A stretch of DNA of 26,846 bases from positions 1 to 26,846 of the IMG/VR virus record IMGVR_UViG_3300009103_000131; one strand, given 5' to 3'. Source of the stretch: a virus. The notes under the pieces are model-generated. The model was given only the letters and a program-made list of their open reading frames with translations, made no database searches and was not told the DNA's origin. Positions within the stretch are counted from its first letter, which is position 1. Each line of letters opens with the position of its first letter. A program made the position numbers and the translations under genes. Positions 1 to 26,846 of this stretch are shown piece after piece.

Positions 1-29
1 CTAGCTATACATCTTTGGGGCTACGCGAT

Positions 30-380
30 ATGGAGTTTCATCAGTATTTAAAACAACTTAGAATCAAGCGTTTTAAGGATACCAGAAAAATGTGCATTAT
101 GCTCGGTATCTCTAAGGATGTATGGCGTAAAATAGAAAGAGGTATAAACCCTCCGCCTCAAAGATCTGTTTTAAGAAAGTTTTGTGTTTTGGTTTCCGCT
201 TTAAGTTATGAGCAGGCTCAGCTTTTTGCTCTAGCTAGAAAGTGGCAGCCTCACGCAGATACCAATAGCGGTAATCATGTACTTCTGGATAAAGGCTCTA
301 ACTCAGAATGGATAGAAGCCATGACTCGAGAAAACACACCCGATTACGAACATAAATACTGGGGTAAAAACCCTAGATAA
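30..380 (+). CDS. XRE-like helix-turn-helix protein
   Basis: Protein of 116 aa from the ATG at 30; an in-frame TTG at 15 would add five residues. The first ~65 residues resemble an XRE/Cro HTH: an Arg/Lys-rich first helix, then CIMLGIS followed by VWRKIERG, the usual recognition-helix pattern, then a proline turn. It probably binds DNA, as a regulator or as a phage protein reusing the fold. The C-terminal ~45 residues match nothing I know. The stop lies one base from the stop of the convergent phoH gene, so the two units share no terminator. Since the window begins just upstream, its promoter cannot be assessed. The HTH assignment is fairly sure; the role is not. Confidence 0.7.
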   Translation: MEFHQYLKQLRIKRFKDTRKMCIMLGISKDVWRKIERGINPPPQRSVLRKFCVLVSALSYEQAQLFALARKWQPHADTNSGNHVLLDKGSNSEWIEAMTRENTPDYEHKYWGKNPR

Positions 381-381
381 T

Positions 382-1155
382 TCACGCTGCTTGAGCGTCT
401 ATCTTTTTGATAATAAACTTAAGTATGTTTGATCTCATAATATCGTCTTTGTCGAAAACGAAAGAATGAATTTTTTCTTCTATGCTCTCTTCATCTGAGA
501 AGGCTTTCATTATCTTTGCGAAGCTTCCTCTGTTTCCGTTTTTTAGATCGGTTTGCCTATTGTCTCCGCATAGAAACATCTTGGTTCCTTCTCCTATTCT
601 TGTGAGAACGGTTACGATTTCTTTTAGCGAGCTGTTCTGGCACTCGTCAAAAACAACGCACTTATTGTTCCAACTCATACCTCTGCTGAAATTGACTGGA
701 TAAGTTGAGACTCGTCGACTCTTTTGTAATTTTTTGATTTCTTCGTCTGATACGAGCTCATTCAACTTATCCAAAAATGGTAAATTAAAGTAGTGCAACT
801 TGTCGTCTGCGTCTCCGGGCAAAAAGCCTAGTCTTGCGTCAGAGCTTTCCACGGCAGACCTTATGTAAGTTAGATCGTCTACTTTGCTGTCACTAAGAAG
901 CCTCAGTCCACAATAAACAGAAAGTAATGTTTTTGATGTACCTGCAGGCCCTTCTATAAAAATTATTTTGGATTTGTCGCTTAGAGCTAACTTGATTAAT
1001 TCTTTTTGTTTGTCTGTCCATTTGAAACTTTTAACGAAGAAGCTGTCTTTAGTTTTCGCTTTAGCGCTAATAGAAAGGACTCCTCCGTTACGTCCGTTAA
1101 GATATTCTAGTTCTTCTAATGAATCTAAAATAGCAGGAGCTTTTTTTCTTGCCAT
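382..1155 (-). CDS. phoH: PhoH-like ATPase
   Basis: A 257-aa P-loop ATPase of the PhoH family, frequent in phage genomes. The Walker A motif GPAGTSKT is at residues 69-76 and a Walker B motif CVVFDECQN lies around 166-174. A GDNRQTD segment near 197-203 matches the conserved PhoH sensor region. PhoH proteins are related to superfamily-1 helicases and bind or hydrolyse ATP; their job in phages is unsettled, with RNA processing and phosphate-stress roles both proposed. The first ~40 residues are a variable Lys-rich extension. A GTGTATTAAT box lies 18 nt upstream of the ATG, as at several genes in this half. Family assignment is secure. Confidence 0.95.
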   Translation of the reverse strand: MARKKAPAILDSLEELEYLNGRNGGVLSISAKAKTKDSFFVKSFKWTDKQKELIKLALSDKSKIIFIEGPAGTSKTLLSVYCGLRLLSDSKVDDLTYIRSAVESSDARLGFLPGDADDKLHYFNLPFLDKLNELVSDEEIKKLQKSRRVSTYPVNFSRGMSWNNKCVVFDECQNSSLKEIVTVLTRIGEGTKMFLCGDNRQTDLKNGNRGSFAKIMKAFSDEESIEEKIHSFVFDKDDIMRSNILKFIIKKIDAQAA

Positions 1156-1163
1156 GTCATAGT

Positions 1164-1173
1164 ATTAATACAC
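1164..1173 (-). promoter_or_regulatory. GTGTATTAAT box before phoH
   Basis: GTGTATTAAT begins 18 nt before the phoH ATG. The same box (GTGTAWTWWW) precedes five other genes in the first 7.4 kb, mostly at 16-18 nt. I infer a late or middle promoter element; no -35 hexamer is visible. Confidence 0.4.
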
Positions 1174-3329
1174 TACTCCGCAAGTAAGTATCCATACTTT
1201 TCTCTATTATCGGCATACACAAAATCTCCAGAGTTTCTCAAATTATAACAAAAAGTTATGAAGTCTCCTTTCTCCGGTGTAAAGTTCAAGCTGAATTTTC
1301 CTAAGCACCTTTTAACATACTTCTTCTTTATCAAAACAGCCTCTGCTACGTGAGGGCAATTCCAGACCCCCTTTGATTCCCTCGATACTATCTTGAAATA
1401 ATCTGGGAATTCCTCGTACCAACCATTATCATCTACACCCCTCCAAAAATTTGCATAAAGCTGATTTGGTACGTTTAATACAGGGGCTATGATTCCCTTA
1501 TCAGATTTAATTAAATTATTCAGGACATGAGGGTTGTTGAGTATAACATTAGACTTTATCAAAAAAGTATAGTCGTCACCAATTTCATTTGCGTACTCTA
1601 AGGCCTCGTCTAACTGTTTTACGTTTGCTTTAGCTTTCTTGAATTTAAAACTTTTGAAGCCACTTAAAATGTCCACCTGAGAACTAGAAAGACCTTCTTC
1701 CCCGCATATATAAATCGATATCTTTTCTTTAGGGTTGTTTAAGCAGGCTAACCCAAGAACAAAATTTTGCATCTCTTTATTATTCTTAATAAAAGCAAAT
1801 ATAGAAATAGAATAATCTTTTGAAAGTTTTCGTTCTTTAATCGGGTTATATAGAAAGTAGCCTAATCTATTACATGAAATATAATCACAAACCCTATTGA
1901 AAAAAATCTTCGCCCTAGGGCTTCCGTTTCCATGAACAATACAAGGAGAAGTATTAAACAATTTATTTATTAAATTACCTTCGCTACGTTCAGCAGGTAT
2001 CATATAATCCATATCTTCCCAACAACCTTCTGTAGGCTGAAACATAACGCACCGATGATCTAGTTCCATATCGTACTTACCCGAAAGTAATTTATGGGAA
2101 TAATAAAGCTGATCATCATCCGTATCTAATATGGACTCTTCTGTTATTTTTCTAAGCTCAGAAACAGTGCCGATAAAAGTTCCAGAGTTTAGATACTTGT
2201 ACGGAGAATCGGTTTGTGGGTAACTATTAGCTAAGCCCTCATCTGGCCAGCAAGACCTTTCCCCAGCAAAGACCACCTTGGAATTAAAAGTTTTATATCT
2301 TTCCAAGACAAATTCTATAGGCCCCGTAAATACAACATCGTATCCATCCACAAACACAATTAAGTCATCGTCATTTAATTCTTCGCTAGTAAGATATTCT
2401 TTCAGAAAGTTTATTTTTTGTCCTCCTCCGGGGTTCTCTAGTCTAGAAACGTTTCCTCCAGTCCAGCCTTTTTCTATTCCTAATACTTTTAACGGTATTC
2501 CGTACCTTAGAGCAGACTCTTTGAGTCTTATGAGACCGTCGGTTTCTTCAGTGGCTGCTGTTACGACTTTTAGTTTTAATTCTTTGTTTATATAATCGTA
2601 TCTACTTTGAAGCGCCATAGGTTCTCCTTTACCCGTTTCGCTATTTTCGAAGGCGCTATCTTCAGGAGAAACTAGATTACGACCTTCCATTACTGCAAAC
2701 GCATTTAATTTTTCCAAACCCCCGAATAGAGAATTAGCTTGTATGTTTCCGCCCCCTTCACAAACTCTCGATGGAACATACTCGTCTGAGGGAATTAGGT
2801 TTTTAAAATATTCTTTATCGAAAAGCTTTCTGGCTCCTTCTTGGCTTATCAGGGAAGCTAGGCACCAGTAGCTATACTTTGGTTTAACTAGCGTGGCTGA
2901 AACTTGTTCCTCTTCTTCTTTGGACATTTTATTCCTAGCTAAATAAATATAATCAAAATCATTTCCTCTTTCCTCCTTTATCTTGGAGCATCCTTCTATG
3001 AAATTTTTTTCTATAACGGCGTCGTCTTCTAGAAGTAACGCTACATTTACCTTATCCAAAATTATCTTTTCCCATGCTTTGGCATGGCTCAATGCGCATG
3101 CTATGTCGCCTTTGGTGAATGTTCTATTGCTCCAAGGTTCTCTCCATGAAGGAGCGGGCCTAATCCCCTTTTTTTTCAACCACTCCTCGGTAAGATCATC
3201 TCTATCTACAGCATCGATCCTTTCGATAGATGTGGAGTCCTGTAGAATTTCTCTTATCCTATCTCTAACTTTTTCGAACTTATGAAGGTTCCTTTCGACG
3301 TTAATGACATATATTTTATCGAAAATCAT
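1173..3329 (-). CDS. Glycosyltransferase: GT25 plus PLOD/LH3-like domains
   Basis: A 718-aa multidomain glycosyltransferase. Residues 1-215 look like GT25, with an early IYVINVERN strand, a DIACALSH segment and LLLEDD at 98-103. Residues ~253-490 resemble the glycosyltransferase domain of animal procollagen lysyl hydroxylases (PLOD/LH3): VVTAATEETDG, GGGQK, FVDGYDVVF (Asp328, Asp331), CWPD, LNSGTFIG and IVHGNG (His466). In LH3 the equivalent Asp-x-x-Asp and His bind the metal. Residues ~505-718 match the LH3 accessory domain (NFWRG at 627, GVWNCPH at 654, YADNREKYG near the end). The PLOD C-terminal lysyl-hydroxylase domain is absent; a separate 2OG-Fe(II) oxygenase lies at 7625-8191. Likely role is sugar transfer to a protein or glycan acceptor; the acceptor is unknown. 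Confidence 0.85.
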   Translation of the reverse strand: MIFDKIYVINVERNLHKFEKVRDRIREILQDSTSIERIDAVDRDDLTEEWLKKKGIRPAPSWREPWSNRTFTKGDIACALSHAKAWEKIILDKVNVALLLEDDAVIEKNFIEGCSKIKEERGNDFDYIYLARNKMSKEEEEQVSATLVKPKYSYWCLASLISQEGARKLFDKEYFKNLIPSDEYVPSRVCEGGGNIQANSLFGGLEKLNAFAVMEGRNLVSPEDSAFENSETGKGEPMALQSRYDYINKELKLKVVTAATEETDGLIRLKESALRYGIPLKVLGIEKGWTGGNVSRLENPGGGQKINFLKEYLTSEELNDDDLIVFVDGYDVVFTGPIEFVLERYKTFNSKVVFAGERSCWPDEGLANSYPQTDSPYKYLNSGTFIGTVSELRKITEESILDTDDDQLYYSHKLLSGKYDMELDHRCVMFQPTEGCWEDMDYMIPAERSEGNLINKLFNTSPCIVHGNGSPRAKIFFNRVCDYISCNRLGYFLYNPIKERKLSKDYSISIFAFIKNNKEMQNFVLGLACLNNPKEKISIYICGEEGLSSSQVDILSGFKSFKFKKAKANVKQLDEALEYANEIGDDYTFLIKSNVILNNPHVLNNLIKSDKGIIAPVLNVPNQLYANFWRGVDDNGWYEEFPDYFKIVSRESKGVWNCPHVAEAVLIKKKYVKRCLGKFSLNFTPEKGDFITFCYNLRNSGDFVYADNREKYGYLLAE

Positions 3330-3352
3330 TACTTTATTATATCCTTTTTGTA

Positions 3353-3362
3353 GTGTAATTTA
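3353..3362 (+). promoter_or_regulatory. GTGTAATTTA box
   Basis: GTGTAATTTA begins 17 nt before the ATG at 3370 and is one of six copies of the putative late-promoter box of this half. Confidence 0.4.
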
Positions 3363-3369
3363 TAACATA

Positions 3370-3849
3370 ATGGAAAAAGAAGCAATAGATACCATCACTA
3401 GTCCTGAATTCAAAGGAGTTGTTCAGGATTTTCTTGGTAATTATGGGTGGATCATTTTGGTAGCGTTATTGGGCTTTTTCTTCAAGGAAACCGTTCATAA
3501 AGCAGTGGAGGGCTTTATGGTTTGGATGGGCCATGATTTCGATAATGATGATGTTTTATACATTTCTGGCAGACAAGCTAGAATAATTCGCGTTGGAATT
3601 TTAAAAACGGTCTTTTACATGACAGACAGGGGAACTAAGATGATTGTTCCCAATGACAGGTTAAAGATGCTCACCGTTGAAAAGAAGTTAGACAAAAACG
3701 GCGGTACTCCATATTTATGGTCTGGAAGCGAATCCGGATTTAAAGAACAATTCCTAAAAGAAAAAGGAAAAGCCATAACTGCTATAAAAATAGATCCAGC
3801 TCACATCAACGAAGAACTTGGAATTGAGACCCCTGAAGATCGGAAATAA
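3370..3849 (+). CDS. MscS-like mini membrane protein
   Basis: A 159-aa protein read from the ATG at 3370, chosen over an upstream in-frame start because that start would overlap the divergent gene and skip the GTGTAATTTA box. One strong membrane helix (WIILVALLGFFF) is followed by a soluble part whose pattern, FDNDDVLYISGRQARIIRVGILKTVFYMTDRG then IVPNDRL (given here as spaced landmarks), resembles the beta domain of small-conductance mechanosensitive channels, where F-x-x-GD-x-V and iPN are typical. It is much shorter than MscS and has only one evident helix, so it may be a truncated or channel-modulating form. The last 44 nt overlap the 3' end of the opposing glycosyltransferase gene. Confidence 0.55.
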   Translation: MEKEAIDTITSPEFKGVVQDFLGNYGWIILVALLGFFFKETVHKAVEGFMVWMGHDFDNDDVLYISGRQARIIRVGILKTVFYMTDRGTKMIVPNDRLKMLTVEKKLDKNGGTPYLWSGSESGFKEQFLKEKGKAITAIKIDPAHINEELGIETPEDRK

Positions 3850-4711
3850 CAGATTTTATCTTTTGATAAGATTGTTTTTTTTGTTTTTCATCTCCGAAAC
3901 AGTGAACAAATGGTATAGGGTCTTTTGTCTCGATAGGCTTGTCTTTCCCTATTTTTTCGTGGTGCGTTGAGAACCACTTCCAAGTTTGTATATAATGAGG
4001 AATGATCAGCTTGTCGGCTAAATAACCGGCTATTTCAAAAGTCATTATAGGATATAACTCATAAGTCAATAAATTAAAATTCATTTTGGAAAGAGCATAT
4101 CCGAAAAGAATTTCATCCGTCATTGCTCCTGCGATATTGTTCCTATCTTCAAACCCCCTGAAAAAACCGAGCTTGTCGTAGTTAACAAAAGCATATAGAA
4201 GGTGAAGGAAAAATGTTTCCAGCTCTTTTGTTCCGAAATCTTTGTTTATATAAAATATTCCTCCGTGCGCGCAATTTATATTCGTTTGTAGCTTTTCGTT
4301 GATTTCATCTATGTGAGACCAATGATAAGAAGGGTCATGGTAGCCACCTACGCAATTGAAAGGTTGCCCTTTGTCTCTAAAGGTGTCCCAAGCTTTGTCT
4401 GCGCTATAGATACAAAGTACATCGGTATCTATCACAATACATTCTCTATATGGAATATAGTCAAGAAGTTTGAGCCTAGGAAAAATGCAGTATTCTTCAT
4501 GGGTGTTTCTACATAAACCGAACAGAGGCTCGTTCTCGGAAAAGATAATCACATGGTCAAATATATTTCGAGACAAAGCGTATTCATGGTCTTCTTTCTT
4601 AACTAGGATAGAAACCGGAAGATCATCCCCAAAAGCCCTTATGGAAGAAATGAACTGAACAGACTCCTCAATGTATTTCCTCCCAAGAGCTAATTGAAAA
4701 TATCCTTTCAT
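3806..4711 (-). CDS. GT8-like glycosyltransferase
   Basis: A 301-aa protein with a GT-A glycosyltransferase outline. An N-terminal strand (GYFQLALG) is followed by KLLDYIPYRECIVIDTD, in which DTD at 95-97 is the likely metal- and nucleotide-sugar-binding DxD motif. Further landmarks are CAHGGIFYINK around 148-158 and VHCFGDE near 270, comparable to the late His of GT8-type enzymes. No signal peptide or membrane segment is visible, so it should act in the cytoplasm. Together with the GT25/PLOD fusion, the FkbM methyltransferase and the sulfotransferase-like protein it suggests glycan or virion-surface modification. Assignment to GT8 rather than a related family is tentative. Confidence 0.65.
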   Translation of the reverse strand: MKGYFQLALGRKYIEESVQFISSIRAFGDDLPVSILVKKEDHEYALSRNIFDHVIIFSENEPLFGLCRNTHEEYCIFPRLKLLDYIPYRECIVIDTDVLCIYSADKAWDTFRDKGQPFNCVGGYHDPSYHWSHIDEINEKLQTNINCAHGGIFYINKDFGTKELETFFLHLLYAFVNYDKLGFFRGFEDRNNIAGAMTDEILFGYALSKMNFNLLTYELYPIMTFEIAGYLADKLIIPHYIQTWKWFSTHHEKIGKDKPIETKDPIPFVHCFGDEKQKKQSYQKIKSVISDLQGSQFQVLR

Positions 4712-4759
4712 ATTATTTGATTATATGAAAATTTAACACAATACCTAAGTCTTATAAAA

Positions 4760-5122
4760 ATGTACGAATATTCAGCTAAATTAATAAGAGTAGTAGACGG
4801 AGATACGGTCGATGCACTGATTGATTGCGGATTCAGCACCTTCAAAAAAGAACGTATTAGGCTATATGGAATTAATGCCCCAGAAAGCAGAACTAGAGAC
4901 AAAGCTGAGAAAAAGAGAGGCCTAGCTGCTAAAGCCCGTCTTAAAGAATTGATAAAAAAAGGTAAAAACAAATTTATCGTACAAACAAAGATAGACAAAA
5001 AAGGGAAGTTTGGACGCTTATTAGGCGAACTGTTTAACAGTGAAGTAGACGCCTATAAAACTTACAATGAAATTTTAGTAGATGAAGGACACGCTACAGA
5101 GTATTACGGCGGGAAGAAATAG
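4760..5122 (+). CDS. Staphylococcal-nuclease-like endonuclease
   Basis: A 120-aa thermonuclease-fold (SNase) protein, nearly only the catalytic core. VVDGDTVDALID at 11-22, IRLYGINAPE at 33-42 and KFGRLLGEL at 83-91 match the calcium-binding and catalytic positions of the family (metal Asp residues, the Arg in IRL, the Glu after AP, and the Arg in GR). It would cut DNA or RNA to 3'-phosphate ends. No secretion signal is present, so it acts inside the cell, perhaps in host DNA breakdown. The opposite-strand frame over this gene is a shadow. Confidence 0.9.
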   Translation: MYEYSAKLIRVVDGDTVDALIDCGFSTFKKERIRLYGINAPESRTRDKAEKKRGLAAKARLKELIKKGKNKFIVQTKIDKKGKFGRLLGELFNSEVDAYKTYNEILVDEGHATEYYGGKK

Positions 5123-5174
5123 ATGGCTTTTTTGGGTTGTTTTCTTTTTAATTGGCTGGATTTCTATAATTCTT

Positions 5175-5184
5175 GTGTATTAAT
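5175..5184 (+). promoter_or_regulatory. GTGTATTAAT box
   Basis: GTGTATTAAT begins 22 nt before the ATG at 5197; same sequence as the box before phoH. Confidence 0.35.
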
Positions 5185-5196
5185 AACTCAAGACTT

Positions 5197-5454
5197 ATGG
5201 AAGTATCATACGTATTAGACGCTGCCTTTGGATTAGCAGCAATGTTTTTGGGATGGACAGTAAATCGCATATACCACAGCATAGACGAGTTATGGAGAAA
5301 ACATGATGATACCACGCAACGAATAACAAAGTTAGCCATAGAGCTACCAAAGCAATACGTTACGAAAGACGACCTTTCTAAAGCAATAGATATAATTCAT
5401 GAAAGGTTTGACAAAATAGATGCCAAATTAGATCAATTAAATAAATCTAAATAG
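5197..5454 (+). CDS. Small membrane-anchored coiled-coil protein
   Basis: An 85-aa protein from the ATG at 5197. Residues ~5-22 form one hydrophobic helix (AAFGLAAMFLGW). The rest is charged and helical, ending in a heptad-like stretch IHERFDKIDAKLDQL. Such N-terminally anchored coiled coils are common as small phage membrane proteins, including some near lysis genes, but nothing here proves a lysis function. It sits between the nuclease and a second small membrane protein. Confidence 0.6.
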   Translation: MEVSYVLDAAFGLAAMFLGWTVNRIYHSIDELWRKHDDTTQRITKLAIELPKQYVTKDDLSKAIDIIHERFDKIDAKLDQLNKSK

Positions 5455-5475
5455 TTTTCTCCTGTGTATCTTAAT

Positions 5476-5485
5476 GTGTAATTTA
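5476..5485 (+). promoter_or_regulatory. GTGTAATTTA box
   Basis: GTGTAATTTA begins 39 nt before the ATG at 5515. This is the longest spacing among the copies, and this gene is also the one with a clear Shine-Dalgarno (GGGAG, 5506-5510). Confidence 0.35.
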
Positions 5486-5514
5486 GTTAGCCCTGCTGGG
5501 TGGTAGGGAGAAGT

Positions 5515-5832
5515 ATGATGAAAAAAAACGTATCTATGAAGACATTAACTATAACTAAGGTCGGCACATGGTCCTTTGCAAACTTTGCTGGTTTGATGGG
5601 AGTCGTTACGGGAGCAATCAAGGGTATTGTTTTACCTATACTTGCTGCCGTAGGTTCTGGTGGACTTGCTGACGTTGACGCTGCAGTAAAGAGTGTTAGC
5701 TCGGCTGTCGCTACCGACATTTCTGCTGTTGCCGCTTTTGGCATAGCAGGTTGGGTAGCAGGTTGGGTTTATGCTTGGATTGCTAATTGGGTATTGAAGG
5801 CTACTAAAGGCATTCATTTTGAAACCAGTTAA
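5515..5832 (+). CDS. Small Gly/Ala-rich membrane protein
   Basis: A 105-aa protein with two hydrophobic helices (about residues 20-45 and 75-95) and a Gly-rich end, GWVAGWVYAWIANW. The outline, two helices with a G-x-x-x-G/W-rich second helix and a short GIHFE tail, is reminiscent of DUF3566-like small membrane proteins; this is a weak resemblance. It has a real ribosome-binding site (GGGAG, four bases before the ATG), rare in this half, and is followed by a palindrome and a strong terminator, so it is probably expressed strongly as a single-gene unit. A holin role is possible but unproven. Confidence 0.6.
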   Translation: MMKKNVSMKTLTITKVGTWSFANFAGLMGVVTGAIKGIVLPILAAVGSGGLADVDAAVKSVSSAVATDISAVAAFGIAGWVAGWVYAWIANWVLKATKGIHFETS

Positions 5833-5848
5833 TTAAGGACGTCCTTAA
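5833..5848. repeat. Perfect 16-bp palindrome
   Basis: TTAAGGACGTCCTTAA reads the same on both strands. It begins at the stop codon of the small membrane protein and lies 11 bp before the terminator stem. It could be a dimer-binding site; no second copy was seen in the window. Confidence 0.6.
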
Positions 5849-5852
5849 GAAA

Positions 5853-5889
5853 AAAACTACCCCACTTCGAAAGAGGTGGGGTTTTTTTT
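5853..5889 (+). terminator. Strong intrinsic terminator
   Basis: CCCCAC at 5860 pairs with GTGGGG at 5876-5881, followed by eight T. An A-tract precedes the stem, so it could also act on the opposite strand. It closes the 5515-5832 unit. Confidence 0.9.
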
Positions 5890-5901
5890 CGTCTAATTTC
5901 T

Positions 5902-6519
5902 ATGGACTTTTCTGAGTTTAAGCAGTATTCGAAAATAGTTGTTTCTGGGCCTCAAAGATCAGGTACTAATCTCGTATCGAAAGTTCTGTGCGAAGAGCTT
6001 GGTTATACTTTCATAGACGAAGAAGAGTTCGGCTTTCATTTCGAAAAAGACTTTATGGAAATTTTAACGAATAAAAGTAAAATAATAATGCAAGCTCCGG
6101 GTATGTCTCATATTTTGCATAAGCTAACAGAATCTAGTGCTTGCATTGTTTTTTGCCTGAGAGACCCATCAGAGATAATGCAGTCACAGCATAATTTAAA
6201 CTGGGCAGGAGAATCATTCGAAAGACAGAAGTACACGAGACCCGAATACGACTATCTACCCATAGGACTAGTAAAATACATAGAATGGTTCTTTCACCAG
6301 AGAAGCGAGCTTAAAATACCATACAAAGAAATATATTATAATTCATTTAAAAATCATAAATTATGGATCAATAAAGAAAATAGAAAAAAACCAAAAAGAT
6401 GGGCCGTAGTAGATAAAAGCAGCCCAGACGGCTTCGAAAGGTACAATGGAAGCTGGTGCCTGCCAGTTATCCCTCTAGAGTGGGAAAATCAAAAAAACAT
6501 AGAAAAAAGAAAGATTTAA
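5902..6519 (+). CDS. Sulfotransferase-like P-loop protein
   Basis: A 205-aa protein with SGPQRSGT at 15-22, the P-loop-like 5'-phosphosulfate-binding motif of PAPS-dependent sulfotransferases. A second landmark, CIVFCLRDPSEIMQSQ, fits the conserved R-x-P motif that binds the 3'-phosphate. The C-terminal part is Lys-rich and variable. If active, it would transfer sulfate to a glycan or another acceptor, in keeping with the nearby glycosyltransferases. A nucleotide kinase-like function is the main alternative. It starts 12 nt after the terminator T-run. Confidence 0.65.
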   Translation: MDFSEFKQYSKIVVSGPQRSGTNLVSKVLCEELGYTFIDEEEFGFHFEKDFMEILTNKSKIIMQAPGMSHILHKLTESSACIVFCLRDPSEIMQSQHNLNWAGESFERQKYTRPEYDYLPIGLVKYIEWFFHQRSELKIPYKEIYYNSFKNHKLWINKENRKKPKRWAVVDKSSPDGFERYNGSWCLPVIPLEWENQKNIEKRKI

Positions 6520-6521
6520 TG

Positions 6522-6531
6522 GTGTAATTAC
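6522..6531 (+). promoter_or_regulatory. GTGTAATTAC box
   Basis: GTGTAATTAC begins 17 nt before the ATG at 6539, the same distance as at 3370. Confidence 0.4.
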
Positions 6532-6538
6532 ATCTGGT

Positions 6539-6778
6539 ATGAAAAACCATTATAACACTCTTTGGAATTATCTTAATCATCCTGTCGAAGCGGAATACTC
6601 CGATAAAGAAAAAAAGCTGGCTGGCGTAGCCGTTAAGCAAGTTGTTGACAAGCTCAAGGCCCTACTAGAAGAATGGCCTGATAAAGAGCACCCCTACTAC
6701 AAAGATGTTCAAGAAGTGGTTAAATCAAGCAACCCGACAGTAAGAACCCCAAAAGGCGTTATTCATTTGCCTTATTGA
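6539..6778 (+). CDS. Hypothetical protein (79 aa)
   Basis: I do not recognise this 79-aa protein. It is hydrophilic and mostly helical, with a Lys/Glu-rich middle, and ends in a short beta-like tail (GVIHLPY). No motif, signal or membrane segment is visible. A GTGTA box at the usual distance and no overlap with neighbours support it as a real gene. It is followed by the HIT-like gene after 35 bp. Confidence 0.6.
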   Translation: MKNHYNTLWNYLNHPVEAEYSDKEKKLAGVAVKQVVDKLKALLEEWPDKEHPYYKDVQEVVKSSNPTVRTPKGVIHLPY

Positions 6779-6813
6779 TGAATTCGTAGGCTTGCCAGAA
6801 AGTTATCTATAAA

Positions 6814-7167
6814 GTGCGTACTAAATGCGAACTTTGCGAACTAAAAACGAGGCTGCATGTCTATGAGGAGACTGATAGGTGGATTATTATAGATTGTATG
6901 TCATGCTTCCTCCCTATGGCCGTCTGGTGGGGTTCTCCTTTGCATACGATGGATATTTCGGACAAGGACGCCCAAGATATGGAAAAGGCTCTGAGGGACA
7001 TAGGAGAGGCTAAATTTGGCAAGGTGAACATGTACATAGACAAAGTACAAAATCAAGTACCAGACCATCTCCACTGGCACGCCAGACCATATGGCTGGAT
7101 ACCAGATTTTTTAAAATATAAAGCCCCGGATGATCCTGAGGTATTGATATGGAAATCTAAAAGATGA
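6814..7167 (+). CDS. HIT-like protein with CxxC motif
   Basis: A 117-aa protein with a GTG start; no in-frame ATG lies nearby. HLHWHARP at 85-92 is close to the His-x-His-x-His histidine-triad motif of nucleotide hydrolases and transferases, and the strand before it (VNMYIDKVQNQVPD) fits the fold. CELC at 5-8 and CMSC at 28-31 could bind zinc, as in some branches of the HIT family. It would act on nucleotidyl phosphate bonds, substrate unknown. Its stop overlaps the next start (ATGA), so the two are translationally coupled. Confidence 0.75.
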   Translation: MRTKCELCELKTRLHVYEETDRWIIIDCMSCFLPMAVWWGSPLHTMDISDKDAQDMEKALRDIGEAKFGKVNMYIDKVQNQVPDHLHWHARPYGWIPDFLKYKAPDDPEVLIWKSKR

Positions 7168-7358
7168 CCAAAACGGAACAAGAAACTGTATGTATCGCAA
7201 ATCAACTAATAACTATACTCACTTATCATAATTCTATTATCTTAGGTAAGCATAATAAATATGAAGATACTGTCGATGAAATGGTCTCCGAAATAGAAAA
7301 AGTTAAACATAAGTTAGTTTTCCTGCGTAATGGAACAAATAACAAAAAACATGTGTAA
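7164..7358 (+). CDS. Small coiled-coil protein
   Basis: A 64-aa protein starting inside the stop of the HIT-like gene (ATGA overlap). The C-terminal half, VDEMVSEIEKVKHKLVFL, has a heptad pattern. No family recognised. The overlap is the main reason to accept it. Confidence 0.55.
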   Translation: MTKTEQETVCIANQLITILTYHNSIILGKHNKYEDTVDEMVSEIEKVKHKLVFLRNGTNNKKHV

Positions 7359-7362
7359 TATT
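7353..7362 (+). promoter_or_regulatory. GTGTAATATT box
   Basis: GTGTAATATT begins 16 nt before the ATG at 7369 and contains the stop of the preceding gene. Confidence 0.4.
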
Positions 7363-7368
7363 TAAGAG

Positions 7369-7632
7369 ATGCCGGAGTATACTGGAAACAACCCGATGAT
7401 TTTGTCCTCTTTGATTCATGCAGAGACAGACGCAGATTTTCTTGCAACAGGCTACAAAGCTAAAATCACCGACCTACTCGATTCCGGCAACGCTGCGCAT
7501 CTCAACACCCTCAAGAACCACGTCGGCAGAGAATATTTTAGCAAATTATATGAGTTGGGTAAATCTGCCTCTATAACAGACCCTCACGACTCAGGATTTC
7601 GTCCTACCGCGGTTACCGGGTTATATGCTTAA
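7369..7632 (+). CDS. Hypothetical protein (87 aa)
   Basis: An unrecognised 87-aa protein, soluble and mainly helical, with a conserved-looking C-terminus (HDSGFRPTAVTGLYA). The GTGTA box 16 nt upstream and an 8-nt overlap with the following oxygenase gene support it. The overlap suggests coupled translation and perhaps a shared task with the oxygenase. Confidence 0.6.
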   Translation: MPEYTGNNPMILSSLIHAETDADFLATGYKAKITDLLDSGNAAHLNTLKNHVGREYFSKLYELGKSASITDPHDSGFRPTAVTGLYA

Positions 7633-8191
7633 AGTTACAGAGAATGTTCTGCCAGATAATCTGTGCCGCTCATTAATCGAAGAGTATCAAGATAAACCCG
7701 AAGTAGATAGAACCAACCATCATCGCAACCCATCCAAGGGCTTAATTCCTTCGTATGCTCCGGGGACACACTCAATGCACACGTTCGACGGACCCAAGAA
7801 AGAGTTTAGGTATAGTTCTTATATACTTGTAAATGATATAGTTGGCCAGCTTAAGAAAAGAGTCCTCATGGCTCTACAGGACAAGGGAATGGCATTCTCC
7901 TTAAAAGCTGCCTGTATGTTTTATAGGTGGTCAAATTTTTCATATTATCCTGCTCATGCGGATGCGGGGTTTGCCCAATCTGCTTCCATTTATTTAAATG
8001 AAAATTATTCCACAAATGATGGCGGAATGTTTCTATACAAGGATAACGAAAGATGGATAGGCATAGAGCCGAGTTTTAACAGGTCCGTCTACTTTGACCA
8101 AACGAATCATCCTGAAGGGATCCTGCATATGGTAACCCCCGTAACTAGCAATAGAGAGAGGATGTCTATTCAACTATTTGAAGAAGATTAA
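7625..8191 (+). CDS. 2-oxoglutarate/Fe(II) dioxygenase
   Basis: A 188-aa protein of the prolyl-4-hydroxylase-like double-stranded beta-helix type. HAD at 111-113 gives the iron-binding His-x-Asp; the distal His is His168 (GILHMV), and Arg177 or Arg179 nine to eleven residues later would bind 2-oxoglutarate. The segments SIYLNENYSTNDGG and the aromatic-rich FYRWSNFSYYPAHAD match P4H-type enzymes. It should hydroxylate a protein or small molecule using O2 and 2-oxoglutarate. Given the PLOD-like transferase at 1173-3329, a hydroxylate-then-glycosylate pair is an appealing but unproven idea. It overlaps the convergent FkbM gene by four bases. Confidence 0.85.
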   Translation: MLKVTENVLPDNLCRSLIEEYQDKPEVDRTNHHRNPSKGLIPSYAPGTHSMHTFDGPKKEFRYSSYILVNDIVGQLKKRVLMALQDKGMAFSLKAACMFYRWSNFSYYPAHADAGFAQSASIYLNENYSTNDGGMFLYKDNERWIGIEPSFNRSVYFDQTNHPEGILHMVTPVTSNRERMSIQLFEED

Positions 8192-8850
8192 TAAATCCCA
8201 TAAATATCTTCTTTTTCTTTAAATGTGTGGTATTTATGCTTTTTAAGTATATTTAATATATCTTCGGGGGTCTTCCCGTTTGCTTCCGTATGTTTATGTT
8301 CAATTTTTATCATTGTCGGGCGTATTTTAAAGTTGTAATTCTCAAGTATATGTAACTCATGTCCCTCAACGTCAATTTGCATATAATCTATTGAATCTAG
8401 ATCAAGCATCTCTACTAACGTATTCAACGTGACACATTTTACAGTAATACTTTCAAAAGATAAATATTCATTGTCTGGAACACCGTATCTTATTCCTTCA
8501 ACATTCGCAAAATCAACATAAGACGTCCCTCTGTACCATGATACATCTCCCTCTTTAATGGGTGAATCCACGAGACCAGAGTTTTTGTGACCTAGAATTT
8601 TCTTCATCTTGAGCTCGCCATCGTTATCCGAGACAGCCATGTTGATAACCGCCGCTTGAAGGCCTTCGGCCGCTATATTTTTTTGCATATTTTCCGCTAG
8701 TAACGGAATCGGTTCAACAAAAGCGCCCCGCCATCCGTTCCTGCACAGGGGAAGCAATGTATCGAAATCGCTTGAGCCTATTTCTATAAATGTTTTTATA
8801 TTTTTATTATATTGGTTTAAACTGGGGTTGTATATTATAAATTTGGATAT
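8188..8850 (-). CDS. FkbM-type methyltransferase, unusual start
   Basis: An FkbM-family SAM-dependent methyltransferase. The clear landmark is SIDYMQIDVEGHE, the D-x-EG-x-E motif of the family, with LEYxxxRP-like text after it. The SAM-binding glycine motif FIEIGSSDFDT lies upstream of the first usable TTG (8757), so a TTG start would cut off the cofactor site. The frame stays open back to a TAA at 8856-8854 but offers no ATG, GTG or TTG there; the first candidate is ATA at 8850, with no Shine-Dalgarno. Either a non-canonical start is used or the start has been lost. FkbM enzymes usually O-methylate sugars or polyketides. Confidence 0.75.
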   Translation of the reverse strand: MSKFIIYNPSLNQYNKNIKTFIEIGSSDFDTLLPLCRNGWRGAFVEPIPLLAENMQKNIAAEGLQAAVINMAVSDNDGELKMKKILGHKNSGLVDSPIKEGDVSWYRGTSYVDFANVEGIRYGVPDNEYLSFESITVKCVTLNTLVEMLDLDSIDYMQIDVEGHELHILENYNFKIRPTMIKIEHKHTEANGKTPEDILNILKKHKYHTFKEKEDIYGIY

Positions 8851-8856
8851 TAATTA

Positions 8857-9040
8857 AATAGCCCCGGGGATTTTTTCGAGTTTACTAAAAAGGCAATTGG
8901 CGAATCCTCGGGGAGAATGAAAATTAACCCCCCCTGAATCATATTACGCGTCGCAAAACTCTTACTTTTCAAAAAGGGGGGCGGGCCGCGCCCCCTATTT
9001 ATGACCCTTTAAAGCAGAGGGGGTAGGTCTACCCCTCCCC
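8857..9040. other. Intergenic boundary with C/G runs
   Basis: No gene is seen on either strand. The stretch carries CCCCGGGG followed by six T, a run of seven C, and the minus-strand terminator of the next gene. It separates the AT-rich first part from the promoter- and repeat-rich second part. Confidence 0.6.
8971..8996 (-). terminator. Intrinsic terminator (minus)
   Basis: On the minus strand GGGGGCG pairs with CGCCCCC around a five-base loop and is followed by CTTTTT. A second short stem (GGGGTAG/CTACCCC) lies just before it at 9022-9037. It closes the 9041-9415 gene. Confidence 0.85.
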
Positions 9041-9415
9041 CTACCGGACCTCTCTTAATCTGAAGAAGCATTTTACTTTTGGCAATCTCCCCCACTCCCA
9101 GAGGGGAGATGTCATGCTCGACTTGCTCTGTTGATGTCGCCCCTTCTGATATGTGCCGAGCTGAACAAGTTCAGTCCAGTTCTTCATGTCAGTAGAGTAT
9201 TCAAGAATATACATTACATAAGGAGTTATATCTTTTAATTCAAAGTATACTCCCTGCAACGAACCTTCCCTGTCTATCTTTAGTTCTAGCTTCGGCTCGT
9301 CTGCTGCGAGGGTTGCGATGCCCCACACTATAAAGAAAGCAATCCACGCTTTGCGTAGCCAGCCAAAGATAACCTTCTCCACCCTATCGTGATTTTTGTA
9401 GTAGTTTGTTTTCAT
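9041..9415 (-). CDS. Secreted or anchored protein, verrucomicrobial pattern
   Basis: A 124-aa protein read from the ATG at 9415, because a perfect promoter (9428-9456) places the transcript start just upstream. Residues ~24-40 (AWIAFFIVWGIATLA) form a signal peptide or anchor ending in AA-DEP. The mature part contains YILEYSTDMKNWTEL and ends in KCFFRLREV; the Y-x-LE-x-S-x-D-x-x-x-W ... FFRL arrangement is a pattern I associate with many exported Verrucomicrobia proteins. Function unknown. It is the best clue in the window to the host and may act at the cell envelope, for example in exclusion. Confidence 0.65.
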   Translation of the reverse strand: MKTNYYKNHDRVEKVIFGWLRKAWIAFFIVWGIATLAADEPKLELKIDREGSLQGVYFELKDITPYVMYILEYSTDMKNWTELVQLGTYQKGRHQQSKSSMTSPLWEWGRLPKVKCFFRLREVR

Positions 9416-9427
9416 AAGCAAAATCAA

Positions 9428-9456
9428 AGTATAACAGTTAAGGGTTAGTATGTCAA
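9428..9456 (-). promoter_or_regulatory. Sigma-70 promoter for 9041-9415
   Basis: TTGACA (9456-9451), 17-bp spacer, TATACT (9433-9428). The -35 begins three bases after the stop codon of the upstream small gene. Confidence 0.85.
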
Positions 9457-9459
9457 GCG

Positions 9460-9621
9460 TTAATCCTCCGGCTCGGCATCGTACCCCTCAAATTCATCCA
9501 TGTTGTCCTCTTGGCAGTCATCGCATAAGGTACAATCCTCATGATGTACTCCGCCAGTTTCACCCATGTCCGTGCTTCCGCACTGATCGCATGCCGTAAT
9601 CGTTTCGGTAATGTTATTCAT
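9460..9621 (-). CDS. Small acidic zinc-ribbon protein (53 aa)
   Basis: A short ORF of 53 aa. CDQCGS near residue 11 and CTLCDDC near residue 30 give a four- to five-cysteine zinc ribbon; the tail is very acidic (DEFEGYDAEPED). The ATG is one base after the stop of the upstream gene, so it is the second gene of the unit led by the promoter at 9816-9843. Similar small Cys-rich ribbons occur at 10423-10647 and 11127-11309. The role is unknown; nucleic-acid or protein binding is likely. Confidence 0.65.
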   Translation of the reverse strand: MNNITETITACDQCGSTDMGETGGVHHEDCTLCDDCQEDNMDEFEGYDAEPED

Positions 9622-9622
9622 A

Positions 9623-9805
9623 TCAAACCTTCCTAGCTTCAGCAGCTTCGTCTATCTCTCTGAGCGTGTGAGCCAATGCGGTCACTCGTTGTGCGTGCCT
9701 GTTTAGTGGCGTATAGCTGTTCCACTCGTCCAGAGTGATCTCTTTGGTTGTCCCGTTCGGGCCTCTTAACTTAACCATCTTCGGCTTCATGTTCTTATCT
9801 CTCAT
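9623..9805 (-). CDS. Small protein, paralogue of 10069-10230
   Basis: A 60-aa protein from the ATG at 9805, the gttATGAGAGA start that lies just after a strong promoter; a longer frame would run through the promoter. MVKLRGPNGTTKEITLDEW followed by NSYTPLN matches VKVKGP...LSLDEW and SSYTPLN in the 10069-10230 protein, so the two are paralogues placed divergently around repeat copy R1. The N-terminal part looks like a small beta sheet with LDEW as a helix cap. Function unknown. Confidence 0.65.
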   Translation of the reverse strand: MRDKNMKPKMVKLRGPNGTTKEITLDEWNSYTPLNRHAQRVTALAHTLREIDEAAEARKV

Positions 9806-9815
9806 AACTGGACAT

Positions 9816-9843
9816 AGTATAACACAATCTCCGCAAATGTCAA
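9816..9843 (-). promoter_or_regulatory. Sigma-70 promoter for 9623-9805
   Basis: TTGACA (9843-9838), 16-bp spacer, TATACT (9821-9816). The ATG is 10 nt after the -10, so the leader would be about three bases. Confidence 0.85.
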
Positions 9844-9917
9844 CAATAAAAACAAAATAAATCACATAATAATCTTTTATACTAATCTCCTAAAAGTATA
9901 ATTTTTTTAACGTGCCT

Positions 9918-9992
9918 GTAACCTACTGATAGTCAATGGTTTACCAGCGCGGGCAGCCGCGCGCCGTAAGTCGTTGATACTCAGTAACTTAC
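9918..9992. repeat. Three-palindrome repeat R1
   Basis: Left arm GTAACCTACTGA-TAG-TCAATGGTTTAC, centre GCGCGGGCAGCCGCGC, right arm GTAAGTCGTTGA-TAC-TCAGTAACTTAC. Each part can fold as a hairpin. The right edge is 37 bp from the -35 of the promoter at 10030. Confidence 0.85.
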
Positions 9993-10029
9993 GATACGAA
10001 AAAAAAACGAAAAAAAGTTGCAAAAGGGC

Positions 10030-10058
10030 TTGACTTTAGGGGTAAGCTATGATAGACT
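10030..10058 (+). promoter_or_regulatory. Promoter with near-leaderless start
   Basis: TTGACT (10030-10035), 17-bp spacer ending TATGA, TAGACT (10053-10058); ATG ten bases after the -10. A long A-rich stretch lies upstream, between it and R1. Confidence 0.75.
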
Positions 10059-10068
10059 ATTCCCAGTT

Positions 10069-10230
10069 ATGAGAGACAGAGACAGAGAGTGGAAAACGGT
10101 CAAGGTCAAAGGGCCTTGGATGAAGGGCGCTGAGACAGTCAGAGAGCTTAGTCTGGACGAGTGGTCAAGTTACACGCCGCTGAACAAGCGGGTGCGTGGA
10201 GCATGGTTCCGAGTAGTAAAGGACGACTAA
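10069..10230 (+). CDS. Small protein, paralogue of 9623-9805
   Basis: A 53-aa protein from gttATGAGAGA at 10069. KVKGPWMKG then LSLDEWSSYTPLNK parallels the divergent gene at 9623-9805, with a three- to four-residue insertion before LSLDEW. The shared start sequence, promoter type and motif suggest duplication together with the control region. The stop overlaps the next start (TAATG). Confidence 0.65.
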   Translation: MRDRDREWKTVKVKGPWMKGAETVRELSLDEWSSYTPLNKRVRGAWFRVVKDD

Positions 10231-10418
10231 TGAACCAGTTAAAAATAGACGAATACCAGAGGCAGCTCAGTACTCGCGTTGCCATTGAGCGGATTGACGC
10301 TGAGATGGTGGATGACTATGTCTGTCAAGCAGAAGAATCGCTTAACGCCATGCAGCAGCAGGCAAAAAAAGATGTTGACAATGTAAACCCCTTGTGTTAC
10401 AATATTCCCAGTGAGTGA
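10230..10418 (+). CDS. Small helical protein (62 aa)
   Basis: A 62-aa, Gln- and Glu-rich helical protein starting within the stop of the previous gene (TAATG), hence coupled. The promoter of the next unit (TTGACA at 10375, TACAAT at 10398) lies inside its last 15 codons, an extreme case of the overlap seen in this region. No family recognised. Confidence 0.55.
   Translation: MNQLKIDEYQRQLSTRVAIERIDAEMVDDYVCQAEESLNAMQQQAKKDVDNVNPLCYNIPSE
10375..10403 (+). promoter_or_regulatory. Promoter inside the preceding gene
   Basis: TTGACA (10375-10380), 17 bp, TACAAT (10398-10403), then an AGTGAGTGAGA box at 10410. It lies wholly within the coding end of 10230-10418. Confidence 0.8.
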
Positions 10419-10422
10419 GACA

Positions 10423-10647
10423 ATGACAACGACCCAAATCTACAACGAGGCGCTCAAAGACCCGCGAGCGAAAGCAGAGATGGAAGCCGTATGCGACCAA
10501 TGGTGTGAGATGGCCAACAAGGCGCAGGATGCAGAGATGTGCTGCGACGAGTGCGGAGACACCGAGGTGGTATTCGATGAGTACGTTTCCTTCATCGGCG
10601 CGGTGAAGCTATGTGAGGTGTGTTTCGAGAATGTGAGAGGATACTGA
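10423..10647 (+). CDS. Small zinc-ribbon protein (74 aa)
   Basis: A 74-aa protein. CCDECGDTEV near 43-52 and CEVC near 67-70 form a four-cysteine zinc ribbon after a helical N-terminus. The start is ambiguous: ATG at 10423, or the in-frame GTG at 10411 that begins the conserved GTGAGTGAGA box and would add four residues. The first gene of an overlapping four-gene unit ending at 11309. Confidence 0.65.
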   Translation: MTTTQIYNEALKDPRAKAEMEAVCDQWCEMANKAQDAEMCCDECGDTEVVFDEYVSFIGAVKLCEVCFENVRGY

Positions 10648-10648
10648 T

Positions 10649-10963
10649 ATGACCCTACTGACCAAACAGATACGAGAGGACTTGCCCAAGCTATACGCTA
10701 ACGATGGCAAGAGCGAATCAGAGACAATCGTGGTGGTGAAATACTTCACGCCAGATAGTCATTGGACGTGGTATGCTACCGAGTTTGATGGTGTGGATAC
10801 CTTCTTCGGCCTAGTGGATGGCGTGGAGCCAGAGCTAGGATACTTCAGCTTGAAAGAGCTAGAGGCTGCACGTGGGCCGCTCGGCCTACTGGTAGAGCGT
10901 GACCTTCACTTCTCACCCAAGCCACTATCAGAGGTGCGTGAAGGGTGCGCCGCCCTGCTATGA
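10649..10963 (+). CDS. DUF2958 family protein
   Basis: A 104-aa protein matching DUF2958, a short family found on plasmids, phages and integrative elements. Landmarks are LLTKQIREDLPKLYAND, VVKYFTPDSHWTWYATEFDG, FFGLVDGVEPELGYFSL and the end GLLVERDLHFSPKPL, spanning nearly the whole usual length. The function of the family is unknown; it is typically carried beside replication, conjugation or anti-restriction genes. It lies one base after the zinc-ribbon gene and overlaps the next start by four bases. Confidence 0.9.
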   Translation: MTLLTKQIREDLPKLYANDGKSESETIVVVKYFTPDSHWTWYATEFDGVDTFFGLVDGVEPELGYFSLKELEAARGPLGLLVERDLHFSPKPLSEVREGCAALL

Positions 10964-11130
10964 CCAAGTGCTACACAGTCAACGGTGTGGGCTTCTATAT
11001 ACAGGAGCAGCCACAACACAAGGCCCTAGAGCAAGCCATAGAGTATGCCAGACGTGTCAATAGCAAGGTGCTAGATGCAGATGGTGAACAGGTGTGGCCT
11101 ATATGGCCCATGTCGGAGGATGACGAATGA
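10960..11130 (+). CDS. Hypothetical protein (56 aa)
   Basis: A 56-aa protein from the ATG at 10960, which overlaps the DUF2958 stop (ATGA). It looks like a small alpha/beta protein with an acidic tail; VNGVGFYIQEQ is followed by a helix. No family recognised. The next gene also starts in its stop, so translation is chained. Confidence 0.6.
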   Translation: MTKCYTVNGVGFYIQEQPQHKALEQAIEYARRVNSKVLDADGEQVWPIWPMSEDDE

Positions 11131-11309
11131 AACAGCAGTACCGATACACCAAGCCCATTAGAGGAAAAGACCCTGATAATAAAGAGGAGGAACTATCAGA
11201 GGAAAACAAAGAGGTTTGCCCTAGATGTGGTGGCTGGGGTGGTGGTGCGTGGAATGGGAACGACTCACCCTTTGAGGGCTACCTACCCTGCTACGCCTGC
11301 GGCTTGTAA
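11127..11309 (+). CDS. Small zinc-binding protein (60 aa)
   Basis: A 60-aa protein; a basic N-terminus and a Glu-rich middle are followed by CPRCGG and CYACG, a DnaJ-like two-CxxC zinc site in the C-terminal half with a Gly/Trp-rich loop between. The ATG overlaps the preceding stop. Its own stop codon lies inside the left arm of repeat copy R2. Confidence 0.6.
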   Translation: MKQQYRYTKPIRGKDPDNKEEELSEENKEVCPRCGGWGGGAWNGNDSPFEGYLPCYACGL

Positions 11310-11380
11310 GTCATTGTCCACCAGTGACTTAGCACGGCGGGCTGCCGCGCCGCCTAAGTCCTTGATAGTCAGTAACTTAC
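11306..11380. repeat. Three-palindrome repeat R2
   Basis: Arms GTAAGTCATTG...CAGTGACTTAG and CTAAGTCCTTGA-TAG-TCAGTAACTTAC around a GCGGGCTGCCGC centre; 75 bp. It contains the stop codon of the upstream gene. The right edge is 51 bp from the -35 at 11432. Confidence 0.85.
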
Positions 11381-11431
11381 GTGTCAAGCATAATCTTACA
11401 AAAAAAAATAAAAAAAAAGTTGTTTTTAGTG

Positions 11432-11459
11432 TTGACTTTTCTGACAGTTGTGATATACT
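11432..11459 (+). promoter_or_regulatory. Promoter with near-leaderless start
   Basis: TTGACT (11432-11437), 16 bp ending TGTGA, TATACT (11454-11459); cagttATGAGAGA follows. Upstream are two A-tracts of eight or nine bases. Confidence 0.85.
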
Positions 11460-11469
11460 GTTTTCAGTT

Positions 11470-11592
11470 ATGAGAGATATGTTCAAGAAAAACCACATGA
11501 CCCTGAAGGAAATCGAACGCTACATCGAAGCCAAGCGCAAGCGCGAGGCCAAATTGCGGGAAACAACCAAAAAAAATAAAATTAATGGTTGA
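11470..11592 (+). CDS. Small basic protein (40 aa)
   Basis: A 40-aa, strongly basic helical protein (IERYIEAKRKREAK) from gttATGAGAGA at 11470. Its TGA stop is part of the TTGACT of the next promoter. Likely nucleic-acid- or protein-binding; no family recognised. Confidence 0.55.
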   Translation: MRDMFKKNHMTLKEIERYIEAKRKREAKLRETTKKNKING

Positions 11593-11616
11593 CTTTTTTC
11601 TAAAGTATGATAAGAT
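11589..11616 (+). promoter_or_regulatory. Promoter overlapping a stop codon
   Basis: TTGACT (11589-11594), 16 bp ending TATGA, TAAGAT (11611-11616); the ATG of the next gene is 10 nt further. Confidence 0.75.
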
Positions 11617-11626
11617 AATTCCTGTT

Positions 11627-11902
11627 ATGAGAGATACCGAAAACTACATATACTTCTGGAATGTCACCTTCAAGGTGAAGAAGAACCCAACCTATACGGG
11701 CAATCACTACCTTGCTACCTGTAATTCGATTATGGGCAACACCTATTCGCTAGAAACAACCAAGCAAGAGATGATTGACCAATTCCTTGCAAGCGAGGTT
11801 AACAACACGACCAAGTACGGAGACATCATCCAAGTGGTCGAAATAACCAAGTGCTTTGAAGATAGGTCGCCAAAGGGAAGATTTCACAAAGATAATTACT
11901 AG
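11627..11902 (+). CDS. Hypothetical protein (91 aa)
   Basis: A 91-aa protein from ttATGAGAGATA at 11627. It has alternating strands (YIYFWNVTFKVKK, YLATCNSIMGN) and a helix, a plausible small alpha/beta fold. No family recognised. The unit contains only this gene. Confidence 0.6.
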   Translation: MRDTENYIYFWNVTFKVKKNPTYTGNHYLATCNSIMGNTYSLETTKQEMIDQFLASEVNNTTKYGDIIQVVEITKCFEDRSPKGRFHKDNY

Positions 11903-11909
11903 ATTATGC

Positions 11910-11936
11910 TTGCAATTAATTGTGATTGCTTTATCT
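11910..11936 (+). promoter_or_regulatory. Weak promoter candidate
   Basis: TTGCAA (11910) and TTATCT (11931) with a short 15-bp spacer; AATTAATTGTGAT is shared with the promoter at 12146. GGGAGTGAGAGG follows, so the transcript box is kept even though the promoter is degenerate. Confidence 0.4.
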
Positions 11937-11962
11937 TAAAGGGAGTGAGAGGAATAAAAAAC

Positions 11963-12136
11963 ATGAAAAATGAAAATAAAGAAGGATTAGTGTTCAGGGC
12001 CGTTGAGATAGTTTTGGTGCCGCTTGCCGTGGCCGTCAGACTGCAAGTGGCTCTGATTCGCCAGACGCTGTACGCAGCGTTTGTGACGGATCGCATCATT
12101 GCGAAATCAAAGTTTCCACGGATTCGTTTTAAATGA
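11963..12136 (+). CDS. Small membrane-helix protein (57 aa)
   Basis: A 57-aa protein from the ATG at 11963 in the same AACATGAAAAAT context as the next gene. Residues ~9-33 are hydrophobic with a few charges (FRAVEIVLVPLAVAVRL); the end is basic. Possibly a peripheral or single-pass membrane protein. The shared leader suggests duplication of the control region. Confidence 0.5.
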   Translation: MKNENKEGLVFRAVEIVLVPLAVAVRLQVALIRQTLYAAFVTDRIIAKSKFPRIRFK

Positions 12137-12145
12137 AAATAGTGC

Positions 12146-12174
12146 TTGACTTTTTCAATTAATTGTGATAGCAT
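12146..12174 (+). promoter_or_regulatory. Promoter for 12204-12613
   Basis: TTGACT (12146-12151), 17 bp ending TGTGA, TAGCAT (12169-12174), then AGTGAGTGAGAGA. Confidence 0.8.
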
Positions 12175-12203
12175 ATATCAAGTGAGTGAGAGAAACAACA
12201 AAC

Positions 12204-12449
12204 ATGAAAAATAAAAACAAAATGACGTTCGACGAATACAAGGCAGCGGCCAGCGAAATACTGGACGGGAGAGAGCTTTCCGGCGGTTACTATGGCGGCG
12301 ACGAAGGCATCACGATGCTGATGACCGAAAGAAACTTCATCAGCTTTCTACACGATTGTTGGGAACAAGATGGCCACAAGTTCAACGCAGAAGTAATCAA
12401 CGAAGCTATTAGCGAATACTGGCAGGGAATGATGGAGGATTGCCTCTAA
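12204..12449 (+). CDS. Hypothetical protein (81 aa)
   Basis: An 81-aa acidic protein. MTFDEYKAAASEILDG and the later WEQDGHKFNAEVINEAI look like two helical segments around a Gly-rich turn (GGYYGGDEG). The ATG at 12204 has the same context as 11963; an in-frame GTG at 12186 (GTGAGAGA) is the alternative. The stop overlaps the next ATG (TAATG). Confidence 0.6.
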   Translation: MKNKNKMTFDEYKAAASEILDGRELSGGYYGGDEGITMLMTERNFISFLHDCWEQDGHKFNAEVINEAISEYWQGMMEDCL

Positions 12450-12613
12450 TGAACTTCTTGACTAAACACGTCATCCCGACGAAAGAAGAAACGAAGGACT
12501 ACCTTCGCTATGTCAAAGATAGCATGATAGATCCCGCCCAAACGATGAAAGACAATCCAGATTCGGCCTTGTTGATAATTGCTGTTATCGCGTGGCTGGC
12601 TTTCCTATCATAA
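12449..12613 (+). CDS. Small tail-anchored membrane protein (54 aa)
   Basis: A short 54-aa ORF starting in the stop of the preceding gene. The N-terminal ~38 residues are charged; the last ~15 (ALLIIAVIAWLAFLS) form a membrane helix right at the end, so it looks tail-anchored. No family recognised. Confidence 0.6.
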   Translation: MNFLTKHVIPTKEETKDYLRYVKDSMIDPAQTMKDNPDSALLIIAVIAWLAFLS

Positions 12614-12621
12614 AATAACAG

Positions 12622-12650
12622 TTGACAACAAGACCCGCCTGTAGTATACT
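12622..12650 (+). promoter_or_regulatory. Consensus sigma-70 promoter
   Basis: TTGACA (12622-12627), 17 bp, TATACT (12645-12650), followed by GTGCGAGTGAAAACG, a variant of the leader box. Confidence 0.85.
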
Positions 12651-12689
12651 TTTTGAAGTGCGAGTGAAAACGACTAAAACTACTAACAT

Positions 12690-13193
12690 ATGATGAATAA
12701 CTCATCAAGAGCCCAAAACGGGCAAGGCGTGAGCAGCACGGCCTTGCGGAACATCGAGCAAATCGCCAAACTAGCGCTCGGTGCCAAACGATCAGGCGGC
12801 ACGGCGAACCGCCCACAACCAAGCCGAAAGGGCAACACGGTACTGGACAACGGGGTAGAGTTGACCAGTCACCAATACCTGACCTACCTCGGCCTCAAGG
12901 GCATACTGGCTGACCCGAATGCCCCCAAGGAGCCAACCGCGAAGGACATCGCCGCATGGCGAGAAGACGGCACTACGGCCAACATCGTCAACCAGCACCT
13001 AAGCTCGTTGCGCGACAAGGGTTTGGCCGAGTGGTCGATGGTCGAGAAGGAGAAGCCCAACGGCTTGATCGCTCGACTCCGCACCGGATTGCGCCTCATC
13101 AAGGTGGTGACGGAGCAGTCCGAAGACAAGTTGGCCGAAAACGCCGACAAGGCTGCGCTGGAGGAGATCCGCAAGCAGCTAGGTGGCGCGTAA
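12690..13193 (+). CDS. Winged-helix-like regulator candidate
   Basis: A 167-aa, GC-rich gene. Residues ~60-125 (LTSHQYLTYLGLKGI, then TAKDIAAW, then NIVNQHLSSLRDKGLAEW) have the helix-helix-recognition helix-wing pattern of winged-helix proteins such as the MarR type. The C-terminal ~30 residues are an acidic coiled coil (EDKLAENADKAALEEI). I infer a DNA-binding protein, possibly controlling the many small promoters here; this is not certain. It has its own consensus promoter and terminator, so it is a single-gene unit. Both minus-strand frames across it are shadows of GC-rich coding. Confidence 0.55.
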   Translation: MMNNSSRAQNGQGVSSTALRNIEQIAKLALGAKRSGGTANRPQPSRKGNTVLDNGVELTSHQYLTYLGLKGILADPNAPKEPTAKDIAAWREDGTTANIVNQHLSSLRDKGLAEWSMVEKEKPNGLIARLRTGLRLIKVVTEQSEDKLAENADKAALEEIRKQLGGA

Positions 13194-13203
13194 GCCATCC
13201 GCA

Positions 13204-13220
13204 CCCGAGCCTCGCTCGGG
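13204..13220 (+). terminator. Short hairpin after 12690-13193
   Basis: CCCGAGC-CTC-GCTCGGG, a seven-bp stem with three-base loop, without a good T-run; probably a 3'-end stabiliser or weak terminator before the main one. Confidence 0.5.
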
Positions 13221-13290
13221 GTTATAAATTTGTAGTCCCTGTCGGTGGAGGTTAGCCGAACGGTATTGTTTTTCATTTCGACGTGTACCT

Positions 13291-13331
13291 TCGCCAAGGT
13301 TTTTTGGTTTTCCCTTGGCGGAGGTTTTTTT
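13291..13331 (+). terminator. Intrinsic terminator
   Basis: CGCCAAGG (13292) pairs with CCTTGGCG (13313-13320) around a T-rich loop; GAG and eight T follow. Confidence 0.75.
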
Positions 13332-13372
13332 AAGCCCAAATGATTATAAAAAAATCCGAAAAGTATAACCGC

Positions 13373-13446
13373 CTTAACTCACTGATAGTCAAAGACTTAC
13401 GAACGCGGCCGCCGCGGCAGTAACTCACTGATTACCAACGACTTAC
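13373..13446. repeat. Three-palindrome repeat R3
   Basis: Arms TTAACTCACTGA-TAG-TCAAAGACTTAC and GTAACTCACTGA...CAACGACTTAC around GCGGCCGCCGCGGC. The right edge is exactly 37 bp from the -35 at 13484, as for R1. Confidence 0.85.
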
Positions 13447-13483
13447 AACACGAAAAAAAAGTGAAAAAAAGTGAAAAAAGTGC

Positions 13484-13512
13484 TTGATCTCACCCTTAGA
13501 GTATGATAACAT
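13484..13512 (+). promoter_or_regulatory. Promoter for 13532-13735
   Basis: TTGATC (13484-13489), 17 bp ending TATGA, TAACAT (13507-13512), then GTGAGTGAGA at 13520. Upstream lie phased A-tracts separated by GTG. Confidence 0.75.
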
Positions 13513-13531
13513 ATAGCCTGTGAGTGAGAAA

Positions 13532-13735
13532 ATGAACAACGACTGGAGCACCAAGGTGCTGAGCTGGAACAACATCAAGCGCGGTATATGGGTCGTAGGC
13601 GACAAGGTGTTTGAGAATGGTCGCCGTGAGCATCGCAACTGGTGGTGGGCAGACGCCGAGGCCAAAAGGACTGGCCTCCCTCTGATGAAGGTGCAGCCCG
13701 ACCGCACCCTCAAGAGCGTGTCGGAAAAAAGTTGA
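13532..13735 (+). CDS. Hypothetical protein (67 aa)
   Basis: A 67-aa basic, Trp-rich protein (IWVVGDKVFENG, then HRNWWWADAEAK). Start is ATG 13532 or the in-frame GTG 13520 that opens the GTGAGTGAGA box (adding four residues). No family recognised. The next promoter begins 10 nt after its stop. Confidence 0.55.
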   Translation: MNNDWSTKVLSWNNIKRGIWVVGDKVFENGRREHRNWWWADAEAKRTGLPLMKVQPDRTLKSVSEKS

Positions 13736-13744
13736 TTTTTTTTG

Positions 13745-13773
13745 TTGACATTGTCAATTTCCTGTGATATCAT
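13745..13773 (+). promoter_or_regulatory. Consensus promoter for 13793-14047
   Basis: TTGACA (13745-13750), 17 bp ending TGTGA, TATCAT (13768-13773), seven bases, then GTGAGTGAGAAAATG. Confidence 0.85.
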
Positions 13774-13792
13774 ATAACAAGTGAGTGAGAAA

Positions 13793-14047
13793 ATGAATAT
13801 GTTTACTGTTCAGTTAGAGGACGGGGTCGAGTCGTTCGCGACTACGACCGAGGGGTTGTACGCGGCCATGGACTTGGCCGAGGAGCATGACAGCGTCGTG
13901 ATGCGCGGCGAGGTCGTGGAGTTCGATCCTCGCGAGGGTCAGGACGACGATGTGGACGCGGTGGACGCGGACGCATGGGCGTTGGCGAGTGCTGGTTTCG
14001 GCACCGATGAGGACTACGGCTGCTACGACAGCGGCGACGAGTGGTAA
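13793..14047 (+). CDS. Highly acidic small protein (84 aa)
   Basis: An 84-aa protein. The first ~45 residues look like a small folded part (MFTVQLEDGVESFATTT, then a helix); the rest is an Asp/Glu-rich tail with DDDVDAVDADAW and CYDSGDEW. Such acidic small proteins can mimic DNA or act as phage inhibitors of host proteins, but no specific match is claimed. GC content is higher than the neighbours. The minus-strand Arg-rich frame across it is a shadow. Confidence 0.6.
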   Translation: MNMFTVQLEDGVESFATTTEGLYAAMDLAEEHDSVVMRGEVVEFDPREGQDDDVDAVDADAWALASAGFGTDEDYGCYDSGDEW

Positions 14048-14056
14048 AAGCGCGCG

Positions 14057-14130
14057 CTAAGTCCTTGATAGTCATGGACTTACCAGCGCGGCTGCCGCGC
14101 ACCTAACTCATTGATAGTCAAGGGCTTAAG
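14057..14130. repeat. Three-palindrome repeat R4
   Basis: Arms CTAAGTCCTTGA-TAG-TCATGGACTTAC and CTAACTCATTGA-TAG-TCAAGGGCTTAA around GCGCGGCTGCCGCGC. It lies between convergent units and no promoter follows. Confidence 0.85.
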
Positions 14131-14134
14131 AAGA

Positions 14135-14166
14135 TGCCCTCCCAAGCTAACATGAAAGCTCGGAAG
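14135..14166 (-). terminator. 12-bp hairpin between convergent units
   Basis: On the minus strand CCCTTCCGAGCT pairs with AGCTTGGGAGGG (12 bp including G-T pairs) around an eight-base loop. It lacks a T-run, and pairs better on the minus than on the plus strand, so it may end or protect the SleB operon transcript. Confidence 0.5.
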
Positions 14167-14241
14167 GGCTGCGTGGTTATGAGAGATGAATAACTACGCT
14201 AGAGTCATTATTATGTTATTTGCTGTTTCGCTTTTTCACTT

Positions 14242-14757
14242 TTATAATTTATAAAATATATGATTACCTATAACCTTAACAGGCTTCTTTCCTTTAGCCC
14301 ATTTCGGTTTATCTATTTTATTATTATGATAGTGATTAGCAAACCCAACAAAATCACGACTTAAAAGTTTTATGTTTTTAGCCAGAGAGATAGCGTATTT
14401 GGCTTGTGGAACTTTAAGCAAGTGTTCAAGGCTCTTTAACGCTTTACCGTTCCAACAACTGAACTGGTAGGGCTTGAGACAGACTTCTTTTGGTGTTCTA
14501 CCTCGTTCAAATGCTCGTTGAGCAATGACAGCAGCAACCGCATACATCCCTCCCTGCCCCTCTCCTCTCGCCTCGGCAAGTATAGTAATCGCAATGACCT
14601 TCGTCTCTCTAGTAAGTTTGACATTGTTATGTGTGTGTTGCGCGTTAACAGCATTAAGGCCCGCAGCCATTAACGCTGCCGTCCAGACCAGTCGCCACCA
14701 CGCATCGAGTTCGTTCAGTCCAGTATCGTTGATTAACCATTTTATTCTATTTTTCAT
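14242..14757 (-). CDS. SleB-like cell wall hydrolase
   Basis: A 171-aa protein of the SleB (Hydrolase_2) family, which cleaves peptidoglycan glycan strands. ILAEARGEGQGG at 60-70 holds the likely catalytic Glu (the first Glu of EARGE), followed by the family landmarks YAVAAVIAQRA and YQFSCWNGK. Residues ~22-38 are hydrophobic and end in NAQ, a signal peptide or anchor, so it could reach the wall without a holin. It may be the phage endolysin, although it is third in an early-style operon with genes 14754-15113 and 15110-15376 and overlaps the previous stop by four bases. Confidence 0.85.
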   Translation of the reverse strand: MKNRIKWLINDTGLNELDAWWRLVWTAALMAAGLNAVNAQHTHNNVKLTRETKVIAITILAEARGEGQGGMYAVAAVIAQRAFERGRTPKEVCLKPYQFSCWNGKALKSLEHLLKVPQAKYAISLAKNIKLLSRDFVGFANHYHNNKIDKPKWAKGKKPVKVIGNHIFYKL

Positions 14758-15113
14758 TTTATTGTTGGCACAGCATGAGCAAAAGACACGCTACTGTAGC
14801 AGTCAGTCTCATCGTACTTCGGGGCGTTTTCAATCTTGTTAAGTTCGTGTTCTACATCTTCTTCTGTCATCCAGCCGCGAACATCAGAATAGCCCAGTTT
14901 TTCGTTGTAAACAACATCCCAGTCATTTTCCTGTGACGCGCCTTTAAGTGTGCCGATCTTCAACAAGGCCAACTCATACTTACCCTCTCTGCCGCCATAG
15001 CTATAACTATGACGAACAACAGACAGACCATAACCGTTCTTGAAACGAACGATTCCGTGAACACCTTCGGGGTCTACCCCGTGACACCTAAATTTAATAT
15101 CTGAAAATTTCAT
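14754..15113 (-). CDS. Conserved phage hypothetical protein (119 aa)
   Basis: A 119-aa protein. VRFKNGYGLSVVRHSYSYGG, YELALLK and GWMTEEDVEHELNKIENA recall a group of small phage proteins with an N-terminal beta part and a WLTxEDV helix near the end; I know no function for them. It overlaps both neighbours by four bases (ATGA), so the three genes are translated in a chain. Confidence 0.65.
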   Translation of the reverse strand: MKFSDIKFRCHGVDPEGVHGIVRFKNGYGLSVVRHSYSYGGREGKYELALLKIGTLKGASQENDWDVVYNEKLGYSDVRGWMTEEDVEHELNKIENAPKYDETDCYSSVSFAHAVPTIK

Positions 15114-15376
15114 GCGTCCTCTCCAAGCTCAAAGCCTAACGGTGAAAAAGTATCGTCGAACCTAGCCTTGTTAAGCCCTTTCCGTAAGGTCGTCAGGATG
15201 TCTTTTTGCTCTTTGACGATTCTCCTAATGTCCTCAATGTCACCTTCCATGTAGTAGCATTTATTATGCGCACGATTAAACAAATGCTCGACATGGGTCA
15301 ACGAACCCTCAACATCAGCCATAGCCAAACGGGTCTGTTCGATTTCCTTCGCTGCTCTTTTGGTCATATCTCTCAT
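15110..15376 (-). CDS. Coiled-coil protein (88 aa)
   Basis: An 88-aa, nearly all-helical protein (LAMADVEGSLTHVEHLF, then EDIRRIVKEQKDILTTLRKGL). It starts at gttATGAGAGATATG right after a strong promoter and leads the operon that ends with the wall hydrolase. No family recognised. Confidence 0.6.
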   Translation of the reverse strand: MRDMTKRAAKEIEQTRLAMADVEGSLTHVEHLFNRAHNKCYYMEGDIEDIRRIVKEQKDILTTLRKGLNKARFDDTFSPLGFELGEDA

Positions 15377-15386
15377 AACTTTTAAT

Positions 15387-15415
15387 ATAGTATCACAAAC
15401 AGGTTAACAAGTCAA
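15387..15415 (-). promoter_or_regulatory. Promoter of the SleB operon
   Basis: TTGACT (15415-15410), 17 bp ending TGTGA, TACTAT (15392-15387); gttATGAGAGA follows. Confidence 0.85.
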
Positions 15416-15422
15416 GCACTTT

Positions 15423-15632
15423 TTAGTACCATTGTTTCCTGTCGGTCTCGGTGTCATAGCCGTGGTTGTAGGCTTCTATCTCCGATGCCGTCATATCCTT
15501 CTCCTCTACCATCTTGGATGAACCTGTTCCACCTTCGTAGTAGTGCGGGTTGCTGCCTCTGCCGTAGTAGCGATCTGCGGAACCTCGATCATAAGGCCCG
15601 CCATGTCTCTTGTTGTATATCTTCTCTGTCAT
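15423..15632 (-). CDS. Conserved phage hypothetical protein (69 aa)
   Basis: A 69-aa protein from gttATGACAGAG at 15632. RHGGPYDRGSADRYYGRG, NPHYYEGG and ASEIEAYNHGYD match a small, Tyr/Gly-rich protein I have seen annotated as hypothetical in many phages. Function unknown; no membrane or enzyme motif. Served by the most consensus-like promoter in the window. Confidence 0.75.
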   Translation of the reverse strand: MTEKIYNKRHGGPYDRGSADRYYGRGSNPHYYEGGTGSSKMVEEKDMTASEIEAYNHGYDTETDRKQWY

Positions 15633-15642
15633 AACTCCGCAC

Positions 15643-15671
15643 ATTATAGCATCAGAGGGTGTCCGTGTCAA
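15643..15671 (-). promoter_or_regulatory. Perfect consensus sigma-70 promoter
   Basis: TTGACA (15671-15666), 17 bp, TATAAT (15648-15643), preceded by eight A. The -35 lies 17 bp from repeat R5. Confidence 0.9.
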
Positions 15672-15688
15672 CACTTTTTTTTCTTGTC

Positions 15689-15758
15689 GTAAGTTGTTAA
15701 CTATCATAGACTTAGCAAGCGCGGCTGCGGCCCAGCTAAGTCATTGATAATCAAAGAG
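15689..15758. repeat. Three-palindrome repeat R5
   Basis: Arms GTAAGTTGTTAA-CTA-TCATAGACTTAG and CTAAGTCATTGA-TAA-TCAAAGA around GCGCGGCTGCGGC. The right arm is cut short and ends one base from the tRNA-Cys CCA end. Confidence 0.8.
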
Positions 15759-15759
15759 A

Positions 15760-15834
15760 TGGACGCGAGGGTCGGAATCGAACCGACGATTGCGGTTTTG
15801 CAGACCGCCGCCTTAACCACTTGGCCACCTCGCG
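15760..15834 (-). tRNA. tRNA-Cys (GCA), CCA encoded
   Basis: A complete 75-nt tRNA. Acceptor CGCGAGG pairs with CCTCGCG, discriminator T, encoded CCA; D arm GGCCAAGTGGTTAAGGC; anticodon stem GCGGT/ACCGC with loop CTGCAAA (anticodon GCA); T arm GTCGG-TTCGATT-CCGAC. A short phage tRNA could support the cysteine-rich small proteins encoded here. No promoter of its own is clear; it lies downstream of the 15931-16507 genes past their terminator, with repeat R5 directly after its 3' end. Confidence 0.95.
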
Positions 15835-15872
15835 TTTATTTGGTATTTAAACATTTCCTATTTGCCTGTCGC

Positions 15873-15899
15873 AAAAAAACCCCCCGCCGAAGCGAGGGG
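15873..15899 (-). terminator. Intrinsic terminator (UUCG loop)
   Basis: On the minus strand CCCCTCGC-TTCG-GCGGGGGG followed by seven T. It ends the 16244-16507 / 15931-16236 unit before the tRNA. Confidence 0.9.
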
Positions 15900-15930
15900 T
15901 CGTGAGCATGAATAATAACAACTCAGTTCT

Positions 15931-16236
15931 TCAGGAAGATTCTTCCAACGGAAGGTCATCGAATGCATCGCCGCCGCTCGGCTGCAATTCCTTCATCCGC
16001 GTCTTTAGGTTTTGAATTTGTTCGAGCTTCTTCATTCTATTTAATTTGAGTCCTTCCACGCTTCCTCGTAAACTCGAAATCTCTAGCTGTTGCTTTTTAA
16101 CTAGGCTAGATACTTCATGCATTAGTTCACATACATCACTTAAAGACTCGGAATTCTCTTTTCCAAGAGCTTTAATGATCTCGAACACTTTGGGGTTCAT
16201 GTTATACGATTCGTGGGGCTGATATTGATTTGCCAT
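15931..16236 (-). CDS. Coiled-coil protein (101 aa)
   Basis: A 101-aa protein with a long central coiled coil (residues ~40-85, LVKKQQLEISSLRGSVEG and following heptads) and an acidic end (FDDLPLEE). The acidic C-terminus resembles SSB-type protein-interaction tails in charge only. Seven bases separate it from the upstream gene, so they form one unit. No family recognised. Confidence 0.6.
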   Translation of the reverse strand: MANQYQPHESYNMNPKVFEIIKALGKENSESLSDVCELMHEVSSLVKKQQLEISSLRGSVEGLKLNRMKKLEQIQNLKTRMKELQPSGGDAFDDLPLEESS

Positions 16237-16243
16237 AATTAAA

Positions 16244-16507
16244 TTACTCCGAAATTACTTGACGTATCTGTGCGAACTTCTTATTGATAAACGCAACAAC
16301 ATCGCAGTCGGCTGCGTTTCTTTGCCGAAGAGACCTAATTTGGTAATCAATGTGCCTCCGCATTTCACTCCGAACATGATCCCGCATGATAATCTTGTCA
16401 TGCTTTACCTTTCGTGTGACCTTCTTCTTCGCGGCCTTCTTCTGTAAATGTTTTGTTTTCACTACTTCTTCTTCTTCAAATGCTTTTATCAACTCTTGAT
16501 AATCCAT
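16244..16507 (-). CDS. Basic helical protein (87 aa)
   Basis: An 87-aa protein with an acidic start (IKAFEEEEVV), a strongly basic middle (KKAAKKKVTRKVKHDK) and a helical end; probably binds nucleic acid. Its ATG lies six bases after the T-run of the terminator that ends the large non-coding RNA, leaving no room for a separate promoter or Shine-Dalgarno. Expression by read-through from the RNA is therefore likely. Confidence 0.6.
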   Translation of the reverse strand: MDYQELIKAFEEEEVVKTKHLQKKAAKKKVTRKVKHDKIIMRDHVRSEMRRHIDYQIRSLRQRNAADCDVVAFINKKFAQIRQVISE

Positions 16508-16512
16508 GTATT

Positions 16513-16549
16513 AAAAAAATGGTGGCGGGAGTATTTGTGTACCCGCACC
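16513..16549 (-). terminator. Terminator of the large RNA
   Basis: On the minus strand GGTGCGGG pairs with CCCGCCACC (one bulge), extended by TA...TA, then seven T. The ATG of 16244-16507 follows six bases after the T-run. Confidence 0.9.
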
Positions 16550-17040
16550 TTTTCAGTACCCAGAAAACAAATGTTTCAGATCTACTTACTTCGGACTCAC
16601 CCACGAGATTCCTCAACCGATTGGTCTCCGTACTTGTCGCAGTCGCTACGTTACCCCTTTGGGAGGGGTTATTCCGTCACACCGATCTCACTCCGTCGAG
16701 AGAGAAAATTGAATTGAGTTGCTGCCGCGCCACCAGCAGTATGATCGCGCTGTATTGCAAGCGCAGTCGCGTAAGATGTCCTACCATCCCTGTCCTCCCC
16801 TTCATCCCGCCAAGGAAAAGGTTTGGCGATGGAGGCGTATTTAACTCGCCAACTCAAATTATATAAAAGAACTTTGGCCGCTTTTTATGAGGTGCTACCT
16901 CTAACTAGGCGCGAACCTAGGTGCGACCCAAATAAAGGGTCAGGGAGTGATTAGCATTGTATTCCTACCCTAATCTTTTAAGTCCGCCCTGCCAGACTTT
17001 CAACAACCCAAACCTTGGTTCATGACCAAATCAACCAAGA
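16513..17040 (-). ncRNA. Large structured non-coding RNA, ~528 nt
   Basis: A stretch without a credible gene that has its own promoter (17047-17075) and terminator. On the minus strand, local helices follow each other almost without gaps: CTTGGTT/AACCAAG (17038), AAGTC/GACTT, GATTAG/CTAATC (16974), GACCC/GGGTC, CTAGG/CCTAG with loop TTCGCG, GAGGT/ACCTC, TTGGCGA/TCGCCAA (16854-16825), CCTTTTCCTT/AAGGGGAGG, and ACCCCT/AGGGGT (16669). Size, phage setting and a nearby tRNA fit the ROOL/GOLLD class of large ornate RNAs, but I cannot confirm the class from memory. I saw no group I or II intron core, tmRNA or RNase P signature. Plus-strand frames over it are not convincing genes. Confidence 0.75.
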
Positions 17041-17046
17041 AAATAT

Positions 17047-17075
17047 ATGATAGCATGGTCGGGGTTCAATGTCAA
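17047..17075 (-). promoter_or_regulatory. Consensus promoter of the large RNA
   Basis: TTGACA (17075-17070), 17 bp ending ATGC, TATCAT (17052-17047). It begins seven bases after the stop of the upstream gene. Transcription should start near 17040, just before the first helix, with no start codon in the gttATGAGAGA form. Confidence 0.9.
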
Positions 17076-17082
17076 CGCCTTT

Positions 17083-17325
17083 TTACAAAGCAGCCAGAGA
17101 AATTACTCTGTCTGCTCGAAAGGCCCGAACATCGCCATCACGGTTAATCACGCGAGCGTAAAACCCTACTTCACGCCCATCGTTGTAAAGTGGCTTCCAC
17201 CCTCTACGCGCCCCCTTGAGATAATAAATCTTGGTAGCGTGTTTTTCGGGTGAATAAACCATCACATAGTTAGTAACCTTGGGAGCCATCCCAAGCCATC
17301 TCTTTACTCTGTCTTTTATCGTCAT
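17083..17325 (-). CDS. Small basic beta-rich protein (80 aa)
   Basis: An 80-aa protein. After a basic helix (IKDRVKRWLGM) come several strands; the end GFYARVINRDGDVRAFRADRVISL recalls the R-x-FR-x-DR-I pattern of WYL domains, which bind nucleic acids or ligands in regulators. The likeness is short and tentative. Single-gene unit with its own promoter, followed at once by the promoter of the large RNA. Confidence 0.6.
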   Translation of the reverse strand: MTIKDRVKRWLGMAPKVTNYVMVYSPEKHATKIYYLKGARRGWKPLYNDGREVGFYARVINRDGDVRAFRADRVISLAAL

Positions 17326-17336
17326 TCGTTAAAGTA

Positions 17337-17365
17337 ATAGTAACACAAATCGGGGCCGAGGTCAA
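17337..17365 (-). promoter_or_regulatory. Promoter for 17083-17325
   Basis: TTGACC (17365-17360), 17 bp, TACTAT (17342-17337). The ATG is 11 bases after the -10. Confidence 0.75.
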
Positions 17366-17367
17366 GC

Positions 17368-17868
17368 CTAATCCATCGCAAACTTGAACCTGTCAAACTG
17401 TTCTTCTATCCTATGACAGAGAACATCAGTCAGCATCTCTCCACGACTCTCTGGAAAATCTTCCGAGAAGTTCTTAATTTCAATCTTCACTTGTTCCAAT
17501 AAATCATTTATGTCATCCATTCCCTCATTATAGCACCCACGGGCTTCTTTGTCAACCCAGTTAGGGTTATGCTTGGACTGTAAACGCACCCAAGCCTCCG
17601 TATACAACACACGGTACTTCTCGCGCTTATCCTTTGGCCAAAGCCGTTGGTCAAACGTTTCCCTGTCATCGACAACAGGAGGAAAGTCAGGATGCACTAT
17701 CCTCTGCGCCCTACTAGGCGAACAGCGGATATGCTTGTCATAGATAAACAAACGATTGGCGTCTGTGTTCTTTAGCTCGCCCGTCTCTACGCCAAGCTCT
17801 ACCTGTGATTCCCAAGCTCCTTCTATGGGCTTGCCGCACTCTGCACAATCTGTCGGATAATAACTCAT
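17368..17868 (-). CDS. Conserved phage hypothetical with Cys motif (166 aa)
   Basis: A 166-aa protein. CAECGK at 8-13 and HIRCSPSRAQRIVHP (about 47-61) recall a small phage domain with CxxC and a later CSPSRAQ signature, probably one zinc site. The C-terminal half is helical (DDINDLLEQVKIEIKNF). Its ATG overlaps the preceding stop by four bases, making it the third gene of the unit led by the promoter at 18825-18853. Confidence 0.65.
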   Translation of the reverse strand: MSYYPTDCAECGKPIEGAWESQVELGVETGELKNTDANRLFIYDKHIRCSPSRAQRIVHPDFPPVVDDRETFDQRLWPKDKREKYRVLYTEAWVRLQSKHNPNWVDKEARGCYNEGMDDINDLLEQVKIEIKNFSEDFPESRGEMLTDVLCHRIEEQFDRFKFAMD

Positions 17869-18545
17869 AAAAGTCCTAAATTAACTAAATTCTCTGCGTT
17901 CTTTGGCGTATACTTTCTACGGCGTGGATGCTTCTTCTTAAAGCCCATCTGATCAAAGGTATACTTCAATCCTTTATTCCACGGCACACGCTTTGGCTTT
18001 GGCTCTGGAATGTAGAATATGTTGAAGTGCGGCCCAACAGCCGTCTTGTCCCTAACGACAACACGCTCTGACTTAAACAATGACTTTTTAGATATGTCAT
18101 CTACAAAAGTATCATACTTATAAGGATTGTAATAAGCATGACGAAATTCCTCGCCTGACTCTGGCACACACTTTTCGCACCACATGGTTCCTTTGCATTG
18201 ACAAATCTCATACTTTTCTATCTTGTCACGAACTAACCGATGACGCTCTTTCGAAACCTCGCCAATGTCATGGCAGTTGCCGATAATGTAAGCGTGAACA
18301 TTCTTACGCTTTTCCCGAAGGACTCGTTGCCGCCCCGCCTCCTGCACTCGAAACTCCGCATTGTGCAATTCAACACGATGAGCGTGACAATAAAGCAATC
18401 CAGTTTCCGCATCAATCACCGAAAGGCATTCCTTCTGAATGTTGTAGTAAACTTTCACGCGGTCTGGCGCAACCTCGATGCCGTCCATCATCTTGCGAGG
18501 CCCAGCATCTTTCCAGCTAATGAATCCCTTTGGTTCTTTGCTCAT
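17865..18545 (-). CDS. Cys/Lys-rich hypothetical protein (226 aa)
   Basis: A 226-aa protein from the ATG at 18545, which overlaps the stop of the preceding gene; a longer frame would run into that gene. Early landmarks are FISWKDAGPRKMMDG and YCHAHRVELH, then a basic helix. CQCKG and CEKC around residues 130-140 could bind zinc. The end is very basic, with PKRVPWNKGLKYTF and KKHPRRRKYTP; the WNKGLK piece resembles the short DNA-binding NUMOD-type segments of homing endonucleases, but no nuclease domain is evident. It may bind DNA or RNA. Confidence 0.55.
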   Translation of the reverse strand: MSKEPKGFISWKDAGPRKMMDGIEVAPDRVKVYYNIQKECLSVIDAETGLLYCHAHRVELHNAEFRVQEAGRQRVLREKRKNVHAYIIGNCHDIGEVSKERHRLVRDKIEKYEICQCKGTMWCEKCVPESGEEFRHAYYNPYKYDTFVDDISKKSLFKSERVVVRDKTAVGPHFNIFYIPEPKPKRVPWNKGLKYTFDQMGFKKKHPRRRKYTPKNAENLVNLGLL

Positions 18546-18814
18546 GCTTCTTGGGCAATTTCTTCCATTGTTCCAAACAACTTTTCCCAACCCATTGGGC
18601 TTGTTCCAGAGATTAAAAACTCCCTGTCACCAGCGCACAACGACTTGAGCATCATAATGTTGCCAGTACGACGAAAGTCAAAAAGCTCTGACCCTTTAAC
18701 CGTCACACTATAATTGTCACCAGTAACCAAACACGCCCCCGTGAATGTGTAGGTGTGTTCCGGCTCGTAAGCCTCGGTGTAGGTGCATCCTGTGTCAATG
18801 AATCTTTCCTTCAT
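18542..18814 (-). CDS. Hypothetical protein (90 aa)
   Basis: A 90-aa protein from gttATGAAGGA at 18814, the position fixed by the promoter. Several strands (YTFTGACLVTGDNYSVTVKG) precede a helical end. It resembles a small beta barrel; no family recognised. First gene of a three-gene overlapping unit. Confidence 0.6.
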   Translation of the reverse strand: MKERFIDTGCTYTEAYEPEHTYTFTGACLVTGDNYSVTVKGSELFDFRRTGNIMMLKSLCAGDREFLISGTSPMGWEKLFGTMEEIAQEA

Positions 18815-18824
18815 AACTTTTAAT

Positions 18825-18853
18825 AGTATACCACAGCAGGGTGGTGAAGTCAA
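18825..18853 (-). promoter_or_regulatory. Promoter overlapping the ArfA-like stop
   Basis: TTGACT (18853-18848), 17 bp ending TGTGG, TATACT (18830-18825). The TGA of the 18850-18975 gene is inside the -35 hexamer. Confidence 0.85.
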
Positions 18854-18975
18854 CTACTTTTTTTACCTTTTTTTCGGTTGTATGACCCTTTACCCTTTTT
18901 GGGCGTATGTATACGCTGCCCTGTGTTCCAAGGAACAAGTGCTCGTAGTCTGGGCTTTTCCGAACTCGTTTTCAT
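18850..18975 (-). CDS. ArfA-like mini-protein (41 aa)
   Basis: A 41-aa, very basic protein of low complexity. The C-terminal KKGKGSYNRKKGKK is close to the NKKGKGSYMRKGK region of ArfA, the back-up ribosome-rescue factor whose basic tail enters the empty mRNA channel of stalled ribosomes. The rest of ArfA (the release-factor-recruiting helices) is not evident; the protein is shorter. It has its own strong promoter and a leader of about zero to three bases. A role in rescuing or adjusting stalled ribosomes is an inference from one motif; a general RNA-binding tail is the alternative. Confidence 0.6.
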   Translation of the reverse strand: MKTSSEKPRLRALVPWNTGQRIHTPKKGKGSYNRKKGKKSS

Positions 18976-18981
18976 GCGTAT

Positions 18982-19010
18982 AGTATATCATACACGTGCT
19001 TGCAAGTCAA
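18982..19010 (-). promoter_or_regulatory. Promoter for the ArfA-like gene
   Basis: TTGACT (19010-19005), 17 bp ending TATGA, TATACT (18987-18982), six bases, ATG. The -35 lies 17 bp from repeat R6, as at R5. Confidence 0.85.
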
Positions 19011-19027
19011 GCATAAAAGTTAACATC

Positions 19028-19101
19028 GTAAGTCGTTGATAGTCAATGACTTACCCCACGCGGCAGCCGCCGCGCTAAGTCACTGAACATCAATGGTTTA
19101 G
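19028..19101. repeat. Three-palindrome repeat R6
   Basis: Arms GTAAGTCGTTGA-TAG-TCAATGACTTAC (a perfect palindrome except the loop) and CTAAGTCACTGA...TCAATGGTTTAG around GCGGCAGCCGCCGCG. Confidence 0.85.
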
Positions 19102-19107
19102 GGAAGA

Positions 19108-19128
19108 GCCGCCCCGCTAGGGGGCGGC
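19108..19128 (-). terminator. GC-rich hairpin
   Basis: GCCGCCCC and GGGGCGGC form an eight-bp stem with no T-run. It follows the stop of the 19136-19411 gene by seven bases and probably ends or protects the GP88 operon transcript. Confidence 0.6.
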
Positions 19129-19135
19129 GATAGAA

Positions 19136-19411
19136 TCAGACTGTTTCCTTTTGCTGCCTGAACATATTAGACAACAAAGCGCGTGCCTTTCGCAGTCTCA
19201 ATTTAATGGGAGACATATCTATTTTATCTAAATAGTTTTCAACCTGTTCTTGTGTCGCCTTCTCCAGCTTTCGGTGGTTCCAGCTTCGCTCGTCTTTTTG
19301 ATGCCAATAGGTTAGCACTCTAACCGGTGACACCTTACCTATGACACGCTCTGTTCTTTTAGTCTCTGTATTATAATACAGGGCTCCATTTCTTATTTCG
19401 TTTATTTTCAT
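19136..19411 (-). CDS. Basic hypothetical protein (91 aa)
   Basis: A 91-aa basic protein. The first ~35 residues form a small beta part (GALYYNTETKRTERVIGKV), followed by two helices, the last strongly basic (IKLRLRKARALLSNMF). No family recognised. Its ATG overlaps the stop of the 21-aa membrane peptide gene; third gene of the GP88 operon. Confidence 0.6.
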   Translation of the reverse strand: MKINEIRNGALYYNTETKRTERVIGKVSPVRVLTYWHQKDERSWNHRKLEKATQEQVENYLDKIDMSPIKLRLRKARALLSNMFRQQKETV

Positions 19412-19473
19412 TTTTGCATTCTAATTATGATAGCTACGCAAAACCATAAAACCAACAGTCCTATGATTAGCAT
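19408..19473 (-). CDS. Membrane microprotein (21 aa)
   Basis: A 21-aa ORF, almost all one hydrophobic helix (LIIGLLVLWFCVAIII) with a basic end. Its ATG lies in the GP88 stop (TAATG) and its TGA in the next ATG (ATGA), so it exactly bridges two genes. The fit of both overlaps is the main argument that it is translated; conservation would decide. Confidence 0.5.
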   Translation of the reverse strand: MLIIGLLVLWFCVAIIIRMQK

Positions 19474-20219
19474 TATGCGGCCTTGTACCCTGTGAATCCT
19501 TTCTTTTTGAGTTCCCGCAAAGCCTTTGCAGACTTACTACCTTTTGGCTGCACCCCATGCAGGAGCAAACCAAAATCCTTTTCGCCATGTATGGCAAATT
19601 CATCGGTGTGGTCAACATCCAAACCCAATGCGTCAATTTCCTCTTGTGAAAAAAATACTGTCGCTTTTTTGACTCCCAGCCCAGCGATCAAATGGTCAAA
19701 CTTACCACCTGACGAACAAGTGAAAACATAGTTGCTCGGCAACGCTTCCGAACATTGAAGATACCTAGCCAGAAACTGAACGCTTTTTGTATAACTGTAA
19801 AATGTCACCAAAGGGAAACGCTTTGCCGCTTCCATCCATGCGTCAAAATAGTCATATGAGAAAAAATCCCCCCCAATATGCACACGCAAGAAACCGCCAA
19901 TCTTCTGCAGCCCTTCGGGTATACTTCGGCAAATCAAATCCGTCATTCCTGTCACTGTTTTCGCCCTTGCTAACTTGTCAAGATTATCCCAACGAGCTTT
20001 TCTCACGGAAGGGTAGGTTGCTTCCATCCCTGCTGCATAACAACGATACGATACGCCGTCGACTGGTGTCGACCTGTCTGTCAGCTTGCCTGTCGCCCTG
20101 TCGGCCTTTGTGAGGCAATTCTTCGCGCCGGGACAAGTCCAGCCAGAGGGCAATGAGAAGTGCCAAATGCCTTTCAGCTTGGCGTTTTCAAATGTAATCA
20201 GTAGTTTATCAATTCCCAT
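19473..20219 (-). CDS. GP88-family phage protein
   Basis: A 248-aa protein of the phage 'gene product 88' family, known mainly from actinophages. Landmarks: an opening strand (KLLITFENAKL), SGWTCPGAKNC and RCYAAGMEATYP with cysteines placed as in a metal- or cluster-binding site, HIGGDFFSYDYFDAWMEAA and FYSYTKS. The function of the family is not established; the CxxxxxC and GGDF segments suggest an enzyme. I use ATG 20219 rather than an upstream frame, since gttATGGGA follows the promoter at 20230-20258. It leads a three-gene overlapping unit. Confidence 0.8.
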   Translation of the reverse strand: MGIDKLLITFENAKLKGIWHFSLPSGWTCPGAKNCLTKADRATGKLTDRSTPVDGVSYRCYAAGMEATYPSVRKARWDNLDKLARAKTVTGMTDLICRSIPEGLQKIGGFLRVHIGGDFFSYDYFDAWMEAAKRFPLVTFYSYTKSVQFLARYLQCSEALPSNYVFTCSSGGKFDHLIAGLGVKKATVFFSQEEIDALGLDVDHTDEFAIHGEKDFGLLLHGVQPKGSKSAKALRELKKKGFTGYKAA

Positions 20220-20229
20220 AACGCAAACA

Positions 20230-20258
20230 AGTATAGCAAAGAGGGGGACGAATGTCAA
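20230..20258 (-). promoter_or_regulatory. Consensus promoter of the GP88 operon
   Basis: TTGACA (20258-20253), 17 bp ending TTTGC, TATACT (20235-20230). It begins just after the T-run of the preceding terminator. Confidence 0.9.
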
Positions 20259-20261
20259 GAG

Positions 20262-20291
20262 AAAAAAGGAGGGGCGATTGCTCGCCCCTCC
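20262..20291 (-). terminator. Perfect intrinsic terminator
   Basis: On the minus strand GGAGGGGCGA-GCAA-TCGCCCCTCC, ten perfect pairs, then six T. It insulates the RHH unit from the GP88 promoter that starts three bases later. Confidence 0.95.
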
Positions 20292-20320
20292 CGTGTGCTA
20301 GGTGTGTTCCCCACCCTTCT

Positions 20321-20527
20321 TTAGTCCATAGCGGCTAAAGAATCCTCAAGATGCTTTCGCGTCACTTCTTTGACCTTTGACTCGTCTAAACAGCGAGAGA
20401 CAATAGTCGATGCTGGGATTCCTGTTTCTTGGGCAATCTTTTTTAGGTTGTCCAATATGCTCTGCGATATGCGAAATGCGCCCATCGCCTTCTTGCTGCC
20501 ATCGGCAGACTTTTTTTCTGATGCCAT
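20321..20527 (-). CDS. Ribbon-helix-helix-like protein
   Basis: A 68-aa protein. A Lys/Ser-rich start is followed by GAFRISQSILDNLKKIAQ and TGIPASTIVSRCL, matching the strand-helix-helix layout of RHH (CopG/Arc-like) DNA-binding proteins. It could repress some of the promoters here. Last of the 21158-20321 series, followed by a perfect terminator. Confidence 0.7.
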   Translation of the reverse strand: MASEKKSADGSKKAMGAFRISQSILDNLKKIAQETGIPASTIVSRCLDESKVKEVTRKHLEDSLAAMD

Positions 20528-20542
20528 AATAAGTATTATAGT

Positions 20543-20722
20543 TTAACTTTTCTTACTGTTACCGTAAGAAATTCTTTTGGGCCTACCTTTAGAATCTTTC
20601 GGCCCTTCTGGTTCCAAGCCGTGCTTTTTAAGGAACTTCTTGTACCCCTTGTCAACATCCTTGGCTAGACCCGCAACATCGCCATAGCCCCAATCGCCTT
20701 GTTTAATAATGTCTCTACTCAT
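20543..20722 (-). CDS. Small basic protein (59 aa)
   Basis: A 59-aa protein starting in an 8-nt overlap with the upstream gene. GDWGYGDVAGLAKDVDKG is followed by a basic helix and a Lys/Arg/Gly-rich tail (KDSKGRPKRISYGNSKK). The overlap and the clean frame support it. No family recognised. Confidence 0.65.
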   Translation of the reverse strand: MSRDIIKQGDWGYGDVAGLAKDVDKGYKKFLKKHGLEPEGPKDSKGRPKRISYGNSKKS

Positions 20723-21158
20723 AAGAATTAAAAGATGGTGTCTTGCCGTTTATGCTACCGAGCCTGTGTGGGTCAGGCACACATTGTTTCGGTTTAATGT
20801 TATTCACAAATTGCAAATTCTCCATTTCGTCAATAGCCGCTTTCATTGAATCTTCGTCGATACGGCTATCGTCAAAATCCGTATGCCACTCACTATACAA
20901 TGGAGATTCACCCATTTCAATCCTTTTTTCATCGTCTTGAATAAGTCTTGCCTTGATTGACCTACGAAAATAGTGTAACATTAAGTCAGGGCTTGTCATA
21001 AATGTCAAACTCTTGCTATCTGCTTCCTTGACCTTGCTTGTAGCTAGATGATTCAAAAGCGAATTTGCCATTAGTCCTAATGCCGTTTCCGAATTAGTGA
21101 CGCAACTGCCATACCACTTTTCCTCTCCGTCTCTCTGGAATGTTAATTGTCCTAACAT
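20715..21158 (-). CDS. Hypothetical protein (147 aa)
   Basis: A 147-aa soluble protein, mixed alpha/beta, acidic in the middle (WHTDFDDSRIDEDSMKAAIDEM). No family recognised. It has a good ribosome-binding site (AGAGGAAAAGACT before the ATG) and a 19-20 nt leader, unlike the near-leaderless genes around it. First gene of a three-gene unit. Confidence 0.6.
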   Translation of the reverse strand: MLGQLTFQRDGEEKWYGSCVTNSETALGLMANSLLNHLATSKVKEADSKSLTFMTSPDLMLHYFRRSIKARLIQDDEKRIEMGESPLYSEWHTDFDDSRIDEDSMKAAIDEMENLQFVNNIKPKQCVPDPHRLGSINGKTPSFNSYE

Positions 21159-21184
21159 AGTCTTTTCCTCTAAACGCTGTTAAA

Positions 21185-21213
21185 AGTATGCCATAGGCGG
21201 GAAACAATGTCAA
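21185..21213 (-). promoter_or_regulatory. Promoter of the 21158 unit
   Basis: TTGACA (21213-21208), 17 bp ending TATGG, CATACT (21190-21185). Confidence 0.8.
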
Positions 21214-21237
21214 CAGTTTTTTTCAATAATAATTTGC

Positions 21238-21266
21238 TTGACGCAGGGGTTTAACTGTGATAGAAT
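21238..21266 (+). promoter_or_regulatory. Promoter of a small hairpin RNA
   Basis: TTGACG (21238-21243), 17 bp ending TGTGA, TAGAAT (21261-21266), then AGTGAGTG, the same leader box as at the protein genes. Confidence 0.8.
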
Positions 21267-21273
21267 ATCCAAA

Positions 21274-21345
21274 GTGAGTGGGGGGTGGCTTAGCGGATTC
21301 CCAGCTGCGGCCTGTTAATTGTGATAGGGACTCCCCCCACTCGCT
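21274..21345 (+). ncRNA. Small hairpin RNA candidate (~72 nt)
   Basis: From the expected start the transcript reads GTGAGTGGGGGG and is closed 47 bases later by CCCCCCACTCGC, a 12-bp stem (one T-G pair). The loop holds CAGCTG and an internal TTAATTGTGATAG, similar to the -10 region of several promoters here. It is not a tRNA: no T-arm sequence and no paired anticodon stem around CTGTTAA. A 14-codon frame from the GTG (ending TAA at 21316-21318) could be a leader peptide. No gene is closely linked downstream, so I favour a small RNA or decoy. Confidence 0.55.
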
Positions 21346-21421
21346 CTTAAACCTTTGACTATCATAGACTTACGCGCGGGGCAGCCGCGGCGAGCTAAGT
21401 CATTGATACTCAGGGACTTAC
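21346..21421. repeat. Three-palindrome repeat R7
   Basis: Arms CTTAAACCTTTGA-CTA-TCATAGACTTAC and CTAAGTCATTGA-TAC-TCAGGGACTTAC around GCGGGGCAGCCGCGGC. The right edge is 51 bp from the -35 at 21473, as for R2; both also share GTGTCAAGC right after the arm. Confidence 0.85.
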
Positions 21422-21472
21422 GTGTCAAGCTTTTAATTGAGAAACTTTTTTGCCTATGACCGTAAAAAGTGC

Positions 21473-21501
21473 TTGCTATGATAACCCTCCTGTGGTAAGA
21501 T
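21473..21501 (+). promoter_or_regulatory. Promoter of the DUF932 gene
   Basis: TTGCTA (21473-21478), 17 bp ending TGTGG, TAAGAT (21496-21501). Confidence 0.75.
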
Positions 21502-21530
21502 ATAAAGCGTGTTAAGGAAAGGATCAGATT

Positions 21531-22448
21531 ATGGCAAGACCAAGTAAACCCCATACATCGGTGTTCGACTATGTAGTCGAGCAGAGGAAAACCTACATCC
21601 CGCACGGCGACGGTTATCGCTGGACAGGGAAGTGGAGCAATGTTCGCACGGATACGGGCGAATCATTAGGTGACGGCATCAGCGAGCAATACGGTTTGCT
21701 CCAGAACGGGGTGCTAGTCGAGTCGTTGGAGAACGCCTTCAACGACTACAAGGAGTTGCAGGACTTCACCCGCGAAGTCTCGGTGACTGAAAACGGTGCG
21801 CGCTTCTACGGGCGGTATAGCTTCCCGAAGAACCAGCGCATTCTCACTCCTGCCGTGGGCGACTCGGTAGGTATGGTGTTCGACTTGCGGAACTCGTTTG
21901 ACCGTTCCACCAAGGCAGGGCTGGGCATCGGTTCGCTTCGTTTGCTCTGCTTGAACGGCATGACCTCCACCGAGAACATGGCCTCAATCACGGCAAGGCA
22001 CACCAACAAGATCAATGTTGGCACGATAAAGGATGGCATCGAAATGGCCATTGAACGCTGGGAAAACTCCATCGACAAGATGGCCGAGTTCACCCAGAGG
22101 GAAGTCACCCAAGAACAGGGTGTCGTGATTCTGAATAACCTTGCCCAGAAGAAGGTGCTGTCGGAATCTCTCAAGGACTCCATCGAGTTCATCTGGAACG
22201 GTCAGGTCGAGGGACTTGGCAGGGGCGGCGAAGCTGACAAGGCTCGCAATCTGTGGAACCTCTACAACGCGACCACCGAGCATCTGACTCACCAAGTCGC
22301 GCCGAAGCGGTTCGAGTATTCTCGCAGCGTCGAGAATAAGGTTCTGTCAACCTTCACGCGCTCGCTGAAGGACAACAAGGTTTGGGATGCGCTGCTGAAG
22401 CCCGTTCCAAAAAACAAAGAGGACAAGACAGTTACAATTTCTGTCTAA
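21531..22448 (+). CDS. DUF932 phage/plasmid-like protein
   Basis: A 305-aa protein of the DUF932 (phage/plasmid-like, TIGR03299-type) group. Landmarks: EQYGLLQNGVLVESLENAF, ENGARFYGRYSFP, GDSVGMVFDLRNSFDRSTK, then LLCLNGMTS near residue 145, the typical C-x-NGM turn. The C-terminal half is helical. Function unknown, though these are widespread on phages and plasmids and often abundant early proteins. An AAGGAAAGGA ribosome-binding site and a ~30-nt leader set it apart from the near-leaderless genes; high GC and a strong terminator suggest high expression. Confidence 0.85.
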   Translation: MARPSKPHTSVFDYVVEQRKTYIPHGDGYRWTGKWSNVRTDTGESLGDGISEQYGLLQNGVLVESLENAFNDYKELQDFTREVSVTENGARFYGRYSFPKNQRILTPAVGDSVGMVFDLRNSFDRSTKAGLGIGSLRLLCLNGMTSTENMASITARHTNKINVGTIKDGIEMAIERWENSIDKMAEFTQREVTQEQGVVILNNLAQKKVLSESLKDSIEFIWNGQVEGLGRGGEADKARNLWNLYNATTEHLTHQVAPKRFEYSRSVENKVLSTFTRSLKDNKVWDALLKPVPKNKEDKTVTISV

Positions 22449-22461
22449 CCTCATAACGCTA

Positions 22462-22495
22462 GGGGGCGGGGCGCACGAGCCTCGCCCCTCTTTTT
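22462..22495 (+). terminator. Intrinsic terminator
   Basis: GGGGGCGGGG pairs with CCTCGCCCCTC (one bulge and G-T pairs) around GCACGAG, followed by five T. It ends the DUF932 transcript. Confidence 0.85.
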
Positions 22496-22499
22496 AAAC

Positions 22500-22694
22500 A
22501 TGACAAGATATCACAATTCTCCGAAGCGGAAATATTCCGTGACGCGCTTTGATGCGAAAAGGGTGCAGATAGCATGGCGACCCGACCAGCGAACAGCTCA
22601 CGCCCTATTGTTTGAAAACCCCAATCATATAAACCTGATTCCGCAAATACTGGAAGAGGCAGGATACGAACGCTGCGAACGCGCCGTGTTCTAA
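22500..22694 (+). CDS. Small basic protein (64 aa)
   Basis: A 64-aa basic protein. RKYSVTRFDAKRVQIAWRPD looks beta-like, followed by a helix and a short CERAVF end. The ATG lies five bases after the terminator T-run and no promoter is seen, the same layout as at 16507, so it may depend on read-through. The stop codon lies in repeat R8. Confidence 0.5.
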   Translation: MTRYHNSPKRKYSVTRFDAKRVQIAWRPDQRTAHALLFENPNHINLIPQILEEAGYERCERAVF

Positions 22695-22763
22695 GTCGTT
22701 GACTGTCAATGACTTACGCGCGGGGCTGCGCGCCTCGTAAGTCTCTGATACTCAATAGCTTAC
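22691..22763. repeat. Three-palindrome repeat R8
   Basis: Arms CTAAGTCGTTGA-CTG-TCAATGACTTAC and GTAAGTCTCTGA-TAC-TCAATAGCTTAC around GCGCGGGGCTGCGCGC. It contains the stop codon of the upstream gene, as R2 does. No promoter follows; the iteron region does. Confidence 0.85.
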
Positions 22764-22997
22764 AACAATTAAATGGCAAAAAAATTATTAAATTATTCTT
22801 TATATATAATACTCTACTCATTTATCTATGTATATCTGTCAACTCATTGGTATATTTACATACTTATTTGGTGCTTATTTGAAAACTGGCAATAAACCGG
22901 CGTTTATTTATTTGGACTTATTTGATAAACTGGCAAAAACTGGCAAATATTCAATTATAATTATTTGCAATTTATTTAAAAACTGGCGAAAAAAAAA
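22764..22997. repeat. AT-rich region with iteron-like repeats
   Basis: No gene is seen here. A unit of the form CTTATTTGA-n-AAACTGGCAAA occurs at about 22874-22893, 22917-22935 and (as TTTATTTAAAAACTGGCG) 22970-22988, with an extra AAAACTGGCAAAT directly after the second. Single AATGGCAAAAAA occurs at 22773. The direct repeats in very AT-rich DNA resemble replication-initiator iterons. Confidence 0.55.
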
Positions 22998-23021
22998 GGA
23001 CTCACGCTTTCGCATGAGTCC
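22989..23021 (-). terminator. Terminator with GAAA loop
   Basis: On the minus strand GGACTCATGC-GAAA-GCGTGAGTCC, ten pairs, then nine T. It ends the RuvB-like operon. Confidence 0.95.
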
Positions 23022-23043
23022 CGCAAGGTACGCCGCAGATAAT

Positions 23044-23238
23044 CTATCTGCTATTAGACGACCTTTTGACCAGCACCCTACCATCGGTAGAATTCACAAA
23101 AGTTGTGCCGATTGCCCGAGCAGATTTCCACTCCGACAGGTGTTGGTTGGTCTTCTTAAGGTATTCTACCTTATTAACCTTCATCTTCTTGTCAGCGGTT
23201 TCGCTAACTGTTACCCGATATGTCTTTGGCCTAATCAT
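23044..23238 (-). CDS. Small basic protein (64 aa)
   Basis: A 64-aa basic protein, mostly strands then a helix (YRVTVSETADKKMKVNKVEYL). The end GRVLVKRSSNSR is basic. It follows the RuvB-like gene by 18 bp and precedes the operon terminator. No family recognised. Confidence 0.55.
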   Translation of the reverse strand: MIRPKTYRVTVSETADKKMKVNKVEYLKKTNQHLSEWKSARAIGTTFVNSTDGRVLVKRSSNSR

Positions 23239-23256
23239 AGCACTAATTAGACTCTG

Positions 23257-24222
23257 TTAACTCAACCAATCTTCAAGGTTTTTTAAGTAGTCTTGGCCGC
23301 GAGTTGTAAGACAACGACCTTGAGGGTCAATCTCCATCAGATTGTGCTTCTGGAGGTAGAGTTCATGGTCGCGCTGTAAACAAGATTTACTCAATCCCAA
23401 CTTTGCTGACAAATTGGTGAGGCGCGTGAATTTCTGTTCACTCAATGTTTGAAGTAAACGAATCTCGGCGCGTGATAGCCCAAGAGCAGCAATGTCCAAG
23501 GTTCGACGCAACTTCTTCCAATCATCGTAGGTGAAATTAGTTTTATCTCCCGACCTCTTTTTGCCCAAGTGCAAGCGCACCTTGTCTGCCATTTGTTGAG
23601 CCTTCCGAGCGTTGCCGCGCAATGTCGGCGCGATTTGGGAAAGCACCTTGCCTTGCCATTTCTGCTTCTCGTTGATACCCTTCATTATCAGACCTAGTTC
23701 GTCATGGGAATAATCCTCCAAGTCGATACGCTCCATCCTGTCCATCAAGGCATGGAAAACATCTTGAGCCTCGGTAGTGGCGAAAATGAAACTCAATCTA
23801 GTAAAATCACAAACAAAAGTATAATCATCATAAGTAAATTCAGTTACATTATCTTTGTTTGGATTCAACATTGTTAACAATGCCATTGTTACATCCTTTG
23901 GCAGTTCACTACATTCATCGAACAATATAGTAGCGTCCCTGTCTACCAGATGCGGCACAACCAAGTCATTGAAGAATTGCTTGAGGTTGCTTATCGTGGC
24001 ACAATTAATTTCCAGCAACGGTTTAGGCCGCCCATCCTTCGTTACAAGGTTTCTGCCAAGTGCCTTCGCAAAGACGGTCTTGCCAGTTCCTTTGGGCGCA
24101 ACAAACATAATGTGCGGTATCTGGCCGCTAGATTGATACGCTTCAATGAAGAATGTTATCTTACGCTTGGCAGCGTCTTGTCCTACAAGGCTAGGGAAGT
24201 AATCAGTAGTAGTAGTTTTCAT
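23257..24222 (-). CDS. RuvB-like AAA+ ATPase
   Basis: A 321-aa AAA+ protein laid out like RuvB, the motor of Holliday-junction migration. FPSLVGQDAAKRKI opens the domain; Walker A APKGTGKT is at 42-49, Walker B ILFDECSEL at 99-107, sensor-1 FIFATTEA near 148-155, and RMERIDLEDY near 166-175 corresponds to the RFGI-type arginine-finger region. A helical lid follows (LRGNARKAQQMA). The last ~75 residues form a RuvB-like winged helix (LSRAEIRLLQTLSE ... YLQKHNLMEIDPQGRCLT). No RuvA is seen. It may act in phage recombination or replication, matching the adjacent candidate origin. Confidence 0.85.
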   Translation of the reverse strand: MKTTTTDYFPSLVGQDAAKRKITFFIEAYQSSGQIPHIMFVAPKGTGKTVFAKALGRNLVTKDGRPKPLLEINCATISNLKQFFNDLVVPHLVDRDATILFDECSELPKDVTMALLTMLNPNKDNVTEFTYDDYTFVCDFTRLSFIFATTEAQDVFHALMDRMERIDLEDYSHDELGLIMKGINEKQKWQGKVLSQIAPTLRGNARKAQQMADKVRLHLGKKRSGDKTNFTYDDWKKLRRTLDIAALGLSRAEIRLLQTLSEQKFTRLTNLSAKLGLSKSCLQRDHELYLQKHNLMEIDPQGRCLTTRGQDYLKNLEDWLS

Positions 24223-24247
24223 AAATTAACTAAAAATAAATTAAAAG

Positions 24248-24505
24248 TTATTCTTCTTCGTAGTTTTCTATCTGTATGCCTATTGCCATTCTAGGCTCAT
24301 CTGGAGCATTGACTCCCTGCCTCACCAGATCATTTATACTGGCGGCATTGTTGGTCACTTTGAATGGTTGACAGGCTAGATTAAGTGCTTCCGCATACCG
24401 TCGATTTATTATCACCGATGCGTTCTCTTTCAATACCCGATTTAATTCTAACAGGCTAATTCTAACAAAAGACCCTGCTCCTTTTGGTCTGCCAGTTCTC
24501 GACAT
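24248..24505 (-). CDS. Hypothetical protein (85 aa)
   Basis: An 85-aa protein beginning SRTGRPKGAGSFVRISL, an AT-hook-like GRPKG piece followed by a helix (ELNRVLKENASVIINRR). It may bind DNA. The remainder is mixed, with an acidic end. It has a promoter six bases upstream of the ATG and is the first gene of the RuvB-like operon. Confidence 0.6.
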   Translation of the reverse strand: MSRTGRPKGAGSFVRISLLELNRVLKENASVIINRRYAEALNLACQPFKVTNNAASINDLVRQGVNAPDEPRMAIGIQIENYEEE

Positions 24506-24511
24506 AGGAAT

Positions 24512-24540
24512 AGCTTACAATAGGCGGGGTAACTATGCAA
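24512..24540 (-). promoter_or_regulatory. Promoter of the RuvB-like operon
   Basis: TTGCAT (24540-24535), 17 bp ending TATTG, TAAGCT (24517-24512), six bases, ATG. Confidence 0.65.
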
Positions 24541-25056
24541 CAAAAAAATGAATTAAAAATGAATTAAAAGTTATATCTATGATATGTATTTAATAGCCAT
24601 TTTTGAGTCTTAATGGGCTTTATTATCACTATTAAATGATTTTGACTGTTTTTGGGGTTGTTTTAGTTTCTTTAATTTGTTTTGAGATGCTTACAACGGC
24701 ATATTTGGCCATATTTCGTTTACTTTTGTTCATATTTCAATCAAATTCAATAAAACTTTGGCTTTTTGGGCGGAAAAGTTCGCCACCTTCGCCTCCTAAA
24801 CGGTTTTGGGCGCGTTTTTGTTAGGTTTTCTTTGTTTTTTTTGCACTAGACCGTCGCATTTATGCAAAGGGGGGGTCTGGTATATTTGGCCGCATCTGAA
24901 AAAGTGGCGGCTTATTTATCATAATTAAATAAATATAATTAAATATATGGTTTGGTATGTATTGGGTTGGTTTGGGTTGGTTTGGGATGAAGTTAATTGT
25001 AATAGTTATATTTGGATAAATAAAAATTCGCCACAACCATTACATCTCATATCAAT
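24541..25056. other. Gene-free AT-rich region, candidate origin
   Basis: No convincing gene lies here; the only longer frame (24636-24824, plus) is a low-complexity, T-rich artefact. The region has T-rich runs on the plus strand, three ATATTTGG words (24693, 24889, 25009), a G-tract repeat at 24949-24988 and an AGACC/GGGTCT inverted repeat near 24845-24885. Strand-asymmetric AT-rich DNA beside the RuvB-like operon suggests a replication origin; not proven. Confidence 0.5.
24949..24988 (+). repeat. G-tract repeat, quadruplex candidate
   Basis: TTGGGTTGG and TTTGGGTTGG followed by TTTGGGA: GG or GGG runs separated by two or three T, seven runs in 40 bases. A two-layer G-quadruplex is possible on the plus strand. 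Confidence 0.6.
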
Positions 25057-25086
25057 AAAAAAAAGGAATACAATTTAATGTATTCC
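25057..25086 (-). terminator. Intrinsic terminator (minus)
   Basis: On the minus strand GGAATACA pairs with TGTATTCC (loop TTAAAT), followed by eight T. It follows the 26-aa ORF at 25149-25229 and may also end the 25301-26846 operon. Confidence 0.9.
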
Positions 25087-25148
25087 CTGCTTATACTCTC
25101 TAATGTATTAAAATGTTAATTCATTGAGTATTTTATTAATTCGGGGTA

Positions 25149-25229
25149 TCAATCCCCTCCTTGGTTCGTCTGGACAAGAAACATCCAAATAACCCAAACA
25201 AAAAGAAGTCCTAGCACAAGTTCTCCCAT
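25149..25229 (-). CDS. Membrane microprotein (26 aa)
   Basis: A 26-aa ORF, mostly one membrane helix (LVLGLLFVWVIWMFL) with a polar end. The start is gttATGGGAG, like the gttATGGGA of the GP88 gene, and a TATTATAG lies just upstream but without a clear -35. A perfect terminator follows at 25057-25086. Support is modest. Confidence 0.45.
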   Translation of the reverse strand: MGELVLGLLFVWVIWMFLVQTNQGGD

Positions 25230-25300
25230 AACGCTATAATAAGTTACTAATTACGATTTCATATATTACAAATAAGGTTTTTGATATATTAAAAACAAAG

Positions 25301-25600
25301 TTAGCGGCGTTCTGCTTTTGCCGCAATCATTTCACATATTTCATCAACATTATCAACCGGCGCAAAAGTGCCTTCGTTATTGACTGCCCTCTTGAGCCAT
25401 TCCAAATTGTATGTTACAAGCGTTTGCTGCCCTCTCTTGGTCGTGAAGGCAAGCGTCTTGACTCGCTTGTCTCTGCGAACCCGAAAGTCGCTTAAAAAGT
25501 GTTTTTGGGGCGGGGTTGCCCTGTTCTTGGAGTAGTGATGTTGGGCGCATATTTTGACCAAGTGCCGCATCCTCTCGTCCCACAAATGTTTACTGGTCAT
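25301..25600 (-). CDS. Basic hypothetical protein (99 aa)
   Basis: A 99-aa, very basic protein (HLVKICAQHHYSKNRATPP, then RVRRDKRVKTLAF). Several His and Arg suggest nucleic-acid binding. No family recognised. Its ATG overlaps the stop of the upstream gene by four bases, so it ends a chained operon that runs in from the right edge. Confidence 0.6.
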   Translation of the reverse strand: MTSKHLWDERMRHLVKICAQHHYSKNRATPPQKHFLSDFRVRRDKRVKTLAFTTKRGQQTLVTYNLEWLKRAVNNEGTFAPVDNVDEICEMIAAKAERR

Positions 25601-26325
25601 TTCTTCATCCTTTCGTAACTGGTTGAAAGCAACTGGTTGCTTAATTCAGCTTTGATCTTTGAATCGTTTGGCAATGTTTGGACTAGCTTATCGTATAGGT
25701 CGAAGTCTTGAGCCGTCGAAACCACTTCTCTGGCAAGCTCGTTGCTAATCCTGTCCTCTGGTTCTTTGTCCACTACATCCCTTTTCCATTTTGGTAGCAG
25801 TTTGTATAGCCCTGCATATACCCAACGGTATCGGTATGCCCAATCTTCTGGCTTGGCCTTGCTCCAATGCTCTCTGACTTTGGCCATGTGTTTGTGCATG
25901 GGCAATTTAATACCAAAGTATTCGCGGAGTTCCTTGTCAACGGCTACTGCTTCTGGATCACCGTTTGTGGTTTTTCGGCGGCGGCGGCGGCGTTGTCGTT
26001 CTTCTGGCAAACGATTCACGCTTTCTCCAATAGCCTCCTTATTGACGGGAGTAACCATGTCAGAGAGGTTTTTGGCGTATTTCTCGGTTGAGGTAAGGCT
26101 TTCAAGGGGTTGGTCGCCAGTTTTAACCTTGTCTATCAAGTCTGGCAAAGAAGGATTCTTGAGAATATCTATCTCAATAGTCCTTTTCAAATCCCCAATT
26201 AGCCAAACACCGTCACGGGATGCCATGCCTTGTTGATAAAGGCGTTGCTGAATGTCCCTGACACTTCTGGCTAGTTGGGTCACGATTTTTTTCAATAGTA
26301 GTTTGTCATTCGGATTTAAGTCCAT
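25597..26325 (-). CDS. Hypothetical protein with Arg cluster (242 aa)
   Basis: A 242-aa, mainly helical protein. Residues ~1-100 form helices (KKIVTQLARSVRDIQQRL); a basic run RQRRRRRRK at about 110-118 could bind nucleic acid or DNA phosphate; the rest includes an aromatic segment (WAYRYRWVYAGLYKLLPKW). No family recognised. As the largest gene of the operon beside the candidate origin, a replication or DNA-processing role is possible. Confidence 0.6.
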   Translation of the reverse strand: MDLNPNDKLLLKKIVTQLARSVRDIQQRLYQQGMASRDGVWLIGDLKRTIEIDILKNPSLPDLIDKVKTGDQPLESLTSTEKYAKNLSDMVTPVNKEAIGESVNRLPEERQRRRRRRKTTNGDPEAVAVDKELREYFGIKLPMHKHMAKVREHWSKAKPEDWAYRYRWVYAGLYKLLPKWKRDVVDKEPEDRISNELAREVVSTAQDFDLYDKLVQTLPNDSKIKAELSNQLLSTSYERMKK

Positions 26326-26349
26326 CCCTCTAACCTACTGCCATCGGGG

Positions 26350-26568
26350 TCAGGAGTCAAGAGAAATCTCCTTGTTGTAGTGATTTAACGCATTTATCCT
26401 GTCGATAGCACCTGCTAACAAGTCAACATACTTGTCAATTTCAGTAGCAAAATCGGGATGTTCACCGATAGCAACGGGTTTGTTAAAGTAAATCTCTAAA
26501 GTAGACATAGCAGTTTCCTTGTCTGCCATTGCCCTTGCCATTGCTGCATCATATAACTTATTATTCAT
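26350..26568 (-). CDS. Helical hypothetical protein (72 aa)
   Basis: A 72-aa helical protein rich in Ala, Asp and Met (AAMARAMADKETAMSTLEIYF). No family recognised. It overlaps the upstream gene by eight bases and lies 24 bp from the next, so it belongs to the same operon. Confidence 0.55.
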   Translation of the reverse strand: MNNKLYDAAMARAMADKETAMSTLEIYFNKPVAIGEHPDFATEIDKYVDLLAGAIDRINALNHYNKEISLDS

Positions 26569-26761
26569 TTTTAGTTTTCTTCCTTTGTTTCTTTTTAGAA
26601 GTCGTGGATAGTCCCAACTCCTTTAATCTCTTGTCTGCTTCTCTCTGCCATCTAGCTCTGGTTGATTTAGAGGCATAGGTAAACGATTTACCTCTTTCGA
26701 GTAAACCGTTAATTTCTTTTCTTGTCTTGGCTTGAGTTATTTTTTCTTTAAGTCCACTCAT
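26561..26761 (-). CDS. Basic hypothetical protein (66 aa)
   Basis: A 66-aa basic protein with two helices (EKITQAKTRKEINGLLERG, then RARWQREADKRLKEL) and a Lys/Arg tail (KKKQRKKTKNE). Likely nucleic-acid-binding. It overlaps the stop of the partial upstream gene (ATGA). Confidence 0.55.
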   Translation of the reverse strand: MSGLKEKITQAKTRKEINGLLERGKSFTYASKSTRARWQREADKRLKELGLSTTSKKKQRKKTKNE

Positions 26762-26846
26762 AATGGTCTATGAACCCATTTATCGTTTTTATCGGGAGAT
26801 GACGAAGTTGAATAGCCTGTTAAAGCCTCAAAACATCTAGTGATTT
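26758..26846 (-). CDS. Partial gene, C-terminal end only
   Basis: An open frame enters from the right edge and ends in a TGA that overlaps the next ATG (ATGA). The visible 28 residues end in DKNDKWVHRPL. The tight overlap supports it as a real gene whose start lies outside the window. Confidence 0.6.
   Translation of the reverse strand, partial: ITRCFEALTGYSTSSSPDKNDKWVHRPL

What the first reader, a model, noticed from the sequence alone, without database searches (positions are those of the whole stretch)
1173..3329. Phage glycosyltransferase with animal PLOD/LH3-like domains
Residues ~253-718 share many signature segments with the glycosyltransferase and accessory domains of collagen lysyl hydroxylases, including the metal-binding Asp-x-x-Asp (328, 331) and the HGNG His (466), and are fused to a GT25 domain. 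The giant-virus enzyme L230 shows that viruses can use such modules. Here the hydroxylase domain is missing.
Basis: partly seen in the sequence, partly recalled or inferred. Interest (0 to 1): 0.7.

Follow-up and report, generated by a model that had tools for sequence, protein, structure and literature searches.

The report
Phage enzyme for sugar-coating collagen fibres
A marine bacterial virus carries a fused version of the two animal enzymes that attach sugars to collagen, and its relatives carry this gene beside collagen-like tail-fibre genes rich in the matching lysines, so viruses of bacteria may hydroxylate and glycosylate collagen much as animals do.

Summary
The gene is on the minus strand. 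The 718-aa protein is a GT25 domain closest to the catalytic half of human COLGALT1, fused to the GT and accessory (AC) domains of human LH3 and mimivirus R699. All metal- and UDP-binding residues mapped, and nearly all activity-essential ones, are kept. The predicted fold matches LH3-GT (Z 30.6, 2.3 A) and COLGALT1 (Z 27.9, 2.4 A).

What changes the picture is the context. At least 292 relatives exist in IMG/VR, and five phage isolates carry one. Wherever 7 kb or more of upstream sequence is held (24 of 24 loci), a collagen-like fibre gene lies upstream on the same strand. In those collagens Lys sits only in Y (Gly-X-Lys: 808 of 3,519 triplets; X: 0), usually in a KGQKG motif (24/24 clusters versus 1/79 control collagens).

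Most relatives fuse a lysyl-hydroxylase-like domain to the enzyme. The window's own branch lacks that fusion, but a 162-kb sister phage encodes a stand-alone LH3-like hydroxylase and a Lys-rich collagen fibre.

Best reading: a bifunctional hydroxylysine galactosyl/glucosyltransferase that decorates the phage's own collagenous tail fibre. No activity has been shown, and the window fragment itself holds no collagen gene. I found no prior report in the library held here.

The parts
1173..3329 (-). 718-aa GT25 + GT_PLOD + AC fusion glycosyltransferase
   Evidence: Pfam PF01755 and PF25342; LH3, R699 and COLGALT1 by sequence; AlphaFold2 and PDB fold search
2655..3329 (-). GT25 domain, residues ~1-225, like COLGALT1 catalytic (GalT-C) domain
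   Evidence: COLGALT1 9evj_A 338-580 Z 27.9, rmsd 2.4 over 233 aligned, model range 1-248; phmmer 2e-26
3021..3029 (-). Glu101-Asp102-Asp103, equivalent of the COLGALT1 E435-D436-D437 metal core
   Evidence: alignment; conserved 29/29, 28/29, 29/29; motif from PMC13382579
1878..2597 (-). GT_PLOD domain, residues 245-484, like LH3 glucosyltransferase domain
   Evidence: PF25342 E 2.8e-67; 6wfv Z 30.6, rmsd 2.3 over 227
2337..2348 (-). DxxD motif Asp328-Gly-Tyr330-Asp331 (LH3 Asp112/Tyr114/Asp115)
   Evidence: role from PMC6082870
1923..1934 (-). HGNG motif, His466 (LH3 His253) and Asn468 (LH3 Asn255)
1176..1841 (-). Accessory (AC)-like domain, residues ~497-718; the LH3 DxD 392-394 is not kept
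   Evidence: LH3 aligned through residue 516; phmmer alignment; motif; lower model confidence at 619-661
7625..8191 (+). 2OG-Fe(II) oxygenase (188 aa), possible in-trans hydroxylase of this phage; weak link only
   Evidence: PF13640 E 3.8e-8; phrog_61 positions 448-618 E 4e-4; not significant against LH-like domain profile
3806..4711 (-). Putative glycosyltransferase next to the fusion gene (PHROG 1903), possible further glycan step
   Evidence: PHROG_1903 E 4.6e-22, Mannosyl_trans3 E 0.015
5902..6519 (+). Sulfotransferase-like protein
   Evidence: PF13469 E 6.8e-5, below curated cut-off
8188..8757 (-). FkbM-family methyltransferase, also present in sister phage L013
   Evidence: PF05050 E 3.2e-16; TIGR01444 E 6.5e-16; L013 homologue read by eye
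382..1155 (-). PhoH-like ATPase downstream; phage-lineage marker used for the within-lineage control
   Evidence: PF02562 E 1.4e-46

Best explanation
The protein is most likely a two-step collagen glycosyltransferase of a tailed phage. Its GT25 domain adds galactose to hydroxylysine, as COLGALT1 does. Its GT_PLOD domain adds glucose to that galactose, as LH3 and R699 do. The AC domain is scaffold. The acceptor is the phage's own collagen-like tail fibre, at Lys in the Y position of Gly-X-Lys triplets, after hydroxylation by a lysyl-hydroxylase-like enzyme encoded elsewhere in the same genome. Shown by computation: domains, fold, conserved active-site residues, and linkage of the enzyme family to Gly-X-Lys collagen fibres and to LH-like domains. 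Inferred: substrate, sugar order, and that the window phage has its fibre and hydroxylase in the unsequenced part of its genome. Not known: what the sugars do (fibre stability, solubility, or host and phage recognition).
For: Domains and fold. Residues needed for LH3 activity kept (W75, Y114, D112, D115, E141, W145, N165, D190, D191, Q192, H253, N255, K259 -> W289, Y330, D328, D331, E357, W361, N381, D405, D406, Q407, H466, N468, K474; roles). COLGALT1 metal core EDD kept. R699, with the same GT+AC layout, glucosylates only galactosyl-hydroxylysine (PMC9546862), which fits fusion to a galactosyltransferase. Collagen linkage: isolates S-CAM9, S-PRM1, S-8S55, S-8S56 and CRP-6 carry the gene just downstream of a collagen-like fibre gene; 24 of 24 loci with >=7 kb upstream; Lys in Y 808, in X 0 of 3,519 triplets against 323 and 96 of 5,478 in controls; KGQKG 24/24 against 1/79 (Fisher 1.4e-22); GT_PLOD in 1/80 random viral collagen records. 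Within the window's own lineage, Y-Lys is 0.71 and 0.37 in the two GT_PLOD phages with collagen against 0.00-0.06 in 12 records without a strong GT_PLOD match. Hydroxylase: fused LH-like domain, best PDB matches L230 1.1e-18 and LH3 1.2e-16; stand-alone LH in sister phage G177, LH3 7e-18.
Against: No biochemistry. The window and its two overlapping contigs contain no collagen gene and no clear LH domain; the genome is a fragment. The window's own 2OG ORF is only weakly related to LH. The sister G177 collagen lacks the KGQKG motif. 35 of 50 KGQKG-collagen records lack GT_PLOD, although at least five carry an LH-like domain fused to other transferases. The two-step sugar order rests on homology.
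Confidence: 0.72

Rival explanations
1. The enzyme acts on collagen but makes only one of the two transfers: either glucose directly on hydroxylysine (as mimivirus L230 is reported to do), with the GT25 domain only structural, or galactose only.
For: L230 is a known hydroxylysyl glucosyltransferase; in COLGALT1 one of two GT domains is catalytically dormant; the phage GT25 flexible loop was not tested.
Against: Metal cores of both domains are kept in nearly all relatives; GT25 and GT_PLOD are fused in all six phage members scanned; R699, with the same GT+AC layout, needs galactosyl-hydroxylysine.
Confidence: 0.15
2. An ordinary phage GT25-type transferase that modifies host lipopolysaccharide or other surface sugar to block co-infection; the PLOD resemblance only reflects descent.
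For: Pfam describes GT25 as LPS biosynthesis; pelagiphage glycosyltransferases in host-recognition islands are usually read this way (PMC7029224).
Against: Closest structures are collagen enzymes, with bacterial GT25 galactosyltransferases at Z ~16 against 28 for COLGALT1; tight linkage to Gly-X-Lys collagen genes with controls; fused or in-trans LH domains.
Confidence: 0.07
3. The linkage is hitch-hiking inside hypervariable tail-fibre modules: Lys-rich collagens and these enzymes share phage lineages without acting on each other.
For: Many of the loci are related marine myophages; collagens without GT_PLOD are also common in fibre modules.
Against: Same pattern in unrelated phages (Kyanoviridae, CRP-6, the window lineage) and in a few bacteria; inside the window lineage Y-Lys follows GT_PLOD presence; Lys never in X is what a Y-position hydroxylase would select.
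Confidence: 0.06

Closest known systems
Mimivirus R699, collagen galactosylhydroxylysyl glucosyltransferase (PMC9546862, PMC11838735; PDB 9dyt, 9e92)
   Same: GT_PLOD + AC layout without an LH domain, ~460 residues aligned, E 2e-49; conserved catalytic residues; virus-encoded
   Different: The phage protein has an extra N-terminal GT25 domain; virus of bacteria; R699's dimer-locking loop not tested
Human LH3/PLOD3 (PDB 6fxr, 6wfv)
   Same: GT domain Z 30.6, rmsd 2.3 over 227; GT+AC aligned residues 33-516; key residues kept
   Different: No C-terminal LH domain in this polypeptide; Trp148, Asn223, Phe143 and Trp92 replaced; AC DxD not kept
Human COLGALT1/GLT25D1 (PDB 9evj, 8zgc)
   Same: Catalytic GalT-C domain Z 27.9, rmsd 2.4 over 233; EDD metal core
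   Different: No N-terminal GalT-N domain; in humans COLGALT1 and LH3 are separate proteins that form a complex, here their catalytic domains are one chain
Mimivirus L230 lysyl hydroxylase/glucosyltransferase
   Same: Virus-encoded collagen lysine modification; its LH domain is the best PDB match of the LH-like domain of related phages (1.1e-18)
   Different: No LH domain in the window protein
PHROG_61 '2OG-Fe(II) oxygenase' family (cyanophages)
   Same: Window protein matches profile 26-384 at 1.5e-56; the isolates' LH-type homologues are GT25 + GT_PLOD + LH-like
   Different: PHROG annotation names only the oxygenase; the window branch has AC instead of the oxygenase domain

Membership tests
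GT_PLOD (Pfam PF25342) | Score above curated cut-off | tested here: met
   227 bits against 27
GT_PLOD (Pfam PF25342) | DxxD + His metal site, glycoloop Trp, stacking Tyr, Asp190/191 equivalents | tested here: met
   29/29 relatives for Asp328, Tyr330, Asp331, Trp289, His466
GT_PLOD (Pfam PF25342) | Same fold as LH3 GT domain | tested here: met
   6wfv Z 30.6, rmsd 2.3, 227 aligned
LH/PLOD multifunctional lysyl hydroxylase | C-terminal 2OG lysyl-hydroxylase domain in the same chain | tested here: not met
   protein ends after the AC domain; no LH-like match to this gene
R699-type GGT (GT + AC, no LH) | GT_PLOD followed by AC domain and no LH | tested here: met
   aligned to R699 over 13-470 of the fragment; Z ~30 over ~400 residues
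R699-type GGT (GT + AC, no LH) | UDP-glucose transfer to galactosyl-hydroxylysine | not testable with these tools
   needs enzyme assay
GT25 / COLGALT | GT25 profile and EDD metal core in a COLGALT1 GalT-C fold | tested here: met
GT25 / COLGALT | N-terminal GalT-N domain as in COLGALT1 | tested here: not met
   GT25 starts at residue 1; an AC domain, described as similar to GalT-N, is C-terminal instead
GT25 / COLGALT | Galactosylation of hydroxylysine | not testable with these tools
   needs enzyme assay
Collagen lysine-modification system | Collagenous acceptor with Lys in Y position in the same genome | tested here: inconclusive
   absent from the 26.8-kb fragment; present in sister phages G084 and G177 and in isolates with homologues
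Collagen lysine-modification system | Lysyl hydroxylase in the same genome | tested here: inconclusive
   no clear LH in the window contigs; stand-alone LH in sister G177, E 7e-18 to LH3; window 2OG ORF only weakly related

The most novel reading that the evidence does not exclude
Tailed phages, and a few bacteria, run a complete animal-type collagen lysine pathway (hydroxylation, galactosylation, glucosylation at Gly-X-Lys) on their tail fibres. The window's branch is the prokaryotic-virus branch closest to animal LH3 and mimivirus R699, so the animal and giant-virus enzymes may share a recent origin with phage enzymes. In a small GT-domain tree, LH3 and R699 fall among the window-type phage sequences (support 0.82).
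Probability: 0.25. Interest if true: 0.95.

Novelty: new variant of a known kind. Interest (0 to 1): 0.85.

Why it matters
Glucosyl-galactosyl-hydroxylysine is regarded as a hallmark of animal collagen, with mimivirus the noted outsider. A paper on prophage collagens states that bacteria and viruses lack the prolyl-hydroxylase enzymes (PMC3368898), and a review says prokaryotic collagens mostly lack hydroxylation and glycosylation (PMC8968730). If these phages glycosylate their fibres this way, a large class of marine phage fibres carries an unrecognised modification that could affect host range and stability. It would also give cultivable phages (S-CAM9, S-PRM1, CRP-6) as test systems, compact single-chain enzymes for modifying recombinant collagen, and a new angle on the origin of the animal pathway.

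Tried and rejected
1. Extending the window phage: exact 39-42-mers from the far end of L003 and from the right end of the window found no further contig.
2. Collagen in the window and overlapping contigs: none, even at 4 triplets in the window.
3. Calling the window's 2OG ORF (7625-8191) the lysyl hydroxylase: profile comparison gave probability 1.4%, phrog_61 only 4e-4; kept as a weak candidate.
4. KGQKG as a strict rule: rejected, because G177 lacks it and 35 of 50 KGQKG records lack GT_PLOD. L151, the one KGQKG control collagen among those without GT_PLOD, turned out to encode a GT4-GT25 protein ending in an LH-like domain.
5. NCBIfam gave nothing for the protein.
7. Literature: no paper on phage lysyl hydroxylase or PLOD found. 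Phage prolyl 4-hydroxylase genes and collagen in tail fibres have been mentioned (PMC9301287). Subscription journals are not covered.
8. Direct geometry of the modelled metal site was not measured (no coordinates available); it rests on the residue alignment.

Full report
WHAT IS THERE. The ORF at 1173-3329 is on the minus strand, 718 aa. Pfam finds Glyco_transf_25 at residues 3-142 (E 4e-19) and GT_PLOD at 250-484 (E 2.8e-67). Sequence search of the PDB gives human LH3 residues through GT and AC (query 245-717, E 8e-61), mimivirus R699 (6e-49) and COLGALT1; the N-terminal 240 residues alone match only COLGALT1, at 2e-26. Record G000 is a 26.8-kb viral fragment. Two other IMG/VR contigs are the same phage (99-100% identical where they match) and extend past the left end.

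FOLD AND ACTIVE SITES. The AlphaFold2 model (mean pLDDT 77.8; low at 225-249 and 619-661) matches LH3, R699 and COLGALT1 as the top Foldseek families. VIA-align: residues 248-484 to LH3 GT 6wfv, Z 30.6, rmsd 2.3 over 227; residues 1-248 to COLGALT1 9evj_A 338-580, Z 27.9, rmsd 2.4 over 233; residues 248-718 to LH3 33-516, Z 30.9, 418 aligned but rmsd 10.6, meaning that domain orientation is not reproduced. Bacterial GT25 galactosyltransferases score about Z 16. Mapping to LH3 residues shown by others to bind metal or UDP, or to be needed for activity (PMC6082870, PMC10342707) gives identity at T46, W75, V80, K89, D112, Y114, D115, E141, W145, N165, S166, D190, D191, Q192, H253, N255 and K259. 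Changed are W92, F143, W148 and N223. Of these, Asp190 and Trp145 are the residues linked to LH3-specific glucosyl transfer. The COLGALT1 catalytic EDD core (PMC13382579) is Glu101-Asp102-Asp103. In 29 aligned phage proteins these sites are almost invariant. So both active sites look competent.

RELATIVES. tblastn finds homologues in 13 INPHARED records, including Synechococcus phages S-CAM9, S-PRM1, S-8S53/55/56 and roseophage CRP-6, annotated 'hypothetical' or '2OG-Fe(II) oxygenase'. An alignment query finds 292 relatives in IMG/VR, of which 80 were kept. Most are 'LH-type': GT25 + GT_PLOD + a C-terminal 2OG domain. A profile of that domain hits, in all of the PDB, mimivirus L230 lysyl hydroxylase (1.1e-18) and LH3 (1.2e-16); the next family is at 0.008. 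The LH-type model (pLDDT 89.3) matches LH3, R699, COLGALT1 and the L230 LH domain. The window protein, L012, L013 and, found later, G176, G177 and G203 are 'AC-type'.

COLLAGEN LINKAGE. In S-CAM9, S-8S55, S-8S56 and S-PRM1 the gene follows a fibre gene with 55-59 Gly-X-Y triplets and two small genes, annotated as 2OG oxygenases in three of the four; in CRP-6 it follows tail-fibre genes with 99 triplets. Of 79 IMG/VR loci, 54 hold at least 8 consecutive triplets; of those with at least 7 kb held upstream, 24 of 24 do, on the same strand; the median gap is 1,054 bp. After collapsing at 90% identity, 24 clusters have 3,519 triplets with Lys in Y 808 times and in X never.

CONTROLS. One has GT_PLOD (L162), and L162 is also one of only two with KGQKG. 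In the other 79, Lys is in Y 323 and X 96 of 5,478 triplets; median Y-Lys is 0.004 against 0.200 (Mann-Whitney p 4e-11). KGQKG occurs in 24/24 against 1/79. In reverse, of 50 records with repeated KGQKG collagen, 15 carry GT_PLOD. Seven GT_PLOD-negative KGQKG records, picked mainly for size (L151 among them), were searched for the LH-like domain: six have one (five at E < 1e-20), in proteins that also carry GT4 and sometimes GT25 domains in the four examined. Control collagen records give 2/50, none below 1e-20 (Fisher 5e-6). Two of the five (G131, G150) look nearly identical in this region, so the independent count is lower. Loci in each set are related by descent; the p-values describe the contrast rather than independent events.

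THE WINDOW'S OWN LINEAGE. PhoH relatives define the lineage. Among 50 records, three carry AC-type enzymes about 36% identical to the window protein over its length. The 162-kb record G177 has a collagen with Y-Lys 0.37, and L013 (record G084), 31% identical by BLASTP, has one with Y-Lys 0.71 (193 of 273), directly after short structural genes. Twelve lineage records with collagen but no strong GT_PLOD match have Y-Lys 0.00-0.06 (one of them, G166, has a weak partial GT_PLOD match). G177 also encodes a stand-alone 174-aa protein matching the LH3 hydroxylase domain at 7e-18, with the HxD, distal His and Arg of the 2OG site in the alignment (four residues read X because of masked bases). So the full set (Lys-rich collagen, hydroxylase in trans, GT25-GT_PLOD-AC) exists in one genome of the window's lineage. 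The window phage's own copies are inferred, not seen.

BACTERIA AND TREE. 38 loci in bacterial genome contigs match. Six of the better matches (L336, L337, L338, L340, L342 Streptomyces kronopolitis, L343 Kaistia terrae) have collagen-like genes within the fetched DNA, several with LH-like ORFs. L340 branches inside phage sequences and may be viral. A FastTree of the GT domain places LH3 and R699 with the AC-type phages (0.82), apart from LH-type phages and bacteria. Only two non-phage reference tips were available and the root is by midpoint, so direction is open.

MECHANISM. The best account is hydroxylation of fibre Lys in trans, galactosylation by the GT25 site, and glucosylation by the GT_PLOD site, with AC as scaffold. 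R699's strict need for galactosyl-hydroxylysine (PMC9546862) explains why the two catalytic domains would be fused. In humans the same two proteins form a complex (PDB 8zgc). Neighbouring genes for a second glycosyltransferase, an FkbM methyltransferase and a sulfotransferase-like protein may extend the glycan; this is conjecture.

LIMITS. No activity, no proteomics and no complete genome of the window phage. The literature check covers an open-access library only. The family resemblance, the active sites and the collagen linkage are strong; the chemistry is predicted.

Noticed in passing
window 3806-8757: A cluster of putative modification genes: glycosyltransferase (PHROG 1903), sulfotransferase-like, 2OG oxygenase and FkbM methyltransferase. 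L013 also carries FkbM, further GT25 proteins and a nucleotide-sugar transferase.
   Followed up: partly
L003 5983-7979 (same phage, left of the window): Two type IV prepilin-like proteins with N-terminal methylation motif in a phage contig, beside an ankyrin-repeat protein with a cyclase-like C-terminus; unusual cargo that may hint at the host.
   Followed up: no
L217 15524-17776; L474 2517-4736; L475 1759-3453; L476 2937-4613: Other phages with KGQKG collagen but no GT_PLOD carry GT4 (sometimes + GT25) proteins ending in an LH-like domain, apparently a second solution to the same task.
   Followed up: partly
L342 7317-10500 (Streptomyces kronopolitis); L343 (Kaistia terrae): In S. kronopolitis a GT_PLOD + 2OG (LH-like) protein lies between a Gly-Pro-rich collagen-like gene and a separate GT25-like gene; in K. 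terrae an LH-like match to the GT_PLOD ORF and a collagen-like gene several kb away.
   Followed up: partly
L336-L338: Proteobacterial MAG contigs with GPP-type collagen genes, a separate LH-like ORF and a GT25-GT_PLOD region; here Pro dominates, so prolyl hydroxylation may matter too.
   Followed up: no
L004 1787-2967 and 6496-7745; L009 13252-14417; L010 17853-19102: Two extra small 2OG-Fe(II) oxygenases lie between collagen fibre and GT gene in cyanophages, with two more further downstream in S-8S55 and S-8S56; their substrates are unknown, possibly fibre Pro or Lys.
   Followed up: no
window 15760-15834: A tRNA-Cys gene (anticodon GCA) on the minus strand.
   Followed up: no
window 19473-20258: Protein of PHROG 1392 (unknown function) with a homologue near the GT gene in sister record G176 (L459 187-906).
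   Followed up: no
L013 15157-16314 and L460 13697-14158: A protein with a GGGTGTG-type motif resembling FtsZ/tubulin-like phage proteins, next to the portal-like gene in this lineage.
   Followed up: no

Follow-up and report, generated by a model that had tools for sequence, protein, structure and literature searches.

What does the minus strand at positions 16513..17040 specify in the viral DNA analysed here, a stretch of 26,846 nucleotides that we refer to as the window? The original prediction placed there a large, ornate non-coding RNA of ~528 nt with at least nine helices, its own promoter and a strong terminator, and regarded it either as a divergent ROOL or GOLLD RNA or as a new class. 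The start of this RNA was inferred from the promoter and its end from a U-run. The promoter, announced as a near-perfect sigma-70 element, lies on the minus strand at 17075..17047 with the sequence TTGACA-17-TATCAT, which agrees with the consensus at 11/12 positions and carries the TG of an extended -10 box; equivalent -35/-10 pairs, with different spacers, stand at the start of the RNA in the related viral contigs L025, L029 and L030. Relatives of the whole RNA were found in these three contigs and in L042/L043, and the prediction that the segment holds no credible gene was borne out by the five full-length relatives, which share no reading frame; the length of many indels is not divisible by three, and every frame is disrupted. 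A tRNA-Cys(GCA) gene (15834..15760) lies downstream on the same strand at a distance of 679 nt, as had been noted, giving the window RNA the proximity to phage tRNA genes that is a trait of GOLLD and ROOL; this tRNA is also near the RNA, but upstream of it, in L025, L029 and L042/L043.

To classify the RNA, we scanned the window with all 4227 Rfam models, using the curated gathering thresholds and then an E-value threshold. At the gathering cut-offs, tRNA alone was reported. Under the E-value threshold, the 3' part (16703-16515) aligned to the full length of the manA model RF01745 (model positions 1-192) with 40.3 bits and an E-value of 7e-9, below the curated cut-off of 55.2 bits for this family, whereas tmRNA, RNase P RNA and group I/II introns gave no match among all models, and ROOL and GOLLD gave none at E<=10 in either the window or its longest relative, L030. 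That the RNA is a divergent ROOL or GOLLD, an ornate RNA of the nanocage type, is therefore highly improbable and refuted at the level of sequence and structure, even though its size, phage origin and nearby tRNA would suit such an assignment, as would a conserved 3' part combined with a variable 5' part, the arrangement reported for GOLLD (PMC12286853). The 3' domain is instead manA-type and small, and window-type RNAs total ~450-650 nt, whereas GOLLD RNAs often exceed 800 nt. ROOL (PMC12286853) resembles the window RNA in size range, phage origin and tRNA neighbourhood, but its model gives no match here; homo-oligomeric RNA cages are a further trait of ROOL and GOLLD.

The landmarks of the manA fold (RF01745; Weinberg et al. 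2010, PMC2864571) are present in the window domain (16515..16703). The P1 hairpin (16686..16705) has a GACG loop, and across manA loci the two arms vary together while the loop, GACG / UGAUC, is conserved, the family feature being a GAC/GAU loop in P1 together with a long-range closing helix, P2. The window P2 is a 4-bp GGUG/CACC helix, whose 5' strand (16683-16680) runs into the invariant core GUGAC.GAAUAA (strand and core, 16669..16683) and whose 3' strand is CACC at 16524-16521; core, following hairpin and GUAA.GU together span 16680-16648, and a terminal hairpin follows, as in manA. The two strands of P2 vary together in the wider manA set (GGGAG/CUCCC, GGGUG/CACCC, GGAUG/CAUCC, CAUAG/CUAUG and others): 55/61 distinct loci contain their own P2 complement at the expected distance, whereas exchanging strands between loci lowered this number to 31 on average and 38 at most. 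GGUG/CACC of the window conforms to this pattern.

Searching for relatives with a pattern of the manA core plus the 3' end returned 40 viral loci, three of which (L025, L029 and L030) resemble the window; L042 and L043, which do not differ from one another in this region, came from a pattern of the conserved 5' stretch, L055 from a second core pattern, and L134 and L136 from a search with the downstream protein. The resulting clade has eight distinct members, the window and seven further contigs, and every one of them comes from the IMG/VR viral collection. A single RF01745 match per record, scoring 38-46 bits, is present in all of them, and 14 control genomes contain none. Plain DNA similarity searches against cultured phages and plasmids gave no match, one search yielding chance-length hits only. 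In the alignment of the eight 3' domains (91% mean column identity), RNAalifold predicted 54 pairs, 11 of them with compensatory change. Because the curated score is reached neither by the window nor by any other clade member, we call the RNA a manA-type variant and not a manA member: judged by its alignment, the 3' ~190 nt are a divergent, sub-threshold manA-type variant that lies outside the family by Rfam's rule.

The computed folding energy of the RNA (-165.9 kcal/mol, z -1.38) was not significant, since 11/100 shuffles folded equally well, and we therefore used covariation as evidence of structure. Compensatory changes occur in the conserved 5' module and in most helices of the 3' domain, so that the predicted ornate fold of at least nine helices, which gains no support from energy alone, is backed by comparison, with about nine helices in total. 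An ordinary intergenic region folding by chance, or a gene remnant, would give just such an unremarkable energy; that reading is refuted by the compensatory changes in independent contigs, the conserved promoter and the Rfam match, and retains next to no probability. We conclude from these comparisons that the window RNA is a real, conserved structured noncoding RNA of a phage, in agreement with the prediction of a large structured RNA transcribed from its own promoter.

Upstream of the manA-type domain, the 5' ~300 nt matched nothing in Rfam. They contain a conserved module (16930..17005) of 18 pairs, all of which are 100% paired in the five sequences compared and four of which show changes on both sides. 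The module consists of a hairpin (16997-16982), a pseudoknot joining 16991-16987 to 16945-16941, and a second hairpin (16975-16949) with an inner GGAA-capped stem; the five pairs of the pseudoknot read CAGGG/CCCUG, but CUGGG/CCCAG in L042. The pairing signal was lost in slid controls, and matches to a covariance model of the module (R1) were confined to five distinct viral sequences, all of the clade. Behind the module lies a middle region (16859..16929) whose length differs strongly among relatives; in the window it forms local hairpins at 16941-16925 and 16921-16905. Measured from the 5' end of the module, the manA region is reached after about 200 nt in L025 and after about 395 nt in L030. 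A further domain (16716..16855) is closed by GAGUUG (16855-16850) pairing with CAACUC (16721-16716) around an inner hairpin (16739-16722), and the RNAalifold consensus keeps helix and hairpin, with compensatory changes, in 4/5 sequences. The extension is present in five of the eight clade members, the window included, and wholly absent from L055, L134 and L136, where the promoter directly precedes the manA fold. These patterns identify the 5' ~300 nt as a clade-specific folded extension that is new to Rfam. The proposal of a new class thus applies to this pseudoknotted part and fails for the 3' ~190 nt, which belong to a described fold. The window RNA shares with manA the phage setting and a nearby tRNA, and differs from it in the extension with its own pseudoknot module, in an end fused with a U-run, and in the single small-protein gene that always stands behind the RNA in its clade, in place of metabolic genes.

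The end of the RNA is formed by a terminal hairpin, GGUGCGGG...CCCGCCACC (16521..16549, -11.1 kcal/mol), that belongs to the manA fold and at the same time resembles a terminator, with an 8-bp stem containing a bulge, a 12-nt loop and a run of seven U (16513..16519). The strong terminator that had been predicted is a plausible one, but its strength is doubtful: it is imperfect, a simple terminator scan of the window did not list it, the U-run is interrupted in 4/8 relatives, and the start codon of an 87-aa ORF follows only ~13 nt later. The CACC strand (16524-16521) has two possible partners, GGUG at 16683, giving P2, or GGUG at 16549, giving a longer terminator stem. Both GGUG strands are invariant across the clade, and in 8/8 members the P2 form and the terminator form come out at similar computed energies.

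The ORF (16244..16507, minus strand) encodes a small basic helical protein, and homologues of 87-102 aa, all of one family, follow the RNA after 12-18 nt in 8/8 clade members, with one extra small ORF intervening in L030. Members of the manA family are described from the 5' UTR of metabolic or photosynthesis genes; the window RNA lies 13 nt ahead of an ORF, one for a small basic protein. A basic segment, KTKH..KA.KKK..TR, is invariant in six diverse homologues. Protein family searches with the 87-aa product gave no match and no function, and the predicted structure, a two-helix model with a mean pLDDT of 85, points to none either. Because the ORF has neither a Shine-Dalgarno sequence nor a visible promoter of its own, and because it follows the RNA in 8/8 members while the nearest upstream genes change (RecA-like by eye in L055), RNA and ORF are, by their shared inheritance, one unit in this clade. 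The start of the ORF is in keeping with the rest of the phage, whose genes mostly have SD-less or leaderless starts. Among the many window genes concerned (for example 9041-9427, 15110-15376, 17083-17325 and 18542-18853), most lack Shine-Dalgarno sites and several have -10-like boxes immediately ahead of the start codon, which suggests leaderless transcripts with gene-by-gene promoters. Promoter-like sites number 10 in 3 kb, against 3.8 expected, and two perfect TTGACA-17-TATAAT matches with an extended -10 lie on the minus strand at 17555-17527 and 15671-15643.

How manA-type RNAs are placed in other phages was surveyed in 57 distinct loci whose end could be recognised, many of them closely related and not independent events. 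A tRNA ends 25-37 nt before the core in 11/57 loci and a tRNA starts 4-12 nt behind the RNA in 9/57, five loci having both. Outside the window clade, 27/27 promoters stand 57-65 nt before the manA core, a spacing that places the transcription start at P1. A terminator follows the RNA in 11 loci, and an ORF begins within 75 nt downstream in 31/57, in some cases behind a terminator. In two annotated phages, manA lies flush between tRNA genes, tRNA-Leu and tRNA-Asn in S-CREM1, tRNA-Arg and tRNA-Thr in RN05-S; between two tRNAs, it cannot be the leader of a protein gene. The literature treats manA as a cis-regulatory, 5' UTR element (PMC2864571, with which the Rfam label agrees; also PMC9964418), its adjacency to tRNAs has already been remarked by Rfam (quoted in PMC3692125), and our search found no demonstrated function for this candidate riboswitch of 2010. 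By their genomic arrangement, the loci with flush tRNAs, fixed-spacing promoters and own terminators do not fit the cis-regulatory label.

The survey also brought up several unusual loci. S-CREM1 carries, within 0.9 kb (1510-2408), wcaG, tRNA-Met, tRNA-Leu, manA, tRNA-Asn, an abiF-like RNA and tRNA-Gly; the idea of a joint wcaG-manA RNA was rejected in view of the two tRNAs that separate them, and wcaG itself is possibly an RNA of the tRNA array and not a leader. L065, L067, L073, L090 and their relatives carry, between tRNA-Gly and tRNA-Pro, a manA-type RNA with ~80 nt of additional structured-looking sequence behind the fold, possibly another enlarged variant with an extended 3' end. L120 and L130 contain manA-type RNAs without P1, closed by a helix of 6-7 bp (GGUCUU/AAGACC and GGUCUC/GAGACC) and situated directly behind a terminator. 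Bacterial hosts of manA were sought and rejected, the four genome hits consisting of one cyanophage contaminant, two sequences without a manA match and one weak match (31.5 bits) in a WOR-3 MAG. The contaminant, a 188-kb contig labelled Nonlabens xiamenensis (NZ_RMVE01000006.1, 56001-64000), shares 99.3% identity with cyanophage P-TIM40 over 4 kb, which marks it as cyanophage DNA in a bacterial assembly.

What, then, would the window RNA do? We favour, tentatively and at a little below an even chance, the view that it is a divergent phage RNA gene of the manA type to which the clade-specific 5' domain has been added. The RNA itself would be the main product: most transcripts would end at the terminal hairpin and U-run, releasing a stable free-standing RNA that would act in trans in the phage's tRNA and translation neighbourhood, as manA units within tRNA arrays must, and read-through past the hairpin would yield the small basic protein, possibly a binding partner of the RNA. 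The trans role is proposed by analogy with the tRNA-array loci of other phages. The same locus can be read differently, since the ORF behind the RNA in the window clade is compatible with both a trans-acting RNA and an attenuating leader. Transcription attenuators and ribosomal-protein leaders are structured RNAs with a terminator-like end right before a small basic protein gene, which is the arrangement of the window locus, although no known member matches and the manA fold is also found without a downstream gene. As the main rival, the RNA would serve the 87-aa ORF as a long 5' untranslated region that attenuates it, which we consider a real possibility, if short of likely. The joint presence of RNA and ORF in 8/8 members, with a tight spacing and varied upstream neighbours, fits a cis leader equally well, as do the ORF's lack of an own promoter in a phage given to SD-less or leaderless starts, the imperfect terminator so near the start codon and the leader-like ORFs of 31/57 manA loci; Rfam and PMC2864571 place manA among cis-regulatory elements. 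Conversely, manA elsewhere precedes tRNAs or a terminator and so leads no protein gene there. No riboswitch is known to have a variable 5' domain of 300 nt.

A leader could work as a switch, in which CACC pairs with GGUG 16683 (P2, the manA fold) to allow read-through and with GGUG 16549 to stop transcription; this too is conceivable, though we would not call it probable, and the invariance of both GGUG strands would suit it. The near-equal energies of the two forms were dropped as evidence for a switch, as shuffled interiors have the same energy spread and 35% of them lie at or below the observed difference. In a third reading, which we regard as improbable, RNA and protein would assemble into a single RNP, with one transcript supplying both the RNA and its dedicated RNA-binding protein. 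The invariant basic segment, the two-helix model and the strict co-inheritance of the two genes point towards such a partnership; the protein, however, has no family match, the presence of a basic helix says little about RNA binding, and elsewhere manA RNAs manage without this protein. The partnership could coexist with either a trans-acting RNA or a leader. Returning to the RNA as a free-standing product, a broader version holds that manA is no riboswitch but a portable phage RNA gene inserted tRNA-like into tRNA arrays, which in the window clade would have become a large pseudoknotted RNA, joined with a dedicated small basic RNA-binding protein in a two-component module; we think this version rather unlikely as a whole.

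The observation behind the original prediction was largely right and its interpretation half right, the RNA being of the known manA kind, to which it adds a 5' domain and a protein neighbour that are both new. The anatomy mapped here, with flush tRNAs, fixed promoter spacing, own terminators and a clade that combines an extra domain with a fixed protein, gives the manA family boundaries and enlarges it, and points to many manA loci being RNA genes of phages in their own right. If this is true, manA would be another class of RNA in the phage tRNA neighbourhood beside GOLLD and ROOL, and one small enough for study in cultured cyanophages such as S-CREM1.
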